Source: a virus. From it: 60,906 nt of DNA. The first letter of the stretch is position 1, and each line of letters begins with the position of its first letter. The DNA is taken from positions 1 to 60,906 of IMG/VR virus record IMGVR_UViG_3300036766_000064. One strand, 5' to 3'. A program made the translations under genes and the position numbers. The notes under the pieces were generated by a model. The model had not been told where the DNA came from and ran no database searches. It was given only the letters and a program-made list of their open reading frames with translations. This document shows, one piece after another, positions 1 through 60,906 of this stretch.

Positions 1-125
1 GTGGCGCAATCGACAGGCTGCATGAAATCGTGCGCGGTGACGTTCATTCCGAGGGCGAAATAATCTTCGTCGTCAATAACGCACAGAACGCCGCCCGCGC
101 AATACTCGCGCGCTACAAGGAGTAG
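1..125 (+). CDS. 3' end of a small early gene (partial)
   Basis: The window opens inside a reading frame (first full codon at base 3) that ends with the residues ARYKE and a TAG at 123-125. These bases are identical to 60741-60865, the last part of the 93-residue gene at 60584-60865. It is either the same gene seen again because the molecule is circular, or a second gene sharing that end. No known family is recognised; the full-length version is described at 60584. Confidence 0.6.
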   Translation, partial: GAIDRLHEIVRGDVHSEGEIIFVVNNAQNAARAILARYKE

Positions 126-129
126 GGTC

Positions 130-504
130 ATGCCCATTCGCGTTCAATTGTCTCGTAAGAAAGGTTGGAAGATGCCGTCGAATACGGTGAAAGTTGATCG
201 CTCGACGTTGTGGGGGAATCCGTTTAACGTGGTCAAAGGTCGCGTCTTGCGCGGCGGCGCTATCAACTGGTACACGGCGTATTTTGTCGGCAGTAATCTA
301 AAAGACTTTGCGTTCAAGGAAGAAGCTGTCGCTGTTTCGATTCGATCATTCGAGAAATGGATTCAGCACCCGGCGCAACGTAAATTAAGAGATTTGATAA
401 AACTAAACATTGGTCTACGCGGCAAGAATCTCGCCTGCTGGTGCAAACTCGATCAGCCGTGCCATGCCGACACACTGCTCGAAATCGCAAACTCTAAGGA
501 GTAG
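130..504 (+). CDS. DUF4326 domain protein
   Basis: A protein of 124 residues that matches the DUF4326 pattern from memory: an N-terminal PIRVQLSRKKGWKMP segment, then VKVDRSTLWGNPF (residues 21-33), and a C-terminal LACWCKLDQPCHAD (residues 101-114) rich in Cys and His. This family is common in phages and has no established biochemical role. The conserved WGNPF and CWC..PCHA clusters suggest a ligand or metal site, which is inference. It starts 4 bases after the preceding stop, in the plus-strand early operon. Confidence 0.8.
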   Translation: MPIRVQLSRKKGWKMPSNTVKVDRSTLWGNPFNVVKGRVLRGGAINWYTAYFVGSNLKDFAFKEEAVAVSIRSFEKWIQHPAQRKLRDLIKLNIGLRGKNLACWCKLDQPCHADTLLEIANSKE

Positions 505-566
505 TCATGCCGAATGAATGGATCAGTGTGAAGGATTTTCAACGTAGTACCAACTAGGAGAATGAC

Positions 567-839
567 ATGATTGGAACTATCGGATGGGCGGTAAAGGAAA
601 TGTACAATGGAGAACGAGTTTGCAGGTCTGGATGGAACGGCAAAGGAATGTTCTTGTTCCTCGTTCACGGCAGCAAATTCATTGTGAATCGCGCTCCGTT
701 GCTTGGTATCTATCCAGAGGGGACGGAAATCGACTACCACGCGCACGTCGATATGCGTACCGCAAACGGGCAAATTGTGCCGTGGCTGTGTTCGCAAACA
801 GACCTATTGGCAACTGATTGGGAAATAGCGCAACCATAA
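567..839 (+). CDS. tad2: Tad2-like anti-Thoeris protein (DUF2829)
   Basis: A protein of 90 residues with the DUF2829/Tad2 signature. SGWNGKGMFLFLV lies at residues 21-33 and VPWLCSQTDLLATDWE at 71-86; length and motif spacing fit single-domain family members. Tad2 proteins are established inhibitors of Thoeris defence: they bind and sequester the cyclic ADP-ribose-type signal made by ThsB, so the effector is never activated. Activity here is inferred from the family. It has a good ribosome site (AGGAGAATGACATG). A 16-codon open frame (507-557) precedes it. It lies among small early genes, where anti-defence genes are usual. Confidence 0.85.
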   Translation: MIGTIGWAVKEMYNGERVCRSGWNGKGMFLFLVHGSKFIVNRAPLLGIYPEGTEIDYHAHVDMRTANGQIVPWLCSQTDLLATDWEIAQP

Positions 840-927
840 CCTTATCGCAGCCGCCGAAGGAATAGGGTCAGCGCGGCTGCGGTGCCCCTTGTTGCCACCC
901 AGGCCAATGCGCCATATACTTCCGCGC

Positions 928-1056
928 ATGACAATCGGCTTGATCATTGGGGCACTGCTGTTCCTCGTTGCCGCGCGGCTCGCGGAAGCTCACGCATTCA
1001 TGATCCTGGCTGTGGTCTTAATCTTCGCGGCCGGCGCTAATATGGTGTTCGGATGA
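928..1056 (+). CDS. Small membrane protein, 42 residues
   Basis: A 42-residue frame starting at ATG 928, almost wholly hydrophobic (Ile, Leu, Ala, Val, Phe) with two probable membrane segments at about residues 2-15 and 20-36. Its TGA overlaps the ATG of the next gene (ATGA at 1053-1056), the coupling used throughout this operon, which is the main reason to accept so short a gene. No family recognised. Confidence 0.55.
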   Translation: MTIGLIIGALLFLVAARLAEAHAFMILAVVLIFAAGANMVFG

Positions 1057-1256
1057 ACCGTCAACAACAATCTCCTCAATGGACAATCGTGATCCAGAGT
1101 ATGCCAATACCGGCCATCAAGGATTTCTTTGGTCGCGTACAACGCACTCGCAAACGGTTTATCCAGATTGGATTCAACGGTCGCATAGAACTTGTACAAA
1201 GAGCAACAGTACGGGATTATCTGCGCGAGTTGATCGCGAATAGAGAACCAACATGA
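1053..1256 (+). CDS. Hypothetical early protein, 67 residues
   Basis: A basic protein of 67 residues with no recognised domain. Both ends overlap neighbours by four bases (ATGA at 1053-1056 and at 1253-1256), placing it in the middle of a tightly coupled operon. The C-terminal half (RIELVQRATVRDYLRELIA) is probably helical. Function unknown. Confidence 0.6.
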   Translation: MNRQQQSPQWTIVIQSMPIPAIKDFFGRVQRTRKRFIQIGFNGRIELVQRATVRDYLRELIANREPT

Positions 1257-1540
1257 ACCGCCGCGGATTTATGGGTGCAATCCTCGCATCCGGTGTCGCG
1301 CCCTACGTTTCCACCATGGCGGGAGTGTTGATGCCGGTCAGGGCGATTGCGCGGATTGACTATACTCGCGTCCTAGGTTACAAGCGATTCGATGGTTCTT
1401 ATGCCGCGTGGCTCGATTTAAATACCGGAGACTATGTACCAGGACTCAAGACCCCAATATCGGAGTTCGTATCGGTCGAGAAATTCCGCAACAGTGAGCC
1501 GCTAATTGGAGAGGTGTACTGGTGGCGCAAGCGGAACTGA
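1253..1540 (+). CDS. Small protein with twin-arginine-type signal
   Basis: A protein of 95 residues beginning MNRRGFMGAILASG: a twin arginine followed by G-F-M and a hydrophobic stretch (about residues 7-30), which is the layout of a Tat signal peptide. The mature part (about residues 33-95) has aromatic, mixed-charge sequence and ends in WWRKRN; no family recognised. If exported it would act at or outside the inner membrane, for example in superinfection or envelope modification, which is speculation. The ATG overlaps the preceding stop. Confidence 0.65.
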   Translation: MNRRGFMGAILASGVAPYVSTMAGVLMPVRAIARIDYTRVLGYKRFDGSYAAWLDLNTGDYVPGLKTPISEFVSVEKFRNSEPLIGEVYWWRKRN

Positions 1541-1616
1541 ATCGTCAAATCAGGACGGCGATGGATTCACTTCCGGTAACTTGCGCTAAAAAGTAATTTG
1601 CAGATAAACTCCGGGC

Positions 1617-1787
1617 ATGGTCGAAGCCATGATCGTTCTCGGGCTATATGTCCTATACGAAGTGACCCCGCGCCGCATCCGCGGCACGACACTTTGGTAT
1701 GGGTGGACCGGCATCCTGATCGCAGGGGCAATCGGCGCCATCATCATGTTCGCCGCAACAGGTTCCCTACCTAGACCACCTGGCTAA
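1617..1787 (+). CDS. Small membrane protein, 56 residues
   Basis: An open frame of 57 codons from ATG 1617, with hydrophobic segments at about residues 4-15 and 30-47 separated by the basic loop TPRRIRG, and a Pro-rich tail. It is the last plus-strand gene. Its TAA overlaps by four bases (1784-1787) the stop of the giant minus-strand gene, so the two transcription blocks converge with no room for a separate terminator. No family recognised. Confidence 0.5.
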   Translation: MVEAMIVLGLYVLYEVTPRRIRGTTLWYGWTGILIAGAIGAIIMFAATGSLPRPPG

Positions 1788-4700
1788 CGCGCCAATCCTT
1801 CTGTCAACCTGTTTTTCTGTGCATCCAGCGCGTCCAGTAGCCCGCGCTTCGTGTCTGTGGAATAAGTACGGTTTGCTTCGATCAAACGCTCTTTCTCGTT
1901 GATCTTGCCGAGCGCACGCTTGACCTGTTCGGTACGATGGTATTGCACGATCTTATCGCCTTCGCTTTCCCTGATACCAGTTGCTTTCTCCCTGTCCCCA
2001 ACCTTCAAGGCTGCATGGTAATCGGCGTAGGCTTCCTCGATCACCTTGGCTTGGTCGTAGAATTGCGTGACATACCGGCTTGAGTTTGTTGGCAGGGTTT
2101 CAACAAAGTTTCCGGCAAGGAACACGTCTTTCAGCTTCATGGCTGGTTTGTCCGGCTTGCCGGCCATCGGGCGCATACCGTAGTCCAATGCGGTCATTGC
2201 CGAGGATCCAACCCATCCGAAATAGGCCCGTATCATGAAATCGATCTGTACCGGGGAAAGTTGGTCGCTCACATCCAGCATGGCGAGTAATTGCGCTGGC
2301 AGCGAAGTACGGCCACCGATACGTTCATCCTTGGACAATCGTTCCATGCCCTGCGTCTCGATATCGCGTCCGGTAAAACTATCCTTGTTGGCGTAGAGGT
2401 CAATAAGAGGTTTGACGATTTGCGGGACCGGATTCATGGAAAGGTTGTTGGAAATAATGCCGCCAAGCGATTTTGCAAACCGCTTGCCTGGATCACGTTC
2501 GTCTGAGGTAAAGGCTTCCAACACGCGCTCTGCAATGCTGGCAACCGCCCCTATTTCAAAGGGCTTGGGAATACGGAACGCCACGCCCCCAACCTTGAAC
2601 CACCAGTACGAATCCCTGTCCCATTCCTCGCGTTTTTTCCAATCGTCGTCGTCGTGATTCCAGAGGAACAGGGCGAGCGATGCGAGGGTGACGGCGCCCA
2701 CAACATAGGCCATCCGCTTTGGATCGTTCTGCGCCGCGCGGCCTAGTTTGTAGAGGCCCTGCAGCCTTGCGTTCATGAAGGGTACGGTTTGCGTCAAGAA
2801 ACGAATCGCCGCCCACTGACCGCCCATCGAGAAGTCCAGCATATCCCGAGCCTGATACGAGGCTTCCAGGTGGTCCATTCCACGTTCTCGGAGTTGCATG
2901 TAGAGGGCAACCCGATTGGCGTTCTCTGAGCGATCCCCCTGCTCCTGGTAGTAGTCCCATGCCTTTTGCAGCATGGCGACAACTTTGTGCTGCTTGTCGA
3001 GGATGGTGTTTTCGTGGACCCCGGATTCAATCAAGCGTTTGACGTGTTCCGCCCGGTTTCCTTCAAGCATGGTTCCAAAGCGAATGATTCCACCGCCGGC
3101 CATCGCCTGGGCTCGCACTTCGCTTTCGTGTGAGGTCGCTTTCCAGCCAGTTGCAATGTTCTTGATTGGGTTGTAACCGATATCGCTTTGCGCAATAGCG
3201 GCCACCGAATCCCGGATGATGTTGCGAATACGAAAGGCCGGGTTGACCGTAACCCCTGTCGTGAGCCACCGCTTGAAGGTTGCCAGAGCTTTCATGGCCG
3301 ACCCGCCAAAGCCAGAGAATTCCATCGACGTGATAGCGTCAAGCAGGAATGGGTCGTTGACTTCATAGAAATGCTGCTTGCCATCGACCAGGACCGCGAC
3401 AGAGCCTTTAACCTTCTCCGGGATCTCCGTTGCCACCCCAAGCTTCGCCGCGGCTTCGAGAGAGGCCCGAGCCGCTTGATTGCGCATCGATGCAGAAAGC
3501 AGGTGCGACCAGTTCTGCAGGGTATTTCCGAGCAAGTCGTGTAACCCCTCAGACCCCCCTTTGAGTTTCTTGAAGGCGTATTGATTGACCAGCCCCGAGG
3601 AGATTGAGGGACCGCCTACGCCATCCTCCATGACACGATAGAACGGGACGTAAAAATCCTTCTCCCAAATCTTCCTTGATTCCCGGTCAATGAGACCGGT
3701 CTGTTCGGCAATGTCGAGCACGCTCTTGGCGTAGCCATCGAATTGCACTTTGGTCTTGAAATACTGCGCCTGTCGGCTCGTGCCATCCGGCATTTTGCCG
3801 AGGTTCAATTCTTTGAGCGCGGAAATGTCGTCGTCGGTGAACAGGTTTTCCTTGCCAGCCAATTTGAGTTGAGCAGCACGGTTACCGGCGATCCATGCAA
3901 AGAAACGGTCATGCTCGCCTTGTAGGGTTTGGAGCAGGCCCAGGACCCCGCCATCCTTGTTTTCGATGTTGAGAGCGCCGCTGTCGAGCTTGAGCTTACC
4001 GTAAAGCATCATGGCTTCCAGCCCGCCATCGGTTGCTTTGGTGAGCCTGGCGAGCATGTATTCCCGGTGCCCGAGTTCTTTGATCGGATCAAACTGATCG
4101 ACCAGCCCTTGCCGGAATATCTTGCCGAAATTCGTACGAAGCTCTCTGGCACGTTCTCCGAGAGTTTTTTCTTCGATGATAACGCCAGCCTTTTTCAGCG
4201 CTGCCTGGACTTCTGGCGATTCGGATTCCGCCCACTTCGGCATCGTGACTTTGGTAGCGGGTGGCGTCCCCTCTGCGGCTTCGTCAGCCCGTGAGTTGTT
4301 CAACAATCCACCGGAAAAGTTTATTTGTGTTGGCATTTCAACCGAAAGTAGTTGCTGTACCGGCGCGTTAAGAAGCCGATCTGTGATGCGAAGAATTTCA
4401 GACAATGTTGTATCTGCGCTTACTGGTAATCCAAGAAACTTCCTAATCGCCGATACAAATCGCGTCCACAAGTTGCCGCCTTGATACGGGATACTTTCAA
4501 GATATTCCTGCATGGAGCGATTCGTAAGTCCCCATGAAACTACTTCACCCAAGTCGCGCAGCGAGTTATGTCCCTGTGCAACGATGCGTTCTATACGGTT
4601 ATCCAATTCACCAACCTTCTTACCGGAAATTCGTTGGTTAAAGTGATTCTGGATAGCTTTATGTACGTCTTCTAAATCTGCAATATCTTTATGCAGTGCA

Positions 4701-7700
4701 GCATTTCCGGGCTGTTGTCCAATATAGATGGCAGATTGTGTTACTGCGTGCAACAGTTCGTGCAAAACAGTTTCATAAGATACGCCTACCAGTCCTGTTA
4801 CATCCGCGCCCTGTACCCAAATATCGGTTTCCTTAGACCCGAACGCACGCCAGGTAATACCCCTCATTTGTCCTGCCAATTGCGAGTGAACAGGTTCCCC
4901 CAAGTGGGCAACCTTGAGGTTGAATCCCATGCCAGCGGCTTCCAATCTGCGCAACTGCATCGCGACGCGCAACGCTATCAATTTGTAATCCTTGGTAGGC
5001 GCGGTCTTGACAATAAACTGCGCAGCATCTATCGCACTCTTTCCTTCAATGCCGACTTGGACTCGAATAGCTTCTTCCGGTGAGGGGTCATTGGTCAAAG
5101 CTCCGAGGCTTGGGGCTTCGCGCGCAAACGCTGGTGCAAACGATGGTACTCCCCGTTCCATCCCCGCCCGTTGCACGCTACCGCGCGCCAACGATGCCAG
5201 ATCATCTGCCGTGAGTTTGTTCGCACCAATACCGAATTCGCGGAACAAGAATGCCTTGATCGCGGCAATGATCTCCTTGACGAAATTCATCGTTGGCCGG
5301 TTCTGCACGAGGTACGCCAATGTCTCCTGCGGGACCTGTGCGGCATTGACCGATTCTTTTTCCGCATTCGTGCGCGCTTCGATAGCGTCCTTGTTCCCCA
5401 TCTTCACCATCGCGTCGAGGCGCTTCATGACTTTGGCGTATTTTGTAGCACCAAGCATTTTCTCGAAACCGTAATGGACGCCCAATTCATGCATCACCAA
5501 GCCGCGCACGTTCTCCGCATTGAGGTTGGACAACACGGCGTAGGTTTTGTCCGTTTTGTCGTCGTAGAACCCGTACACGGTGTCACCTTGACGCACGAAT
5601 GGGACAACATGGGCGGGTAGCTGAGTTTGATCGGCAAGCGGGATCAGGACATTGCCGATAATCCGATCAGCAACCTTCTCACTGAACGCTTTGGCAATCT
5701 CGGAGCGCAGGGTTTGCTCGGTGATACCGGTTATGCCACCCGCTGCGGATTCGTTGCCGCGATTGAATAGAGCCTGCCCGCCAAGCGCAGCCTCGCGCAT
5801 CTCGGGCGTGATGTCGAAAGAAGGTTGCGCCGTCGCAGGCGGTTTGGCAGAAAGCCTATCGCGTTCCGCCATCGCTTCATCCAGCGTGTAATGGTATGAA
5901 TTTGGTTCCTGCATTCCGCGCCGCGTTACTCCGTACCTCCGATCGCCATCTCTGCGCCCAACCGAATACTCGACGTGTTTCCCGGTATCTAGTTGCACTT
6001 CCCCGACTCTCCCCCCGCCCAACTTTTTCAACACATCGTTCGCCACGTTCGGCACGATCTTGTCGTAGAAATCCTGCATCCCCTTCCCGCCAACCGTGAA
6101 GTCTTTGCCTGCAATCTCGCCGCTCTGTTCATTGAGCACGCGCTCGGCCATCGGTTTACCAATCAGTTCCGACAGGTCTTTTCCGAAGGCTTTGGACTCA
6201 TTCGAGTCGAGCACCTTGCCGTCTTTGCTGACCGTTGCGCGGACAAGCAATTCCCCATTCTTCTTGATCTGCACTTCCCGATTTGTTTCCTCCGATGCCT
6301 TCCAGCTAATGTGGTCAGCAACTTGGCGGAGCGCTTCCGGGTATCGGTTGATCTGCTGAATCCCCGTCGTCCAAGCAACACGGTCGAACCCGTTCTCGGC
6401 GGCGTAGCGGATCATGCGCTTCAGGGAGAGCGCGACCCAGGCTTCGGTCTTGGTGACGAAGGGGGCGGAGGGAACGCCACTGTCTGATGCTCCTCCAAAG
6501 TGTTCGAGCGCCACGCCTGCGTCGGTTGCCTGTTCGACCGCCGCGCGGCGTGCCGCTGCCTCAGTCATGGTTCCCGGCCCAACCGGAACCACCATCTCGT
6601 TCGTACTGTCGAAAAGGGCCCACGATCCTTCCTGCTCTCCGTAGATTTCCGCTTCTTCACGGTCAACCTTTCGGACCTGCATGTCGGACGGCAACTTGCC
6701 CTCGCGCTTGCCGGTGAATCCCTCCTTCTTCCCCTTCTGCGCCCAATCCGATTGAAACTCCTCAACGAACAGCACGCGCTTACCTTGTGCGTCCGTGCGC
6801 TCATTAAACCTAATGTGCGCGAGTACGTTCGGCTGGTCGAAGTGGGAGGAGCGGAACACCGATTGCTTCTCACCGTAGTTAGCGAATACAGATTCGCGGG
6901 CGGCGGCTTCCGTCGTGTGGTCGTCAATCACCATGCCATCGCGGTTGTACGTCAGCCACTGGTGTTCTTCTGGGCCTTTCTCAATTCGGTATCCATCAGG
7001 AATCTTCGCTGTGTCGGGCAACCTCAACAGCAACTCCCGGTAGTTCTCGCCGCCGGGGAGTTGGTATAAGGAGTGCTTGGGATCGCGTCCAGCCTCTACA
7101 CCAAAACCATTTTTTATCGCGTTGAGGTCGGCAAGTCTAGCCGCTTCCCTATCGGATAGACTGCTTTCTCGCGCCAGCAACGCATCACGCTCTGCACGAA
7201 GTTCCGAAGTAAAGTCGCTATTTCCAAGTTCTGTCTCCGTCACCTGCACCCCGTTCTGCGCGAGGAAGTTGGATACCTGTTCCTTCGTAACCTTTGCCCC
7301 TTGCAGGTCCAACCAATCGTTTATTCCGGTCGCGTCGATTTCGGCCTGCTTCACACCTTTTTTAACCAGTCCGCGCAACACTTCCTTCCATCCTGCGGCC
7401 GGTGCAATCTTCATGTTGAGCGCATCAATCTTGCGTGCGAGTTCGGAATAGAAGATTGGCGCGGGTTGTTCAGCCTGGCCGCGCGAGAATAGCGGTGCGG
7501 GTGGTTTCGGTTCGGGTTGTGCCGCAGTGTTGTTTACCATGCCGCCAGCACGATTGATTTGGGTCGGCATTCCAATTTGATCTGCCATCGAAAGTAGTTG
7601 CACCGCCGGCGTGTCTAGCAAATTGTCGGTAATGCGCAACACTTCTGACAAGGCGCTTTCGGATTTCTCTGGGAGTCCGAGAAACTTGCGAATAGCGGAG

Positions 7701-10700
7701 ACAAACTCGCTCCACAAATTTTTACCCTTGACTTGAATCCCATCAAGGTAGGTTTGCATTGCTCTATTGGTAAGCGCCCACGAAACAATTTCACCTGGGC
7801 TTGCCGTCGCATTGTTCAAACTGCGCGCGACGTATTCCTCGAATTGTGACAGTTTTCCGAAATCATTCCCAACCGCCGCAATACGCTCGCTTAGGTGACG
7901 TTGAATCGCTACCGTTACCGCATACAGATCGGTTACATTCTCCTGCAACTTAGTTCCAGTGGCGATGTTGCGTGCACCGACATAGATGGCAGTCTGCGTA
8001 GCCGCATGTAACAATTCGTGCAAGACAACCTCATAAGACGCACCAACAAGACCGCCAACGTCAGCGCCCTGCACCCAGACTTGCGTCGTTTCGGAATTTC
8101 TTAGGCGAAGCGTCAAACCACGAGTTCCAATCAACTCGATAGGAACCTGTTCGCCAATGTGCGCGACATGAAACTCGAATTGCATCCCCGCCGCTATCAA
8201 GTTTTGCAATTGCACAAGTACGCGCTGCCCAATCAATCTGAAATCTTCCGATGGCGCCGACTCTGCAATGAATCGTGCAGCGTCAACTATAGTCTTTCCC
8301 TCTACCGCTGCTTGTACCATTTGCGCTTCCGCTGCAGACGGATCGTCGTGCGGACCAGTCTCCTGAGCTTGCTTCATATTGTTTGCGAGACTGGGCGCGG
8401 GCCCCTGTTCTTTTGGCTTGGCTTGTTCGTCCATCTTCGCAGCCGCAGCGCGCAGCAGATCAGCGGGCGAAAGGGTATTTGCAGGTTGCGAGAATAGATC
8501 CTCTTGGCCCGCAGCCTCAGTGGGCGTTACCTTTTTGACTACAGGGGCCGGAGCTTCCTGCCCGAGTTCCAAAGGTTGCGCAGCAAGCGCATCAACTTCG
8601 GCTTTCTTGGCGGCCTCGCGCTCGGCAATTATTTCAGCGGCGCGGCGGTCCTGCTCGGCTTTGTTTGCTGCGCGTCTCTGGCGAGCGGCAGCATTGGTTT
8701 CATCGGCAGCTTCACGCGCTGCAATATCTGCAATGCGCTCAGCTTCTAGCCGGGCTTCTTCGGGGGATTGGGCTTCGAGTTCGAGAGAATCTTGATTTCT
8801 CGCAGCAGGCTTTTCAGCAACCTGCGCCAGATCGGTCGCGTTTTCTCCGATGGCTTGTTCTGCAGAATGCGCGTCACTTCCTGCAGCCGCTTGCGCGTCA
8901 GGCTCAATCGATTCAAAGTCGGCAAGGTCTGCATAGTCTTCCTCTGAAAGTATATTATCCGCCTGAATCGCCTCGCGTTCAAGCCGCGCTTCTTCGTTCG
9001 ACTCAGCCTCGGCAATCGTCGCTTCCGTCTCGTCTGCCTGTTGCACCGCAGCGCGAATCTGGTCCAAACTCATTCCGGTGTCGTCAATACGCAGGCGGTA
9101 GGCGTCTTTCATCAGGGCATCGCCTTCGGATGGCCCGGTAAAAGCCGCCCCATTGTAGGTCGAATGATGCAACTTATGCCCGTCGAATTCCTCCCGAATC
9201 CTGGCTTTCAGCGCCGCCACCCCACCATCGACATCGTTGATTTCTTCGTCGGTCAGGTAGCCATCTTCATGCGCCCGGCTTGCCAGTTCGTCAACCTGCT
9301 CCCCGCCATTCCGGAATAGCCATTGCGTCGCGTTGTAGGCCCGATTCTTGTCGTCGCCGGTGATATCCATGCGTTCGGCCAGGGTGATCCCGCCACGTTT
9401 GGCAATCCATTCGTTCAGACTGTCCTTGGCGGGGTTCGGTCTGCGTCGATCTGCATTCGCCTTTTTCCAGCGATCGGAAGCCGCAGCTCGGGCGGCCGCT
9501 TGCTTCGGCGTCGCTTCCGGCCTCGGTTCGATGGCAAAAGCACCCTTCTTCGTCGGGTGCGGCACAACCACCTGGGCGCCACCGCCCGCCTTCTCGATCT
9601 TTTTCGCCGCCTTGGCCGCATCCAACTTGGTCCGGAATACCGGCGTTTCGTCGGATTGGTCGATTGCGGGCGCGGGGCTTGTCGGCGCCACCAGCATGGC
9701 CTTGGCTTCGTCCAGAGTGGTCGCATAGCCCATTGCCTCAGTCTGCCCCGGCTTGAACGCGGCAAAGGACGTTCTGTCGGCCGTGATCGGGGTTCCCCGG
9801 ATGGTCCCGGTATCCCCTGTGTGCAGGGTCGCGCCAGTGGGCTTGCCATCAACCAGAACCGGCCCGGAAGTCCATGCGCCGGATTGCTGCGGTGCAATGG
9901 TGTCACGGGAAACAATTGCCGAAACACGTTCACCATCAGGGACGTATAGCGGTGTACGCCCTGATTTGTACGGTCCAGGCTCCCATACCCTGCCGTTGTA
10001 CGACACCAGGGCGACCTCTTTCCCGGTCTGGTCAACGACAACCACACCATTCCCAACCTCGGATACCCCGGCACCAGACTTGTCCCGAAATGCCTCCCAC
10101 TTCCGGCTGGCATCCTCAATGGAGTCAACCGGGTGCGATTGATCTCCCCATTGGGCGAACAACTGCTCTTTGACTGCGGGTAGTGCCCGCCGGTCAATCT
10201 CAGCCTGCTCAACCGGCTTTCCAGCGATTGTAGGGGTGGCGGGCTCGGCGGAGGAGTGCGCCGGCCGCGCTTCTTCTTGTTGTCCGGTGGCAACGGTCTC
10301 CTCGGAAATAGGTGCGGTAACGGCAGGAATAGGGGAAGGTTGCGCTACCGGTTCACCGGCAGGCGTCTGAGCGGGGGCAGGTGCTTCGATTGATCCTGGG
10401 GCTTCCTGCGGCTTCATCAACTGCATTCTGCGATATAGGGCATCCCCGCCCTCAGTCCGGATCAGGTCGTCGAGTTCGGCCTGATCCTTGGCAACCCGAG
10501 CTTCTCTGGCCCGCTGCATGGCGAGTTCCATAGCCGTAGGTTCGGCACCTGGAGTAGCTTGTGCAGGGAGTACAGTCCTGAGTCCAGCGCCTATTCCTAC
10601 CCTTGATTCCTCGGCAACTTGGGCGGCATTCGCATCCTCGGCTTGCGCAATAGCTTCGTCACCTTGTTGGTTACGCGCGCCACGGACAAGTTCATTCGCT

Positions 10701-11803
10701 TGGGCGGTGGTAAAGGCAGGGGCGGTAACCGGAGCGGCCGATGTGGAAACAACCTGATTGGCGGCAGCGACAGCTTCGCCTACGCTACCGGTGTTGAGGA
10801 TGAGAGTGACGCCAGCGACGAGATCGGCGGGGGTCTCAACCTTGGGTTGAGCGGGCGGTGCAGGTACGGCTTCCTGCCGACCCGGCAATATGTTTGCCCC
10901 GCCGCCCATGACGCCGCCGACCAGCATTCCCATTGCCGCTTGATTGCCGACTCCCTCATCCCACGGTTTTCCAAGGGCGACGTTTTGCGCAATCGCTTCC
11001 TGTGCGGACTGCGGCAATTCCTCAAAAATGCCTTCCGACAATATCCCGCCGGATACACGTTTGAGCAAGCCCGGTTGTTTGGCAAGGGCAGTGGTTGACC
11101 CACCACCGGCGAGCCATGTATCGATGTCGGCGATTCCGAGTTTCTTGGCGAGTCGCCCACCGGCGAACCCAATAGCCCCGGTCAGCGCGCCACTTCCAAC
11201 CATGAGCGCAGATTGCGATCCGGTCAACAAGCCATCCGGCGTTTCTTGCCTGAGTTGTTCGGTATTCTGCCCGGCTGTTACGACACCCTCGCCGATCGCA
11301 CCGGCAACCAATGGCGAGATAATACCTGGCGCGCGCTTTACAAATTCTCTCGCGACGCCGGCACCACCGAGCATTGATGGCGCAGATTCAACCGCGGAAT
11401 GCAATATGGTTGAAGGATTCTGAAGCGCCGCCTTGATTGTGGCAAAAAAGCCCGGGACCTTAACCGCCTCGTTCGCCGCCTGCTGTGCTGGTGTGTAATA
11501 TTGATCCAGCAATGCCTTGGCTTCTTTGGGACGGAAACCCGCTTCTTCTGCGAGTTTTCCGGCGTGGCCAAAGGTCAATAAATCGGCGATGCCGACTATT
11601 GCTTCTGGCACACCGATTGCGCCCTTTGCGGCGGTCAACCCAAGATCGGCAATACCTCCAACAAAACCACGGGTAGCGGTCGCGGATTCTGATGGCTCAT
11701 CGTGTGGAACATCGAAGCCAAAAAGGCTCTTGCGCACCGGTTGATCCGGTACTGCAATCGATGGTTCATCCGGCGAAACATCAAAGCCGAAAATACTTTT
11801 CAT
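1784..11803 (-). CDS. Giant polyvalent internal virion protein (3339 aa)
   Basis: One reading frame of 3339 residues, the largest gene in the window and the last of the late operon. It starts with a repeated FGFDV peptide (residues 4-8 and about 28-32). An Ala/Gly-rich part with hydrophobic stretches follows (about 50-330), then a long Pro/Glu/Ala-rich linker with coiled-coil character (about 330-1130). HELLH sits at 1262-1266, an EFQSDW region at about 1680, HELGVH at 2105-2110 and a second HELLH at 2348-2352. The C-terminal third resembles the LPD38-type region of phage polyvalent proteins (from memory) and carries one hydrophobic segment near residue 3035. Bcep22-like phages carry a comparable giant virion protein. 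Probable role: ejected with the DNA, with zinc-peptidase-like modules acting in the envelope or cell. Family-level function is inferred. Confidence 0.8.
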   Translation of the reverse strand: MKSIFGFDVSPDEPSIAVPDQPVRKSLFGFDVPHDEPSESATATRGFVGGIADLGLTAAKGAIGVPEAIVGIADLLTFGHAGKLAEEAGFRPKEAKALLDQYYTPAQQAANEAVKVPGFFATIKAALQNPSTILHSAVESAPSMLGGAGVAREFVKRAPGIISPLVAGAIGEGVVTAGQNTEQLRQETPDGLLTGSQSALMVGSGALTGAIGFAGGRLAKKLGIADIDTWLAGGGSTTALAKQPGLLKRVSGGILSEGIFEELPQSAQEAIAQNVALGKPWDEGVGNQAAMGMLVGGVMGGGANILPGRQEAVPAPPAQPKVETPADLVAGVTLILNTGSVGEAVAAANQVVSTSAAPVTAPAFTTAQANELVRGARNQQGDEAIAQAEDANAAQVAEESRVGIGAGLRTVLPAQATPGAEPTAMELAMQRAREARVAKDQAELDDLIRTEGGDALYRRMQLMKPQEAPGSIEAPAPAQTPAGEPVAQPSPIPAVTAPISEETVATGQQEEARPAHSSAEPATPTIAGKPVEQAEIDRRALPAVKEQLFAQWGDQSHPVDSIEDASRKWEAFRDKSGAGVSEVGNGVVVVDQTGKEVALVSYNGRVWEPGPYKSGRTPLYVPDGERVSAIVSRDTIAPQQSGAWTSGPVLVDGKPTGATLHTGDTGTIRGTPITADRTSFAAFKPGQTEAMGYATTLDEAKAMLVAPTSPAPAIDQSDETPVFRTKLDAAKAAKKIEKAGGGAQVVVPHPTKKGAFAIEPRPEATPKQAAARAAASDRWKKANADRRRPNPAKDSLNEWIAKRGGITLAERMDITGDDKNRAYNATQWLFRNGGEQVDELASRAHEDGYLTDEEINDVDGGVAALKARIREEFDGHKLHHSTYNGAAFTGPSEGDALMKDAYRLRIDDTGMSLDQIRAAVQQADETEATIAEAESNEEARLEREAIQADNILSEEDYADLADFESIEPDAQAAAGSDAHSAEQAIGENATDLAQVAEKPAARNQDSLELEAQSPEEARLEAERIADIAAREAADETNAAARQRRAANKAEQDRRAAEIIAEREAAKKAEVDALAAQPLELGQEAPAPVVKKVTPTEAAGQEDLFSQPANTLSPADLLRAAAAKMDEQAKPKEQGPAPSLANNMKQAQETGPHDDPSAAEAQMVQAAVEGKTIVDAARFIAESAPSEDFRLIGQRVLVQLQNLIAAGMQFEFHVAHIGEQVPIELIGTRGLTLRLRNSETTQVWVQGADVGGLVGASYEVVLHELLHAATQTAIYVGARNIATGTKLQENVTDLYAVTVAIQRHLSERIAAVGNDFGKLSQFEEYVARSLNNATASPGEIVSWALTNRAMQTYLDGIQVKGKNLWSEFVSAIRKFLGLPEKSESALSEVLRITDNLLDTPAVQLLSMADQIGMPTQINRAGGMVNNTAAQPEPKPPAPLFSRGQAEQPAPIFYSELARKIDALNMKIAPAAGWKEVLRGLVKKGVKQAEIDATGINDWLDLQGAKVTKEQVSNFLAQNGVQVTETELGNSDFTSELRAERDALLARESSLSDREAARLADLNAIKNGFGVEAGRDPKHSLYQLPGGENYRELLLRLPDTAKIPDGYRIEKGPEEHQWLTYNRDGMVIDDHTTEAAARESVFANYGEKQSVFRSSHFDQPNVLAHIRFNERTDAQGKRVLFVEEFQSDWAQKGKKEGFTGKREGKLPSDMQVRKVDREEAEIYGEQEGSWALFDSTNEMVVPVGPGTMTEAAARRAAVEQATDAGVALEHFGGASDSGVPSAPFVTKTEAWVALSLKRMIRYAAENGFDRVAWTTGIQQINRYPEALRQVADHISWKASEETNREVQIKKNGELLVRATVSKDGKVLDSNESKAFGKDLSELIGKPMAERVLNEQSGEIAGKDFTVGGKGMQDFYDKIVPNVANDVLKKLGGGRVGEVQLDTGKHVEYSVGRRDGDRRYGVTRRGMQEPNSYHYTLDEAMAERDRLSAKPPATAQPSFDITPEMREAALGGQALFNRGNESAAGGITGITEQTLRSEIAKAFSEKVADRIIGNVLIPLADQTQLPAHVVPFVRQGDTVYGFYDDKTDKTYAVLSNLNAENVRGLVMHELGVHYGFEKMLGATKYAKVMKRLDAMVKMGNKDAIEARTNAEKESVNAAQVPQETLAYLVQNRPTMNFVKEIIAAIKAFLFREFGIGANKLTADDLASLARGSVQRAGMERGVPSFAPAFAREAPSLGALTNDPSPEEAIRVQVGIEGKSAIDAAQFIVKTAPTKDYKLIALRVAMQLRRLEAAGMGFNLKVAHLGEPVHSQLAGQMRGITWRAFGSKETDIWVQGADVTGLVGVSYETVLHELLHAVTQSAIYIGQQPGNAALHKDIADLEDVHKAIQNHFNQRISGKKVGELDNRIERIVAQGHNSLRDLGEVVSWGLTNRSMQEYLESIPYQGGNLWTRFVSAIRKFLGLPVSADTTLSEILRITDRLLNAPVQQLLSVEMPTQINFSGGLLNNSRADEAAEGTPPATKVTMPKWAESESPEVQAALKKAGVIIEEKTLGERARELRTNFGKIFRQGLVDQFDPIKELGHREYMLARLTKATDGGLEAMMLYGKLKLDSGALNIENKDGGVLGLLQTLQGEHDRFFAWIAGNRAAQLKLAGKENLFTDDDISALKELNLGKMPDGTSRQAQYFKTKVQFDGYAKSVLDIAEQTGLIDRESRKIWEKDFYVPFYRVMEDGVGGPSISSGLVNQYAFKKLKGGSEGLHDLLGNTLQNWSHLLSASMRNQAARASLEAAAKLGVATEIPEKVKGSVAVLVDGKQHFYEVNDPFLLDAITSMEFSGFGGSAMKALATFKRWLTTGVTVNPAFRIRNIIRDSVAAIAQSDIGYNPIKNIATGWKATSHESEVRAQAMAGGGIIRFGTMLEGNRAEHVKRLIESGVHENTILDKQHKVVAMLQKAWDYYQEQGDRSENANRVALYMQLRERGMDHLEASYQARDMLDFSMGGQWAAIRFLTQTVPFMNARLQGLYKLGRAAQNDPKRMAYVVGAVTLASLALFLWNHDDDDWKKREEWDRDSYWWFKVGGVAFRIPKPFEIGAVASIAERVLEAFTSDERDPGKRFAKSLGGIISNNLSMNPVPQIVKPLIDLYANKDSFTGRDIETQGMERLSKDERIGGRTSLPAQLLAMLDVSDQLSPVQIDFMIRAYFGWVGSSAMTALDYGMRPMAGKPDKPAMKLKDVFLAGNFVETLPTNSSRYVTQFYDQAKVIEEAYADYHAALKVGDREKATGIRESEGDKIVQYHRTEQVKRALGKINEKERLIEANRTYSTDTKRGLLDALDAQKNRLTEGLAR
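4290..5045 (-). repeat. Duplicated HELLH module, copy 2
   Basis: Residues about 2253-2504 of the giant protein, matching copy 1 at 7530-8305: IDAAQFI, WVQGADVTGLVG, VLHELLHAVTQSAIY, EVVSWGLTNRSMQ, FVSAIRKFLGLP and PTQINFSGGLLNN. The HExxH residues are intact in both copies. The two copies are clearly diverged, so the duplication is old and both are probably kept for use. Confidence 0.8.
7530..8305 (-). repeat. Duplicated HELLH module, copy 1
   Basis: Residues about 1167-1424 of the giant protein. The copy runs from a VDAARFI segment through WVQGADVGGLVG, VLHELLHAATQTAIY, EIVSWALTNRAMQ and FVSAIRKFLGLP to PTQINRAGGMVNN. It is colinear with a second copy at 4290-5045 in the same gene. HELLH fits the HExxH zinc-metallopeptidase signature. 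Confidence 0.8.
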
Positions 11804-11806
11804 TGA

Positions 11807-12907
11807 TCAAGGGCCCGGGTAGATGCGCGCGGAATTGGTCGACCCTACCGATTTCTCGTAAGCCGTTTGTGCTTTGCCGGCCGCCTCCTGCGCGTTTGCA
11901 AATTCCTTACTCGCCGCCTCGTATCCGGTCGGATCGCGTTGTCGTTGCGCGAGTCCGTAACCACGCAGTTTCGCGCTGGCAGCGGAAAGCCTTGAGCGCG
12001 CCGCATCGAGTTCCGGACCACCGGCAATGTCCGGCGCTTGCGGTTTTGCGGCTTGTGGCGGTGCCGCGGGAGAGTCTGGCTTCTTCTCAGCAGACGCCTT
12101 GCCTCCAGCCGCATCGCTCGCTTTGTTCTTGTCGAAGTTCGCCACGATACCGTCAAGAATCTCATCGCCGCCGACGATCTTGGATGCTTCAGCGTAACGC
12201 TTCGGATCGCTCTTGATCAGGTCGATGTCCTGGCGGGTAATCACAAAACCGGAATTACTTTGCGCGCCCATGCCCTGACCCTTCATGTGCGGGTACAGGT
12301 CATTCAGTCCATTCGGCAGCGTTTCCCCGTTGACGGACCAAGAAATAGATTTGTCTTTGCCCGGAACGGCCGGTTTCTTCCACCACAAACTCCCGCTTTC
12401 TGGTTGGTTTGCGACTGCGGGGTTCACCGTGCCAATGGCGCCTGATCGCGTATCAAGCAAGGTCACATTGCCATCGGCATCCTTCTCGAATTTGATATCC
12501 GGCAGGAGTGCTTTGTCGCCCTTGCCAATCCCCGCGCGCATGCTTTCCGCGTGAGCCTTGTAGTAATCGAGCAACTCAGGCGGTGTCTTGTCGGGTGCCG
12601 TGACAACAATCTTTCCATCCACGATTTCTGAAGCCCCGGGTGAAAGCGTGCGCGGCTCGCGCCTCTTGGTATCGACTTGGATATCTGCTTTCGCCTTCTC
12701 CAACGCGATGGCGCCCGGCAGCGCCGCAGCGTCCATCAACGGCCTGTTGATGATCCCGCGCTGTTCCTTGCCAATATCACGTTTGCCAGCCAATTCGTCT
12801 GCGAGTTTTAGCTTTTCCTCCTCGAGCGTTGCCTTGATGCCTTGAAGGCCGATATCGGCCGTAGCGTAACCAGCCGCTGCCAATCCCTGCCCGAAATTAA
12901 AGCCCAT
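11807..12907 (-). CDS. Probable internal virion protein (366 aa)
   Basis: A protein of 366 residues beginning MGFNFGQGLAAAGY. I chose ATG 12907 because AGGAGG stands just upstream, whereas a longer frame to 12952 would run deep into the previous gene. After a short hydrophobic start there is a charged helical region (about 20-60), a central mixed domain with WKKPAVPG and WSVNGETLP, and an Ala/Lys/Pro-rich C-terminus. It ends three bases before the giant gene. No family recognised; position among internal virion genes suggests it is packaged or assembles with the giant protein. Confidence 0.7.
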   Translation of the reverse strand: MGFNFGQGLAAAGYATADIGLQGIKATLEEEKLKLADELAGKRDIGKEQRGIINRPLMDAAALPGAIALEKAKADIQVDTKRREPRTLSPGASEIVDGKIVVTAPDKTPPELLDYYKAHAESMRAGIGKGDKALLPDIKFEKDADGNVTLLDTRSGAIGTVNPAVANQPESGSLWWKKPAVPGKDKSISWSVNGETLPNGLNDLYPHMKGQGMGAQSNSGFVITRQDIDLIKSDPKRYAEASKIVGGDEILDGIVANFDKNKASDAAGGKASAEKKPDSPAAPPQAAKPQAPDIAGGPELDAARSRLSAASAKLRGYGLAQRQRDPTGYEAASKEFANAQEAAGKAQTAYEKSVGSTNSARIYPGP

Positions 12908-13457
12908 TTTGTCCTCCTGGCGGGGGCGCCCCAGACGCTTGCGGTTGCCCATTCGAGGTCAACGGCACCTTTTTAAGCGCCGCCATCTTTGCCGGATCTC
13001 CCATGATGCCGTGAACCTGTTGCGTCAACTTCGCCATTTGGTCGTGGCTCACTCCAACGAACGGCAGGATTGTTTCAGTGAACAGTTGCGTCGCTTGGTC
13101 AAGCTCGTCTTTGCCAACCGTGACAATTCCAGCCTTGTCTGCGTAGTCGAGAGCCTGCAACATGAGCGTCGCGGCAGCCGGAATCATTGCCTTCACCGGC
13201 ATGGTTCCCTTGGCCCGGCGTTTCAATAGCCCGATCACACCGATCGCACCCTTGACACAATCAGTGATCGGGTCTCTGCTCTGGTGAAGCGAAGCGAGAA
13301 TGCTGTCCTTGCCCTTGTCGAGCCCGACCTTCAACCCGGCGATGACAATTTTCATGTAGTCATTCCGCAGTTCGGGCTTGAGATTATTCTCGATATATTG
13401 CTCGGCTTGCTTCAACAAAGGGTTGGCAATATTCGCACTGTTGATGAGTCCACTCAT
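12897..13457 (-). CDS. Probable internal virion protein (186 aa)
   Basis: A mostly helical protein of 186 residues: LLKQAEQYIENNLKPELR near the start, a hydrophobic helix with GAIGVIGLL at about residues 70-77, another at 95-105, and a Gly/Pro-rich tail. Its start overlaps the stop of the preceding gene and its end overlaps the next start, so it is translated with them. No family recognised. Confidence 0.65.
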   Translation of the reverse strand: MSGLINSANIANPLLKQAEQYIENNLKPELRNDYMKIVIAGLKVGLDKGKDSILASLHQSRDPITDCVKGAIGVIGLLKRRAKGTMPVKAMIPAAATLMLQALDYADKAGIVTVGKDELDQATQLFTETILPFVGVSHDQMAKLTQQVHGIMGDPAKMAALKKVPLTSNGQPQASGAPPPGGQNGL

Positions 13458-14458
13458 ATCGGTTTCCCCGTGACGGTGTTGATGACCTGGGCTTGGCGGT
13501 TGGACCCTGGCGGCGTGTAGGACGGCGGCGGTTGCCCGACCCTGAATACGTCTCGGCGATTCGGGTCAACGACCGCAGTAGGTAATGGACGGTTGATGTT
13601 CTCGATCTCGGCATTCGTAAGATTCGCATTTGCGCTGTAATAATCCGCCTGCGCGGTCTTGCTCTTGTCGAAGGCACCGCCGACAAAGGAGCCAACGGTT
13701 TGCATTGCGCCGTATGCCACCATCGGGTTGTCCTTCGCAAATGTCGATAACGGTTTTGCGTAGTCACTGAGCGTCTCGAATATCCCCTTCGATGCAACTT
13801 TTTCAATATCGCCGCTGATCTTGGCCGCGTCTCCGAGCGTTGCGGCATTGCTGGCACCGGTAGCAGCATTTGTGACAGGCACCTCGCCGGTAACGGGGGC
13901 GGCGGTTTGCAAAGGCGTAGCTTGCGCGGCAGAATTAACTAGCCCGGTCGCTGCAGGATTCGCCGTCGTTGCAGGAGTCACAGCAGGTGGCGCGGCTGAT
14001 CCAGCCGGCCCTTGCCCGACCGGTAATGTATCTTCCATACCGACGCTCAACTGCTCCGGTGTGAGTTTGCTGACCAAACCTGCATCGACGCTCGCGGCTT
14101 GTGTCCCGGTCAAGTCGCCCATGGTGGAAGTACCAAAATCCCCAAGCATCCCGGCGCTGCTCGCCAATGCCCCCACTCCACCGACCAGTCCGATGATGCC
14201 GCCGATCTTCACCAGCTTGTCATTGCCGGTGATAACCCCGATCCCCGCTGTAATCGCCCCGACTGCCGCCATTACTTCAAACGCGGTCATGGCCATAATG
14301 CCGACCGTCGCAATCGTGGCGCCGGCATACACTGCCGCCGCGAGGACGACCACCGGCATTTCACGTCTACCGAAGGCAGGACCGCCATACGGGTCCCCTA
14401 CCGGATACTCCGCAGACAGGGCGCGGGATACCGCGATGCTCATATAGGTTTTACGCAT
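13454..14458 (-). CDS. Membrane-active internal virion protein (334 aa)
   Basis: A protein of 334 residues. ATG 14458 is preferred (AGAGGA upstream, beginning MRKTYMSIAV); a longer frame would overlap the upstream gene by about 60 bases. Residues about 36-110 are a run of Ala/Gly/Val/Ile-rich segments (VVVLAAAVYAGATIATVG, IGGIIGLVGGVGALASSAG) that could insert in membranes, as in podovirus ejection proteins. The middle is Ala/Thr/Pro-rich and low in complexity. Role in DNA ejection is inferred from composition and place, not homology. Confidence 0.65.
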   Translation of the reverse strand: MRKTYMSIAVSRALSAEYPVGDPYGGPAFGRREMPVVVLAAAVYAGATIATVGIMAMTAFEVMAAVGAITAGIGVITGNDKLVKIGGIIGLVGGVGALASSAGMLGDFGTSTMGDLTGTQAASVDAGLVSKLTPEQLSVGMEDTLPVGQGPAGSAAPPAVTPATTANPAATGLVNSAAQATPLQTAAPVTGEVPVTNAATGASNAATLGDAAKISGDIEKVASKGIFETLSDYAKPLSTFAKDNPMVAYGAMQTVGSFVGGAFDKSKTAQADYYSANANLTNAEIENINRPLPTAVVDPNRRDVFRVGQPPPSYTPPGSNRQAQVINTVTGKPI

Positions 14459-14478
14459 GGCAATCCTCTTGGTTTGTC

Positions 14479-15249
14479 TCACACGATCCACAGGTGAGCG
14501 GTTTTTGCACCGACGATGTAGGTCTTGTTTGGGCGCCAATTCCCCATGTCAAAGCCGTGGGACACGATGCGGGTGCCTCGTTTCAGCTTGAACAGCGCAG
14601 GGCGCAGGCGCAAATTGAGGTCCGGGAGCAGGTACATTGAGATGACCGTGGCCGACGACAGATCCGCATTAAACAGGTCGTCATGCACGAACGATGCAGG
14701 AACGTTCGCGCTAACCGCAGCCTTTCGCGCCATCGACACCAAATCCGGGTTCGCTTCGTAGCCGATGGCTTCGGCGCCGCGCCTTGCTGCCTCGATCACG
14801 ATGCGACCATCCCCGGAACCAAGGTCAATCAAGGTATCTTCTGGTCCGAGTTCCGCCATGTCGAGCATACGATTCACCACGGCCCGCGGGGTCGGCCACC
14901 AAATCACGTTTTTCCCGGGCTGCCCGATTGCAGGAATGAATCCGGTTTCACTATCGCCGGTCGTGAAGGTGTCCTCCGCCGGATTGAAATGCTCTTTGGT
15001 AATGCGCAATTCGGCTTGCAGAACTTCATTCACCGATGGCAACGGCAGGGCATCGACTTCCGCCTCAGTGGTCTGCGGCCGGATCTGCCGCAGCATGAAC
15101 AGGACGTAATGGAAGTCCCCGATTGCATTGAACTTCAGGCAGTAATCCACCTTGGATTGCGCGAACAGCCCACGGCGCATCCCCACATTCATCGGGGGCA
15201 AGGTATCCAGATCCACTTCATCCGTACCAATCGTCAAAATGGTGCTCAA
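14479..15249 (-). CDS. Class I SAM-dependent methyltransferase in the virion operon
   Basis: A protein of 256 residues. The start is TTG 15249 with AGAGGAGGG just upstream; a longer ATG frame lacks this and overlaps its neighbour. The C-terminal half is a Rossmann methyltransferase: motif I DLGSGDGRIVIEAA (about residues 140-153), an acidic E-A-N-P after strand 2, HDDLFNADLSSATV, then YLLPDLNLRLRP and RIVSHGFDMGNW. This pattern is typical of bacterial class I methyltransferases related to protein-lysine methyltransferases, so a protein substrate is plausible. The N-terminal 110 residues are of unknown type. It sits between two structural genes, which is unusual for an enzyme. Confidence 0.8.
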   Translation of the reverse strand: MSTILTIGTDEVDLDTLPPMNVGMRRGLFAQSKVDYCLKFNAIGDFHYVLFMLRQIRPQTTEAEVDALPLPSVNEVLQAELRITKEHFNPAEDTFTTGDSETGFIPAIGQPGKNVIWWPTPRAVVNRMLDMAELGPEDTLIDLGSGDGRIVIEAARRGAEAIGYEANPDLVSMARKAAVSANVPASFVHDDLFNADLSSATVISMYLLPDLNLRLRPALFKLKRGTRIVSHGFDMGNWRPNKTYIVGAKTAHLWIV

Positions 15250-15269
15250 GTGCCCTCCTCTCAGGTTTG

Positions 15270-15647
15270 TCAAACGTGCCGCAATTTTTCCATCTTGTAA
15301 TAAATGCAATACTCGTCCTGCCGTTCTGGCTTGAAACCAATTAGGCGGTTAAATCGGTGCTGGCGCTCGTCCTCGATCGGCGTCTTGGTTCGCGCGCAGC
15401 CATACCGTTCGATCAACGGTGCAAGATAACGCCTCACATCAGCCCGCGTGATTCGATGCCCGGTGCCAAACGTGGTGAAATGAAACTCCTCGCCCTTGGT
15501 CAATGTCACCCAAACCAAGGTGCCATCCACTTCGTGCGGGGTAATGGTCCAACCATCGAGACTTTGCAGAAATTGTTCTTTCGTGATGTAAAGTAAAGGC
15601 TCTGTCTGTCGCCATAGCAGATCGGTAAGGTGGCTAGTCTGGTCCAT
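15270..15647 (-). CDS. Hypothetical, possible acyltransferase-fold protein
   Basis: A protein of 125 residues from ATG 15647, overlapping the upstream stop by 14 bases. A longer frame to 15734 only reads the neighbour's Gly-rich tail out of frame. Its ending (RFNRLIGFKPERQDEYCIYYKME) resembles the last strand-helix-strand of GNAT-like proteins and of T7 gp13-type virion proteins. This is a weak resemblance by eye. A T7 gp13-like role in assembling internal proteins is possible. Confidence 0.5.
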   Translation of the reverse strand: MDQTSHLTDLLWRQTEPLLYITKEQFLQSLDGWTITPHEVDGTLVWVTLTKGEEFHFTTFGTGHRITRADVRRYLAPLIERYGCARTKTPIEDERQHRFNRLIGFKPERQDEYCIYYKMEKLRHV

Positions 15648-18132
15648 CACCACTGCCTGGGCCGCCGCTGGCATCACCACCTGGGCCGCCGGTACCACTC
15701 GGACCACCATCACCGCCTGGGCTACCAGCGCCATCGCCGCCCGCGTTGGTATTATCGACAGTCGTGTTTGTCTTGGTGGTTGTGGTATCCGTAGTTGTCA
15801 TTTTGTCTCCGCCAATACCATCGAACGTGAGATAGGTTCCAAGGTCGAGCCCTTGCAGTTCGCCGACGATCTTCAAACCATCGTTCAACTGGTTCATAAC
15901 CAAATTCATCGCACCCGTTTTGTCGGCAATATCCTTGTTGCCGATGATGGATGCGACATTGGTCATAGCCTGCCGGTAGAGATCCGTTGCCGCGGCCGAG
16001 GTCTGCATCAGCGTGTGATAGGCGGCATCCGTATCGGCAATACTTTGCTTGATCTTTCCGTCCGCCTTGATCTTCTGCAAATCAGCGTCAAGCTGGAACT
16101 CCTGCATGGTGGTCTTAGTTTTGGCATCGCGCTTCGACATGATTTCATTCTGCGCATCCACTTTATCCTGCAAGGACAACGAGGTATCGGACTGCACTGT
16201 GGCGATGGCACTCTTTGCCAAGTTGTCCGCATTGGTGACGGCCAACTGCCCCGCCGCCTGTTTGTCGGCCACCGAGAGTGTGGTGTCCTTCTGAATGCCA
16301 GCCAGCGTTGTCTTTAAAATATTCTCGTTGGCAGCGATCGTGGTTTGGGTGAGAGCCTGTTTGTCGGCGACGGAAAGGCTGGTGTCCTTCTGAATGCCGG
16401 CCAATGTATTTTTCATTACGTTATCGGCTGCCGCAATGGTGGTCGCGGCCAACGCCTGCTTGTCGGCAACCGACAGGCTGGTGTCCTTTTGAATGTTCGC
16501 CAGCGCTTTCCGCGTCACGTTGTCGGCTGCCGCAAGCGTGGTCTGTGTCAACGCCTGTTTGTCGGCGATCCTGAGCGACGTATCGGATTGGATATTGGCC
16601 AGCCGTCTCTTGGTAGCGTCATCGAACCTGGCGAGCGCCTCGGCGGAGGCCGCCTGCTTGTCCGCAACGCTCAGGGTGGTATTGGATTGAATGTCCGCCA
16701 ATTCCTTCTTCGTGGCGTTATCGGCTGCCGCCAACACTGTTTGCGTCAATGCCTGCTTATCCGCAATTGAGAGCGAGGTGTCCGACTGAATGTTAGCCAG
16801 CGTGAGTTTATTGGCATTCTCATTGTCGGCAATGACCTTTTGCGTGGCGGTCTGCTTGTCCGTCACGCTGAGAGTGGTATTGGATTGAATGTCCGCCAAT
16901 TCCTTCTTCGTGGCGTTATCGGCTGCCGCTAACACTGTTTGCGTCAATGCCTGCTTGTCCGCAATTGAGAGTGAGGTGTTCGACTGAATGTTAGCCAGCG
17001 TGAGTTTACTGGCATTCTCATTGTCGGCGATGACCTTTTGCGTGGCGGTTTGCTTGTCCGTCACGCTGAGAGTGGTATTGGATTGAATATCAGCCAGCGT
17101 TTTCCGCATCGCAAGATCAGTGTCGGACAGATATTTTTGCGTCGCCGATTGCTTGTCGGCGATGTTCATTGACGTGTTCGATTGAAGCGTCGCCAGGTCC
17201 TTCTGTCCGGCGATCTGCGCGGACGTAAGTGCCGCTGTATTCGATGCGCCAACAGTGAATCCGGCCGCTGTATTCGACGCTGCCGAATTGGCGAGACCTG
17301 TTTGCGTCCCGAGAGAGGCGTTCTGCAGTCTCGCGGTGTTACCGGCCTGCGCACCAAATTGGGAGGCCGTATTCTGCGCGTTCGTGGTATTGGTCGCAGC
17401 GCGGTCGTAGGTTGCTGCATCCGCGGTCGCAATCGGAAGTGCAGCCTGGTATAGCGCAGCTTGACCGGCTTGGGTATTCATCGTGGTATTGATGAGTCCC
17501 CGCGAATTCATCGCTTCATTAGACCGCGCTTGCGCTTGTTCCTGTAGCGGCCCACCTTCGTCGATGATCTGGCGGATCTGCTCGGACACGGTGGCGTTCT
17601 TGTCCACGCCAAAAGCGTTCGCGTTGTAGCCGGTCGAGGTTGCGTTGACCGCTGTCGCCGGGGTCGCGGTGTACCCGGCTGATGGAATGGCGTTCGGATC
17701 GTTCGCGACGGCATTGCCTGCCGAAGCAATCAAACCACCGCTTCCGGCGAGGCCAGTAGATTGCGTTTGCTGCGCCGCCAATGCCGAACCATCCTTGCCA
17801 GAGCCAACATTTGCGCCGCCGCCCAGCGCAGCCATCTGTCCCGCCAATTGGTTTGCGCTTGACTGTGTTCCAACCACCTTTCCGGCATTGTCGCTCTGCC
17901 CCGCAGTAGCTTTCGGCGCCTGCCACCCATTGATATCGTCGTACGACCATGTTGGATCGCGAACGTACTGCGCTATGTATTGCATGTTGCCGATGCCAGA
18001 ACCACCCTGGTTTTGCGCCGCGGGGTTTGTGATCCACCCGGCACCACCAATATCAGCAGGATTCGCTGCGCGCGTTGGTTGCTGGCTTTTCAGCAAGGCC
18101 GACTGCTGTAGCAGGTCAACGGTCGTTGGCAT
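15634..18132 (-). CDS. Repeat-rich virion protein with 33-residue repeats (832 aa)
   Basis: A protein of 832 residues. The N-terminal 320 are Ala/Gly/Asn/Thr-rich. Residues about 320-640 hold some ten tandem repeats of 33 residues with a consensus like DTSLSVADKQALTQTTIAA followed by an Ala/Asn/Lys helix. A helical part follows (about 640-770), and the protein ends in a Gly/Pro/Asp-rich tail (about 795-832). The heptad-like spacing suggests long coiled-coil rods; a fibrous or internal virion protein is likely. A GGAG site lies nine bases before ATG 18132, and a terminator lies just upstream. Confidence 0.75.
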   Translation of the reverse strand: MPTTVDLLQQSALLKSQQPTRAANPADIGGAGWITNPAAQNQGGSGIGNMQYIAQYVRDPTWSYDDINGWQAPKATAGQSDNAGKVVGTQSSANQLAGQMAALGGGANVGSGKDGSALAAQQTQSTGLAGSGGLIASAGNAVANDPNAIPSAGYTATPATAVNATSTGYNANAFGVDKNATVSEQIRQIIDEGGPLQEQAQARSNEAMNSRGLINTTMNTQAGQAALYQAALPIATADAATYDRAATNTTNAQNTASQFGAQAGNTARLQNASLGTQTGLANSAASNTAAGFTVGASNTAALTSAQIAGQKDLATLQSNTSMNIADKQSATQKYLSDTDLAMRKTLADIQSNTTLSVTDKQTATQKVIADNENASKLTLANIQSNTSLSIADKQALTQTVLAAADNATKKELADIQSNTTLSVTDKQTATQKVIADNENANKLTLANIQSDTSLSIADKQALTQTVLAAADNATKKELADIQSNTTLSVADKQAASAEALARFDDATKRRLANIQSDTSLRIADKQALTQTTLAAADNVTRKALANIQKDTSLSVADKQALAATTIAAADNVMKNTLAGIQKDTSLSVADKQALTQTTIAANENILKTTLAGIQKDTTLSVADKQAAGQLAVTNADNLAKSAIATVQSDTSLSLQDKVDAQNEIMSKRDAKTKTTMQEFQLDADLQKIKADGKIKQSIADTDAAYHTLMQTSAAATDLYRQAMTNVASIIGNKDIADKTGAMNLVMNQLNDGLKIVGELQGLDLGTYLTFDGIGGDKMTTTDTTTTKTNTTVDNTNAGGDGAGSPGGDGGPSGTGGPGGDASGGPGSGDGPD
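16215..17185 (-). repeat. About ten tandem 99-base repeats
   Basis: In-frame 99-base units inside the 832-residue gene. Some neighbours are nearly identical at 198-base spacing: a stretch of about 60 bases near 16671 recurs near 16869, and part again near 17068. This indicates recent expansion by two-unit blocks. Confidence 0.8.
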
Positions 18133-18154
18133 GGCGATTACTCCGAAGGATCAA

Positions 18155-18179
18155 ATAAAAAAGCCCGGCGAACCGGGCT
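18155..18179 (-). terminator. Rho-independent terminator
   Basis: On the minus strand AGCCCGG, loop TTCG, CCGGGCT, then a run of T: a 7-bp stem with a stable tetraloop. It lies between the secreted-protein gene (18199-18531) and the 832-residue gene, so it would reduce transcription of the most distal virion genes unless antiterminated. Confidence 0.85.
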
Positions 18180-18198
18180 GTGAAGGAGGTTGGTTGGC

Positions 18199-18531
18199 TT
18201 ACTGGCCGACAGGGACCGCCACCGTGTAGTTCGGATTCAGTGGGAAAGCTGCCAGTGCCGCCGCACGGTTGGCGAAGTACGGTGCCGCTTGACGCAAAAG
18301 ACAACCTGGACTGCCGCAGTATGGGCTTGGCTTGAGTACCGCCGTTTGGACGTGATAGATTCCAACCGTCTGCGTCACATCATAGACAATGGCGACATCA
18401 CCATATCCTGCCGCCCGATTCGCCTGCGTAATCAAAACGGCCTGGCCATCAGTCGGGATCGCCTGCGCGAACACGGGCATTGCGAACAGTGTTGCCAAAA
18501 GCAAAGTGCAAATTGCGATGATTCGTTTCAT
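18199..18531 (-). CDS. Secreted protein with Sec signal peptide (110 aa)
   Basis: MKRIIAICTLLLATLFAMPVFA is a standard signal peptide: basic start, hydrophobic core, and cleavage after the A-x-A-like VFA at residue 22. The mature part of 88 residues has two Cys (CGSPGC) that could form a disulfide, and no recognised family. GGAG stands nine bases before the ATG. It is followed by a strong terminator. A signal peptide is unusual inside a tail and virion-protein operon and suggests an accessory gene acting in the periplasm or outside. Confidence 0.75.
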   Translation of the reverse strand: MKRIIAICTLLLATLFAMPVFAQAIPTDGQAVLITQANRAAGYGDVAIVYDVTQTVGIYHVQTAVLKPSPYCGSPGCLLRQAAPYFANRAAALAAFPLNPNYTVAVPVGQ

Positions 18532-18604
18532 GGTTACTCTCCTCTGAAAAGTTGAATTGCCCGAAGGCGAAAATACTCTACTCTTGTCTGTTCAAAAGCG
18601 CAAC

Positions 18605-21091
18605 CTACCCGCGCTTCCAAATACTCAGCATCGTGTTGCGGTAGAACGGCCGGTCGCTGGTGGTCGTGATCGCGATCCCATCGTTGCCGGAAGTGCAATT
18701 GATCTGCAGGACGAGGGTACTCTGTGCGGTCAGGGTGAAGTCGCCTGAGATTGCATTCAGCAACGAGGTACCGGAAGTCGTGCTGTGCAACAATGCTGTA
18801 CCCGCTGTCGAATTGTAGAGCCGCGCAATAGCGTTCGTGCCTGAGGCGTACACCACCCCCTCAACGTTATACCGCCCCGCTGGTAACACCAACTGGTTCG
18901 ACGTGTTCAGTGCGGTAAAGCCGTGCTGGTCCTGAACCACGGTGTTCAACGTCGCTGTGGTCCAAGTGTTTGCAGTCATGGCTGCTGTAACGCTGTCGTT
19001 CGATACCCGCGCAAGTGACCCGTTCTCGTCCATGCGGATCGCGCGCAGGGTGCTGGCGTCCGACTGCACGGCAACCATCTCGCCCGGAAGCAACACCTGA
19101 TCCGAGCAGCGATTCAGGGATACCGCGCTTACCGAGCCATTGAATGGCACATCTAGACTGTTACAGTAGAACCCCATCGTGGTATGCGCGGCGGAGGCAA
19201 CGATGTATTCCGTGTACGTCCCGCTCACATACCGACGAGGTAGCTGTTGAGACCCGATGTATGGGGCAACCCCACCCGTGCCAACGCCCACGGTGTAGGT
19301 CAGCTTGTACGTCGCACCTGAAGTGAGAGCCGAGATGGTCTGCACTGCGGAGGCGGTCGTATCTCCGAACCACGTCGCGATACCGAACCCTTGATCCGTT
19401 GCCGAACTCAGGTCTCGGATCACTACGTTATCCAGCGTCCCGGTGAAGGTGCCCACCCCGTCGAATGCCGGTTTCGTCGTGTCCGTTGCATAGAGTACAT
19501 CACAGTAGGTTCCAGAGACCCCGTGTGTGTACCCATTGTTTCCGCCCAACTGCACCCGGACGCTACCGGATGTCACAACTACGTCATACGTGACACTGTA
19601 GAAATGCCCTGCGGTAATGAAGGTTGCAGCGGAGGGCGTGATTGTGTTGCCTGTGGCTGTCGCTACCGCGACCCCGCCCGCAATCGTCCAGCCCCCGCCT
19701 TTCGTCCAGTCGGTATCGGCAGCGAACGTGCCATTCACCGCGAGGTCTGTGCCCTGATACATCCACCGACCGGACAAGTCTTTGCAGGTGACGTTATCGA
19801 CCGTGCCGGTGAAGCTCCCCGAACCGCGTTGGAAGGTCAGGTTGCCCGTGGTGGTCGTGACAACAGTTTCAACATATGACCCTGTGGTCTTGTTGGTCGA
19901 AGTAACGCCGCCGAGGATGGCATTTACATTGTTGATACTCGCCGTTACATCGAACGTCAAAATGTAGGTGTGCCCGACGGTGATACTTAGTGCGGCAGTC
20001 GGCGCAAGTGTAATTCCTGATGTGGTAGCCGTAGCAACCGCCGTACCTGCAGAGATCGTCCAGTTCGTTCCCTTCGTCCAATCCGTATCTGCCCCGAAAC
20101 CGCCGTTCACGATCATGTCGGTTGGCGTACCAGCCACCGTGAACGCATTCGTATTCACAAGGTTCGATCCGCCAGAGGTAGCGGATAGATCAAGTTCAAC
20201 CGTACCAGTACCGGAGTTGCGAAGGTAGGCGTACCAACCATCCCCCAACGTCGCAGCCGCAGTGAAGGTTTGCGTAAAACTTCCACTGGTAATGTCGATT
20301 AATTTAGTGGTATCAGCAGCAGCAAGAATCGTGTTCGAGGTTCTGGCCGATCTGGAAATTGATGCCGTAATATTGGCGCCCCACGAAGCAGTAGCCCCAT
20401 CTGTGGTGACATACTTCCCCGCATTCCCTGCCTGATTCGGCAACGCAGCCGACATACCAACCCCATCCACATACCCCTTCGTCGCCAGTTGCGTCGAAGT
20501 CGTCGGAACAGGGCCAACAGGGGAAGCCGTGAAGGTTGCTATCCCGGTAACTCCGAGCGTCCCGCCGACCGTCAGATTCCCGGAGAACGACGCAACACCG
20601 CTTGTCGCATTGACCGTGAACTTGGTGCTCGCTACCGCAAAGTCGCCTGCGCAGGAAAGCGTGGTCGAGAACGTTCCCGCCTTCGCGGCAAGCGTTGTAT
20701 TGTTGACGGTGAGCGTACCCGTAGCCGCCCCAATACTCGCAGTGGTTGCAGCTGCCCCAATCACTACCGTAGTTGATGCAGCCAACAGATTGAACGTCGC
20801 CGAGGTACTCGTCAGGTCCCCGCCATTTACAGCAAGGTCCCCGGTAATCGTTGCATTGTTCGTGACCGCAAGAGCCGGTGCGGTGAACGTAGTACCATCG
20901 AACGTAAAGCCTGCGGTTGTGGTCGAAGCCGTCGCCCCTGCATTGATATGCAGCACACGATTCGCCGCCCCGGTGTAACTCGCGATCTTGGCAAACCCGG
21001 CTTCAATCTCCGTGAAAACAGCGCGAATGACGGACGAATCGCCATCCGAGTCGTTGGCCGGGTCCTGGGAGAATGTGAAGTAATCGCTCAT
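18605..21091 (-). CDS. Tail fibre or receptor-binding protein (828 aa)
   Basis: A protein of 828 residues. ATG 21091 is chosen because it overlaps the upstream stop (ATGA). The N-terminus (MSDYFTFSQDPANDSDG) and the next 200 residues of short Thr/Ala/Gly strands, with TTSTQLATKGYVDG, are typical of fibre shafts. Two to three repeats follow with TDWTKG..WTI..GTAVATAT and VTCKDLSG/VVIRDLSS, which look like carbohydrate-binding jelly-roll domains. The last 120 residues (QDQHGFTALNTSNQLVLPAGRYNVEGVVYASG) resemble a C1q/TNF-like jelly roll. Probably contacts surface glycans of the host. Domain names are by eye. Confidence 0.75.
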   Translation of the reverse strand: MSDYFTFSQDPANDSDGDSSVIRAVFTEIEAGFAKIASYTGAANRVLHINAGATASTTTAGFTFDGTTFTAPALAVTNNATITGDLAVNGGDLTSTSATFNLLAASTTVVIGAAATTASIGAATGTLTVNNTTLAAKAGTFSTTLSCAGDFAVASTKFTVNATSGVASFSGNLTVGGTLGVTGIATFTASPVGPVPTTSTQLATKGYVDGVGMSAALPNQAGNAGKYVTTDGATASWGANITASISRSARTSNTILAAADTTKLIDITSGSFTQTFTAAATLGDGWYAYLRNSGTGTVELDLSATSGGSNLVNTNAFTVAGTPTDMIVNGGFGADTDWTKGTNWTISAGTAVATATTSGITLAPTAALSITVGHTYILTFDVTASINNVNAILGGVTSTNKTTGSYVETVVTTTTGNLTFQRGSGSFTGTVDNVTCKDLSGRWMYQGTDLAVNGTFAADTDWTKGGGWTIAGGVAVATATGNTITPSAATFITAGHFYSVTYDVVVTSGSVRVQLGGNNGYTHGVSGTYCDVLYATDTTKPAFDGVGTFTGTLDNVVIRDLSSATDQGFGIATWFGDTTASAVQTISALTSGATYKLTYTVGVGTGGVAPYIGSQQLPRRYVSGTYTEYIVASAAHTTMGFYCNSLDVPFNGSVSAVSLNRCSDQVLLPGEMVAVQSDASTLRAIRMDENGSLARVSNDSVTAAMTANTWTTATLNTVVQDQHGFTALNTSNQLVLPAGRYNVEGVVYASGTNAIARLYNSTAGTALLHSTTSGTSLLNAISGDFTLTAQSTLVLQINCTSGNDGIAITTTSDRPFYRNTMLSIWKRG

Positions 21092-23208
21092 TGTTGTATG
21101 TACCGGCGCGGCGCCCACATGATCAATGCACCCGAGTAACGCACGGCTTCATGGTAGTCAGAATTTCCTCGAATGATGATGGAGAGATTCTCCCCCTCCC
21201 CGCCCATGTCCACCTGCGAAGGCATCAGGGTTTGTCCGTCCCAAACAAAGTCATCCCACGTCATTGAATCCCACTGCGCGTAGGAGAAACTCGTAACCTC
21301 CTCATCCGGGTCCAGATCGGCAACCGCCGTATCCGACGAAGGCTGCGCAATCGAGGTCGAGCCATACCCCAACTTGTAGGTGAACGAAAACGACGAGTAC
21401 CCGGTTCCGGCCACTTCCAAAGCGGCTGAGTGAAACCGCTTGATCAACTGCGGGGAGCCAAGGAAATCCCACGTCAGGTTGATGTTCGACACAATGGCAT
21501 CGCCATCGAAGCTCGTCCCCTTCTCCATCTGGTAGACCATGCCATCGGTCGAGCCAAAGAAGATACTTTCCGTCCCATCCGATTCTTCAGACGAGAATGC
21601 ACAGGACACAACTTTCGGAAACCGTACCACCATGATCGCCGGTTGCTTCCCGGAAACCGTGATGAACAGCGCGTAGCCATCCGAGAAGAACACCCGGTAC
21701 TGGCTCTTGTCCCGCGAAACACAGGATTCCGTGATGGTGGATCGCCGCGAATTCAGCCAGGTCCGCACCCGTGTCGTAATCGCGGAATGCGTGAAGTTTC
21801 CGAATTCCTGCGCCGTCCTCAGAGTCGTTACCCCCCTGTCGTCCAGAAACAGCGTATAGCCCACGTCCTGAATCGAATAGGCATACGCCCCGAGCTCGCG
21901 CCGGTATGGCACAAGGTTCCAATCCGACACCCCGGAGCCATAGAGCGTGTATGTCAGGTTCCGACAGAAAATCGTCATGGCGCCGGTAGCCACAGTGCCA
22001 ACCCCGCTTGAACCACCCGGCTGCGATTGAAACCCCGTCCCGTTGTCGCCTACCGCAATCTCGGAAGCCCCGAGCACCGCGGACCAAACATACGGAAAGC
22101 CTGGCGCTGAGTGCTGCACTGAGCTTGCGAAGAAGTAGAACAACTGCTTTTTGTGGCATTCGACGTGCGTCGGCGCGTCCGTTGTCATGCCGGTCGTGAT
22201 CGGCACATAGATGTCATCGGCAAATTCAAATCCCCGATTCACACAATCGCATCCATAGACTCGCTTGGTCGATGAACCGCCGCTGAAATTATCAACCTTG
22301 CATTCGTACCGGCCTGTCGGCAGGATCACGATAGCGGTCTGGATTGCGGTCAACGTGAAATTGATCGCACCATCCGTAGCGGCACCACCGGCAAAGTTTC
22401 CTCCGGCCGGTGTGGTAATGATCAATCTCCCGGCCGCCGTATTCGCCGCCCATGACCCCGAGGTACGGACCACGCGCTTGATGGTCGCCGTCACTCCCCC
22501 TTGCGTGAGGGTCGTTCCTTCCGCCGGTTCGGTCGCTCCCCCTGCGGTAAAGGCAATTTCCTTGTGCAGCGTGACCTGAGTCCAACCAGCGGCCGACGAC
22601 TTCCAGAGATTCGCCGCCGTACCCCCGGCATTGTTCCGAAACTGGTAGGTGTAGCCGCCAAACCTGAAAACCCCGAGAACCCCACCAGATCCTGTCGGCA
22701 CTGCAATGTCCGCCCGATATACGTCCGCGGCAAGGTTCTTGTACTGCGCCCGGAGTAAGGCCGTCGTCGCCCGATACCGGGTCGAGGTCGTGGTAGCTTG
22801 CGCCACCCCCGCGACCTTCAATGTCTCCCCGGATTGAAAGGTGCCCGTGATCTTCGTAATCACGACGGACACCGAATCCGGCAGGGCAATGACTACCCCC
22901 GTAGCCGCAGAGGTACCGCCAGTGACCGTATTCCCAACCGCCAGCGTCCCGGTCAGGGTGATATCCAGAACGTAAGCCACGCCATCCGAAGGGCTGGTGT
23001 GCCCATCAGATCGCTCGTAACCCATGACCCTGGTGTAACCGCCAAGCACGTCCTGCTCATAGTTCAAGGCTGAGCGCACGAAGCCCGGCAGTTTCGACAA
23101 TGGGGGAGTTTCAAAGTCGGCGCCCCCATTGAACCGCAAGGCGTAGGGCCTGGGCTTCGCCTGCTGTAGCCCACCCATTGCGCGCTGAAGCTGGCTCTTG
23201 CTGATCAT
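21088..23208 (-). CDS. Probable tail nozzle or hub protein (706 aa)
   Basis: A protein of 706 residues, rich in beta strands, starting FNGGADFETPPLSKLPGFV and followed by repeated short strands (YGCDCVNRGFEFADDIYVPI, HKKQLFYFFASSV, LFLDDRGVTTLRTA, YRVFFSDGYALFITV) that read like blades of a beta-propeller. Podovirus nozzle proteins (T7 gp12-like, P22 gp10-like) have this design and size. I cannot confirm homology by sequence. ATG overlaps the previous stop and its stop overlaps the fibre gene, fitting a tail operon. Confidence 0.6.
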   Translation of the reverse strand: MISKSQLQRAMGGLQQAKPRPYALRFNGGADFETPPLSKLPGFVRSALNYEQDVLGGYTRVMGYERSDGHTSPSDGVAYVLDITLTGTLAVGNTVTGGTSAATGVVIALPDSVSVVITKITGTFQSGETLKVAGVAQATTTSTRYRATTALLRAQYKNLAADVYRADIAVPTGSGGVLGVFRFGGYTYQFRNNAGGTAANLWKSSAAGWTQVTLHKEIAFTAGGATEPAEGTTLTQGGVTATIKRVVRTSGSWAANTAAGRLIITTPAGGNFAGGAATDGAINFTLTAIQTAIVILPTGRYECKVDNFSGGSSTKRVYGCDCVNRGFEFADDIYVPITTGMTTDAPTHVECHKKQLFYFFASSVQHSAPGFPYVWSAVLGASEIAVGDNGTGFQSQPGGSSGVGTVATGAMTIFCRNLTYTLYGSGVSDWNLVPYRRELGAYAYSIQDVGYTLFLDDRGVTTLRTAQEFGNFTHSAITTRVRTWLNSRRSTITESCVSRDKSQYRVFFSDGYALFITVSGKQPAIMVVRFPKVVSCAFSSEESDGTESIFFGSTDGMVYQMEKGTSFDGDAIVSNINLTWDFLGSPQLIKRFHSAALEVAGTGYSSFSFTYKLGYGSTSIAQPSSDTAVADLDPDEEVTSFSYAQWDSMTWDDFVWDGQTLMPSQVDMGGEGENLSIIIRGNSDYHEAVRYSGALIMWAPRRYIQQ

Positions 23209-23408
23209 CGCCGGCCCCTTCTACGGGCGCGGATGATCCATTCTCGGGCAGAACTTGTTGGCGTACTCCTTGCAGCTTCCCCGGAAATAGAAGCTCCTCC
23301 ACCAGCAAGGACCCCGATCGCGTTGTAGGTCAGCGGTTGCCTTGAAGTTGGGTTGTGACTCGCGTAGCACGTCCCAAAACGACTTGGATTGTTCGCGTAG
23401 TACGTCAT
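23205..23408 (-). CDS. Hypothetical structural-operon protein (67 aa)
   Basis: A basic protein of 67 residues ending IRARRRGRR. It shares four-base overlaps with both neighbours (ATGA at 23405-23408 and at 23205-23208), the best evidence that it is real. No family recognised. Confidence 0.55.
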   Translation of the reverse strand: MTYYANNPSRFGTCYASHNPTSRQPLTYNAIGVLAGGGASISGEAARSTPTSSAREWIIRARRRGRR

Positions 23409-24124
23409 ACCACCGTGTCCTTGACCAATAGGGATTCAGCAACGCCCCCGGGTGCGGTTGTGGGTATCTCCACCACGGCGACGTAGGCGAACCCACCAAC
23501 AGGAACAAGACCGGTGTATTGCATGTCGAACTGGCCAGCGGCATCGGTGACGACGGTAGCCTTGTCAGTGCGCGCGCCAAACAACCTTTGCGGTGCATTT
23601 TCCACCACGCCAGAATCGTATTCGGCAATCCATGCCTTGACCGATTGACTAACCACAAGGGCATCACGCGAATCGCAAAGCAGGAAGCGGACGCGCTTCG
23701 ACAGCTCGTCGAACTGGATCACGCTGGCGAGCTTCTTGATCTCGATGCCGCCGGTGACGGCGACGGTGCCGCCGGTGGCCTGGTCGTAGCTGATCTTGAC
23801 CACGTCGCCCGCATGCAGCGTGGTGTTGACCTGGAATATCGCGTCGCTGGTGCCGGAGCCGGAGACGTAGGTCAGAGTCTTCGCCACGCCGTTGACCGTG
23901 ATCGACCAGCCCGAGGCGTCGATGGTGACCGCCTCGGTGAAATACATGGTGACGTTCTGCGTGCTGCCGGACCAGGAACGCCCGTCGTCGGTAGACTTCA
24001 TGCGCATCAGCGCGGGCGCGAGGACCTCTGGGATTTCCGGGTCGAGGTCGGTGAATCGGTAGCGGTTCGGAAAATCGTTGAACGACTGCGGTTCGATCTG
24101 CATCCCGACGCTGTTGAAGATCAT
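23405..24124 (-). CDS. Virion protein with SwmB-like repeat domain (239 aa)
   Basis: A protein of 239 residues. Residues about 55-125 (VTMYFTEAVTIDASGWSITVNG through LHAGDVVKISYDQATGGTVAVTG) match the SwmB/Ig-like repeat seen in bacterial surface proteins. The C-terminal part (KAWIAEYDSGVVENAPQ to VLKDT) is probably beta-rich. This repeat block is richer in G+C than nearby genes, hinting at acquired sequence. A surface or tail-accessory role is inferred. Confidence 0.65.
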   Translation of the reverse strand: MIFNSVGMQIEPQSFNDFPNRYRFTDLDPEIPEVLAPALMRMKSTDDGRSWSGSTQNVTMYFTEAVTIDASGWSITVNGVAKTLTYVSGSGTSDAIFQVNTTLHAGDVVKISYDQATGGTVAVTGGIEIKKLASVIQFDELSKRVRFLLCDSRDALVVSQSVKAWIAEYDSGVVENAPQRLFGARTDKATVVTDAAGQFDMQYTGLVPVGGFAYVAVVEIPTTAPGGVAESLLVKDTVV

Positions 24125-24125
24125 G

Positions 24126-25346
24126 CTACTCGCCGCAGAACGTGAGTGTTCCGCTGTAGCTTGTCGCGGTAGTCGCGGCTTTAGGCATCTCGATCATCGA
24201 CAGGCAGGCGTTGTCTTCGATGTGGGCCAGATTGAATGAGCCACGCAATCCATCTCTAACGCATACAAGTAGCGCAGCCCAATGCGGCAACATCACAATC
24301 GGATGACCAATGCAGATGTCCATAGTACCGGTAGCGACCGCTGCCGACAGCTCGACCTTGGTCATCTCGCGTACCCCGTAGTCGCCGGCGGCGAGCGGCA
24401 TGAACCAGCCCGGCGCGTTGACTACGATGTCGATCTGCGCCACCGGGCAAGCCGAAATCCCGGCGATCAGCGGCAGGTTTGCGCCAGTGTTGCCGTCTTG
24501 GTCGGTGTAGACGCAGCCGCCGTTGGCGGAGCCACCGAGGACCCAGTTATGCGCGGTGCCGGCGAGGACGGTGGTCGGGTTGGCCGGAAACAGGAAGTTG
24601 CCGCCGCAGAAACTCAAGCTTGACGGGGTGGTGCTGGTATAACGGCTCGGGACGCCAGTGATGGCTTGGTTTGCGGTAGAGTTTGGATTGATGGCGGCAG
24701 CAAATAAACGGTCGATCAACATCAAATTCATGTTGATGACGGTCGCCATCGGCTCGGCCAGAACGAAGTGACCAGTACCAGCGCTCGCCGGATTGACATA
24801 CGGTATCGCTCCGGTGGAGGCATTTGTGGGAACCGTCCCCCCCGGCACGGCGGCGCCGGCAGCGCCAGCCACAGGTTGAGATGCGCGGGTCCACAGGTCC
24901 ATTGCGCCACCGATCGCGGAGGCGCCGACGCCGGTCTTGGCGTAGTAGAAGAACTGCGCCTTGCCGCCGGTCATCGCCGCATAGACGGCATCGGCGGAGG
25001 CGAAGGCGTTGTAGGTGCGGTCCCGCGCGGAGAATTTGCCGCGGCCGCGCGTGTTGACCATGCGATGCACGGCGGCGCGGCGCGCGAGCTTTTCACGGCG
25101 AACGCTCTCGCCCAGGCGATCGACCGCTGACGCCTCGCCGCTGGTGAGAATCTTCCCGCAGAAGTCCCCGCCGGGCATAGCGTACACGTTACCCGGAACA
25201 CCAGCGACCGCAATCGGGAAATAGAAGTCGCGCATATTTCTGGATAACTGCTCGACCACCTCGCCCCCGAGCCATTTTTCGAGGTGCTGCGAGTTGGTCG
25301 GCTTCCAGTTGTCGAGCCCGGGGCGAAGCAGGATTTCAGGATTCAT
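24126..25346 (-). CDS. Conserved-type structural protein (406 aa)
   Basis: A protein of 406 residues beginning MNPEILLRPGLDNWKPTNSQ. A basic helical part (RREKLARRAAVHRMVNTRGRGKF, about residues 84-106) is followed by a long Ala/Gly/Thr-rich beta part with hydrophobic strands and scattered Cys. No family recognised; length and place suggest a minor tail or head component. The gene overlaps the previous one by 11 bases. Its G+C is visibly higher than in flanking genes. Confidence 0.6.
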   Translation of the reverse strand: MNPEILLRPGLDNWKPTNSQHLEKWLGGEVVEQLSRNMRDFYFPIAVAGVPGNVYAMPGGDFCGKILTSGEASAVDRLGESVRREKLARRAAVHRMVNTRGRGKFSARDRTYNAFASADAVYAAMTGGKAQFFYYAKTGVGASAIGGAMDLWTRASQPVAGAAGAAVPGGTVPTNASTGAIPYVNPASAGTGHFVLAEPMATVINMNLMLIDRLFAAAINPNSTANQAITGVPSRYTSTTPSSLSFCGGNFLFPANPTTVLAGTAHNWVLGGSANGGCVYTDQDGNTGANLPLIAGISACPVAQIDIVVNAPGWFMPLAAGDYGVREMTKVELSAAVATGTMDICIGHPIVMLPHWAALLVCVRDGLRGSFNLAHIEDNACLSMIEMPKAATTATSYSGTLTFCGE

Positions 25347-25521
25347 TGCACGGCCTCATGTAAATGTCCGCGCATTCCGGCGCGACCCACATTCCGTTGA
25401 TTTTTTCCGGGCATGGCGTACCTATCCCGGGACGGTTGAATTGAATCGGCGTGCCGCACACTTCACACACAAAATGCACGTCCTGCGGGTCTTCATCGGT
25501 GTAAATCAGAACGTGGCTCAT
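25336..25521 (-). CDS. Small zinc-ribbon-like protein (61 aa)
   Basis: From ATG 25521, which overlaps the previous stop (ATGA). The 61 residues contain CEVCG, then PCPE, PECAD and a final C, so a single treble-clef or ribbon zinc site is possible. It overlaps the next gene by 11 bases. Function unknown. Confidence 0.6.
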   Translation of the reverse strand: MSHVLIYTDEDPQDVHFVCEVCGTPIQFNRPGIGTPCPEKINGMWVAPECADIYMRPCNES

Positions 25522-25907
25522 GCCGGTAACGCCGTGTAGGTGAGACTTGTACAAGTCACGATATCGCCCGCAAGAATGGTCAAGCCCGCAGCAAGATTGA
25601 TATCCCCGGTGGCGACAGTTACATCACAGTGAATGACCAACGTACCCCCAGAGGTTTGCAATGAAGCTGCGGCCACCGGAGCAGCGTTCCCCGTAGCGTT
25701 TCCATCCTGAGTGATGGAGTTAGCCGTTGCGATACCAGCCACGGCATCGGCGAAACCATCGGCGGAGAGTACAAGGGTTGAAACCGCAGTACCCGGAGCG
25801 CCAATCGTTCCGGCAAGCCGAAAGACGAGTTTTCCGCTGACTCCGAGGAGAGCCGTTACCGCGTCAGTCGCCGCGTTCCGCGCTGGTGTCGAGTGCGTGG
25901 TCGTCAT
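25518..25907 (-). CDS. Beta-rich structural protein (129 aa)
   Basis: A protein of 129 residues, Ala/Thr/Val-rich and low in charge (GKLVFRLAGTIGAPGTAVSTLVLSA; LVIHCDVTVATGDINLAAGLTI). Composition fits a small head-decoration or tail-accessory protein. No family recognised. Its start overlaps the end of the 51-residue gene upstream. Confidence 0.6.
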   Translation of the reverse strand: MTTTHSTPARNAATDAVTALLGVSGKLVFRLAGTIGAPGTAVSTLVLSADGFADAVAGIATANSITQDGNATGNAAPVAAASLQTSGGTLVIHCDVTVATGDINLAAGLTILAGDIVTCTSLTYTALPA

Positions 25908-26019
25908 GTTTTTCTTCTTGTACCGTGCCCACCAAAGCGAATGTCTCCACCTTGCCGTTCGCCCTCTGAATGGTCAGGGTGAAGTGCAGTTCAGCGGGTT
26001 GCCCCTGTAGATCGTTCAT
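25864..26019 (-). CDS. Hypothetical protein, 51 residues
   Basis: A short frame from ATG 26019 (MNDLQGQPAELHFTLTIQRA...). Its ATGA overlap with the 185-residue gene upstream and its amphipathic beta pattern (LHFTLTIQRANGKVETFALVG) support it. It overlaps the downstream gene start by 44 bases. No family recognised. Confidence 0.5.
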   Translation of the reverse strand: MNDLQGQPAELHFTLTIQRANGKVETFALVGTVQEEKHDDHALDTSAERGD

Positions 26020-26573
26020 TCCGCGAGCGCGGCCTTCATCGCCTCTTTTGCCTTGGCGAGCCTGGCAGTGACCTGATCGAGCTCTGCACCGGTTGAATCC
26101 AAACGAGCCTGCGCATCGTCGGCTTCCCTGCTGCGCTGGTTTGCAAGTTGGGTAATACTGGCTTCACGCGCGATGGCAGTATCAAGTATTTCCTGTGCCT
26201 GTCGCCTTGCCGTGCCAAGGATAGCCCCCGCTTCCGCATTCGCGTCAGCGGTGATCTTGCCCACACCAGCCAGAATGTCCGCCTTTGCCACCTGCCCCTC
26301 GTTGATCAGGGATTGCCTTGTATCCTTGGCGATGGCGTTCTGCCGGTCGATATCGTCCTGAATGGCAGTGAGGTTCCCGGTCAACCGGTCCGCTTCGGCA
26401 TTCGCTGCCGCCGCGCGCCGTTCCGCTTCTTCGGCGGAACCGGTCAGGGAGCCGATCTTGCTCACGACTTCCTGAATCAGCACCAGATCCTTCTGCTGCT
26501 GCGCGAGCCGGCCAAGGGTATCCGCGGCGCGCGCGAGGTCCGCCGCCGGCACAATGGGTTTGTTCTCGTCCAT
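26016..26573 (-). CDS. Coiled-coil virion-operon protein (185 aa)
   Basis: A protein of 185 residues, nearly all helical, with strong heptad repeats from about residue 30 to the end (Ala, Leu, Glu, Arg, Gln-rich; SAEEAERRAAAANAEADRL, READDAQARLDSTGAELDQV). No membrane segment. It may be a structural rod or chaperone. No family recognised; embedded in the tail-gene operon with ATGA overlap downstream. Confidence 0.6.
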   Translation of the reverse strand: MDENKPIVPAADLARAADTLGRLAQQQKDLVLIQEVVSKIGSLTGSAEEAERRAAAANAEADRLTGNLTAIQDDIDRQNAIAKDTRQSLINEGQVAKADILAGVGKITADANAEAGAILGTARRQAQEILDTAIAREASITQLANQRSREADDAQARLDSTGAELDQVTARLAKAKEAMKAALAE

Positions 26574-26957
26574 TTATCTCTCCTGTCCAGACCGCGGCCG
26601 GCGGCAAATCGCAATGACCTTGAGGTTCGTTGTCCCGTCCGCCGAACTGACCAGCGGCCTCATGTGTCCAATGACTTCCGTTACCTGCTTCACCAATCCT
26701 GACGTTGTCGCAAACGTCAATGCCTGGCCGAAAGCGTCGTTGAGCGTCCCGTACGTCGTTCCGTCGTCGTTGGAACCCTGCATGGTGACGGTCGCCCCGC
26801 CATAGGTTCCGATGACCTGAATCGAACGGTCAACGTAATCCATCCATTTTGCAGGCAATGGGGCGCCGTCGAGATCAGCGGCCACCAACAAATTCCATGT
26901 CACCTTGATGGCATTGGCCTGATAAACAGGATCGACGACGGGTAGGATAGTTGCCAT
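26574..26957 (-). CDS. Small structural protein (127 aa)
   Basis: A protein of 127 residues with beta pattern (IQVIGTYGGATVTMQGSNDDGTTYGTLNDA and MRPLVSSADGTTNLKVIAICRRP). Proteins of this kind, with a QGSNDG-type turn, are common as minor virion components of phages. Exact role unknown. It ends directly before the coiled-coil gene. Confidence 0.6.
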   Translation of the reverse strand: MATILPVVDPVYQANAIKVTWNLLVAADLDGAPLPAKWMDYVDRSIQVIGTYGGATVTMQGSNDDGTTYGTLNDAFGQALTFATTSGLVKQVTEVIGHMRPLVSSADGTTNLKVIAICRRPRSGQER

Positions 26958-27001
26958 TTCGTACCTCTCAAAAATGAAGGGCGCCTAAACGCCCGTTGTT
27001 G

Positions 27002-27415
27002 TTACGCTGCCGGTGACTCCACCAACTTGAGATCCGCCCGCACCGAAAAGAATGGTTCGAGCAACGCCAGGTCGGATTCCGAAATCTGGTTGCCAGCCTG
27101 AGAGTCCAGCCCTTCGACCAGCGCATCCATGTCGATGCCAACCGGGCCAATGTCAGATTCCATTTCCATCGCCGCATTGAATGCGACCATGAAAGCATCG
27201 AATTCCGGCTGCCCGGCATTGAGTTCAACCTGAGAACCTTCCGGCGCCCCGGCCGCTTTCCACAGGATTTGCAGGCGCACCGCGTTGATATCCTCTTGCT
27301 CCCGGTCCCACTTGCGGCCGTACTTCATCAGCCGATACGCCAGCTTGGGCGGCTTTTTCAGTTGCCCAAGATTCTTCCACGCAAATTGCGCGTTCCAAAT
27401 TTGTATCAGTTTCAA
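27002..27415 (-). CDS. Conserved-type tail-operon protein (137 aa)
   Basis: A protein of 137 residues from TTG 27415, chosen because GAGGAG stands six bases upstream; the longer ATG frame runs back over the glycosyltransferase gene. The N-terminal third is basic and aromatic (WNAQFAWKNLGQLKKPPKLAYRLMKYGRKW), the rest acidic and helical. No known family. Confidence 0.6.
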   Translation of the reverse strand: MKLIQIWNAQFAWKNLGQLKKPPKLAYRLMKYGRKWDREQEDINAVRLQILWKAAGAPEGSQVELNAGQPEFDAFMVAFNAAMEMESDIGPVGIDMDALVEGLDSQAGNQISESDLALLEPFFSVRADLKLVESPAA

Positions 27416-27431
27416 GGTACTCTCCTCAGAG

Positions 27432-28124
27432 TTACGCGACACCAATCTTGCGCTCCGGCAGATGTTGCGCTTGCGCGCGCGCCAGCCAGTCCGCAAAGTT
27501 CCCGGTCCACTTCTTCACGCCGACGTGGCCCGGATTCATGCTTTGGTCCAAATAGGTCTGGATGCCGTGCTCTTTCAGCTTCATGCCGACCATCGTGTCC
27601 TCGCCCACCAACACGCCGTTCACGGGCCTGATATCAAAAATCCAAGCGGATTCATCGCCGCCGGAAATCCGATACTTCTCCGAGTGATCCCAAAGCGTCT
27701 GCAGCGCCTTGCGCGAGTACCGAATGAAGCCGCAGCCCAAGGCATCCACCATCAGTAGCCCGGTCTTAAGATCGACCGGGATATTGAACGTCGAGGATTT
27801 GACGTTGTAGAGTTCTTGCGCGTCGCTCTTTTTCCGGACCGGCGCCCCGACGCAATCCACCGGGTAACTCAGCAGTTTCAGGATCCACTCAGGTTCCCAC
27901 TCCTGATCGGCGTCGATGAAAATCAGGTCATCGAAACCGTTGCGCAGGGTGATCGCCACCAGGTCGTTGCGAGCATTTTGGATCAGGGAGTCGTATGACA
28001 GGAAAATCTGGCGAAGTTCTACGCCAACCTTTGTGCAAAGCCGGATGGATTCGCACAGACTGTTGGCGTAGAAAACTTCCACCTGCCCGGTATGGGCAGG
28101 CGTCCCGATTACAACCCGCCTCAC
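27432..28124 (-). CDS. GT-A fold glycosyltransferase (230 aa)
   Basis: A protein of 230 residues with glycosyltransferase family A layout: strand RRVVIGTPAHTG at the start, SLIQNARNDLVAITL (about 46-60), and the metal/nucleotide-sugar DxD motif in FIDADQEWEPEW (D71-A-D73). These are followed by GAPV, GLLMVDALGCGFIRYSRKAL and GEDTMVGMKLKEHG near residue 180, an acceptor or catalytic-base type segment. It would move a sugar from a nucleotide donor. The acceptor is unknown: virion fibre, DNA or host glycan. The start overlaps the stop of the adjacent tail fibre gene, suggesting the fibre as partner. Confidence 0.8.
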   Translation of the reverse strand: MRRVVIGTPAHTGQVEVFYANSLCESIRLCTKVGVELRQIFLSYDSLIQNARNDLVAITLRNGFDDLIFIDADQEWEPEWILKLLSYPVDCVGAPVRKKSDAQELYNVKSSTFNIPVDLKTGLLMVDALGCGFIRYSRKALQTLWDHSEKYRISGGDESAWIFDIRPVNGVLVGEDTMVGMKLKEHGIQTYLDQSMNPGHVGVKKWTGNFADWLARAQAQHLPERKIGVA

Positions 28125-30127
28125 TTGCCTTCCAGTTCGGCAACCTTGGCGGCAAGCTCCTTCACCGCATTGATCAGCGGGTAGATGAAGGCCGCTTCGC
28201 CGACTTGCTGGCGACCGTTATCCTCCACACCCCAGCCGTGGAATACCGTTTCGCCTTCGGCGTCCATTGCCGCCTTCACGTCCTGCGCGCCTAGACCGAG
28301 AATACTTTTTTCCGTGTTTGGCGTGGAGCTTGGATCGACTCCCCACTCCTTCGGCCATTCGGATGCCGGCTTGAAGCGGTACTCGATCGGGTTCAGGCGC
28401 AGCACGAACGACAGGCCCAGCGGCGAGGCGCCAAGCACGTCCTTCATTCTGAGATCCGACGGGGCATCCCAGGTCTGGTCCGTGTCGTAGTTGCAGGTGA
28501 TGGCGCGCACGTTGTTGCCCAGCGTGATTGCCGCGTTTGCCACACCCGTTACGCCGGTGCCAGCCGATAGCACGATCTGATCGACCGCGCCAACCGCGGA
28601 GCCGGCCGCACCAATGCCGATCAAGACGTTCCCGGTGCCGACCGTCAGGGCAGTTCCGGAGCCCGAACCAACCGCCGTGTTCTTGATGCCTGTGGTGACG
28701 GCAGTAAGGCTGCCGAAGCCGATGGCGGTGTTGTCCATGCCGACGCCAAGCATTGCGTCAAGAGCAGTCGCCCCGACAGCCACGTTCTGCGCGCTCGATA
28801 CCGCAACCAACATGGCATCTTTGCCGATCGCCACGTTGCTCGAGCCGGTCGTGGTTGCCCCAAGCGAATTGAACCCGACCGCCACATTGTTCGTGCTGGT
28901 CGTGCTGGCGTCCATCGATGCCGCCCCTACTGCCACGTTGTTATCGCCTGCGGTTGCCACCAACATTGCATCTTTTCCAACGGCCACGCTTGCGGTAGCA
29001 GATACCGTGGCCTTCATGGCATTAGCGCCAACGGCGACATTGCTCGATCCCGTGGTTGTGGCGCCCAATGCATCGACACCGACACCGACGTTGAGCGTTG
29101 AAGTGGTAGAGGCGTCCATAACCCTCGCCCCCACAGCCACATTACTGTCGCCGGCAGTGGCTACCAGCATCGCGTCTTTTCCGACGATCACGTTGTCGAT
29201 CGCAGACACCGCCGCTTTCATGGCGTTTGCCCCGATTGCCGTATTGGATACGCCGGTCGTGTTGGCGCCAAGGGAATCTAGGCCTACCGCGGTGTTGTTG
29301 GTGCCGGTGGTCGTGACATCCGCTGCCGCCGAACCAACAGCGGTATTACCGGTGCCGACCGTAAGCGCGCTCAGGGAACTGGTGCCGACCGCCGTGTTGT
29401 AGTCGCCCGTGGTGCAAGCATCCAATGAGAGCGAGCCGACCGCCGTGTTGGAGATCGTTGACACTGCCAACAGCAGCGCGTCCTTCCCGACTGCGGTATT
29501 GTCCACCCCGGTCGTGTTCGCTGACAGAGCACCCACCCCGACAGCGGTATTCCGTGCCCCGGTCGTGTTCGCGTCCAGCGCCGTTGCCCCCAACGCTTGA
29601 TTGGTCGCCACCGCGCCGGCGCCGAGCACGTTGATCTGCGCGATATCGCCGATAGCCTTGTTGGCGTCCAGCACCAGGCACTTCGACGCTGCCGCCGTGC
29701 CGGCAACCGCATCGGTCAGGTAGGCGATTTGAGCAGAGGTTGCACCAACAATGCCGGTGTATATCTGTCCCGGTGTCCTGAAAATGAAAGACCCTTCTTG
29801 TGCCGCGGCCAGGGTATAGGCCGCATCCACGCTCAGGGAATTGATCGTTCCGCCGACAGGCGGGTAGATTTTCAGGGCATTCGAGGCGTTCGTGTTGATG
29901 ATCTTGTAGGTGTCGTCTGCCTGTCCCGCCGGCAGCACAACGGCCTTGGTGCCATCCGCGCCCGTTACCGCAGTCTTTGCGGCCTGGATGAATGCGGCCG
30001 TCGCTTGCGAGCTGCCAAGCGCGGCAACCGTAGACGACCCGTAAATCTTGTCCATCAGCTTACCGATGGTTTTTCCGTCGCCCTTGTCGTGCATCGAATT
30101 CAAAATCTGGTTCACTGTTTGAGTCAT
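28121..30127 (-). CDS. Tail fibre with YadA-like repeats and endosialidase-type chaperone domain
   Basis: A protein of 668 residues. The N-terminal 180 are a shaft-like region (VNQILNSMHDKGDGKTIGKLMDKIYG). Residues about 185-530 are a long run of short repeats of the type TGxxNTAVGxxAL and GDNNVAVGAxxMDA, the left-handed beta-roll pattern of YadA-like heads. The C-terminus (SDLRMKDVLGASPLGLSFV, NPIEYRFKP, GLGAQDV, ending in a coiled coil VKELAAKVAELEGK) matches an intramolecular chaperone of the peptidase S74 type, which guides trimer folding and is often cut off. Probably a trimeric receptor-binding fibre. Confidence 0.85.
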   Translation of the reverse strand: MTQTVNQILNSMHDKGDGKTIGKLMDKIYGSSTVAALGSSQATAAFIQAAKTAVTGADGTKAVVLPAGQADDTYKIINTNASNALKIYPPVGGTINSLSVDAAYTLAAAQEGSFIFRTPGQIYTGIVGATSAQIAYLTDAVAGTAAASKCLVLDANKAIGDIAQINVLGAGAVATNQALGATALDANTTGARNTAVGVGALSANTTGVDNTAVGKDALLLAVSTISNTAVGSLSLDACTTGDYNTAVGTSSLSALTVGTGNTAVGSAAADVTTTGTNNTAVGLDSLGANTTGVSNTAIGANAMKAAVSAIDNVIVGKDAMLVATAGDSNVAVGARVMDASTTSTLNVGVGVDALGATTTGSSNVAVGANAMKATVSATASVAVGKDAMLVATAGDNNVAVGAASMDASTTSTNNVAVGFNSLGATTTGSSNVAIGKDAMLVAVSSAQNVAVGATALDAMLGVGMDNTAIGFGSLTAVTTGIKNTAVGSGSGTALTVGTGNVLIGIGAAGSAVGAVDQIVLSAGTGVTGVANAAITLGNNVRAITCNYDTDQTWDAPSDLRMKDVLGASPLGLSFVLRLNPIEYRFKPASEWPKEWGVDPSSTPNTEKSILGLGAQDVKAAMDAEGETVFHGWGVEDNGRQQVGEAAFIYPLINAVKELAAKVAELEGK

Positions 30128-30139
30128 GTCGATCTCCTA

Positions 30140-30170
30140 AAATGAAAGCGGCCCGGGAAATCCCGAGCCG
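30140..30170 (-). terminator. Probable terminator upstream of the fibre gene
   Basis: On the minus strand CGGCTCGGGA, a two-base loop, TCCCGGGCCG (10-bp stem with one G-U), followed by a T-rich stretch. It occupies part of the 173-base gap 30128-30300, in which I see no gene. Confidence 0.55.
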
Positions 30171-30300
30171 AGTTGCTTCAGCTTACGATCAATGGTCTTG
30201 GAAGACCGTCATGCACCTGCTTGCTTCAAATTCTGATGAAGGTAAAGAGGTTCGCGCGCTCGCCCCAATTACCACTGCGTCGATCATGTTTTCCTCGAAA

Positions 30301-31002
30301 TCACGCCAGCGGCATCCCGTAGGACATCCGCGGCAATTGGTTTAACTCCAACGCGGAACGCAATGGCCCACCCTCTGCAATGGCCCGGAGCATGGCTTCC
30401 GGTGCTACCCGATTACCCCCGTACTTGCTCATGGCCTCGTAGACGATAAGCATGTGAAACCTGCTCGGCATTTCCGGCGTGTCGCTGTTCGCTGCGAGGA
30501 TCTGCGGCCCCTGCTGGTAGATGCCGTTGACGGTGTAAATGGCACTCGGCACCGGACCGAGCACAAGATTTTGCTGCGGGTCCACACTGAAAAACACGGG
30601 CTGCCCATCGGTCTGAGTCCCGCGCCGGTAGATGAACCGAAAGGTGTCCCAATCCATCCACTGCAGGAAGTATTCTCCTGCAACCCCCGCCGATGTCAGG
30701 TAACACCGCCAATCGAATTGCCCGGTATGCCAGCGCGAAAACCTGGAAATCACTGCAGCCGCAAGCACGTCCGTAAAATCACCGAAGGCGTACACCCCAT
30801 CCGCAGCCACGGTCTGAATCGTGCAATCCTTCCTCAACCACTGCCAGTTTTCGTTTGCCTGTTGAATCTCAGTGTAGGAATCCTTGACCCATTTCACCAT
30901 TCTCGCCAGTTCGCCGGTCTGCGCGACAACCGTTGATGGACCTGTGCCAGAGTCTACTGTTTCTTGTCGCAAAAACTGGCAGAGCTCCAGGTAATTGCTC
31001 AT
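30301..31002 (-). CDS. Head-tail adaptor-like protein (233 aa)
   Basis: A protein of 233 residues with the phage adaptor / T7 gp11-like pattern. The N-terminal helix reads LELCQFLRQET, the next segment TGELARMVKWVKDSYTEIQQANENWQWLR, then a beta-rich middle (WRCYLTSAGVAGEYFLQWMDWDTFRFIYR) and a C-terminal helix with RFHMLIVYEAMSKYGG. Such proteins form the ring joining portal and tail. Family assignment is from memory of the N-terminal pattern. It lies after the capsid genes and before tail genes, as expected. Confidence 0.7.
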   Translation of the reverse strand: MSNYLELCQFLRQETVDSGTGPSTVVAQTGELARMVKWVKDSYTEIQQANENWQWLRKDCTIQTVAADGVYAFGDFTDVLAAAVISRFSRWHTGQFDWRCYLTSAGVAGEYFLQWMDWDTFRFIYRRGTQTDGQPVFFSVDPQQNLVLGPVPSAIYTVNGIYQQGPQILAANSDTPEMPSRFHMLIVYEAMSKYGGNRVAPEAMLRAIAEGGPLRSALELNQLPRMSYGMPLA

Positions 31003-31005
31003 TTC

Positions 31006-31566
31006 TTAGACCGTTTGCGCCCAGGTGTTGTAGGCAGCCCGACCCTTTGCCGTGTCGCTGATCACGACAATCCGGTGTGTCCCCACGCTCGGGCCCGCAA
31101 GCCGGTTGAATTCCTTGCCATCGGCATTTTTCCCGAATGAGGAAACCAACCTGGCCTGCTTGCCGGCGATCAGCGAATACAGGAACTTGCGCTTGATGGT
31201 CTGAGGTTCACCCCGCTTGACGTATTGCGTGACCCCGTTGTGTCCAGACTCGATGAAAAGCGGCTCGTTCGGATCGTCTGTGCTCTCGATCTGAATCTCG
31301 ACCAGCTCGTTCATGAACGCCTCATCCGCAGCCTTTGCATCGAACTTGGCTGGATCGACAATTGCAATGCCAACCCCCACCGCCTCCGATCCACCGCCAT
31401 CCGGCGTGATGATCTTGATGGTTTGCTGAGGCTGGTCAACGTCGTCCGGCCCGAGCAGGTTCTTCTTGACGAAGATATCCGGACCCGCCTTTGATCGTTC
31501 GCGCAATCGTTGGTCGTTCGCCAGTTGCTTGGCCGATCGTGCTTTGACATGCTTGACTCGTGTCAT
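31006..31566 (-). CDS. Hypothetical head-region protein (186 aa)
   Basis: A protein of 186 residues from ATG 31566, with GAGGAG just upstream. An earlier ATG would place the start inside the terminator at 31577-31605, so it is rejected. The N-terminus is basic (MTRVKHVKARSAKQLANDQRLRERSK), the rest beta-rich (VEIQIESTDDPNEPLFIESGHNGV). It could be a head-completion protein by position; no family recognised. Confidence 0.6.
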   Translation of the reverse strand: MTRVKHVKARSAKQLANDQRLRERSKAGPDIFVKKNLLGPDDVDQPQQTIKIITPDGGGSEAVGVGIAIVDPAKFDAKAADEAFMNELVEIQIESTDDPNEPLFIESGHNGVTQYVKRGEPQTIKRKFLYSLIAGKQARLVSSFGKNADGKEFNRLAGPSVGTHRIVVISDTAKGRAAYNTWAQTV

Positions 31567-31576
31567 TTCTCCTCCT

Positions 31577-31605
31577 CGAAAAAAAAGCCCGCACAACGCG
31601 GGCTT
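31577..31605 (-). terminator. Rho-independent terminator
   Basis: On the minus strand AAGCCCGC, loop GTTGT, GCGGGCTT, then eight T: an 8-bp stem and a full U-run. It separates the decoration-like gene (31623-32144) from later head-tail genes and probably gives extra capsid-region transcript. Confidence 0.9.
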
Positions 31606-31622
31606 CGTTTGGTTTCCGACGA

Positions 31623-32144
31623 CTAGCTGGTCTGCGGCGTCACCGGCAGTTGTGCAACATGCACAATCGCATTGGTGAAGTAGTCACCCGCCGCCCAATC
31701 GGTTGTCCCGAACAGCGCCGCCTGACTCTCCTGACTGGTCTGCTTCAGGATCATGTAGGCGAACGGGCAGATGTTGTTCGGAATCGCCGGGAATTGCGGC
31801 GGCCGCTGGAAGTCGGTTGAGCCGACAACCAGACTTTCCACAGATCCCTGCATGCACTTCACCGAACCGATCGCATCTGAGCCGCCTTCGAGGTAGCCGA
31901 ACACGACGACCGTGCCTTGTCCACTGACACCGGAAACCCCGGTAATCGGACGGAAAGCTAAACCGGTGTTGTAGTCGAGTACCGGCGTCGTGGCATTGGT
32001 CAGGGCGGTTTGCGGCGTTTGGAACTTGCCATTGCACACATGGCTGGAAGTCACCGTTGTGGTGATGCTAGCAACAGTGCCAGTCACCAGCGCCGGTTTG
32101 TTCAACGCGATGGTAATCCCGCGTTGCGTGGTTTGGTCGAACAT
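31623..32144 (-). CDS. Probable head decoration or minor capsid protein (173 aa)
   Basis: A protein of 173 residues, Thr/Ser/Val/Gly-rich and beta in character (IALNKPALVTGTVASITTTVTSS), with the phrase VCNGKFQTPQTALTNATTPVLDYNTGL. It lies just downstream of the major capsid gene and upstream of a strong terminator, so it would be made in similar amounts. Role by position only. Confidence 0.6.
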   Translation of the reverse strand: MFDQTTQRGITIALNKPALVTGTVASITTTVTSSHVCNGKFQTPQTALTNATTPVLDYNTGLAFRPITGVSGVSGQGTVVVFGYLEGGSDAIGSVKCMQGSVESLVVGSTDFQRPPQFPAIPNNICPFAYMILKQTSQESQAALFGTTDWAAGDYFTNAIVHVAQLPVTPQTS

Positions 32145-32218
32145 GGTGTTCTCCTTGATTGATTGATAGAGCTAAAACGCTTCGTAAAATGTTCCAGCAC
32201 TACAAGTTGCTGATTGCG

Positions 32219-33247
32219 TTACAGATTCGTTACCCCGAATTCTGTAACACTCATCCATCCGTGATTGGTTACCAATCCTGCATCATAAAAAGTCCCGGAA
32301 ACGTAACCGCGTTCGCCGGTCGGGTCGGATTTGTCCTTCTGCTTAACCGGAATATGGTTGAAGTCGATGGAATCCAGGCCGCGGAAAGCGGTGTGACCCC
32401 ATGCGTCTTTTCCCACGGTGAACATCTGGTAGACATCAACCAGCGTGCTTGACGTTTTGAGGCCAGTACCAGCCGCGGTAGCCCCGGAGTTCGTGAACTT
32501 CGGAATGTCCGGAGACACGACAAAGCGGTGCGAGCCCACGCAGCCCAGCTCGAGCTCGTGAACCGTCTCCATCTTGCCGTAGTCGGCCACCGCCTTGTAG
32601 CCGGCGATCGCCTCGATATCCCGTTGCGCATCGGTGTGCGTGAAGTCCAGGAACGCCGGCTGCAGCGACACCGAACCGAAGTTCTGGCTCGATTTCAGCG
32701 TCTTGCGCACAAACGACGCGTGATTGCCGCGGAGACTCCGGGTAATGCTGTCCAGCACGTTCAACGTCAGGCTCTCGTCCACCGTGAGCCGGGTTGTGCC
32801 GCCGGCATAGAAGCGGTTGGTACAGCCCTGCATGGCGCCGCCGTAGATCAGTTCGCGGACCAGGCCGAGCCGTTCGCCCAATTGCTCCTCCATCCAGTCG
32901 GGCATCGGATCCTCGCCCAACGAAGCCTGACGCTCGGTGTAGCTGTAGAGCGCGCCGTACTTCTGGACCTGGACGGTCGTATCCAGCACCGACAAGCTGT
33001 CAGCCGTCGGGTTCTGCCCTTCCTGCATCAGGTGGGCAGCGGCCGTGGTGGTGAAGGTGTTGGGAGCCGCAGCAGTGGCACCGAACGGGACGACTTGCCG
33101 GAAAATGACGGTGTCGCCCATCTTCAGGGGTTGCTTCCAGACCTCGCCCGAGATTTCCAGGGTCGAAACGTGCATTGCGTGTTTCATGATCTGGCCGAGG
33201 ATCGTCCCGCGTCTTTGGCCAGGAGTGGTATAAGTGACTCCGCTCAT
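32219..33247 (-). CDS. Major capsid protein, N4-gp56 type (342 aa)
   Basis: A protein of 342 residues that reads as the N4-gp56 family of HK97-fold capsid proteins. Features are: QRRGTILGQIMKHAMHVSTLEISG near the start; MGDTVIFRQVVPFGA (about 42-56); a LSVLDTTVQVQKYGALYSYTERQASLGEDP segment; TNRFYAGG; and a C-terminal YGWMSV-like end (VTNHGWMSVTEFGV). Size is in the family range. It self-assembles on scaffold to form the shell. The scaffold gene is immediately upstream and a decoration-type gene downstream. Confidence 0.85.
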   Translation of the reverse strand: MSGVTYTTPGQRRGTILGQIMKHAMHVSTLEISGEVWKQPLKMGDTVIFRQVVPFGATAAAPNTFTTTAAAHLMQEGQNPTADSLSVLDTTVQVQKYGALYSYTERQASLGEDPMPDWMEEQLGERLGLVRELIYGGAMQGCTNRFYAGGTTRLTVDESLTLNVLDSITRSLRGNHASFVRKTLKSSQNFGSVSLQPAFLDFTHTDAQRDIEAIAGYKAVADYGKMETVHELELGCVGSHRFVVSPDIPKFTNSGATAAGTGLKTSSTLVDVYQMFTVGKDAWGHTAFRGLDSIDFNHIPVKQKDKSDPTGERGYVSGTFYDAGLVTNHGWMSVTEFGVTNL

Positions 33248-33258
33248 GTGATTCTCCT

Positions 33259-34101
33259 TTACGCCGAAGCGAACGCTTTCTCAGCGGCATCGCGATCGGA
33301 CTCAGTTGGTTGTCGCTGGGAATTGGTCCCCTTTGCAGGGATAGCCGCCTCCAGGCGTGCTGTTTTCTTCGCGCGCGCTTCCTCGATCTTGCGATGGTCG
33401 TAGTACATGTCGAGCATCTTGATCGCATCACGAGCGTTGTTCGACTCGGCGAGCGCCTGAATCTCAGGGGCCTGCGCTTTAGTCCATGCGGCGAATTCCG
33501 GCGCACGAACATCAACTTCCCAATTCTCGTATTTCAGGTCAACGCGGGCAAACTCGCGCGCTATTTTTGTGACCCTTACTTCCGATTGCTTGATGGCTTC
33601 CGACATCGATGCGGACACGTCCCGTTTAATGCCGTCCACATCCACCGCGGGCATTTGCTTGAGTAGTTCGGCGCGCTCGGCGGCGAATCGCTCATCAAGC
33701 TCCGTTGCCCATTCGGGAAACGTGTCCTTCAGATTCTTCCAGTTGTCCGGGTTCTTCGAGGCTTCCGAGATTTGGCTTTGCGTCGGCGCGACCTCAACGA
33801 CTTTGGCAGCCGCTTGCGCAGACGCCATTTCCCGTTGCATCGCGGCAATTCTGCCGGTGCCAGCCTTCACCTCGTTGGTGAGCGCGTCAATCTTCCCGAG
33901 TTTGCTGTTGATCCCCTCGATGGTTTGGCGCAAAACTGGCGATACACCATCCCACGGATCGGCTTCCTTGACTTCTTCCTTCGGCGCTTCGACCGCTTTT
34001 ATTTCCGCTTCCGCCTCTACGGGCGCTTCGGTTGTGGCAGCAAAAGCGGCTTCGGCAGATTGCCGTTCCTGTTCCGGGGTTTGCTCGTTTTCTTCGCTCA
34101 C
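33259..34101 (-). CDS. Scaffold-like protein (280 aa)
   Basis: A highly charged, Ala/Glu-rich protein of 280 residues with an acidic first 50 residues (TEAPVEAEAEIKAVEAPKEEVKE), a coiled-coil middle (about 60-95 and 145-180), and a basic C-terminal helix (YYDHRKIEEARAKKTARLEAA). This composition, and its place directly upstream of the capsid gene, fit a podovirus scaffolding protein. It is removed or recycled after procapsid assembly in the family. Confidence 0.75.
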   Translation of the reverse strand: MSEENEQTPEQERQSAEAAFAATTEAPVEAEAEIKAVEAPKEEVKEADPWDGVSPVLRQTIEGINSKLGKIDALTNEVKAGTGRIAAMQREMASAQAAAKVVEVAPTQSQISEASKNPDNWKNLKDTFPEWATELDERFAAERAELLKQMPAVDVDGIKRDVSASMSEAIKQSEVRVTKIAREFARVDLKYENWEVDVRAPEFAAWTKAQAPEIQALAESNNARDAIKMLDMYYDHRKIEEARAKKTARLEAAIPAKGTNSQRQPTESDRDAAEKAFASA

Positions 34102-34112
34102 TCGTGACCTCC

Positions 34113-34139
34113 AAAAAACAAAACCCGCTCAAGGCGGGC
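34113..34139 (-). terminator. Rho-independent terminator upstream of scaffold gene
   Basis: On the minus strand CCCGC, loop CTTGA, GCGGG, followed by TTTTGTTTTTT. A 5-bp G/C stem with a strong U-tract. It lies between the small gene ending at 34146 and the scaffold start. Confidence 0.75.
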
Positions 34140-34145
34140 ACTTAC

Positions 34146-34370
34146 TCACAACGCAGGGGATTTCTCGCCCGCGACCATCGCCAGTGGATCAGGTTCATCC
34201 AGTGACAGAATATATGCGACCTCAGCTATCCGCCCCCGAAGGTGCGCCGTCTCTATTTCACCCAAGTTGCGCGAATCATTGCTGCGCCGGAGCTCGTCAA
34301 GCCGCACCTCCAAATGCTTCCTGAGCTTGATCCATGTTTCCGAGTGTCCGTCGGCGTGATTGATCAGCAT
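34146..34370 (-). CDS. Small helical protein (74 aa)
   Basis: A protein of 74 residues, predicted to be mainly two helices (TWIKLRKHLEVRLDELRRSN; ETAHLRGRIAEVAYILSL). The start overlaps the stop of the gene upstream (ATGA). No family recognised; lies between portal and scaffold genes. Confidence 0.6.
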   Translation of the reverse strand: MLINHADGHSETWIKLRKHLEVRLDELRRSNDSRNLGEIETAHLRGRIAEVAYILSLDEPDPLAMVAGEKSPAL

Positions 34371-34636
34371 CAGTGCAATCTCATCGCCGATTTCCGGTCG
34401 CGCTTGGCTTTCGCCAACCGTTCCAGTGCCCGTTCCAGTGGCGTCAAGACCTTCTCACCACGATACCAATCGCTTCCCCTGTCGCCGACTTTCGCATCCA
34501 TGCACTGCTCGCCGGCCACCAGGCGCCCCATCACGTCAGGCGCTTTCACCCACTCCGGGACATGCTCAGGGGCAACCGGCTTCCACCCGTTGCGGCCGTT
34601 TTCGGAAACGTAGATCACCAGCATTGCATGTTTCAT
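34370..34636 (-). CDS. Hypothetical protein (88 aa)
   Basis: A protein of 88 residues from ATG 34636, preceded by GAGGA; a longer frame begins inside the portal gene and is not used. MLVIYVSENGRNGWKPV opens a beta-hairpin-like part, followed by a basic C-terminal helix. No family recognised. Confidence 0.55.
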   Translation of the reverse strand: MKHAMLVIYVSENGRNGWKPVAPEHVPEWVKAPDVMGRLVAGEQCMDAKVGDRGSDWYRGEKVLTPLERALERLAKAKRDRKSAMRLH

Positions 34637-34646
34637 GTCATCCTCA

Positions 34647-36914
34647 TCAATGTACGAAAGCCTCACCCGGTTTCGCACGCCCCGCTGGTTCTGCAGCCGG
34701 GGTAATCACCTGCGGGTTCCGATGCTTGTGCATATCGATCGCATGATCAGACACCGCGATATCCTTCTGGTGCGCAATACCATCACGCGACAAATTCTGC
34801 TGTACGTTCAACTTCATGGCGGTCCCGGCCAGCGTCGCCTTGATCTTCTCAAGGTTCGTGCGCTCATCACTGGTAAGTTGAGTGCTGTTCATGCGTTCAT
34901 CGATCGCGGCAATCACCAGTTTATTCTGCCGGTCGGCCTCATTTTGCGCCTGTTCAAAGTCCTGCTCCATCTTGGTGAGCTTCGCTTCGTGCTCATTGTT
35001 AATTTGCGCAACCTGAATCCGCGGATCTGCCGGACCCTGCTGCTTCTGCATCTTCGCCCACTCCTCGTCAGAGTATTGAATGCGCTCAGGGTCAAACCGG
35101 TTCGATTTCGCAATCTCGGCAAAGAATTTGGCAAAGTCCACCCTCGATGCAGGGTTGCCGGCCAACTGCCCCATTTCCTTGATCGCCGCCTTGTCCCCCG
35201 CCATATCCGGTGGCGTCAGTACGTCGATCGTGTAATCCCCCTTCTCGGAATCGTCCTCGCCGTACTGCATCAGCCAATCGTAGTACCGGCCAATATGGGG
35301 CTCCAGCATGTTGTCATCGAACATCTTTGCAACACGTCTTGCTACACTCGTCGCATTCGCATCCAGAATCTGCACCACACCCAACACGTCAGGCGCGGCA
35401 CCCTGCTGCCCCTGCAGAATGGACGGCAACCCGGTTACGTCCTCGGCCATCTTGAGGTGAAACTGGATGATGCCCAACAATTCAACCTGGCGGCTCTCGA
35501 TCTGGAACGAGAAGATGGCGTTTTTCGCCTCATTGATATCCGTACCCTTTGGGATCACGAATATCTTCCCGCCATACAACGAGGTATTTCCATCGGCCGG
35601 CGTCAACAGGCCCTGCATGATGGCCAGAATCGGCTTGGCCGACAAACCTGCATTCTCGGCAAGCGCACGTTCTGCCCCGGTAATCATGCGCTGCGGCGTT
35701 CTCAGGTCCCGCGCAATCCCGATACCAGCCCAATACCCCTCTCGCCTCGAACAAGGGGCAACGTCGTACGGGAACTTCCCATTGTCCAACGGATTCCGTG
35801 ACGCTCGGATTACATGGTCATTCACCATCGCTACAATCGCGGACTCCGTATCGTTCTCGGTCTCGCAAGCGCAGCCTGCGGCTTCAAGATCGTCCTTGTC
35901 CAGATTGCCGGTCATGTACCAAATCTGGAACGGCTTCGACTTTTGCGCTGGATCGGTTGGCCGGCTCGCGTCGTACTCGACATCCGGCGACCTTGGTCCC
36001 TCCTCCAACACCGCATCGATCTGCTCGGCGATGTAGATCGGATTGCCTTTCGCGTCCCGGAGGTCCTTCAAGTCCTTCAACCGCTTGGCGGTGAGGTTGT
36101 CACACTCCCAAATATAGTCGCCGTCGTGGATATTCTCGCCACAAGCCGGGTCCGGGAACAGGTTACGCGCGCCGATCCGCTTGCTCCTAGGCTCAATCAC
36201 TTCCTGGCGCACCATGGCGCCGTCCTTGAACATCACGTAGACGCATTTCTCCGGGAACGGTCCTTTCAGGACACCCGTTCCGATTCGCGCCATGTCGTCG
36301 ATAGCCTGCCTGGCCTGAGAATCCCATTTGGATTGCGTCAGCCAATCGTCAACCCGCTTCTGCGCCTTCTCCGCGGCGGCCCGGGCAGTGTCCATGTGCA
36401 TCTTGGCAACGTCAGCGACCGTCGCCTGCCGGGGTTGCCCGTCCTCATTCACCGTTACCGGTTGCCCGTTTTGGGTAACTGCATTCTTGTTCTTTTCCTG
36501 ACTTCTGATCTCGGGAACAGGGGTAGGCTTGAACGCCCAAGCCCTGTCGTTGATCTGCAACCGCATGTCGATGATTTTCGATGCGAATGCGTTACAGTAT
36601 GGCTTCGTGATGTTGAGTACCACGGTTGAACGTACTTCCCCCTCCACCCTCGGCATAATCTGGCCGGGCGGGCGGGTTCTCCTCGAATTGCGTTCCGCGG
36701 CCGACGCCTCGTCGATGCCCTCGTAGGCATCTTCATCCTCATCCCACTCGATTTCAATGCCGGTCTGCTTCCTGTATTCGATCGCTTCCCGGCGCTTCTT
36801 GGCGAGCGAGGATCCGAGCGAATCCAACCTGGCAGCCCGCGCCTGCATTACCTGTTCGTCCTGTTCAGGCGTGCGCGTTACCTCTGCCTTGCCCGCAACT
36901 TGATTCAAGGACAC
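34647..36914 (-). CDS. Portal protein, P22-like size (755 aa)
   Basis: A protein of 755 residues, the typical size of P22/Bcep22-type portals. It has an acidic helical start, a STVVLNITKPYCNAFASKIIDM segment (about 95-115), WLTQSKWDSQARQAIDDMARIGTGVLKGPFPEK (about 190-222), and GERALAENAGLSAKPILAIMQGL (about 412-434). A coiled-coil C-terminal region (KLTKMEQDFEQAQNEADRQNKLV, about 650-675) corresponds to the barrel that projects into the head. It forms the dodecamer through which DNA is packaged and ejected. It lies after terminase, as is usual. Confidence 0.85.
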   Translation of the reverse strand: MSLNQVAGKAEVTRTPEQDEQVMQARAARLDSLGSSLAKKRREAIEYRKQTGIEIEWDEDEDAYEGIDEASAAERNSRRTRPPGQIMPRVEGEVRSTVVLNITKPYCNAFASKIIDMRLQINDRAWAFKPTPVPEIRSQEKNKNAVTQNGQPVTVNEDGQPRQATVADVAKMHMDTARAAAEKAQKRVDDWLTQSKWDSQARQAIDDMARIGTGVLKGPFPEKCVYVMFKDGAMVRQEVIEPRSKRIGARNLFPDPACGENIHDGDYIWECDNLTAKRLKDLKDLRDAKGNPIYIAEQIDAVLEEGPRSPDVEYDASRPTDPAQKSKPFQIWYMTGNLDKDDLEAAGCACETENDTESAIVAMVNDHVIRASRNPLDNGKFPYDVAPCSRREGYWAGIGIARDLRTPQRMITGAERALAENAGLSAKPILAIMQGLLTPADGNTSLYGGKIFVIPKGTDINEAKNAIFSFQIESRQVELLGIIQFHLKMAEDVTGLPSILQGQQGAAPDVLGVVQILDANATSVARRVAKMFDDNMLEPHIGRYYDWLMQYGEDDSEKGDYTIDVLTPPDMAGDKAAIKEMGQLAGNPASRVDFAKFFAEIAKSNRFDPERIQYSDEEWAKMQKQQGPADPRIQVAQINNEHEAKLTKMEQDFEQAQNEADRQNKLVIAAIDERMNSTQLTSDERTNLEKIKATLAGTAMKLNVQQNLSRDGIAHQKDIAVSDHAIDMHKHRNPQVITPAAEPAGRAKPGEAFVH

Positions 36915-36915
36915 G

Positions 36916-37182
36916 TTACGCCGCCGTGAACGCCGTCTGCGCGGCCATCGCGTCTTGCGATTGCGCGCCGGTCTGCCCGGACAACAGGTCTTTTGCGATG
37001 CTCAGGGCCTCGTCGATGGACGCAACCGTTTGCATACCCGAATCCTCCTGCGCTTCGGGCGGCATGGACATGCCAGGCATCATGGGTTTGCCGGCAGCCA
37101 TCCCCTCATCCTGATCCCCGGCATCCACGCCAACGGAAAACTGGCCCTGGTCGTCTTTCTCGATTTTTACCGTGATACCCAT
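36916..37182 (-). CDS. Small acidic Met-rich protein (88 aa)
   Basis: A protein of 88 residues that starts with a strand ITVKIEKDDQGQFSVGV, has a Met/Pro/Gly-rich middle (GKPMMPGMSMPPEAQ) and a helical Ala/Gln-rich end. Small acidic proteins next to portal genes are frequent in phages; the role is unknown. A 114-base gap upstream carries a repeated motif (37268-37284). Confidence 0.6.
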   Translation of the reverse strand: MGITVKIEKDDQGQFSVGVDAGDQDEGMAAGKPMMPGMSMPPEAQEDSGMQTVASIDEALSIAKDLLSGQTGAQSQDAMAAQTAFTAA

Positions 37183-37267
37183 TTTTTCTTCCTCTCAGGA
37201 TCGCTCAGGTTGCACTTTCAGACTGGCAGCAATGGGTTGATGTCTCCATGTGCCACCGCATACATAA

Positions 37268-37284
37268 CTGTTTATTAAGGGAAA
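37268..37284 (-). promoter_or_regulatory. Repeated intergenic motif, copy 1
   Basis: Minus-strand TTTCCCTTAATAAACAG. It matches 16 of 17 bases at 38970-38986. Both copies lie in the only two clear gaps of the packaging region, directly upstream of gene starts, so they may be phage promoter or processing elements. Confidence 0.45.
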
Positions 37285-37296
37285 CGTGGTTTTGCC

Positions 37297-38577
37297 CTAA
37301 AATCCCAATCCTGGGTCGGCCGGGCGGTATGGCTTGACCGGCGGCAACCGAAACTCGTCGGTGTCATTGGTCAACTGGTCAACAATCATCGCCAGCCCGG
37401 CGAACGCATCGGCGCCGTGAGAATATTCGTCATGCACCGGACTACCAGGCTCTCCGGTCGATTCCGGTACGCCGCGTCTGTACCGCTTGAGACAGGTCAT
37501 CAGGCGGTCGGCCTTTACCTCGTCGGCGTAGACCCTGGGGAACATCATCCGCGCCGCCCGGATTGCGTTTTCCTTCACCGATGCACGAGGAATGATTTTT
37601 GGCCGCATCCGCAATAACGGGGTAAGCAGCGTCTGCGCGCTCAACCCCTTGGCGGCCTGCGTTTCATTCTCGCCATCGTGCGGCAGCCAGTGCGAACCGT
37701 ACAGATATGGCTTGTCCCGCAACCGTTTCGCCCACTCATCGAACCGCAGAAACGACTCCTCGGCGTAGTCGATGAGCCTGACCTCAGACATCAGTCGTTG
37801 CACGAAAATGATACTGGTCTGATCGTTCCAACCCAAATCCCAAATCGTATGCACCGGCATCTTCGGGTCATATGGGACCGGTCTTACCCGCCGGTCCTCG
37901 ATCATCGTCGTAACCTCGCCGGCGTAGATCGCCCCGACTACAACCGTCCTGGGCTTTCCCTCCCAAACGTGCTGGTATTCAACCGGATCGCGCTTTTGCA
38001 GGGATAACCGCTCGGCCTCCAACACCGCTGGGAACCACGGGTTATCCCGCCACGTCACCCGCTGCACCCATGCTTCCTCTGGCGGATGCACTACGAACCG
38101 CTGATAGGTGTCGTCGGTGTCGAGCTCTGGATTCCATGTCACCCAAATCTCGGAATCCTCAGCCCGAATCGTCGGGATCAACGTCTCCCACGACTTTTTA
38201 CTGACCGCTTGGCCCTCCTCGACCCAAGCGACATCAACGCCCTCGAACGACTTGATCTTGTGGGCATCCATCGCCCTGAGACCGGCAAACAGGAACTCAG
38301 CGCCATTCCGCCCGGTTATCGACCCATCCGTGATAGTGAACCAATCATTTAGCCCCAGGGCCTCAATCTGGTCCGCCAGCAGCCGGTGCACGGAATCCGC
38401 AATCGTCCGCATCACCTCGCGCGCGCAGAGCACCCGCAGCGGGTCCAGTGTCGATTGATAGATCAAAGCCCGCGCCGCCTGCCACGACTTGCCTGATCCA
38501 CGGCCCCCGTACATGACCTTGTACCGACGCGGCTCCAGCAACGGGCCAAACGCCTTCGGCAACTGCAGCAGAGGCAT
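37297..38577 (-). CDS. terL: Terminase large subunit (426 aa)
   Basis: A protein of 426 residues of the PBSX/Terminase_3 type. The ATPase has Walker A GGRGSGKS (residues 24-31) and Walker B VDVAWVEE (114-121). The nuclease half begins at IWDLGWNDQTSIIFVQ (about residue 240), whose first Asp is the expected metal ligand, and ends with a HDEYSHGADAFAGL segment. It pumps DNA into the prohead and cuts it. The ATG overlaps the stop of the small-subunit-like gene by one base (TAATG). Confidence 0.92.
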   Translation of the reverse strand: MPLLQLPKAFGPLLEPRRYKVMYGGRGSGKSWQAARALIYQSTLDPLRVLCAREVMRTIADSVHRLLADQIEALGLNDWFTITDGSITGRNGAEFLFAGLRAMDAHKIKSFEGVDVAWVEEGQAVSKKSWETLIPTIRAEDSEIWVTWNPELDTDDTYQRFVVHPPEEAWVQRVTWRDNPWFPAVLEAERLSLQKRDPVEYQHVWEGKPRTVVVGAIYAGEVTTMIEDRRVRPVPYDPKMPVHTIWDLGWNDQTSIIFVQRLMSEVRLIDYAEESFLRFDEWAKRLRDKPYLYGSHWLPHDGENETQAAKGLSAQTLLTPLLRMRPKIIPRASVKENAIRAARMMFPRVYADEVKADRLMTCLKRYRRGVPESTGEPGSPVHDEYSHGADAFAGLAMIVDQLTNDTDEFRLPPVKPYRPADPGLGF

Positions 38578-38951
38578 TACGGCTTTACGAACTGGACCGT
38601 CCAGTGCATGTCCATCGGGCCACCATCCTTACCGGTGTGCTCGATCGCCGCCAAACGTGCGTGACAGTATGGCGCAGCAGCCTTGGCCGCCTCGAACCTC
38701 TGCCCGATCATCTCCACCTTCACCAATGGTTCTACATCTACCGGAATCGGGTTGCGCATCACGTTGAGCAGGTACGCCAGTGGGGTTACGCCGCTTTCCT
38801 CGACCGCCTTGATTACGGCCGCGCTCTTTTTATTCGGTGAGCCCTTCTTGCGGCCTGAACCTGGGCGCTTTCCACCACGATTGATTTTTTTTTCTATTTT
38901 TTCAACCGTGTTGATCTTTTTACCCTTCTTTTCCACGCGCTTTGTCATCAT
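38577..38951 (-). CDS. terS: Terminase small subunit-like protein (124 aa)
   Basis: A protein of 124 residues: a very basic N-terminus (KRVEKKGKKINTVEKIEKKINRGGKRPGSGRKKGSPNKKS), then SGVTPLAYLLNVMRNP and FEAAKAAAPYCHARLAAIEHTGKD. The GGxRPGxGRxKGSxNK plus APYxHxRLAxxEHxG pattern is the one commonly found directly upstream of large terminase genes. It is presumed to recognise the packaging site. Two Met codons start the frame; either could be used. Confidence 0.75.
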   Translation of the reverse strand: MMTKRVEKKGKKINTVEKIEKKINRGGKRPGSGRKKGSPNKKSAAVIKAVEESGVTPLAYLLNVMRNPIPVDVEPLVKVEMIGQRFEAAKAAAPYCHARLAAIEHTGKDGGPMDMHWTVQFVKP

Positions 38952-38969
38952 CGCTCACCGCGCGCATCG

Positions 38970-38986
38970 CTGATTATTAAGGGAAA
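38970..38986 (-). promoter_or_regulatory. Repeated intergenic motif, copy 2
   Basis: Minus-strand TTTCCCTTAATAATCAG, 19 bases upstream of the terminase small-subunit start. See copy 1 at 37268-37284. The AT-rich TTAATAAT could serve as a -10-like element. Confidence 0.45.
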
Positions 38987-38992
38987 GTGCAT

Positions 38993-39178
38993 TTACACGG
39001 CCTTCGTCAGAAACTCAATCGGCGTGTTGTAGACGATATGCCGAATCAGGTTGATCGCCTTCATGCAATCGGTGCGATGGTGGTAGGACTCACCGGCGTT
39101 GGCGATGAGCCGGCCATTCTTGGCGCGGAGCCGCCAGCGCCATTGCCTGTTGCGCGCCAGGTAGACTTCGAAGCGCAT
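38993..39178 (-). CDS. DUF1508/YegP-like small protein (61 aa)
   Basis: A protein of 61 residues from ATG 39178 with GGAG eight bases upstream. MRFEVYLARNRQWRWRLRAKNGRLIANAGESYHHRTDCMKAI is the YegP/DUF1508 repeat: a strand, a W-R-W-R-L strand, NGxxIAxxGExYxxR, then a helix. Only one repeat is present, while YegP has two. Cellular role of the family is not established. Confidence 0.8.
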   Translation of the reverse strand: MRFEVYLARNRQWRWRLRAKNGRLIANAGESYHHRTDCMKAINLIRHIVYNTPIEFLTKAV

Positions 39179-39179
39179 G

Positions 39180-39449
39180 TCAAGCGCTCCATTCCGCACT
39201 GTAATTGGTGACGCGCTCACCTTGATCGGCATCGTGGACGGTCATTTTCACGATCAAGTCGACGCGCGGCGGATGGACCCCCTCGGCAAGCTCATTGAAC
39301 TCGGGTGACTCAACCAGCAGGTCAATCCTACGCGCGATGGCGTCCCAGTGGGCGCCGATCACCTGGCTACCTTCCGGCAGCAGCAAGGACTTGGCGAGCT
39401 GCCGCGGACCCACTTGCAGTACACCGACTCGATCACCCACGGTTGACAA
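39180..39449 (-). CDS. Hypothetical protein (89 aa)
   Basis: A protein of 89 residues with an alternating beta/alpha pattern (GVLQVGPRQLAKSLLLPEGSQVIGAHWDAIARRIDLLVESPEF). Stop lies one base before the next start. This sort of sequence is found in phage lysis or packaging regions without known role. Confidence 0.6.
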   Translation of the reverse strand: MSTVGDRVGVLQVGPRQLAKSLLLPEGSQVIGAHWDAIARRIDLLVESPEFNELAEGVHPPRVDLIVKMTVHDADQGERVTNYSAEWSA

Positions 39450-39511
39450 TCCATCCCCCTAAATGTTGAACCATCTTGCCGACCCCGGCAAAATGGTAAA
39501 TCCCTTCCACG

Positions 39512-39712
39512 CTACCCGCCGCTTTTTAACGAAAGCCAGCCCACTTTGGCGACCACGGCGAGCACCATGACTACACCGGCCACCAAGAGCCAGCAAGCTG
39601 CGATATCCCGCCGGCGCCCACCATTGAGGCCGGAAGCGACCAGGCCGCCCATCATCATTGCCACCCCGCCGGCAAATGTCACCAGCAGCGCTATGACTTC
39701 GTTGAAGGTCAT
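39512..39712 (-). CDS. Small two-TM membrane protein (66 aa)
   Basis: A protein of 66 residues with two hydrophobic segments (about 6-27, VIALLVTFAGGVAMMMGGLVA; about 37-60, IAACWLLVAGVVMVLAVVAKVGW) linked by a basic turn GRRRD. This is the layout of a class II-like holin or a holin partner. It overlaps the preceding gene (ATGA) and is in the lysis region, so a lysis role is likely but unproven. Confidence 0.65.
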   Translation of the reverse strand: MTFNEVIALLVTFAGGVAMMMGGLVASGLNGGRRRDIAACWLLVAGVVMVLAVVAKVGWLSLKSGG

Positions 39713-40017
39713 GGGTGGCCGTTTCGCTCGTAGATCGCGGCCAACAATTGTTGATGCTGATCATTGTTCCGGCGTTCCATTTCGTTCAGCCGATTGTTGA
39801 ATGTCTCCTTCATTTCCTCGATTTTCTCAAAGATGGACTCAACATGGCCTTTAGTTCTCAGGTGTTCAGCATGATCCGCCTTCGTGCTGGCCGTCGTCTC
39901 GACGGTGTCAATTCGCTTATGGGTGTGGTTCCATCCCCACCAGAATGCGGCTGACAGACCAGCCATGAGCGCCCCAACTATCTCCTTGAAGATTCCAGGT
40001 TCACCCTCCACTGCCAT
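39709..40017 (-). CDS. TM plus coiled-coil lysis-region protein (102 aa)
   Basis: A protein of 102 residues from ATG 40017 (GGGAG seven bases upstream). One hydrophobic segment (about 11-27, IVGALMAGLSAAFWWGW) is followed by HTHKRIDTVE and a long coiled coil (about 40-95). Single-TM proteins with a charged coiled-coil tail are frequent near phage lysis genes and some are holins. No family named with confidence. Confidence 0.6.
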   Translation of the reverse strand: MAVEGEPGIFKEIVGALMAGLSAAFWWGWNHTHKRIDTVETTASTKADHAEHLRTKGHVESIFEKIEEMKETFNNRLNEMERRNNDQHQQLLAAIYERNGHP

Positions 40018-40040
40018 GTCCGCGCTCCCGTTTTTGGTTT

Positions 40041-40625
40041 TTATGGTGCGTTGCACAAAGTTCGATCCGAAAGGATGATGGCCTGCGCCGCGGTCAGTTG
40101 CTTCACTACTTCGTCGGCGCGACTGGCTTCTTCGAGGAGAAAAACTCCAGCAGCCGCGCTGAGAAATTCGCCTCCCGCGGCACCATCACTTCGGGCGGCG
40201 GGTCCGGGAGCTTTGCCCGCGCCAGCTTGGCAATCACGGGCGGCGCCGGCTCGGGCCCCTGGGTCGCGCAACCCCAGACTCCCATCACGCACAGCAGCAA
40301 TATTCCGCTCAGTTTCGAGTTTCCCATCCTCCACCCCCTGTTTGTACCGGGCCACGGCGGCCAGATCGGCCTTCCGCTTCGCCCCCTCGATCTCGGCGGC
40401 GCGCGCTACAGCCCTGTCCTTCTCGACGATCACCTTGACCAATTGCGCGTTGTCGCGCTTCTCGAAACTGGCCGTGGTTTCCGATACGCCACGGTCGTAA
40501 CCCCGCTTCTCGACGCCGGTAATAAACCCATCCCAGGCCTTGACCGCAAAGGCGATGGCGAGGAGCAGAGCGATGGCGCCGGCCAGGTACAACCACCCGG
40601 TCGCGATCACCCCGCGTTGATTCAT
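40041..40625 (-). CDS. Rz: Inner-membrane spanin (Rz-like, 194 aa)
   Basis: A protein of 194 residues from ATG 40625, which overlaps the stop of the gene upstream (ATGA). N-terminal membrane anchor TGWLYLAGAIALLLAIAFAV (about 9-28) is followed by a periplasmic helical rod (about 35-110) and an Ala/Gly-rich part, then a C-terminal helix. This is the i-spanin plan. The best support is the second gene nested within it in another frame (40106-40327), an o-spanin lipoprotein. Together they fuse inner and outer membranes at the end of lysis. Confidence 0.8.
   Translation of the reverse strand: MNQRGVIATGWLYLAGAIALLLAIAFAVKAWDGFITGVEKRGYDRGVSETTASFEKRDNAQLVKVIVEKDRAVARAAEIEGAKRKADLAAVARYKQGVEDGKLETERNIAAVRDGSLGLRDPGARAGAARDCQAGAGKAPGPAARSDGAAGGEFLSAAAGVFLLEEASRADEVVKQLTAAQAIILSDRTLCNAP
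40106..40327 (-). CDS. Rz1: Outer-membrane spanin lipoprotein (Rz1-like), nested in Rz
   Basis: A protein of 73 residues lying wholly inside the Rz-like gene in a different frame. MGNSKLSGILLLCVMGVWGC is a lipoprotein signal with lipobox VWGC, Cys20 being acylated. The mature chain is Pro-rich (PEPAPPVIAKL, LPDPPPEVMVP), as in Rz1 proteins, and ends with a short helix ARLLEFFSSKK. It would sit in the outer membrane and bind the Rz rod across the periplasm. Fully nested spanin pairs are known. Confidence 0.82.
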   Translation of the reverse strand: MGNSKLSGILLLCVMGVWGCATQGPEPAPPVIAKLARAKLPDPPPEVMVPREANFSARLLEFFSSKKPVAPTK

Positions 40626-40780
40626 TTCCAGAAAATGTGCCCGACGACCAGCACAAACACGGTGTAAATGGCGAAGATCACCCAATCCGTACCGGTCAAG
40701 TGGTGCAGAAACGTATTCCCGGCCGATTTCGACGCTGCGGCTGCATCCAGCGCCATACCCTTGAGTTGTTCACGGTCCAC
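40622..40780 (-). CDS. Small single-TM protein, holin candidate (52 aa)
   Basis: From GTG 40780 with AAGGGGG six bases upstream; the stop overlaps the Rz start (ATGA). The N-terminal half is an amphipathic Ala-rich segment (LKGMALDAAAASKSAGNTFLHHL), the C-terminal half one membrane segment (WVIFAIYTVFVLVVGHIFW). Position between endolysin and spanin, size and topology make it a holin or pinholin candidate. Confidence 0.6.
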   Translation of the reverse strand: MDREQLKGMALDAAAASKSAGNTFLHHLTGTDWVIFAIYTVFVLVVGHIFWK

Positions 40781-40791
40781 AGATCACCCCC

Positions 40792-41769
40792 TTACATCAG
40801 CAAGCCAACATACTTCGCCGGGCGCGTAATGGTGACGGCACGCACATGACCCCGGTTGATATCGAAAGCCGAGGCCCCGTATCCGCGCCATTTTTCCTTT
40901 GATTTCATGGAAAAGCGTTCGACGTTGCCAAACCAAATCGAGGGATTGCAACCTGCCGACGCGGCGCACATTCGGCGGTCGGTCTGAACACCGTCAAAGC
41001 CGCCGTTGTACGCCGCATCGCACATGGCCAGCGCATTCGGTCCGATTCCGATGGTCTTTGCCATGCGCAGGTAGCAGGCCCTATTGTCCAGAACCACCGC
41101 GCGCAACTGCATTCGCGCATCGTAACGGTTCTCCCAGGTCCAGCCGGCGAGCTCGGCACGAAACGCGCGCCGCGAATCCGCCCAAGCGTTGAACCGCTCC
41201 GACCCATCCGCCCGATACGCCACGGTTTTCTGCCCGAGCCCGAAGCCGTACTCCCGCGGCGTCTTGAGTTCCACCTTCGGGCTCCAACACTTCGGGTGCG
41301 TCAGGGAAATACACGACTCCTGTTCGACCAGGGCCGCAAGGATCTCGCGGCGCGGATGGTCCGGCCAGAATTTCTCCACTTCCTTGACCAGCGACGGCAG
41401 GTAGAGTTTGGCGCCGACCGGCAGATCCGCGGCGTGACTTCGAGCCGAGAACAGCATGATCAGCCCCACCATCAGGATGCACAGCCCCAAGAACACCAAA
41501 CCGGCCCCTACGGGCTCATCGAGCGCGCGCCGGTAGGCGGCACTCAACCGGGAGCCGTTCGCCAGCACGCGGCGCGACAGGTACACCACCGGCAGGATCA
41601 CGATGCCCCACGCGAGGGAGCGCAGGCGTTCCAGCGTTTCAGCCCCCCCATCGACCTCGGTTTGCATGTACCACAGGAGCACAACGATCGGGAGCATGAT
41701 GCCGCCCCAAAATCGCCAATTCTTGTACCAGTGGAGAATGTCAGTCGCGCGGTGTCCGAACAACTGCAT
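40792..41769 (-). CDS. Membrane-anchored endolysin: three TM segments plus lysozyme-like domain
   Basis: A protein of 325 residues. Hydrophobic segments at about 22-36, 51-66 and 88-107 are followed by a periplasmic-side domain starting near residue 115. That domain has the lysozyme/SLT layout: EILAALVEQES (146-152; Glu in EQES is the probable catalytic acid), REYGFGLGQ (172-180; the GxGQ-type helix start), WENRYDARMQLRAVVLDN, and a CDAAYNGG segment typical of transglycosylases. It would cut the glycan strands of peptidoglycan. The TM part may keep it inactive or make it partly self-releasing. Confidence 0.8.
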   Translation of the reverse strand: MQLFGHRATDILHWYKNWRFWGGIMLPIVVLLWYMQTEVDGGAETLERLRSLAWGIVILPVVYLSRRVLANGSRLSAAYRRALDEPVGAGLVFLGLCILMVGLIMLFSARSHAADLPVGAKLYLPSLVKEVEKFWPDHPRREILAALVEQESCISLTHPKCWSPKVELKTPREYGFGLGQKTVAYRADGSERFNAWADSRRAFRAELAGWTWENRYDARMQLRAVVLDNRACYLRMAKTIGIGPNALAMCDAAYNGGFDGVQTDRRMCAASAGCNPSIWFGNVERFSMKSKEKWRGYGASAFDINRGHVRAVTITRPAKYVGLLM

Positions 41770-41937
41770 GGCATCCTCCGTTGAAATTCATGCCCGGTAG
41801 TGCATCGGGCGCGATCTTCGAGCACCCTTGCCCTGAGAAAACAGGTCAGGCGTCGCACATGAGCCGTTTGCGCGGCTCGACCGAATTGTCCGCAGCGAAT
41901 CAGTCTGGCGAAAGTCGCCGCGGTCCTGCAGGATGGG

Positions 41938-42009
41938 AAGCGCCTGGTGGGATCGAACCACCGACCTCCAGCTTATGAGACTGGCGAGCTGCCCCTGCTC
42001 CAAGGCGCA
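41938..42009 (-). tRNA. tRNA with anticodon CAT (Met-type or Ile2)
   Basis: A minus-strand cloverleaf. Acceptor TGCGCCT/AGGCGCT has six pairs with a mismatch at the outermost pair, then T8. The D stem is GAGC/GCTC, the anticodon stem CCAGT/GCTGG with loop CTCATAA, the variable loop AGGTC, and the T stem GGTGG/CCACC with TTCGATC. CCA is not encoded. It lacks the three G-C pairs of initiator tRNA, so it is an elongator Met tRNA or an Ile tRNA modified at C34. It lies between the HNH-like and endolysin genes. The 168 bases to the endolysin start show no other gene. Confidence 0.88.
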
Positions 42010-42023
42010 CCAAATCAAAGAAT

Positions 42024-42455
42024 TCAGCGCCGCCTAGTGACTGGAAACGCCAATCTATTTTTGTCACGATATTTGATTGCCCCGGTTTCCCGTAGCAGAT
42101 CAAATTCGTCCTCACTAAGTACGTCATCGCGGGGTTCTTTCGACGATCCCCACATCAGCGCATCCAAATACGCTTGGTGTTCTCGCGCTGCTTTGTCCGT
42201 ATTGCGCTTACGCTTGAGATTTCCAGCGGTCCGCATATTTTCCTGCGCGGTACCCTTGTAGATATTGCCAAGGGCGTATGATCCAGCGTCACCGTTACGG
42301 CACATTTGCAGATCGCCCGGCCGACTTCCACGCCTGCCAAGATCATCTCCCCACCACGCCAACCATTCATCGAAGGTTAATTCCCACGCAATACCACGAC
42401 TCTTGCTTCCGGATCGTTGATTTGAGAACTTAACTCGCGCAACTTTCGGGTTCAT
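42024..42455 (-). CDS. HNH-like endonuclease family protein (143 aa)
   Basis: A protein of 143 residues from ATG 42455 (GGAGACTC upstream). RGIAWELTFDEWLAWW, then LQMCRNGDAGSYALGNIYKGTAQENM (about 58-83) is the C..G.Y.LGNI......N signature of phage HNH-type homing nucleases and related NUMOD-like proteins. Classical His residues are not obvious, so the nuclease may be degenerate. A longer frame would start upstream of a terminator and is rejected. Next to a tRNA, as homing genes often are. Confidence 0.6.
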   Translation of the reverse strand: MNPKVARVKFSNQRSGSKSRGIAWELTFDEWLAWWGDDLGRRGSRPGDLQMCRNGDAGSYALGNIYKGTAQENMRTAGNLKRKRNTDKAAREHQAYLDALMWGSSKEPRDDVLSEDEFDLLRETGAIKYRDKNRLAFPVTRRR

Positions 42456-42470
42456 GAGTCTCCAAAATGC

Positions 42471-42499
42471 AAAAACCCCGGTAGCCTTCGATCCGAGGT
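42471..42499 (-). terminator. Terminator upstream of the late region
   Basis: On the minus strand ACCTCGG, an 11-base loop, CCGGGGT, followed by TTTT: a 7-bp stem with one G-U. It lies between the Q-like gene (42574-42954) and everything late (HNH, tRNA, lysis, packaging, head, tail), the place where an antiterminator would act. Confidence 0.65.
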
Positions 42500-42573
42500 T
42501 ATATTCCGTTGGACAATAGAACGCCCAACCCATTTTTTAAGTGTCCCATACACTCGCTTCGCGTGTCAACCCC

Positions 42574-42954
42574 TCAATAGAAATCATTTTTCCTCAATTT
42601 CTGGCCTATCTTTTCCCGCGCACGCAGGTACACAACCTCCACAGGCTCCCGAAACTGGTACACGGATTCAAGGTGCACCGAGGAGACCGCCATGCGCTCA
42701 ATGGGAGAACATCCATCCAACGCGGCCTCGATCACCTGGATAGACCTCCACCCAGCCTCATCCTCGATTTCCTTGTGTACGTCACGGTATCCCCCGGTCC
42801 CGCCCCCTACAAAGCCTACGGTCTGCCCGTAACCGAGTTTCAGGGAGGGGCGCCGCATCCACTTCGCCCATTCATGCAGGTAGGTTTCCACCCACTCGAA
42901 TTCATCCGTGGTTGTCTCGATTGACTCCCCGTACTGCCTATAGAACACTGCCAT
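42574..42954 (-). CDS. Q/RinA-like late transcription regulator candidate (126 aa)
   Basis: A protein of 126 residues from ATG 42954. The C-terminal half, VIEAALDGCSPIERMAVSSVHLESVYQFREPVEVVYLRAREKIGQKL (about 70-120), resembles the sigma-like helical part of phage antitermination Q/ArpU/RinA-type proteins, where (L/I)SPxER and VY.FR..  recur. The N-terminal half has WAKWMRRPSLKLGYG. Position directly before a terminator and the late genes fits an antiterminator or late activator. Family named with moderate confidence. Confidence 0.6.
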   Translation of the reverse strand: MAVFYRQYGESIETTTDEFEWVETYLHEWAKWMRRPSLKLGYGQTVGFVGGGTGGYRDVHKEIEDEAGWRSIQVIEAALDGCSPIERMAVSSVHLESVYQFREPVEVVYLRAREKIGQKLRKNDFY

Positions 42955-43156
42955 TTTTATTGTTCTCCGCGTACAGCATTTCACCGATCGCCAGCACCAT
43001 TCTTCTACCCTCGTCCGTCAATCTTTCGTCGTAGTACGAGACGGCGAGGTACTTGTGTCCGAACCAGTGATCCTCTTTCATCTTTCTCAGGTTCACGGGC
43101 TCCATCGGCTCGGATATCATCGATCCGAGCGAGCAGGTAGGATGGTCGCGGCTCAT
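42938..43156 (-). CDS. Hypothetical regulator-linked protein (72 aa)
   Basis: A protein of 72 residues (MSRDHPTCSLGSMISEPMEPVNLRKMKEDHWFGHKYLAVSYYDERLTDEGRRM...), overlapping the Q-like gene by 17 bases. No family recognised. The 159-base gap upstream (43157-43315) is AT-rich and may hold a promoter, but I see no convincing consensus. Confidence 0.5.
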   Translation of the reverse strand: MSRDHPTCSLGSMISEPMEPVNLRKMKEDHWFGHKYLAVSYYDERLTDEGRRMVLAIGEMLYAENNKNGSVL

Positions 43157-43315
43157 CGGTGAATCCAGTTGAATGCCCGCCGTAACAGGTCATACATAGG
43201 CCAGACTCCGGCCCTTGCATGACTTATTGATGCCAAGTGCGTTGTACGATATTTGAAGATTGCCCAACGTAGCATAACCCGCTCACTGTATTTCTAATCA
43301 AATAAATTCCGCAAG

Positions 43316-43528
43316 TCATCGTTCGTGGAGCCGTGAGAATATGCGTCTAAGTATATAACTTCTGGCCAAGGACACCACCGTAAAGGCAACCGTAATCGCA
43401 ATGTTCTGGTCAAGGCGTACCGCAAGCCCAAGCGCGGGGAATACGATCAGCTGCGCACCGAAAGCTATCCCCATGCCAATGACGATATTGGCGATGGATT
43501 CGATCAGGGATTGCAGCCGGGATTGCAT
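43316..43528 (-). CDS. DUF7220-type small membrane protein (70 aa)
   Basis: A protein of 70 residues: MQSRLQSLIESIANIVIGMGIAFGAQLIVFPALGL, then a second hydrophobic stretch and RSYILRRIFSRLHE. This pattern (S-x-x-E-x-x-x-N-x-x-x-G..., VFP.FGL, two TM, basic tail) is one I associate with a widespread phage membrane protein family, DUF7220. Role unknown. The ATG overlaps the methyltransferase stop by one base. Confidence 0.7.
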   Translation of the reverse strand: MQSRLQSLIESIANIVIGMGIAFGAQLIVFPALGLAVRLDQNIAITVAFTVVSLARSYILRRIFSRLHER

Positions 43529-44526
43529 TAGGCGACCTCGGTTTCTTCCGCAATAAACTCAATGCTCTGCTGCAATTCAATGACCTTGCCGGCATATGCC
43601 GCTTGCACATTTTTCTCGGCTTGCCGGTAATAACTCGGCTTGAGTTCTATGCCAATACCCTTGCGGCCAGCGCAGATTGCGCCATAGACCTCGGAGCCGA
43701 CCCCCATGAACGGCGTCAACACGGTTTCGCCGGGATTCGACCACAGCACCATCACCCGGTCGATCACGTCAAGCTGCAGCGGGTGGACATGCTTCTCGTC
43801 CTCTGAATCACGCGCCGCCTTGAACGGCAACACGCGACCAATACGAATATCATCCCAAAACGCAGAGGCGTAGTTCCGCCAAATCCAATGCGAGTAGCGG
43901 TTCTCGATCTGGTTTCCTTTCCATCCGCGGTACGGCAGGAGTTCGCTTGGCATCTTGCGCGCCCCGGCGTATTCGTCTAATCCGGTCGGGTGCGTGATCG
44001 GAACTGGATTCTCGCCATGCCTGCGGAACACCAGCAAGTAATCCGCGCTGGCAACGCTACAACGCGACGAGTCGTCAACAATGGTTTTGTGCGCGAGGTT
44101 CTTTGCCATCGTCCGATTGCGGACGGCGAGAGGTTCTTTCCATATCGCATAGCGGGCAATGTAGTTCCATCCCTCTTTTTCGTGCAGCCGGATAATGTCT
44201 CCGGGAAAGTCGATCAGATGATCTTTGCCGCAGTTCCCGCTTGGCACGTCCATGCAATGCACGGCAGTCATGCGCCCCGGCATCGTGATCCTTGCGAGTT
44301 CGCGCACTACGAAAGCGTAATGAGAAAAGAATTCGTCGTAACTCTTGCAGTTGGATAAATCTCTTTCGCTTGACGAATAGGTAAATAAACCACCCCCCGA
44401 TGTTGCAAATGGAGGCGAGTACACGGATAGATGGATGGATTGATCCGGTATGCTCGCCATCACATCAATCGCGTCACCATTGTAGATACAATATTTGTCC
44501 GTCAGTTTTTGATCATGCACAAGCAT
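43528..44526 (-). CDS. DNA methyltransferase, N4/N6 amino type (332 aa)
   Basis: A protein of 332 residues. Catalytic motif IV is SPPF (in HLSVYSPPFATSGGG, about residues 32-46). The SAM-binding region is near the C-terminus (VLTPFMGVGSEVYGAICAGRKGIGIELKPSYYRQAEKNV, about 272-310), so it is a beta-class amino-methyltransferase making N4-methylcytosine or N6-methyladenine. No restriction gene is near. It lies in the DNA-metabolism operon and probably protects or marks phage DNA. Confidence 0.85.
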   Translation of the reverse strand: MLVHDQKLTDKYCIYNGDAIDVMASIPDQSIHLSVYSPPFATSGGGLFTYSSSERDLSNCKSYDEFFSHYAFVVRELARITMPGRMTAVHCMDVPSGNCGKDHLIDFPGDIIRLHEKEGWNYIARYAIWKEPLAVRNRTMAKNLAHKTIVDDSSRCSVASADYLLVFRRHGENPVPITHPTGLDEYAGARKMPSELLPYRGWKGNQIENRYSHWIWRNYASAFWDDIRIGRVLPFKAARDSEDEKHVHPLQLDVIDRVMVLWSNPGETVLTPFMGVGSEVYGAICAGRKGIGIELKPSYYRQAEKNVQAAYAGKVIELQQSIEFIAEETEVA

Positions 44527-44566
44527 TGTTCTGCTCCCTTAAAAATGGGATTTATATTAACTTCCG

Positions 44567-44824
44567 TCACTCCGCAGGTTCATAGGTAGCCGCGAAAATG
44601 TCGGGTTTGCATGGGTAATACTCGCCCTGCACACCGCGAATAATCCAGTCGCCCTCACTCGCGCGCATGTTTCCCTCCCTTGTGTGAATGATGATGCTGT
44701 GATTCGGCTCAAATTCATTTACCGGAGCATCAATATCACCAGCACAGAACTCCGCCGCTTGTTTGAGCGTTTCTTTCGTGAACTGAAATGCCTCAATTAC
44801 TACTGGTTTTTTACGAAATTTCAT
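44567..44824 (-). CDS. PGDYG-like phage protein (85 aa)
   Basis: A protein of 85 residues starting MKFRKKPVVIEAFQFT, with HTREGNMRASEGDWIIRGVQGEYYPCKPDIFAATYEP. This KKPVVIEA...GDWIIRG..GE.Y.C.PDIF pattern is very common in phages of Gram-negative hosts and belongs to the PGDYG-type group; function not known. The 99-base gap upstream holds a copy of a repeated element (44840-44859). Confidence 0.75.
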   Translation of the reverse strand: MKFRKKPVVIEAFQFTKETLKQAAEFCAGDIDAPVNEFEPNHSIIIHTREGNMRASEGDWIIRGVQGEYYPCKPDIFAATYEPAE

Positions 44825-44923
44825 TTTGAATATCCTAGGTAGTTAAATATGTAATTCCCCTAAATAGGCGGCGCATCAATCCAGAGCCACATTGACCGCA
44901 CGAAACGCTATGCTTTTTCCAAT

Positions 44924-46318
44924 CTATAGCCATGCAGGAACCTCTACCGGCTTGGTAAATGGCACGCTGCGTTCGATTCTTTCGGCTTCGTGCATGTGCT
45001 TGACCAACTCTGAAAACATCTTGTCCGCCGCCGCGGATTTGCGTTGCAGATTCTTGAGTACCTGCTGCTCGCCCTCAGTGGTCACAATGTCCACGCGCAC
45101 CGGTTTAGTCTGACCGAAACGCCAGCAACGGCGAACCCCCTGGTAGTGCTGCTCATAACTGTGGGACGGAAAAAAGGTAACGTGTGCGCAGTGTTGCAGG
45201 TTCAATCCCCATGCGCCTATTTTCGGCTTCGTGATAAGGACGCGCTCGTCGCCGTGCGCGAAGTTAATCAGCTTTCGTTCTTTTTCTTCGTCGGAATCCT
45301 TGCCGCTCACCTGCACCGCATCCGGTATTAGCTTGGCGAGTAGATCGCCCTCGTCGTTGAGGTGACACCAGACTAATGCAGGTTGTCCGGTATCAACGAG
45401 TTCCGCGACCTTTTCGCATCGTTCGGTAACGGTGCGGCGGCGTTCGTCGCGTTGCTCTTTCAAGCCCACGGCAGGCAATGAAAATAGCATTCCATCAGCC
45501 AGCGTCGAAGCTGATACGAGATATTCCTTCTCGATCAGCGGCGGCAGAATGAATCTTGAGTCATCGAATCCGAGGTCGGAAGGCTTACGCGTGGCTCGCG
45601 CCCATGAGCAAACCCAACGCCAGAACGGGACTTCCGCATGGCCCTTGAGTCGCCATTTGGCGCCATCATCCAGTTGCGCACAGTTCGCGCCGTGGTGCCG
45701 ATTCGTCATTGCCTTGATCGTGTTGCCCTGATCATTTTTGAAGAACCGCGACAACATGTCCATGTAGCCAAGCTCTCCTAGCGCCTCGCTGCTTGTCCCG
45801 AGTTCGATGTAATCATTTGGCGCGGCGGTCGCGGTCGCCAATAACCGATATTCCATCTTGCGCATAAACTCAGTGATCTGCGATTTTCGCGTACCGTCAA
45901 AGTTTTTCAGGATGCTCGACTCATCGCACACACACCCGGCGAAGTCATTGGGATTGAAGTAGTGCAGGCGTTCGTAGTTCGTGACATTGATACCGGGATA
46001 GACTTTTCCATCCATCGTGCGGTGCGCTTCGATGCCGAATTTATCGGCCTCGGCAATCGTCTGGAATGACACCGCCAGCGGCGTCAGAATCAACACGGGC
46101 CTGTTCGTATGCCTGACCACGTTCTCCGCCCAAACCAAAAACTGCGGGGTCTTGCCAAGCCCGCAATCCTCGAACAAAGCGCCGCGTCCTTTGCGAATCG
46201 ACCAATCGACCAGCGATTCCTGAAAATCGAAAAGGAAATCAGGCATCCAAACCGGATCAAACCCGGACATGCTGCCAAGCTGCGTCTTGCGATCAATAAA
46301 ATCAACGTAGTCCATCAT
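44924..46318 (-). CDS. SNF2-like superfamily 2 helicase (464 aa)
   Basis: A protein of 464 residues from ATG 46318 (ATGA overlap with the gene upstream). Motif I is EDCGLGKTPQFL, motif II CDESS (a DEAD variant), motif III LLATATAAPND, and the C-terminal half has motif VI in QGVRRCWRFGQTKPVRV, the RxGQ form of SNF2-type ATPases. It probably remodels or translocates on DNA during replication or recombination. SNF2-like phage helicases often lie next to methyltransferase genes, as here. Confidence 0.85.
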   Translation of the reverse strand: MMDYVDFIDRKTQLGSMSGFDPVWMPDFLFDFQESLVDWSIRKGRGALFEDCGLGKTPQFLVWAENVVRHTNRPVLILTPLAVSFQTIAEADKFGIEAHRTMDGKVYPGINVTNYERLHYFNPNDFAGCVCDESSILKNFDGTRKSQITEFMRKMEYRLLATATAAPNDYIELGTSSEALGELGYMDMLSRFFKNDQGNTIKAMTNRHHGANCAQLDDGAKWRLKGHAEVPFWRWVCSWARATRKPSDLGFDDSRFILPPLIEKEYLVSASTLADGMLFSLPAVGLKEQRDERRRTVTERCEKVAELVDTGQPALVWCHLNDEGDLLAKLIPDAVQVSGKDSDEEKERKLINFAHGDERVLITKPKIGAWGLNLQHCAHVTFFPSHSYEQHYQGVRRCWRFGQTKPVRVDIVTTEGEQQVLKNLQRKSAAADKMFSELVKHMHEAERIERSVPFTKPVEVPAWL

Positions 46319-46617
46319 GCCGCCCTGATCCTGTGGAACTCGAATGCCCACGCAAGGTAACGCTCATGCGCCTTGAGCCAAGCAGATTCGTATCCTTCGC
46401 GCCCCAAATGTGCGCGGGTGAAAATAGCGTGACAGGCGGGGCACCCGGCTACTGCGAATACGGGATTTGATTTGTGTCCGATACCTCGCCCATGCCGCAG
46501 GAGGTCTGAATGGCAAGGAACGGATGGATGATTCCCGCAACCATCGGCACCGAGTAAGAGACAGCATGGCGCGTCGTGGGCAATATCCAAAAGTTGCCGG
46601 TCTGTGTGGTCGGTCAT
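46315..46617 (-). CDS. DUF1364-like HNH-type nuclease domain protein (100 aa)
   Basis: A protein of 100 residues from ATG 46617 (overlaps preceding stop). CCLLLGADGCGNHPSVPCHSDLLRHGRGIGHKSNPVFAVAGCPACHAIFT has the Cys pairs, H.....G.G.K..D/N and CxxCH of the DUF1364 zinc nuclease-like family found in lambdoid nin-type regions. Its neighbours NinB and RusA support a recombination role. Confidence 0.75.
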   Translation of the reverse strand: MTDHTDRQLLDIAHDAPCCLLLGADGCGNHPSVPCHSDLLRHGRGIGHKSNPVFAVAGCPACHAIFTRAHLGREGYESAWLKAHERYLAWAFEFHRIRAA

Positions 46618-46802
46618 AAATCCAACTGTGGTGATCGTTTCTCGATGGTTTTCCAGAACGCGGCAGGCGCAAGCCAAACGCGCTCATCCGCACTTTTTTC
46701 CTCACGACCGCAGGCCGCGCATTTCCTTGAATAGACCGTAATCCCCATTGTCTTGTTCAAATGATCACTGTTTCCGACGATACCACCGCACGGACAAATC
46801 AT
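46614..46802 (-). CDS. Small zinc-finger protein (62 aa)
   Basis: A protein of 62 residues with MICPCGG and, 24 residues later, KCAACGRE: two CxC/CxxC knuckles forming one likely zinc ribbon, followed by a helix. Overlaps both neighbours by four bases. It may bind nucleic acid; no family name. Confidence 0.65.
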   Translation of the reverse strand: MICPCGGIVGNSDHLNKTMGITVYSRKCAACGREEKSADERVWLAPAAFWKTIEKRSPQLDL

Positions 46803-47140
46803 GCTGCCCTCGCATACGCTTCAATAGGTGGTTGAGTCGGATCGCTCCAAACAATTCCGTGTTCGGCGCCAAACGCGAACATCAGCTCGATCAACTCGCT
46901 CATTTCCTTTTTCTTCATCCGACTAGTCGAGATGCCGAGCACCACGAATCCACCCCAAATACCCTTTGCGATTCGTTGCTCCCGTTTCAACCCGGCGGTC
47001 ATCATCGTTTTCCAATCCTCCGGCGTGAGCCATTGCAACTCACCATCTACCAGCCATTGAAGTTGCTTGCTGATATCCGTCAGCATCGGCCACATACGCG
47101 AATTCTGGTCAAGCGTTCTCGGCGGGTCGGCAATCTCCAT
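46799..47140 (-). CDS. ninB: NinB/Orf-like recombination mediator (113 aa)
   Basis: A protein of 113 residues. RTLDQNSRMWPMLTDISKQLQW (8-29), LTPEDWKTMMTAGL (38-51), GGFVVLGISTSRMKKKEMSELIELMFAFGAEHGIVWSDP (63-101) are the hallmarks of NinB. In lambda this protein (Orf) binds SSB and single-stranded DNA and helps load recombinase. It overlaps rusA (TGATG), so it is co-translated with the resolvase. Confidence 0.9.
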   Translation of the reverse strand: MEIADPPRTLDQNSRMWPMLTDISKQLQWLVDGELQWLTPEDWKTMMTAGLKREQRIAKGIWGGFVVLGISTSRMKKKEMSELIELMFAFGAEHGIVWSDPTQPPIEAYARAA

Positions 47141-47484
47141 CAGATATATCCAATCTCGACCGCGAGCAGTCCGTGCTTTTCGATAACGCCCCTACGTATT
47201 TCCAATCGGTCGAATTGGTTGTCGTCCTCGATCACGCCGACATGCTGCAGGGCATCGAGGATCGCTTTCCAAAGATTGTCCAGATCGCGCCGACGGGCGT
47301 CCGGCGGGCAGGCAATGACCTCGATGTATAGCCGCCCCTTCATCTTGCGAACCCTGGCGTTGTGGCAGGCTACAAAGACCTCCTTGCGGTACGCCAATCC
47401 CTCGGCACCAATCCGCATTGATCCATTGCGATTGCGCTGCCAGTAGTGATTCACACTCGGCGGGTACGGCAGACGAAACATCAC
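47140..47484 (-). CDS. rusA: RusA Holliday-junction resolvase (114 aa)
   Basis: A protein of 114 residues with LPYPPSVNHYWQ near the start and CPPDARRRDLDNLWKAILDALQHVGVIEDDNQFDRLEIRRG (about 59-99). The acidic residues in RRRDLDN and EDDNQ form the metal site of RusA nucleases. It cuts four-way DNA junctions made in recombination-dependent replication and prepares DNA for packaging. Two ATGs (47484, 47481) are equally possible. Confidence 0.93.
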   Translation of the reverse strand: MMFRLPYPPSVNHYWQRNRNGSMRIGAEGLAYRKEVFVACHNARVRKMKGRLYIEVIACPPDARRRDLDNLWKAILDALQHVGVIEDDNQFDRLEIRRGVIEKHGLLAVEIGYI

Positions 47485-47501
47485 GCCACCCCCATTGTTT
47501 T

Positions 47502-47521
47502 GGGACTTATATACTTAACTC
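47502..47521 (+). repeat. Imperfect inverted repeat flanking the adenine methyltransferase, left arm
   Basis: Plus-strand GGGACTTATATACTTAACTC. The right arm, 48239-48258, matches it on the other strand at 18 of 20 positions. A third, weaker copy (16 of 20) lies at 44840-44859. The left arm sits in the 73-base gap between rusA and the methyltransferase. Confidence 0.6.
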
Positions 47522-47557
47522 CACTAACCGATTCAACGGCTTGGCTAGTGGGCTTCA

Positions 47558-48217
47558 TCACGCGAACATCCGGGCTTGCCGCTGCGCGTTTTCGATACGC
47601 TGGCAGGCGATGTCGAAGTAGCGCGGATCAATCTCGATCCCGATGAACTTGCGGCTTAAATCCATGCACGCCACGCCAGTCGTGCCGCTGCCCATGAAGG
47701 GGTCGAGGATGGTTTGCGGGTTGCCTGCTTTCTCGATGCACCATTTCATTAAGGCTTCCGGCTTTTGTGTCGGATGCTCTTTCGCAATCTTCGTGTTTAT
47801 GTAAGCATCAGTCCTTGCCATGTCGAAGATGGAAACTTGCCCGCTGAGGTTTGTCCACGCCATTTCGCCGTCGGTCATTAGCGACCGTTGAACTTTATTC
47901 CAAACAAGCCACTTCGATTTAGCTGGGAGTGGAAAGTAATTTCCGCCCCAAATAATAGATACATTCGCGGCGGCAATAACAAGTTTCAATAATTCTTCGT
48001 TTGGTGGCGCTGAGTCCCAATCTGTTGAGTCATACTTTTTCCAATAGCCACCATTTGAAACTCTGCCAGCTACAGCCATGTCAGTCTGCTGCTTATCGTA
48101 GCCAATCCCATACGGCGGATCAGTAATGACGCAATCCACCTTCGGCAGCGTCGGCAGAATCTCAAGGCAATCACCGAGATACAGCGTCGCATTTCCGATG
48201 ACCACGGGGCTATTCAT
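47558..48217 (-). CDS. DNA adenine-type methyltransferase, DPPY (219 aa)
   Basis: A protein of 219 residues: motif IV DPPYGIGY (33-40) and a C-terminal motif X/I region HPTQKPEALMKWCIEKAG then ILDPFMGSGTTGVACMDLSRKFIGIEIDPRYFDIACQRI. This beta-class order and DPPY indicate N6-adenine methylation (or N4-cytosine less often). No cognate nuclease is nearby, so it is an orphan enzyme, probably to evade host restriction. Flanked by inverted repeats (47502-47521 and 48239-48258). Confidence 0.9.
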   Translation of the reverse strand: MNSPVVIGNATLYLGDCLEILPTLPKVDCVITDPPYGIGYDKQQTDMAVAGRVSNGGYWKKYDSTDWDSAPPNEELLKLVIAAANVSIIWGGNYFPLPAKSKWLVWNKVQRSLMTDGEMAWTNLSGQVSIFDMARTDAYINTKIAKEHPTQKPEALMKWCIEKAGNPQTILDPFMGSGTTGVACMDLSRKFIGIEIDPRYFDIACQRIENAQRQARMFA

Positions 48218-48758
48218 AACCCGCTGATTCCGCTGTGGGAGTCAAGTATATAATTCCCATTGTTTTGTCGATCAGCAGGATCAGCGCCTTGATTCTGGCG
48301 CTTGGCTTCAACTTCTTCCCGGGACGGCCTACCGGGTGTCGGGGAGCCTTGGAAACGACTGGCGCCCCCTTGGGCGGTCTAGGTTTTGGTGTTTTGGCCT
48401 TTTTCACCTGCTTCGCGGGCGGCACAAACTTGATTTCCTCGGGAAGCGGCTTGCGCAGCGGGACGGTCACGATGTCCGGTCCCTCCCATGGACAGGGCAA
48501 ATGTGGGGGAGTGCGTTGGTGGTCCAGCACCCGCCATTTGTTCGCCACCATGCCCCCAGCACTCTCCCGGTATTCCGTTTCCGCGGTCCCGTTGACAATC
48601 ACCCTGCAGCTGATCAGCGTTCCATTCGCGCAGTACGGAGCCAGGGCCGGGCCAATCGCTTTACCGGCAACCCCAAGCGCCTCGGCGATCTGCGAGGAGC
48701 GCATTGACCCATTCGCTTTGATAAGCGCAAGACAACGTTGGGCGATGGATTCAGTCAC
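48210..48758 (-). CDS. Winged-helix-like protein with basic tail (182 aa)
   Basis: A protein of 182 residues from GTG 48758, preceded by GGGGAGG; a longer ATG frame reads into the upstream gene. Residues about 5-60 (QRCLALIKANGSMRSSQIAEALGVAGKAIGPALAPYCANGTL) form a helix-turn-helix with a wing, as in MarR/ROK-type regulators. The rest is Pro/Lys-rich (KKAKTPKPRPPKGAP, GRPGKKLKP), probably binding DNA without fixed structure. It may regulate the operon or act in replication. Confidence 0.65.
   Translation of the reverse strand: MTESIAQRCLALIKANGSMRSSQIAEALGVAGKAIGPALAPYCANGTLISCRVIVNGTAETEYRESAGGMVANKWRVLDHQRTPPHLPCPWEGPDIVTVPLRKPLPEEIKFVPPAKQVKKAKTPKPRPPKGAPVVSKAPRHPVGRPGKKLKPSARIKALILLIDKTMGIIYLTPTAESAGYE
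48239..48258 (-). repeat. Imperfect inverted repeat flanking the adenine methyltransferase, right arm
   Basis: Minus-strand GGGAATTATATACTTGACTC, 18 of 20 identical to the left arm. It lies inside the last codons of the winged-helix-like gene (48210-48758), 22 bases upstream of the methyltransferase start. Next to both arms on the plus strand stands CCCATTGTTTTG. Confidence 0.6.
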
Positions 48759-49011
48759 CAAGCCTCCCCTGCATGTACGCAATCCGTTTCTTCCCCTTGC
48801 GTATTTCAACGCGCACCAGGTCGGATACGTTCATCGGTTTGCCGAGGAGTACGCCACCCTCTTTAACGTAACTTGGACGAAGATCAGCGCCGAATGCGTC
48901 ACGCATCGCGGATACGAAAGCTGCGCAGAGGGGGGCGACGGCGTGATTTGTTGACGCCAGTGTTTTACGTTTCGCGCGAGCAGAATCGATGCGATCGGTA
49001 AGGGATTTCAC
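48751..49011 (-). CDS. Hypothetical protein (86 aa)
   Basis: A protein of 86 residues from GTG 49011, which overlaps the previous stop (GTGA) with GAGG before it. N-terminal basic helix (KSLTDRIDSARAKRKTL), then strands (RPSYVKEGGVLLGKPMNVSDLVRVEIRKGKKRIAYMQGRL). No family recognised. Between the O-like and winged-helix genes. Confidence 0.55.
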   Translation of the reverse strand: MKSLTDRIDSARAKRKTLASTNHAVAPLCAAFVSAMRDAFGADLRPSYVKEGGVLLGKPMNVSDLVRVEIRKGKKRIAYMQGRLGD

Positions 49012-49406
49012 GATGCCTCCCGCAATTTGCACTCGCCGCGCTTGATCGCATCCAAATGATCGTAACAGGCATTACCGTGACCGGTGGCTTTGGCGCCCAT
49101 CACAACATCATTCCCACACCCAGGCCAAACACAGGACAATTTTGGAGGTTCCACCGGATCAACCTCTAACTCATCATTCCATTGTTCAGCCCGTAACCAA
49201 GTTGCCGGGTGCGGTATGTAATTTCCCCCATCCTCATAGTTGAAATGTCTGAGGTGCGCCGGCATCGACGCAAGAATTTTCTGGTGTTCGGACGCCGGGA
49301 TTTTTGACCATGCTTTCATAGCGTCGATTTTCTTTACCCTCCGCGGATAAATTTTCCACCACGCCCCAAAGGAATTATCCATATTTCCTTTTAATTTATT
49401 TGACAT
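49008..49406 (-). CDS. Replication O/DnaT-like helicase loader fragment (132 aa)
   Basis: A protein of 132 residues. FGAWWKIYPRRVKKIDAMKAWSKI (13-36), then YIPHPATWLRAEQWNDEL (63-80) is the motif found at the C-terminus of phage replication O and DnaT-like proteins, which recruit the host replicative helicase. A C-terminal Cys/His part (CVWPGCGN, HGNACYDHL) may bind zinc. The usual N-terminal winged-helix origin-binding part is missing here; it might be supplied by the genes nearby. Directly upstream lies the structured gap 49407-49785. Confidence 0.7.
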   Translation of the reverse strand: MSNKLKGNMDNSFGAWWKIYPRRVKKIDAMKAWSKIPASEHQKILASMPAHLRHFNYEDGGNYIPHPATWLRAEQWNDELEVDPVEPPKLSCVWPGCGNDVVMGAKATGHGNACYDHLDAIKRGECKLREAS

Positions 49407-49429
49407 TTGCTATGCTTTTCAAGTTATGC

Positions 49430-49780
49430 CTTGAGCGGTGGGCGCACCTAGCCATCCCGACTAGGATACGCCTTCAGCCATGCCCTTGATGGAGCCTGAC
49501 ACCCGGAAGCCTTTTCGTCTCAGGCGCTTCCTTCGCCACCTTTTCCGGTATCTCAGACTATCCCACAGTACCGGCTATCCCGTATCCCTGCCGCTGAGTC
49601 CGCGACAAATACGCGGCTGTTTCCGTTTCGCCAATAGAAAAAGCCCTAGGGAGGCGGGCGGACTGGATACAGTTATGAGCAACTGTGCGAGAGACTTCCC
49701 CGCTTCCGGCCCGCTTTCCTAGGGCTTCTATTCTCATGGCTGTATCCAAACAGCACTTACCATTTTCCCCCTTTTTTAAC
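49430..49780 (+). ncRNA. Candidate large structured RNA (or replication origin) with H-type pseudoknot
   Basis: The only gene-free stretch over 300 bases. Complementary pairs in order: TCAAG/CTTGA; GGCG..CCTAG/CTAGG..CGCC (49441-49472); GCCTGA/TCAGGC alternating with GGAAGC/GCTTCC; CCGGTA/TACCGG; CCGCG/CGCGG. Then comes a long stem, 49633-49659 with 49709-49732 (AATAG, AAGCCCTAGG, GCGGGC and partners, 21 bp). Its loop bases 49664-49679 pair with 49733-49748 (16 bp, two of them G-U on the plus strand only). The two stems abut with no gap, as in a coaxial pseudoknot. TTGACA at 49400-49405 could be a -35; a T-run follows at about 49772. The G-U pairs favour a plus-strand transcript. Alternative: iteron origin. 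Confidence 0.5.
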
Positions 49781-49785
49781 CATTG

Positions 49786-50118
49786 TCAAGCCCTTTCCCA
49801 AACTCGACCCGGCGAACAATGACGATTCGGTGAATTACGCCACCCCACGAATCGAATAATCCCGAGTTTCGCGGCCTTCATGAACACGGGTCCGAAAGCC
49901 TTGGGATTGTCTGGCTGGATCAACCCGTACTCTCTCGACGCAGCGACAAGCTCCTCGGCGATAAATGGGGCACTGTGGTGCATCGCGTAGAGCCGAACGT
50001 ACTCGACGGCTACCCCGGTCCAGCCAGGTGTATCGCGCTCGGTTTTAGCCTGTACGCGGGCTATACCGAGGTCGCGTTCTACGATGGCATCGAAGTTCAA
50101 GGTGGCTTGTTCGCTCAT
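49786..50118 (-). CDS. Hypothetical early protein, winged-helix-like (110 aa)
   Basis: A protein of 110 residues. The segment WTGVAVEYVRLYAMHHSAPFIAEELVAASREYGLIQPDNPKAFGPVFMKAAKLGIIRFVGW reads as a small winged helix (start helix, recognition helix GPVFMKAAKLG, wing). Proteins of this kind occur next to phage replication genes and may bind the origin. One-base overlap with the repressor-like gene (TAATG). Confidence 0.6.
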   Translation of the reverse strand: MSEQATLNFDAIVERDLGIARVQAKTERDTPGWTGVAVEYVRLYAMHHSAPFIAEELVAASREYGLIQPDNPKAFGPVFMKAAKLGIIRFVGWRNSPNRHCSPGRVWERA

Positions 50119-50348
50119 TACGCAGTGCGTTCCGTAGCAATGGCGCGGGCGAACATTTCAGGGAAAAACTCAGAGCACGGGATACCAATCTCGCGCTCGA
50201 TCACTACAGCGAGATCCGGCGTGACCTTACGATTCCCATTCTCGATGCTGCGCAACGTCGATTCGGCAATGCCGAGGCGGAGCGCGAGATCCTTGGGTGG
50301 AATATCGTGAGTTGTGCGGTAGGAGCGAATTCTTTGGCGAGCATGCAT
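50118..50348 (-). CDS. Cro/CI-like HTH repressor (76 aa)
   Basis: A protein of 76 residues, MHARQRIRSYRTTHDIPPKDLALRLGIAESTLRSIENGNRKVTPDLAVVIEREIGIP..., an Xre-family helix-turn-helix (helix 2 PKDLALRLG, recognition helix ESTLRSIEN) without a dimerisation domain, so Cro-size. I chose ATG 50348 because the next ATG upstream (50357) lies within the -10 of the promoter; transcription would begin about at the start codon. It most likely binds the repeats in 50361-50437 and decides between the two transcription blocks. Confidence 0.8.
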   Translation of the reverse strand: MHARQRIRSYRTTHDIPPKDLALRLGIAESTLRSIENGNRKVTPDLAVVIEREIGIPCSEFFPEMFARAIATERTA

Positions 50349-50355
50349 AATACGC

Positions 50356-50385
50356 ATTGTATTGTCATATACAATCAGTTGTCAA
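50356..50385 (-). promoter_or_regulatory. Promoter for the minus-strand block
   Basis: Minus-strand TTGACA (50380-50385), 18-base spacer, TACAAT (50356-50361). Perfect -35 and 5 of 6 in the -10. The start point would be at about 50349, so the repressor mRNA would be leaderless or nearly so. Confidence 0.75.
50361..50375. promoter_or_regulatory. Operator-like palindrome
   Basis: ATTGT, five bases, ACAAT: a perfect pair of half-sites within the spacer of the minus-strand promoter. It is a fitting operator for the 76-residue HTH protein. An outer inverted repeat, TGTCAATACCC (50380-50390) and GGGTATTGACA (50427-50437), contains the two -35 boxes. Confidence 0.55.
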
Positions 50386-50431
50386 TACCCCGCGTATCAG
50401 ACGGGATTTCGACCAACCAACACAATGGGTA

Positions 50432-50460
50432 TTGACATGTACCGATTCTGGTAGTATCGT
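50432..50460 (+). promoter_or_regulatory. Promoter for the plus-strand block
   Basis: TTGACA (50432-50437), 17-base spacer, TATCGT (50455-50460; 4 of 6). It would transcribe the early operon from 50501 onward. Its -35 is the mirror image of the minus-strand -35, in the 11-base inverted repeat. Confidence 0.7.
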
Positions 50461-50500
50461 TATCCCATCGCCCCACATTTCGGGGCACCGGAGTGACGGC

Positions 50501-50737
50501 ATGACCATCGGCAACGTCCTCAGCATCGTCCTCGGCATCGCCGGCGTCTCTGGCGCATTGATGATTCAGGCGACGTACGAGAAGGGGATTGCTCAAAGCC
50601 GGGCGTTGCCAACGTGCCGCGCGCCGCAGGTGGATGGTGAAGTAACGGTGATCACGATCACGGTGCGCGAGAAAGTTCTCGTGTTCGAGTGCGCCGAGGC
50701 GACCGTTAGGCCAACAAAAAAACGCAAGGGAGGATAG
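50501..50737 (+). CDS. Small membrane-anchored early protein (78 aa)
   Basis: A protein of 78 residues starting MTIGNVLSIVLGIAGVSGALMIQATYE: one N-terminal hydrophobic segment, then a soluble part with VDGEVTVITITVREKVLVFECAEA and a basic tail KKRKGG. First gene of the plus-strand block, GGAG seven bases before ATG. No family recognised; early membrane proteins often serve superinfection exclusion, which is a guess. Confidence 0.6.
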   Translation: MTIGNVLSIVLGIAGVSGALMIQATYEKGIAQSRALPTCRAPQVDGEVTVITITVREKVLVFECAEATVRPTKKRKGG

Positions 50738-50741
50738 AGCC

Positions 50742-50957
50742 ATGCAATCGTTCCGCGAAAAAATATTTTTTGCATTCGGCCTGCACCGGAATACCGGGCG
50801 CACAACGCCGGTGTCCCTGCAGGCGCATCGTGTCGTAGTGCTGCCGTTTGTTCGCACCCGCGGCGTACAACGTCCCGCTTCGTTCAAGATCGGCTTCGAA
50901 AACCGCGACGGCTTGCTCTACATCAAGCCGCTGGCTGCGCAGCCGAGGACCGCATGA
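50742..50957 (+). CDS. Hypothetical early protein (71 aa)
   Basis: A basic protein of 71 residues (MQSFREKIFFAFGLHRNTGRTTPVSLQAHRVVVLPFVRTRGVQ...). The middle alternates strands. No family recognised. The next gene begins within its last codons (ATG 50954). Confidence 0.5.
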   Translation: MQSFREKIFFAFGLHRNTGRTTPVSLQAHRVVVLPFVRTRGVQRPASFKIGFENRDGLLYIKPLAAQPRTA

Positions 50958-51106
50958 ACAAATTCCGCGCATGGATTGCCCGCACATTTGGCGAACCGCC
51001 GAAGGTAGACCGCCGCATCACCAAGAACGGGAAGCGCGTTCTGGTCGTGCGCAAGGATGATTCCGTGAGGATGCCGCGCGTTGTCCGAGTGAAAGCGCCG
51101 TCGTGA
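50954..51106 (+). CDS. Very basic early protein (50 aa)
   Basis: A short frame of 51 codons from ATG 50954, MNKFRAWIARTFGEPPKVDRRITKNGKRVLVVRKDD..., with many Arg and Lys. It overlaps both neighbours by four bases (ATGA, GTGA), which argues it is translated. Role unknown; charge suggests nucleic-acid contact. Confidence 0.5.
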   Translation: MNKFRAWIARTFGEPPKVDRRITKNGKRVLVVRKDDSVRMPRVVRVKAPS

Positions 51107-51372
51107 ATCGACCGGCCTACAACACGAAAGCAGGAAAGGCGTTGGCATTGGTTCAGCAGGGTTTCGTAATCGAACACGACATACCAATCCCACCGGTAGG
51201 TTTGCGCGATGGCAGCGTGGCAAGCACGTTTCGAAAAATGTCGGTCGGTGACTCGGTTGTGATGCCGAACACCAGGCGCAGCTGCATCGCCAGTGTTTCA
51301 AAACTGTGCAACATCAAGGTTACGGCGCGGAGGATCGACAAGAATTCATTTCGCGTTTGGCGCGTGGCGTAG
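51103..51372 (+). CDS. Phage protein with VGDSV motif (89 aa)
   Basis: A protein of 89 residues from GTG 51103 (GTGA overlap). DIPIPPVGLRD...FRKMSVGDSVVMPNTRR...ITARRIDKNSFRVWRVA has the IPIPP / M.VGDS / RVWR layout of a frequent small phage family (DUF7303-like, tentative). The family looks like a small beta-alpha fold, with no function known. Confidence 0.6.
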   Translation: MNRPAYNTKAGKALALVQQGFVIEHDIPIPPVGLRDGSVASTFRKMSVGDSVVMPNTRRSCIASVSKLCNIKVTARRIDKNSFRVWRVA

Positions 51373-51462
51373 GAAGCCTGCAATCCCTACAGGTGGAAAT
51401 CGGAAACCCTTAGCCCGGAGGTAGGTCGGAAAGACGGTCAAACAATCAACCAAGGAGCAACG

Positions 51463-51804
51463 ATGGAAACGAAACAACTGATTCTGCGCCAAGGCGATGT
51501 TCTGCTGATCGAAGTCGCTTCGATTCCGGAACACTGTAAGCCGGTCAAAAACGAGGGAGAAAGGTGCATTCTCGCGTACGGCGAAGTCACCGGCCATGCA
51601 CATGTTATTCCGGCCAGGTCGGTGCAGCAATTCTGCGATAAGCCGGTGTTCAGTGCCGATGCGGAACGCTACATCCAAATGCTGAATGACGATGCGCTCA
51701 CGCATGAAGAGCATACGGCGCATCCGCTGCCTTCCGGCAAGATGTTTCGCGTGGCAATCCAAAACGAATATTTCCCGCTAGAACTCCGGCGCGTGGCGGA
51801 CTGA
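51463..51804 (+). CDS. Conserved protein paired with DUF6745 (113 aa)
   Basis: A protein of 113 residues: LRQGDVLLIEVASIP (8-22), ILAYGEVTGHAHVI (36-49), ALTHEEHTAHPLPSGKMFRVAIQNEYFPLELRRV (78-111). This RQGDVLL...GEVTGHAH...LTHEEH...PG..V..Q.EY.P pattern is a family I have seen in both phages and bacteria, often next to DUF6745 genes as here. Its conserved His and Glu suggest a metal-binding cupin-like site, which is inference. The 90-base gap upstream shows only a ribosome site. Confidence 0.65.
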   Translation: METKQLILRQGDVLLIEVASIPEHCKPVKNEGERCILAYGEVTGHAHVIPARSVQQFCDKPVFSADAERYIQMLNDDALTHEEHTAHPLPSGKMFRVAIQNEYFPLELRRVAD

Positions 51805-51805
51805 C

Positions 51806-53398
51806 ATGAGCAAAATTGTTCGCACACCATCAAAGGTACTCGGTGGTATAACTGCTGCCGAGCAAGTGCTGCTAAAAGCGCATTCCGCGAAATGGATTGA
51901 CAACGCCATATCAACGGCGCCTGTCGTTCCCAATAGATTGACGGAGGCTATTCAATCTCTATACAAAGCGGTCGGACTGAACCGCCCGCGCGTTGTAATT
52001 GTAGCGAGTCCGTTGGTAATGGCATTTGCCGGAGGATTCGCTGCGGCAATCTGGTGGGCCAGAAAGAACGGTGGGAAATTGAATACGTACGACGCAACGC
52101 GCGACGCAACGTACGCCGCAACGGACGACGCAACGTACGCCGCAACGTACGCCGCAACGCGCGACGCAACGTACGCCGCAACGCACGTCGCAACGGACGA
52201 CGCAACGCGCGTTGCAACGCACGCCGCAACGGACGACGCAACGCGCGACGCAACGCACGCCGCAACGCACGTCGCAACGCGCGTTGCAACGGACGACGCA
52301 ACGCGCGACGCAACGCGCGACGCAACGGACGACGCAACGCGCGACGCAACGCGCGACGCAACGCACGTCGCAACGCGCGACGCAACGTACGCCGCAACGT
52401 ACGACGCAACGCACGTCGCAACGCGCGCCGCAACGTACGCCGCAACGGACGACGCAACGCACGACGCAACGTACGACGCAACGCACGTCGCAACGCGCGT
52501 TGCAACGGACGACGCAACGCGCGACGCAACGCGCGACGCAACGGACGACGCAACGCGCGACGCAACGGACGACGCAACGCGCGTTGCAACGCACGCCGCA
52601 ACGGACGAATACATTTTTTCTTTAATCGCCAAACAACTCGGGGCGGAATTTGGTGTTTCTCCTGCATTTATGCTTCAGTGCGCGCAATCATGGTATCGCA
52701 TGTATCAAGGGGGGAATATGTGGTCAGCGTGGGACTCGTATATCACAGCATTCCGTGATGTGCTTGGCCTAGTATTACCACAACACGAGAAATACAAAGC
52801 GTGGGAGGCATGTTCGGTCGAGGGTGGGTTCCGAATCATGCACGAGGAGTTTTGTATCGTGTGTGATCGCCCCGAGATACTGTTGAAAGACGATCAGAAC
52901 AGGCCACACTCTGCGGTCGGGCCATCGCACCGCTGGCGGGATGGATGGTCACTGTATTATTTTCACGGCGTCAAGGTTCCTGAGTTGATAATCGAACATC
53001 CAGAACAGATTACGATTGTCATGATCGAAACCGAATCGAACGCCGAGGTCCGTCGCGTGATGATGAAGCGTTACGGGTATGAGCGGTACATGGCCGATTG
53101 TGGGGCAAAGGTGATCGAGGAATGTCCTGCCGACTATTCAGCCGTCGGTTTGCGCACGGCGCGTTTGCTCTACAAGGAAGTGAAGGACGACGAACCGATC
53201 TGCTACGTCGATATGCTGAATTCGACGCCAGAGCCTGATGGTTCGGTCAAGCGTTATATGATCCGTGTCGATCCGAATGCGTATGGCGGCGCAGCGTCAA
53301 AATCGCTACTGGCTGGCATGGCGTCAACGTGGCGCGATGGGAAGGGTGGTATGCTGTTCGAGCGCCCGCAGGACTATCAGCCCGTGATCGAGACTTAG
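51806..53398 (+). CDS. DUF6745 protein with 43 tetrapeptide repeats (530 aa)
   Basis: A protein of 530 residues. Residues 1-94 are helical with a hydrophobic part VVIVASPLVMAFAGGFAAAIWW. Residues 95-266 are 43 consecutive units X-(D/A/V)-A-T with X = R, Y, D or H. The rest (about 270-530) is the DUF6745 domain: PHSAVGPSHRWRDGWSLYYFHGVKVPELIIEHPEQ, SNAEVRRVMMKRYG, NSTPEPDGSVKRYMIRV. In bacterial relatives a helical repeat region also precedes this domain. Function unknown; repeats may form a rod or an interaction surface. Starts one base after the partner gene's stop. Confidence 0.8.
   Translation: MSKIVRTPSKVLGGITAAEQVLLKAHSAKWIDNAISTAPVVPNRLTEAIQSLYKAVGLNRPRVVIVASPLVMAFAGGFAAAIWWARKNGGKLNTYDATRDATYAATDDATYAATYAATRDATYAATHVATDDATRVATHAATDDATRDATHAATHVATRVATDDATRDATRDATDDATRDATRDATHVATRDATYAATYDATHVATRAATYAATDDATHDATYDATHVATRVATDDATRDATRDATDDATRDATDDATRVATHAATDEYIFSLIAKQLGAEFGVSPAFMLQCAQSWYRMYQGGNMWSAWDSYITAFRDVLGLVLPQHEKYKAWEACSVEGGFRIMHEEFCIVCDRPEILLKDDQNRPHSAVGPSHRWRDGWSLYYFHGVKVPELIIEHPEQITIVMIETESNAEVRRVMMKRYGYERYMADCGAKVIEECPADYSAVGLRTARLLYKEVKDDEPICYVDMLNSTPEPDGSVKRYMIRVDPNAYGGAASKSLLAGMASTWRDGKGGMLFERPQDYQPVIET
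52088..52603 (+). repeat. 43 tandem 12-base repeats
   Basis: Units of form NRC-GNY-GCA-ACG: the second half GCAACG is constant and only the first two codons vary (CGC, TAC, GAC or CAC, then GAC, GCC, GTC or GTT). R-V units always use GTT and H-V units always GTC. A seven-unit block (52268-52351) recurs exactly at 52484-52567. With no stop possible in most frames, five other frames are also open; these are shadows. Confidence 0.95.
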
Positions 53399-53406
53399 GA
53401 GTCACT

Positions 53407-53754
53407 ATGCACCCTTCCGGATCTTTTGTGCGTGACGCCCAAGCCGAGTACGACAGTATGGCGAGTATCGGCGAACTGATCGACCGCTACTGTGAGGATC
53501 ACGTATCCTTGGTGCTAGTCGATGGTGGAGCGTTGCGAGAATTATCCGCCGAATACGAACCCGACTTCTGGAACGAGCTCGCGGTTGTATTCTCGCTGAT
53601 CGACAAAGCAATCGCCGGTGAGCGCCGCGAACAGAAATTATTGTTCGGCATGGTCAACAGCATCCGGGATCGGTTCGCTGCGGCTGCACGAGTGGACTAC
53701 ACGCCCACCGCAACGAGCGCCGCCCATGAAGCGCAAGGGGCTGACCGTGAATGA
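53407..53754 (+). CDS. Hypothetical early protein (115 aa)
   Basis: A protein of 115 residues from ATG 53407, eight bases after the DUF6745 stop. Mostly helical (DAQAEYDSMASIGELIDRYCEDHVSLVLVDGGALRELSAEYEPDFWNELAVVFSLIDKAIAGERREQ). No family recognised. A longer frame would begin inside the DUF6745 gene and is rejected. Confidence 0.6.
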   Translation: MHPSGSFVRDAQAEYDSMASIGELIDRYCEDHVSLVLVDGGALRELSAEYEPDFWNELAVVFSLIDKAIAGERREQKLLFGMVNSIRDRFAAAARVDYTPTATSAAHEAQGADRE

Positions 53755-53908
53755 CGGGGGTATTCAGTGGTACGCCCAACAAGGCCAGTGGGAGGAATAC
53801 CAAGAATGGCTTGCTGACCCCAAAGCGCAAGCCGAATACCGGGAATATCTGACTCAACACGAAACCAACCAGGAGAATAGAAATGAGCCGTCACGCATCT
53901 GGAAGTGA
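53726..53908 (+). CDS. Hypothetical acidic protein (60 aa)
   Basis: A protein of up to 60 residues (MKRKGLTVNDGGIQWYAQQGQWEEYQEWLADPKAQAEYREYLTQHE...). The start may be ATG 53726 or a GTG a few codons later near the previous stop; the sequence does not decide. Rich in Glu, Gln, Tyr and Trp and probably helical. It overlaps the next gene by 26 bases. Confidence 0.5.
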   Translation: MKRKGLTVNDGGIQWYAQQGQWEEYQEWLADPKAQAEYREYLTQHETNQENRNEPSRIWK

Positions 53909-54530
53909 TTTCAAACAACCCCCTACCGGCACCCATATCGCACGGTGCATCCGGCTGGTGGACCTCGGGACGCAGCATTCCGAGTACATGGGCGAACCCA
54001 CGTCAAACCCGCAAGTTCTGGTGACGTGGGAATTACCCGGAGAACAAATGGAGGATGGTAAGCCATTCACCATTTCCAAGTTCTACAACATATACCTGTC
54101 GTCCAAAGCGACGTTGCGCAAGGACCTCGAAGGTTGGCGCGGCCGATCCTTCACCGCGGAGGAACTGAAAAAGTTTGACCTGCAGAACGTCTTGGGAAAA
54201 CCCTGCATGTTGAACGCCGTCGAAAACGACAAACAGAAAACGATTGTCGCCAGTGTGTCGGGACTCCCGAAGGGAATCACTTGCCCGCCGGCGATCAACG
54301 CGCTTTCCGCCTTCTGGCTGGACGAGTGGGACGAACAGAAATATTCGGCGTTGCCCGAGGGGCTGCAAAAGCTGATCGCTAAATCCGACGAGTTCAAGGC
54401 GATGCACGCACCCGTCAAATCCGGCAATGGGTTCGACGACATGGAAGATGATGGGCCCGGAAGCCAGCAGTTTGAGCAGACCAGGAAGCAAGAGGCAGAC
54501 GCCGACATTCCTTTTAGGCGCGCGGCCTAG
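53883..54530 (+). CDS. NGO0469-family phage replication initiation protein (215 aa)
   Basis: A protein of 215 residues. PTGTHIARCIRLVDLGTQHSEY, VLVTWELPGEQMEDGKPFTISKFYNIYLSSKATLRKDLEGWRGRSFTAEELKKFDLQNVLGKPCMLNAV and an acidic C-terminal tail (NGFDDMEDDGPG) match the family called phage replication initiation protein NGO0469. The fold is likely OB-like with a single-stranded DNA-binding face and an acidic tail as in SSB proteins. Good ribosome site AGGAG before ATG. It probably supports early DNA synthesis. Confidence 0.8.
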   Translation: MSRHASGSDFKQPPTGTHIARCIRLVDLGTQHSEYMGEPTSNPQVLVTWELPGEQMEDGKPFTISKFYNIYLSSKATLRKDLEGWRGRSFTAEELKKFDLQNVLGKPCMLNAVENDKQKTIVASVSGLPKGITCPPAINALSAFWLDEWDEQKYSALPEGLQKLIAKSDEFKAMHAPVKSGNGFDDMEDDGPGSQQFEQTRKQEADADIPFRRAA

Positions 54531-54550
54531 GATAACCGCGACAACAACCT

Positions 54551-54997
54551 ATGAACAAAGTTTGTTTCAAGTGCCATCAAGAAAAGGATGCCGAGGATTT
54601 CTATCGGCATCCAAAGATGGGAGACGGGCATGTGAGTAAATGCAAGGAATGTACCAAAGATGATGTATCAAAAAATCGGCATGAAATGGCAGATTACTAT
54701 CGTGCCTATGATGTGTCGCGAGCGATACTTCCGCATCGAAAGGCAATGGCTTTAACAAACTCACGGCGCCTTAATAAAGAGGTTCCAGGCTATATGAAAT
54801 CACATAACGCCGTTGCCAGGGCCGTTAAGAGTGGGCGCCTTATTCGTCAGGCATGCCAAATGTGTTCGCGCATTGACGTACACGCGCACCACGACGATTA
54901 CAGCAAGCCACTAGAGGTTCTGTGGCTATGTCCAGTTCATCACAAAGCACGACACGCTTTTCTTGAATATATAGACTCGCAAAAGGAATCCGCATGA
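54551..54997 (+). CDS. Zinc-ribbon and HNH-like phage protein (148 aa)
   Basis: A protein of 148 residues with an N-terminal Cys knuckle pair (KVCFKCHQEKDAEDFYRHPK...CKECTKDD), a middle helical part, and a C-terminal HNH-like module: CQMCSRIDVHAHHDDYSKPLEVLWLCPVHHKARH. Such proteins are common in phages; whether they cut DNA is uncertain. Overlaps the exonuclease gene by four bases. Confidence 0.75.
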   Translation: MNKVCFKCHQEKDAEDFYRHPKMGDGHVSKCKECTKDDVSKNRHEMADYYRAYDVSRAILPHRKAMALTNSRRLNKEVPGYMKSHNAVARAVKSGRLIRQACQMCSRIDVHAHHDDYSKPLEVLWLCPVHHKARHAFLEYIDSQKESA

Positions 54998-55641
54998 CCC
55001 ATCTATTCGTAGATATTGAAACCCTCCCGGACCTTCGTGATGGTGCGAAGGATCGGGCCCGCGCCATCCTCAAAGCCCCGGCGAACTACAGCAAGCCGGA
55101 AACGATTGAGAAGTGGAAGGACGAGAACGCCGAAGAATCCTGGCGCAAGACCGGGCTGGATGGTGGGTACGGCTCGATCTGCGTGATCGGGTTCGCGATC
55201 GACAAGGATCCCGTGGTAACCATCATCAACGAGGCCGACGAACACAACCTGCTCACGAATTTCCATGCCGCTCTGCAAGTCGAAGCGAACCGCAGGAACA
55301 TCGTATGGAGTCAGTGGGAATGGATCGGTCACAACGTCATTGGCTTCGATCTGCCGTTTTTATGGAAACGCTGCGTGGTGAATAACCTCCCACACAATTT
55401 TCCAAAGGACTCGCGTCATGGGTCTGGACGAGTCTACGACACCATGCAGGCGTGGTCCGGGTGGAAAGACAGGATCAGCCTGCGTCAGCTTGCCGACATT
55501 CTCGGTTTTGCGCATCACAAGGACGACATGGACGGAAGCCAGGTGTACGACACATGGGCGGCCGGGGACCACGCAAAGGTCGCCGACTACTGCGCCAAGG
55601 ACGTTGAATTGACGCGCCAGATTTTTAAACGATTGACCTGA
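54994..55641 (+). CDS. PolB-type 3'-5' exonuclease (215 aa)
   Basis: A protein of 215 residues of the DEDDy class. Exo I is FVDIE (D7, E9), Exo II IGHNVIGFDLPFLWKR (about 111-126), and Exo III YCAKDVELTRQIF (about 200-212), with Tyr and Asp in the proper spacing. It matches the predicted 3'-5' exonuclease related to the polymerase B proofreading domain. No polymerase is encoded in the window, so it acts alone, for example in trimming DNA ends or recombination. Confidence 0.88.
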   Translation: MTHLFVDIETLPDLRDGAKDRARAILKAPANYSKPETIEKWKDENAEESWRKTGLDGGYGSICVIGFAIDKDPVVTIINEADEHNLLTNFHAALQVEANRRNIVWSQWEWIGHNVIGFDLPFLWKRCVVNNLPHNFPKDSRHGSGRVYDTMQAWSGWKDRISLRQLADILGFAHHKDDMDGSQVYDTWAAGDHAKVADYCAKDVELTRQIFKRLT

Positions 55642-55645
55642 CGAC

Positions 55646-55930
55646 ATGGATGACCAGATCTACGCCGAACGCGCCGAGGCCGAACTTTCCGACCTCAAGC
55701 ACGACATTGCTCGCGCCGCGCAGACGGCCAGTGAACTGGCCACTGAGCTTGCGCGGTACAGAAACGCGATCAAAAAAGCGGTGGAGCATCACGAAGCGGA
55801 GGGGCGAGCGTTTCGGGTGTGCGCTGGATTGTCTATGACGCCGACAGAGCGCGAGCAACACGAGAAACGCGCCGACTACCACGCCACCCGAGCCGCCGAA
55901 CTGCGGAAACTTTTACCGGAAGGGGAATGA
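55646..55930 (+). CDS. Coiled-coil protein (94 aa)
   Basis: A protein of 94 residues, nearly all helix with Ala, Glu and Arg (AERAEAELSDLKHDIARAAQTASELATELARYRNAIKKAVEHHEAEG). No family recognised. Stop overlaps the next start (ATGA). Confidence 0.6.
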   Translation: MDDQIYAERAEAELSDLKHDIARAAQTASELATELARYRNAIKKAVEHHEAEGRAFRVCAGLSMTPTEREQHEKRADYHATRAAELRKLLPEGE

Positions 55931-56103
55931 AGATGAACGATTTTGAATGTGGGGTTGGTATGGGGGTATTATTTATTGCTTTGCTGATTTCAATATTTTC
56001 ACTAGGGAACTATATGGCCGATGCCGCGGTGAAACAGGGGTGTGAGGACTTCGGTAAGATCAAGATCGGCAAGACGTTCATCGAATGCAAGGTGCTGAAA
56101 TGA
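55927..56103 (+). CDS. Single-TM protein (58 aa)
   Basis: A protein of 58 residues from ATG 55927. A hydrophobic segment VGMGVLFIALLISIFSLGNYM (about 10-30) is followed by a short outside or periplasmic part with one Cys pair (QGCEDFGKIKIGKTFIECKVLK). Overlaps both neighbours by four bases. No family recognised. Confidence 0.6.
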   Translation: MKMNDFECGVGMGVLFIALLISIFSLGNYMADAAVKQGCEDFGKIKIGKTFIECKVLK

Positions 56104-56540
56104 CCACCCACACCGACACCGAACTCGACGGGCTGATTGCGTCCATGCTGAACGCCTCGCATTGCATCGTGGAGGATGGCGCGATGCGGGTTCATCCTGC
56201 TCGCAAGGTGAAACTTGCTGACATTGAGAAACTCGCCACCGCCCTGCGCCAGTTGCGGGAGGAGAATGCGAGGTTGCTGTATTGGTTGGATAACAATACG
56301 ACGTTCTTCGACACAATCGCGCCAGTAATTGAAGGGCCGAATGTTCCTGTCCTTGCCGCCGTATGCAGGCGCATTTGGTATCACGCGACTGACGATCAAT
56401 CATCCTATCCGTTCAGCGCGGTAATAGCCCTCGCCAAGCCGGATCGCAGGGTGGCGCAGAGGCGCGTTGTACGGACTCTAAGAATAGGTTTTCGAGACGA
56501 GCGCAATGCTGACCGACGCAAACAGGAGGGATCGAAATGA
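56100..56540 (+). CDS. Hypothetical early protein (146 aa)
   Basis: A protein of 146 residues from ATG 56100 (ATGA overlap). An N-terminal helical half (KLADIEKLATALRQLREENARLLYWLD) is followed by FDTIAPVIEGPNVPVLAAVCRRIWYHAT and a very basic end. No family recognised. Confidence 0.55.
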   Translation: MTTHTDTELDGLIASMLNASHCIVEDGAMRVHPARKVKLADIEKLATALRQLREENARLLYWLDNNTTFFDTIAPVIEGPNVPVLAAVCRRIWYHATDDQSSYPFSAVIALAKPDRRVAQRRVVRTLRIGFRDERNADRRKQEGSK

Positions 56541-57448
56541 CCGAATCAAGAGAGATTGCGTTGCTGCGGAGGTTGGTGGGGTGGCGGGTACAGATAATTG
56601 CCGATGTGGCGTCAACAGAAGCATTCAACGAAATATGCAACGACGCTCGCCAATGCCTCGCAGCGCACGACGCGAAGAATGCCGCAGCACAGGGTAACGA
56701 AGTATCTGAAAGGGATCGTGGGCAACTCGCGCGTTCGGCTAACAAGCCGCCGCTGAGTCCCACCACAGACCGGACGGAATCTCCTGTGTCTGCGGCACCT
56801 GTTGAGCGGAGGACAGCACAACGGCGCGAGGAAGAGGAAGTACTATTCGTTTACGACGCTCGTTCCTGCATTGACCGTCGCAAACGGAACACTGTGTCTG
56901 CGGCACCTGATACTCCTACGCCTGTGGCTACTGCTACAACAATGGACGTGATGGTGCAGCGTTTTCTAGGCTGGCCTGTGCCGTTCAGCGTATGCGCCGA
57001 CCTGTGCGCAACACGACAGGAGAAAGGTCGCAGCGGCACGAACCTGTTGAGCGCAATAGAGGCGCGAGAAATGCTGACATATGTAACCGACGCGAAGGTT
57101 ACCACCCCTGCTACTCCTGCACCTGCGGCGGTTGTGCCGAGGGCTGTCTGTGGTCTGCACGAATGGTATCAAGGTTCATGTGCTCACTGTCATATTACAC
57201 CGGAGGAATACAAAGCCATGCTCGCCGCCGCCCCTCCCACCGATGCGCGGGATGCGGAGAGGTATCGGTGGCTGCGGGAAAGATACTCTGCCGCAGATAT
57301 GGCGTTCAAAGATTTTGGTGAAGGCCAAGTTGCTAGACCAGTGGCAATCTTTTCGGTCGAAAATCCGTGGCCGTTCTCATTTGACTATGAGGAAGCCAAG
57401 ATATTGCTAGACGCTGCTATCGACGCCGCCATGAAAGGGAAGAAATGA
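56537..57448 (+). CDS. Hypothetical protein with low-complexity middle (303 aa)
   Basis: A protein of 303 residues. A helical start (EIALLRRLVGWRVQIIADVASTEAFNEICNDARQCLAAHD) leads to a long Ser/Pro/Thr/Ala-rich linker with a twice-repeated VSAAP phrase. A Cys/His cluster (CGLHEWYQGSCAHCHITPEEYKAM, about 208-231) could bind one zinc. The end is DAERYRWLRERY...WPFSFDYEEAKILLDAAIDAAM, which is frequent at the C-terminus of small early phage proteins. No named family. It looks assembled from several gene pieces. Confidence 0.55.
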   Translation: MTESREIALLRRLVGWRVQIIADVASTEAFNEICNDARQCLAAHDAKNAAAQGNEVSERDRGQLARSANKPPLSPTTDRTESPVSAAPVERRTAQRREEEEVLFVYDARSCIDRRKRNTVSAAPDTPTPVATATTMDVMVQRFLGWPVPFSVCADLCATRQEKGRSGTNLLSAIEAREMLTYVTDAKVTTPATPAPAAVVPRAVCGLHEWYQGSCAHCHITPEEYKAMLAAAPPTDARDAERYRWLRERYSAADMAFKDFGEGQVARPVAIFSVENPWPFSFDYEEAKILLDAAIDAAMKGKK

Positions 57449-57744
57449 AAACTGACCAACAGTTGCGTGATATTGATAACGCGGGGCAGCAAATGAAACC
57501 GCACGACTATCCGTTCGCCGCAGGTCGTCGCGCCCTCTACAACGCAGGCAGCGCGGACAGCGAACGGGCAGGGTATCTGCGCGGGTTGGAGGCGGCGAAG
57601 ATCGAATGTAGCAAGTTCGTACTGGCACATAAACATTCAGGTTCGGCCATAAGCCAAGTGGCGGTAACAATGTGCATTGAATCTATCCAACGTATCATCG
57701 ACGCGGAGAAGCCACCAGCGAGTCAGGAGGGGGGAAGGGGATGA
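57445..57744 (+). CDS. Hypothetical early protein, repeated-tail family (99 aa)
   Basis: A protein of 99 residues with RRALYNAGSADSERAGYLRGLEAAK and ending IIDAEKPPASQEGGRG. Its last 50 bases (57696-57745) recur at 58671-58720 with two mismatches, and the RALYNAG stretch recurs at 58292-58540. Role unknown; helical. Confidence 0.6.
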   Translation: MKTDQQLRDIDNAGQQMKPHDYPFAAGRRALYNAGSADSERAGYLRGLEAAKIECSKFVLAHKHSGSAISQVAVTMCIESIQRIIDAEKPPASQEGGRG

Positions 57745-58304
57745 GGGTCTTGGTGGCCTGCGAGTTTTCCGGCATTGTGCGCGATGCGTTTGCTGTGCGT
57801 GGACACGATGCCTGGTCGTGCGACTTGCTGCCGAGTGAGAGGCCGGGACAGCATATTCAAGGTGATGCGATTGAAGCGATGCGGTCGCGGGAATGGGATT
57901 TGATGATAGCGCACCCGCCATGTACGCACCTTTCGGTAAGTGGTGCGCGCTGGTTCAAACACAAACAACGCGAGCAGGCCGCCGCCCTTGCGTTTGTTGT
58001 GTTGTTATTGGACGCGCCAATTAAAAAACTCGCCCTTGAGAATCCGGTGAGCATCATTTCAAGCAGAATCCGTAAGCCGGATCAAATCATCCAGCCGTGG
58101 CAATTCGGGCATGGCGAAACGAAGGCAACCTGTCTGTGGCTCAAGAGGTTGCCGAAGTTAGTGCCGACAAACATCGTCAATGGGCGCGAAGCAAGAGTCC
58201 ACAGGATGCCACCTGGACCGAATCGCTGGCGCGAACGCAGTCGCACATTTCAAGGCATAGCCGACGCAATGGCAGATCAATGGGGTGCGCCATGCCCCCG
58301 CTAA
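57741..58304 (+). CDS. Small C5-cytosine methyltransferase-like protein (187 aa)
   Basis: A protein of 187 residues. VLVACEFSGIVRDAF opens a Rossmann fold, AHPPCTHLS (57-65) is motif IV with the catalytic Cys61, and LALENPVS (98-104) corresponds to the ENV/ENP motif VI. It ends with a motif IX-like RERSRTFQGIADAMADQWG. It is half the normal size and has no visible target-recognition domain, as in a group of phage enzymes of this kind. It may modify phage DNA at short sites or need a partner. Confidence 0.75.
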   Translation: MRVLVACEFSGIVRDAFAVRGHDAWSCDLLPSERPGQHIQGDAIEAMRSREWDLMIAHPPCTHLSVSGARWFKHKQREQAAALAFVVLLLDAPIKKLALENPVSIISSRIRKPDQIIQPWQFGHGETKATCLWLKRLPKLVPTNIVNGREARVHRMPPGPNRWRERSRTFQGIADAMADQWGAPCPR

Positions 58305-58540
58305 CCATGACCGAGTTGCGGGACATCCGCTTGAATGCGGCAATGAAATCGCCAGAAGCCAACAATGCTTACGGAGATCGCGCCCTCTACAACGCAGGCC
58401 GCAAGGACGCATTCGAGGAGGCGAAGTTGCAGAAGCCGCATCTTAGAAATCCAAGTGGCGAGTTTGCAAAAGGATATGCGGGTGGCGTGTTTGACTTCAC
58501 AGAGCGCATACAAGCGCTCATCGACGCGGGGAAGTCGTGA
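58292..58540 (+). CDS. Hypothetical early protein, repeated-tail family (82 aa)
   Basis: From ATG 58292, inside the last codons of the methyltransferase. Begins MPPLTMTELRDIR, very like MTPLTLPELRR of the gene at 59192, and contains RALYNAGRKDAFEEAKL like the gene at 57445, with a stop preceded by IDAGKS. It is thus a mosaic of two neighbours. Function unknown. Confidence 0.6.
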   Translation: MPPLTMTELRDIRLNAAMKSPEANNAYGDRALYNAGRKDAFEEAKLQKPHLRNPSGEFAKGYAGGVFDFTERIQALIDAGKS

Positions 58541-58719
58541 TGTGGTATCTTCTACAGTTGTACGACGCTGGCTATGCTCGTGGCGACAAGGACGGGTATC
58601 GCAGAGGGTTGGAGGCGGCGCTATCGCATTGCGATGCCGACTCTTACGAGTTCGACGCCATCCAACGCCTCATCGACGCGGAGAAGCCACCAGCGAGTCA
58701 GGAAAGGGGAAGGGGATGA
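58540..58719 (+). CDS. Hypothetical early protein, repeated-tail family (59 aa)
   Basis: From ATG 58540 (TGATG overlap). 59 residues: MWYLLQLYDAGYARGDKDGYRRGLEAALSHCD...AIQRLIDAEKPPASQERGRG. The C-terminal 16 residues equal those of the gene at 57445 apart from one change. Function unknown. Confidence 0.6.
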   Translation: MWYLLQLYDAGYARGDKDGYRRGLEAALSHCDADSYEFDAIQRLIDAEKPPASQERGRG

Positions 58720-59195
58720 GCGCCGTGTTGTCAAAAGACAGGAAGTATCGCTACCGGCTTACTCGTGATTTTGGCGTGGGCAATGGCGCATGCTGTTTCG
58801 TTATGCTGAATCCATCGACCGCCGACGAGCACGTTAATGATCCCACAATTCGCCGTTGTATAGACTTTGCCAAACGCTTCGGATGCGGAAGCCTAGAAGT
58901 CGTCAACCTGTTCGCGCTGCGCGCCACCGACCCGAAGGCATTGCGCATCGAAGGCGCGGGCGCAATAGGGCCGGACAACGATCAGCACATCGCCGAGGCG
59001 TGCAACGCTTCCCACATCATTGTGTGCGCATGGGGAAACCACGGCTCGTACCTTGACCGCGCAAAGGACGTGTTGGCCGTGATTCGAGCGCAACAAGGCG
59101 CATCGCCGCAGGCGCTCAAGATCAATCGCAGCACCGGTCAGCCTGCACACCCGTTGTACCTACCGGCTGCATCTAAATTGGTGCAGTTGCCATGA
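58716..59195 (+). CDS. DUF1643 protein (159 aa)
   Basis: A protein of 159 residues from ATG 58716 with a purine-rich ribosome site. YRLTRDFGVGNGACCFVMLNPSTADEHVNDPTIRRCIDFAKRFGCGSLEVVNLFALRATDPKAL and later HIIVCAWGNHG are the DUF1643 signature. The family is found in bacteria and phages, has no established reaction and may be related to nucleotide or base binding. Its ending overlaps the next start (ATGA). Confidence 0.88.
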   Translation: MSAVLSKDRKYRYRLTRDFGVGNGACCFVMLNPSTADEHVNDPTIRRCIDFAKRFGCGSLEVVNLFALRATDPKALRIEGAGAIGPDNDQHIAEACNASHIIVCAWGNHGSYLDRAKDVLAVIRAQQGASPQALKINRSTGQPAHPLYLPAASKLVQLP

Positions 59196-59365
59196 CCCCG
59201 CTAACCCTCCCCGAGTTGCGACGACAGTTTGAGCATGGCAGCGGTATGTCGGCATCGTTATTCTTGCGGATCAAACATTCGGCGTCCTACGAATACCGCG
59301 AAGTACAACTGCGATGGGCTGGCTACCTAGCCTGCGCGCGGGCCAACGGGGTGCTGAAGAAGTGA
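59192..59365 (+). CDS. Hypothetical early protein (57 aa)
   Basis: A protein of 57 residues: MTPLTLPELRRQFEHGSGMSASLFLRIKHSASYEYREVQLRWAGYLACARANGVLKK. It ends NGVLKK, as does the radical SAM protein (NGVLKKGK), with shared bases. No family known; overlaps the radical SAM start (GTGA). Confidence 0.6.
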   Translation: MTPLTLPELRRQFEHGSGMSASLFLRIKHSASYEYREVQLRWAGYLACARANGVLKK

Positions 59366-60336
59366 ATGTACGCCTCACTCAGTTGGACGGAGCATTGCCG
59401 AATCTTGCGCTGATGAAGTTGTCGCATTGGTACAAGGCGCATGGCCACGAGGTTCACTTGACGCGCGAGATTCATCCTGACATTTGGGAGGGAGGCTACG
59501 AAACAGTTTATGGCTCCGCGATCTTCGGATTCAGTCAGGAACGATTGATGCGATTTCAGCGGCAATGGCCGCACGCAATAATCGGCGGGACAGGAACGCC
59601 GTTTGTGCAGACCGTCGAGGATTTGATCGGGGACTACGAGCATTACGATTACAGCGGTTATCCAGGCTTCACGGCCTCAATCGGATTCACGCAACGCGGG
59701 TGCCGACTCAAGTGCAAATTTTGCGTGGTTCCGACAAAGGAAGGAAAGAATCGCAGCGTCAACCGTATCGCCGCAATCTGGCGTGGCGTACCGCACCCGA
59801 AGAAATTACACCTGCTGGACAACGATTTTTTCGGTCAACCGGAATGGCTCGAGCGCGCGCAGGAAATCATCGACGGTGGTTTCAAGGTCTGTCTGACGCA
59901 AGGAATAAATGTTCGCCTCATCAACGACGAGAGTGCAACCGTGTTGGCGAGGATCGAATACCGCAACAGCAAATTCAATAAACGCAAGCTCTACACCGCT
60001 TGGGACAACCTGGGTGACGAGGCCGTGTTCTTCAAAGGCGTAGATTGCCTTGAACGTGCCGGTATCCCACCAACGCACCTAATGGCCTACATGCTGATTG
60101 GCTACGACAAAGCGGAAACGTGGGAGCGAATCTGGCACAGATTCAATCGAATAGTCGAGCGCGGAATCGAACCCTACCCGATGGTGTACGACAGGTCGCG
60201 CGCTGATCTTTTGTGCTTTCAACGATGGGTGATTACCGGCCTTTATCGCATCGTGCCGTGGAACGAATACGAGCGCAGCACAAAATCAATCGAGTCAATG
60301 GACGCCTACAACGGGGTGCTGAAGAAAGGGAAGTGA
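59362..60336 (+). CDS. Radical SAM protein with B12-binding-like N-terminus (324 aa)
   Basis: A protein of 324 residues from GTG 59362 (GTGA overlap). Residues 1-100 (VRLTQLDGALPNLALMKLSHWYKAHGHEV ... AIIGGTGTPF) look like the cobalamin-binding-type half of B12 radical SAM enzymes, though the His ligand motif is not evident. GCRLKCKFC gives the CxxxCxxC cluster ligands C114, C118 and C121. The barrel follows with LLDNDFFGQPEW and AYMLIGY. Substrate unknown: tRNA, DNA base or protein. A phage enzyme of this kind could modify phage DNA or host RNA. Confidence 0.85.
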   Translation: MNVRLTQLDGALPNLALMKLSHWYKAHGHEVHLTREIHPDIWEGGYETVYGSAIFGFSQERLMRFQRQWPHAIIGGTGTPFVQTVEDLIGDYEHYDYSGYPGFTASIGFTQRGCRLKCKFCVVPTKEGKNRSVNRIAAIWRGVPHPKKLHLLDNDFFGQPEWLERAQEIIDGGFKVCLTQGINVRLINDESATVLARIEYRNSKFNKRKLYTAWDNLGDEAVFFKGVDCLERAGIPPTHLMAYMLIGYDKAETWERIWHRFNRIVERGIEPYPMVYDRSRADLLCFQRWVITGLYRIVPWNEYERSTKSIESMDAYNGVLKKGK

Positions 60337-60337
60337 G

Positions 60338-60574
60338 ATGAAGGATGAAGGGTTCTGCTACGTCGCTGGCGATCCAACGCAACCTGGATCAGCATGGGCG
60401 GCAACGGTCGATTTGCCTGAATACGCGAAAGATACGGCGAAATGCGTTGCGCAATGGATCAAGAAGGGCGCGGTTATTGAACGTGTCCCGACGCAGACCG
60501 CTATTGACATGCTGAAGAAGTGGAAACGGCCTGCAAAGGCGTCTAGCAAGCAAACATCGCTGCTACCGGATTAG
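60338..60574 (+). CDS. Hypothetical early protein (78 aa)
   Basis: A protein of 78 residues (MKDEGFCYVAGDPTQPGSAWAATVDLPEYAKDTAKCVAQWIKKGAVIERVPTQTAIDML...) with a small alpha/beta feel and a basic tail. It starts one base after the radical SAM stop. No family recognised. Confidence 0.6.
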   Translation: MKDEGFCYVAGDPTQPGSAWAATVDLPEYAKDTAKCVAQWIKKGAVIERVPTQTAIDMLKKWKRPAKASSKQTSLLPD

Positions 60575-60583
60575 GAGACAATC

Positions 60584-60865
60584 GTGAGCGATACGCCTAC
60601 ACCGAGGACGGATGACCTGACCAACGCGGCAATGATCTTGGACGGAGCCACTTTGCTTGTTCGATATGACACATTAGCGAGACATGCCCGCCAACTCGAA
60701 CGCGAACTTGCGGAGGCTGTCGCGGCTTTGCTGTTAGTCAGTGGCGCAATCGACAGGCTGCATGAAATCGTGCGCGGTGACGTTCATTCCGAGGGCGAAA
60801 TAATCTTCGTCGTCAATAACGCACAGAACGCCGCCCGCGCAATACTCGCGCGCTACAAGGAGTAG
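60584..60865 (+). CDS. Hypothetical early protein (93 aa)
   Basis: A protein of 93 residues. LARHARQLERELAEAVAALLLVSGAIDRLHEIVRG is helical and the end VVNNAQNAARAILARYKE looks conserved. Its last 125 bases are those at 1-125. MSDTPTPRTDD openings are common in small early phage proteins, whose role is unknown. Confidence 0.65.
   Translation: MSDTPTPRTDDLTNAAMILDGATLLVRYDTLARHARQLERELAEAVAALLLVSGAIDRLHEIVRGDVHSEGEIIFVVNNAQNAARAILARYKE
60741..60865. repeat. 125-base direct repeat of the window start
   Basis: Bases 60741-60865 equal bases 1-125 exactly. After the repeat the sequences differ: GGTCATGCCC at the start, GTCATGTTCT at the end. It shows either the overlap of a circular assembly with a variant branch, or two genes with the same 3' end. 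Confidence 0.9.
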
Positions 60866-60868
60866 GTC

Positions 60869-60906
60869 ATGTTCTGGATAATCGAATGCTTCGATGATGG
60901 CAGATG
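60869..60906 (+). CDS. Start of another early gene (partial)
   Basis: ATG 60869 follows the ribosome site AAGGAGTAG and reads MFWIIECFDDGR until the window ends. It stands where, at the left end, DUF4326 (130-504) stands. No family can be named from 12 residues. Confidence 0.4.
   Translation, partial: MFWIIECFDDGR

What the first reader, a model, noticed from the sequence alone, without database searches (positions are those of the whole stretch)
49430..49780. A 350-base structured element with an H-type pseudoknot, in a gap between replication genes
The only large gene-free stretch is full of complementary segments. At its right side a stem of 21 bp (49633-49659 with 49709-49732) has loop bases 49664-49679 that pair with 49733-49748. 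That second stem is 16 bp long, with two G-U pairs possible only in plus-strand RNA. The stems abut without a spacer. Upstream there are at least four more hairpins and a perfect TTGACA at 49400. A T-run follows. I recognise no known RNA class (not tRNA, tmRNA, group I intron or the known giant phage RNAs). It lies in antisense orientation to the minus-strand operon, so it may regulate the O-like gene, bind a defence protein, or mark an origin.
Basis: partly seen in the sequence, partly recalled or inferred. Interest (0 to 1): 0.85.

Follow-up and report, generated by a model that had tools for sequence, protein, structure and literature searches.

The report
Phage RNA with self-matching loop
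The gap holds a gene for a large folded RNA on the minus strand, a longer form of a catalogued but functionally unexplained RNA family (RF02932) that many bacteriophages carry beside their DNA-replication genes; one of its loops repeats a sequence lying just past its 3' end, and the two copies change together, which hints that the RNA recognises its own DNA.

Summary
The structure is real, but it lies on the other strand and is part of something larger. Minus-strand 49,615-49,501 is a clear hit to Rfam RF02932 (Betaproteobacteria-1, 86.5 bits, cut-off 49.4). In 13 relatives the pseudoknot pairs in 90/91 cells, with compensatory changes at 4 of 7 positions. Rfam's three stems gain two pseudoknot helices (98% and 80% paired) and two downstream hairpins. 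Of 40 viral records tested, 31 carry the RNA, one copy each. In 27 of 53 sampled loci the gene before it encodes a Toprim_3 primase. Stand-alone promoter-plus-RNA copies occur in 39/299 Burkholderiaceae-family genomes. The oddest feature is a loop word (X1) repeated just 3' of the RNA (X2): it varies between phages, yet X1 and X2 change together. I propose that X1 anneals to the template strand at X2, forming an R-loop that primes or opens replication, as in ColE1 RNA II (confidence 0.38). A trans-acting sRNA with two identical binding sites is the main rival. No transcript or function was measured.

The parts
49762..49789 (-). sigma70-like promoter (TTGACA, 16 nt, GAAAAT), 10 of 12 consensus positions
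   Evidence: relatives have the same placement, e.g. L027 and L241 TTGACA-N17-TATAAT
49733..49748 (-). 5' arm of the H-type pseudoknot helix (PK0)
49709..49732 (-). 5' arm of the long terminator-like stem of the 5' domain
49664..49679 (-). 3' arm of PK0, in the loop of the long stem
49633..49659 (-). 3' arm of the long stem, overlapping the U-run
49501..49615 (-). RF02932 (Betaproteobacteria-1) domain: P1, P2, P3 plus the pseudoknot helices PK1 and PK2 and the P3a/P3 H-type pseudoknot
49523..49540 (-). conserved core GGUGGCGAAGGAAGCGCC (P3a/P3)
   Evidence: the invariance of GGUGGCGAAG..AGCGCC among relatives is imposed by the search pattern; it is also in Rfam's consensus
49478..49496 (-). 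P4 loop: GGCUCC followed by X1 (AUCAAGGGCAUGG)
49441..49472 (-). P5 hairpin (GGCGUAUCCUAG ... CUAGGUGCGCC)
49424..49440 (-). CACC followed by X2 (GCUCAAGGCAUAA), imperfect direct repeat of X1
49383..49423 (-). A+T- and purine-rich tail between X2 and the next gene
   Evidence: relatives; window sequence

Best explanation
Minus-strand 49,765-49,424 encodes one structured, non-coding phage RNA of about 340 nt: a promoter-proximal 5' pseudoknot domain followed by a full-length RF02932 domain. Shown: strand, family membership, pseudoknot covariation, and matched drift of loop word X1 with the flanking word X2 in relatives. Inferred: X1, displayed in the P4 loop, anneals to the template DNA strand at X2 just behind the polymerase and holds an RNA-DNA hybrid open at the A+T- and purine-rich tract that follows. 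That R-loop then serves as primer or strand-opening step for phage DNA replication, whose helicase-primase genes often lie beside it. It would work like ColE1 RNA II; X1=X2 would make it specific to its own replicon.
For: RF02932 hit on the minus strand. Covariation: 91.6% of cells paired vs 70.2% shuffled, score 0.560 vs 0.181; 5' pseudoknot 90/91 cells. X1:X2 is a run of parallel, non-complementary covarying columns in an APC-corrected scan; X1=X2 identity 68% vs 39% swapped (maximum of 500 swaps 44%), and 219 matched co-changes against 85 two-sided unmatched and 80 + 94 one-sided changes in close pairs; no excess of antisense partners within fetched loci (1 vs about 4 expected). One copy per record in all 31 viral records that have it. 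Toprim_3 in 27/53 upstream genes; helicase, primase, RNA in Acidovorax phage AP1. The flank 3' of X2 is A+T-rich and purine-rich. GC-skew minimum closer to the RNA than chance in 24 genomes (KS p 0.005).
Against: Stand-alone promoter-plus-RNA copies in Burkholderiaceae-family genomes (39/299), some with 2-4 copies, among neighbours that do not look phage- or replication-like, are hard to square with a phage origin. GC-skew minima lie mostly 0-4 kb upstream of the RNA, often near the start of the helicase-primase operon, so they do not localise an origin to the RNA. Several genomes show no relation. In the window X1 and X2 match only as TCAAGG(G)CAT with a one-base gap. The window also encodes a replication-initiation-like protein. 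No transcript or hybrid was observed.
Confidence: 0.38

Rival explanations
1. A trans-acting small RNA with two copies of one recognition word (X1 in the P4 loop, X2 in the 3' tail) that pair with, or are bound by, the same partner (a target mRNA, an antisense RNA or a protein). Phages and bacterial islands carry it as a portable gene.
For: Own promoter in many copies; terminator-like signal within 200 nt in 8/37 copies with a 5' U-run and 0/48 without; Rfam types the family as sRNA; portable promoter-plus-RNA unit with a sharp left edge near -195 and unrelated flanks in bacterial genomes.
Against: X drifts quickly between close relatives while X1 and X2 stay matched, which a conserved host target would not favour; about half of the sampled phage copies sit in the 3' flank of a primase gene, and copies without the 5' U-run show no terminator.
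Confidence: 0.32
2. A regulatory leader or processive antiterminator for the early operon, like put RNA or EAR: the 5' pseudoknot with its terminator-like stem is an attenuator and the RF02932 domain modifies RNA polymerase.
For: Terminator-like stem plus U-run with a pseudoknot partner upstream; position inside early operons.
Against: The main domain lies after, not before, the terminator-like stem; one copy per genome; X1=X2 is unexplained; downstream genes are diverse.
Confidence: 0.15
3. A guide RNA for DNA recombination, like IS110 bridge RNA, in which X1 is the guide and X2 the DNA target.
For: X1 is identical to adjacent DNA; one bacterial relic (L378) looks like a deletion fusing X1 to X2; two bacterial copies diverge exactly at GGCTC(C) before X1.
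Against: No shared recombinase or transposase in the neighbourhoods scanned; those two copies share an upstream flank and may be one event; short direct repeats can delete by slippage.
Confidence: 0.08

Closest known systems
Rfam RF02932, Betaproteobacteria-1 RNA
   Same: P1-P2-P3 and the core GGUGGCGAAG..AGCGCC; the window scores 86.5 bits against a cut-off of 49.4.
   Different: Rfam models 120 nt. Here the RNA also has a 5' H-type pseudoknot domain, two pseudoknot helices, P4, P5 and the X1/X2 repeat, and in the sampled collections it is mainly a phage RNA.
ColE1 RNA II (replication primer)
   Same: Promoter-driven structured non-coding RNA; proposed contact of an RNA loop with the template strand just downstream; self-specific loops.
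   Different: No sequence homology shown; persistent hybrid, RNase H processing and an antisense regulator were not tested; phage replication genes are present.
IS110 bridge RNA
   Same: A loop sequence that equals adjacent DNA of the same element (recalled, not tested).
   Different: No DEDD recombinase among the neighbours' Pfam hits.
GOLLD, ROOL and OLE large RNAs
   Same: Large structured RNAs of phages or bacteria with unknown or partly known roles.
   Different: No Rfam match to those families in the window or 16 relatives; this RNA is clearly smaller (sizes from general knowledge).
HK022 put / EAR antitermination RNAs
   Same: Structured RNA in an early or long operon.
   Different: Single copy, terminator-like stem upstream of the main domain, no Rfam match to such families.

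Membership tests
RF02932 Betaproteobacteria-1 | score above the family's gathering threshold over the whole model | tested here: met
   86.5 vs 49.4 bits, model 1-120
RF02932 Betaproteobacteria-1 | the three consensus stems, with covariation | tested here: met
   P1, P2 and P3 covary in 86 relatives
RF02932 Betaproteobacteria-1 | found in Betaproteobacteria | tested here: inconclusive
   39/299 Burkholderiaceae-family genomes, 5/398 in the phylum sample, a Paracidovorax phage; the window's host is unknown
ColE1 RNA II-like replication primer | structured promoter-driven RNA ending at an origin | tested here: inconclusive
   promoter-like site; GC-skew support is weak and offset upstream
ColE1 RNA II-like replication primer | persistent RNA-DNA hybrid cut by RNase H to give a primer | not testable with these tools
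   needs an experiment
ColE1 RNA II-like replication primer | no replicon-encoded initiator (PMC5043065) | tested here: not met
   49,382-49,008 matches phage replication-initiation and primosomal families; phages with the RNA encode helicase and primase. So it is not filed as a member, only as a possible analogue.
IS110 bridge RNA | adjacent DEDD recombinase gene | tested here: not met
   none among the Pfam hits shown for neighbours (one search lists only the 25 commonest of 100 families)
GOLLD / ROOL / OLE | match to the Rfam models | tested here: not met
put / EAR antiterminators | reduces downstream termination | not testable with these tools
   reporter assay needed

The most novel reading that the evidence does not exclude
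A phage replicon uses a structured RNA whose displayed loop is an internal copy of its own origin DNA, so that the RNA finds its origin by base pairing, and the matched pair drifts rapidly to stay specific to self.
Probability: 0.25. Interest if true: 0.9.

Novelty: new variant of a known kind. Interest (0 to 1): 0.62.

Why it matters
RF02932 is catalogued without a function. Here it becomes a widespread phage RNA with a fuller architecture, a frequent address beside helicase-primase genes, and a testable signature (X1 and X2 change together). If the R-loop reading holds, it would extend RNA-primed origins from plasmids to many phages. If the sRNA reading holds, it is a large phage-borne regulator with two matched recognition sites.

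Tried and rejected
Plus-strand RNA: rejected on the Rfam strand, the promoter and homologue G-U pairs, although the window's own pseudoknot, taken alone, pairs better on the plus strand (15 vs 9.5). tRNA or tRNA-like upstream element: only 1 of 87 loci has tRNAs near by. A third segment complementary to X1/X2: no excess within loci. blastn with the window element against phages: no match; with concatenated relatives: 2 records. Plasmids: no match. The alignment-free swap test did not recover PK1 (z -0.1), probably because its sequence windows were crude and the helix is short; the column-based count did (98.4%). Empty-site search in Burkholderiaceae relatives showed mosaic flanks and no clean empty site. 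Literature: no paper in the held library names RF02932 or 'Betaproteobacteria-1 RNA'; the paper I recall as the family's source is not held.

Full report
Observation. The 21-bp stem (7+8+6) and the 16-column pseudoknot helix are real. On the minus strand the latter is 9 and 5 Watson-Crick pairs around two A.C mismatches.

Strand and class. Rfam finds RF02932, Betaproteobacteria-1 (an sRNA family), at 49,615-49,501 on the minus strand, 86.5 bits against a cut-off of 49.4. The RNA is therefore sense to the early operon, between an unknown small gene (50,118-49,786) and a gene resembling phage replication-initiation or primosomal proteins (49,382-49,008).

Relatives. The first, looser pattern also catches chance matches; of 40 viral records taken from the scans and searched with the Rfam model, 31 match, with one copy each. 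After dropping two chance matches and redundancy, 87 sequences remained, of which 86 were aligned. In annotated records it lies in the gap after helicase and primase in Acidovorax phage AP1 (11,821-12,115) and under small hypothetical ORFs in MW202545.1. Of 53 upstream genes scanned, 27 carry Toprim_3.

Structure. An APC-corrected covariation scan, given no structure, ranks P3, P1, PK1, PK2, P3a, P2 and P4 pairs at the top. With these as the named structure, 91.6% of cells pair against 70.2% in shuffles and 34-57% when slid; covariation score 0.560 against 0.181. PK1 pairs in 98.4% and PK2 in 79.5% of cells. Because the structure was read from the same alignment, part of that excess is expected. 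The 5' domain, present in about 35-40 of 87, was tested apart: in 13 relatives the pseudoknot pairs in 90/91 cells (19-48 when slid), with 4 of 7 positions fully compensated, and the stem in 115/117. Close relatives L027, L117 and L249 carry GTCGTGT/ACACGAC, GTCGTTC/GAACGAC and GTCGATC/GATCGAC. P5 pairs better with G-U than with A-C allowed (8.24 vs 5.97), again giving the sense strand.

The X1/X2 repeat. A word in the P4 loop reappears just 3' of P5. Shared words of 8 or more occur in 30/87 loci against about 3 when loci are swapped. The covariation scan shows it as parallel columns 204-210 with 322-328 that are not complementary. Identity is 68% against 39% swapped; among close relatives there are 219 matched co-changes, 85 two-sided unmatched, and 80 and 94 one-sided changes (pairs share history, so these counts are not independent events). 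X has no excess of antisense partners nearby. In the window the match is imperfect (ATCAAGGGCATGG vs GCTCAAGGCATAA).

Context tests. 3' of X2 the DNA of relatives is A+T-rich by about 10-17 points for some 80 bases and purine-rich for some 60. A terminator-like signal follows within 200 nt in 8/37 copies with a 5' U-run and 0/48 without, so there appear to be two forms: a discrete RNA gene and a 3' flank of primase mRNA. Sense-oriented GC-skew minima lie nearer the RNA than chance in 24 genomes (12 within 20% of the half-genome; KS p 0.005, 0.006 after a crude gene-orientation correction), but mostly 0-4 kb upstream, often near the start of the helicase-primase operon, so this does not localise an origin to the RNA (contigs treated as circular).

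Bacterial copies. 39/299 Burkholderiaceae-family genomes have matches, 5/398 of a phylum sample. There the unit runs from about -195 to +165-190 (relative to the core GGTGG) with unrelated flanks and ordinary accessory neighbours; a few copies end at GGCTC(C) or fuse X1 to X2. These copies speak against a phage-only origin function.

Mechanism. Rapid drift with X1 and X2 kept matched suggests self-recognition by base pairing. The simplest such contact is the X1 loop with the template strand at X2, as in ColE1 RNA II (general description of ColE1 initiation in PMC5043065; the loop-template detail is from my own knowledge). I hold this at 0.38, with a two-site sRNA close behind at 0.32. No experiment exists here for either.

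Noticed in passing
window 51806-53398 (+): A 530-aa ORF is largely made of short degenerate repeats (AATRDAT/HAATDDAT type); ARAGORN's tRNA-Thr call at 52238-52327 (-) falls inside it and is probably false.
   Followed up: no
window 41934-42010 (-): A tRNA-Met gene (CAT anticodon), also found by Rfam.
   Followed up: no
window 49540-49531 (-): The conserved core GGUGGCGAAG resembles, from memory, a conserved stretch of 16S rRNA (...ACCGGUGGCGAAGG...); possibly chance for a 10-mer, not tested.
   Followed up: no
L345, L354, L378 (bacterial copies): Bacterial copies of the RNA that end at GGCTC(C) just before X1 or fuse X1 to X2, as if deletions or junctions form there.
   Followed up: partly
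G042:C28, G185:C82, G247:C8, G289:C1, G321:C4, G210:C10, G249:C21, G127:C2, G076:C17: Bacterial contigs with two or more copies of the RNA, roughly 3-100 kb apart, carry them in the same orientation.
   Followed up: no
L381 / L354: Genes with HEPN_Swt1, HHH_6 and SLFN_AlbA_2 domains flank a bacterial copy, some of them defence-like.
   Followed up: no
L300 (MW202545.1) 3832-4289: Two annotated hypothetical proteins overlap the RNA and may be spurious.
   Followed up: partly
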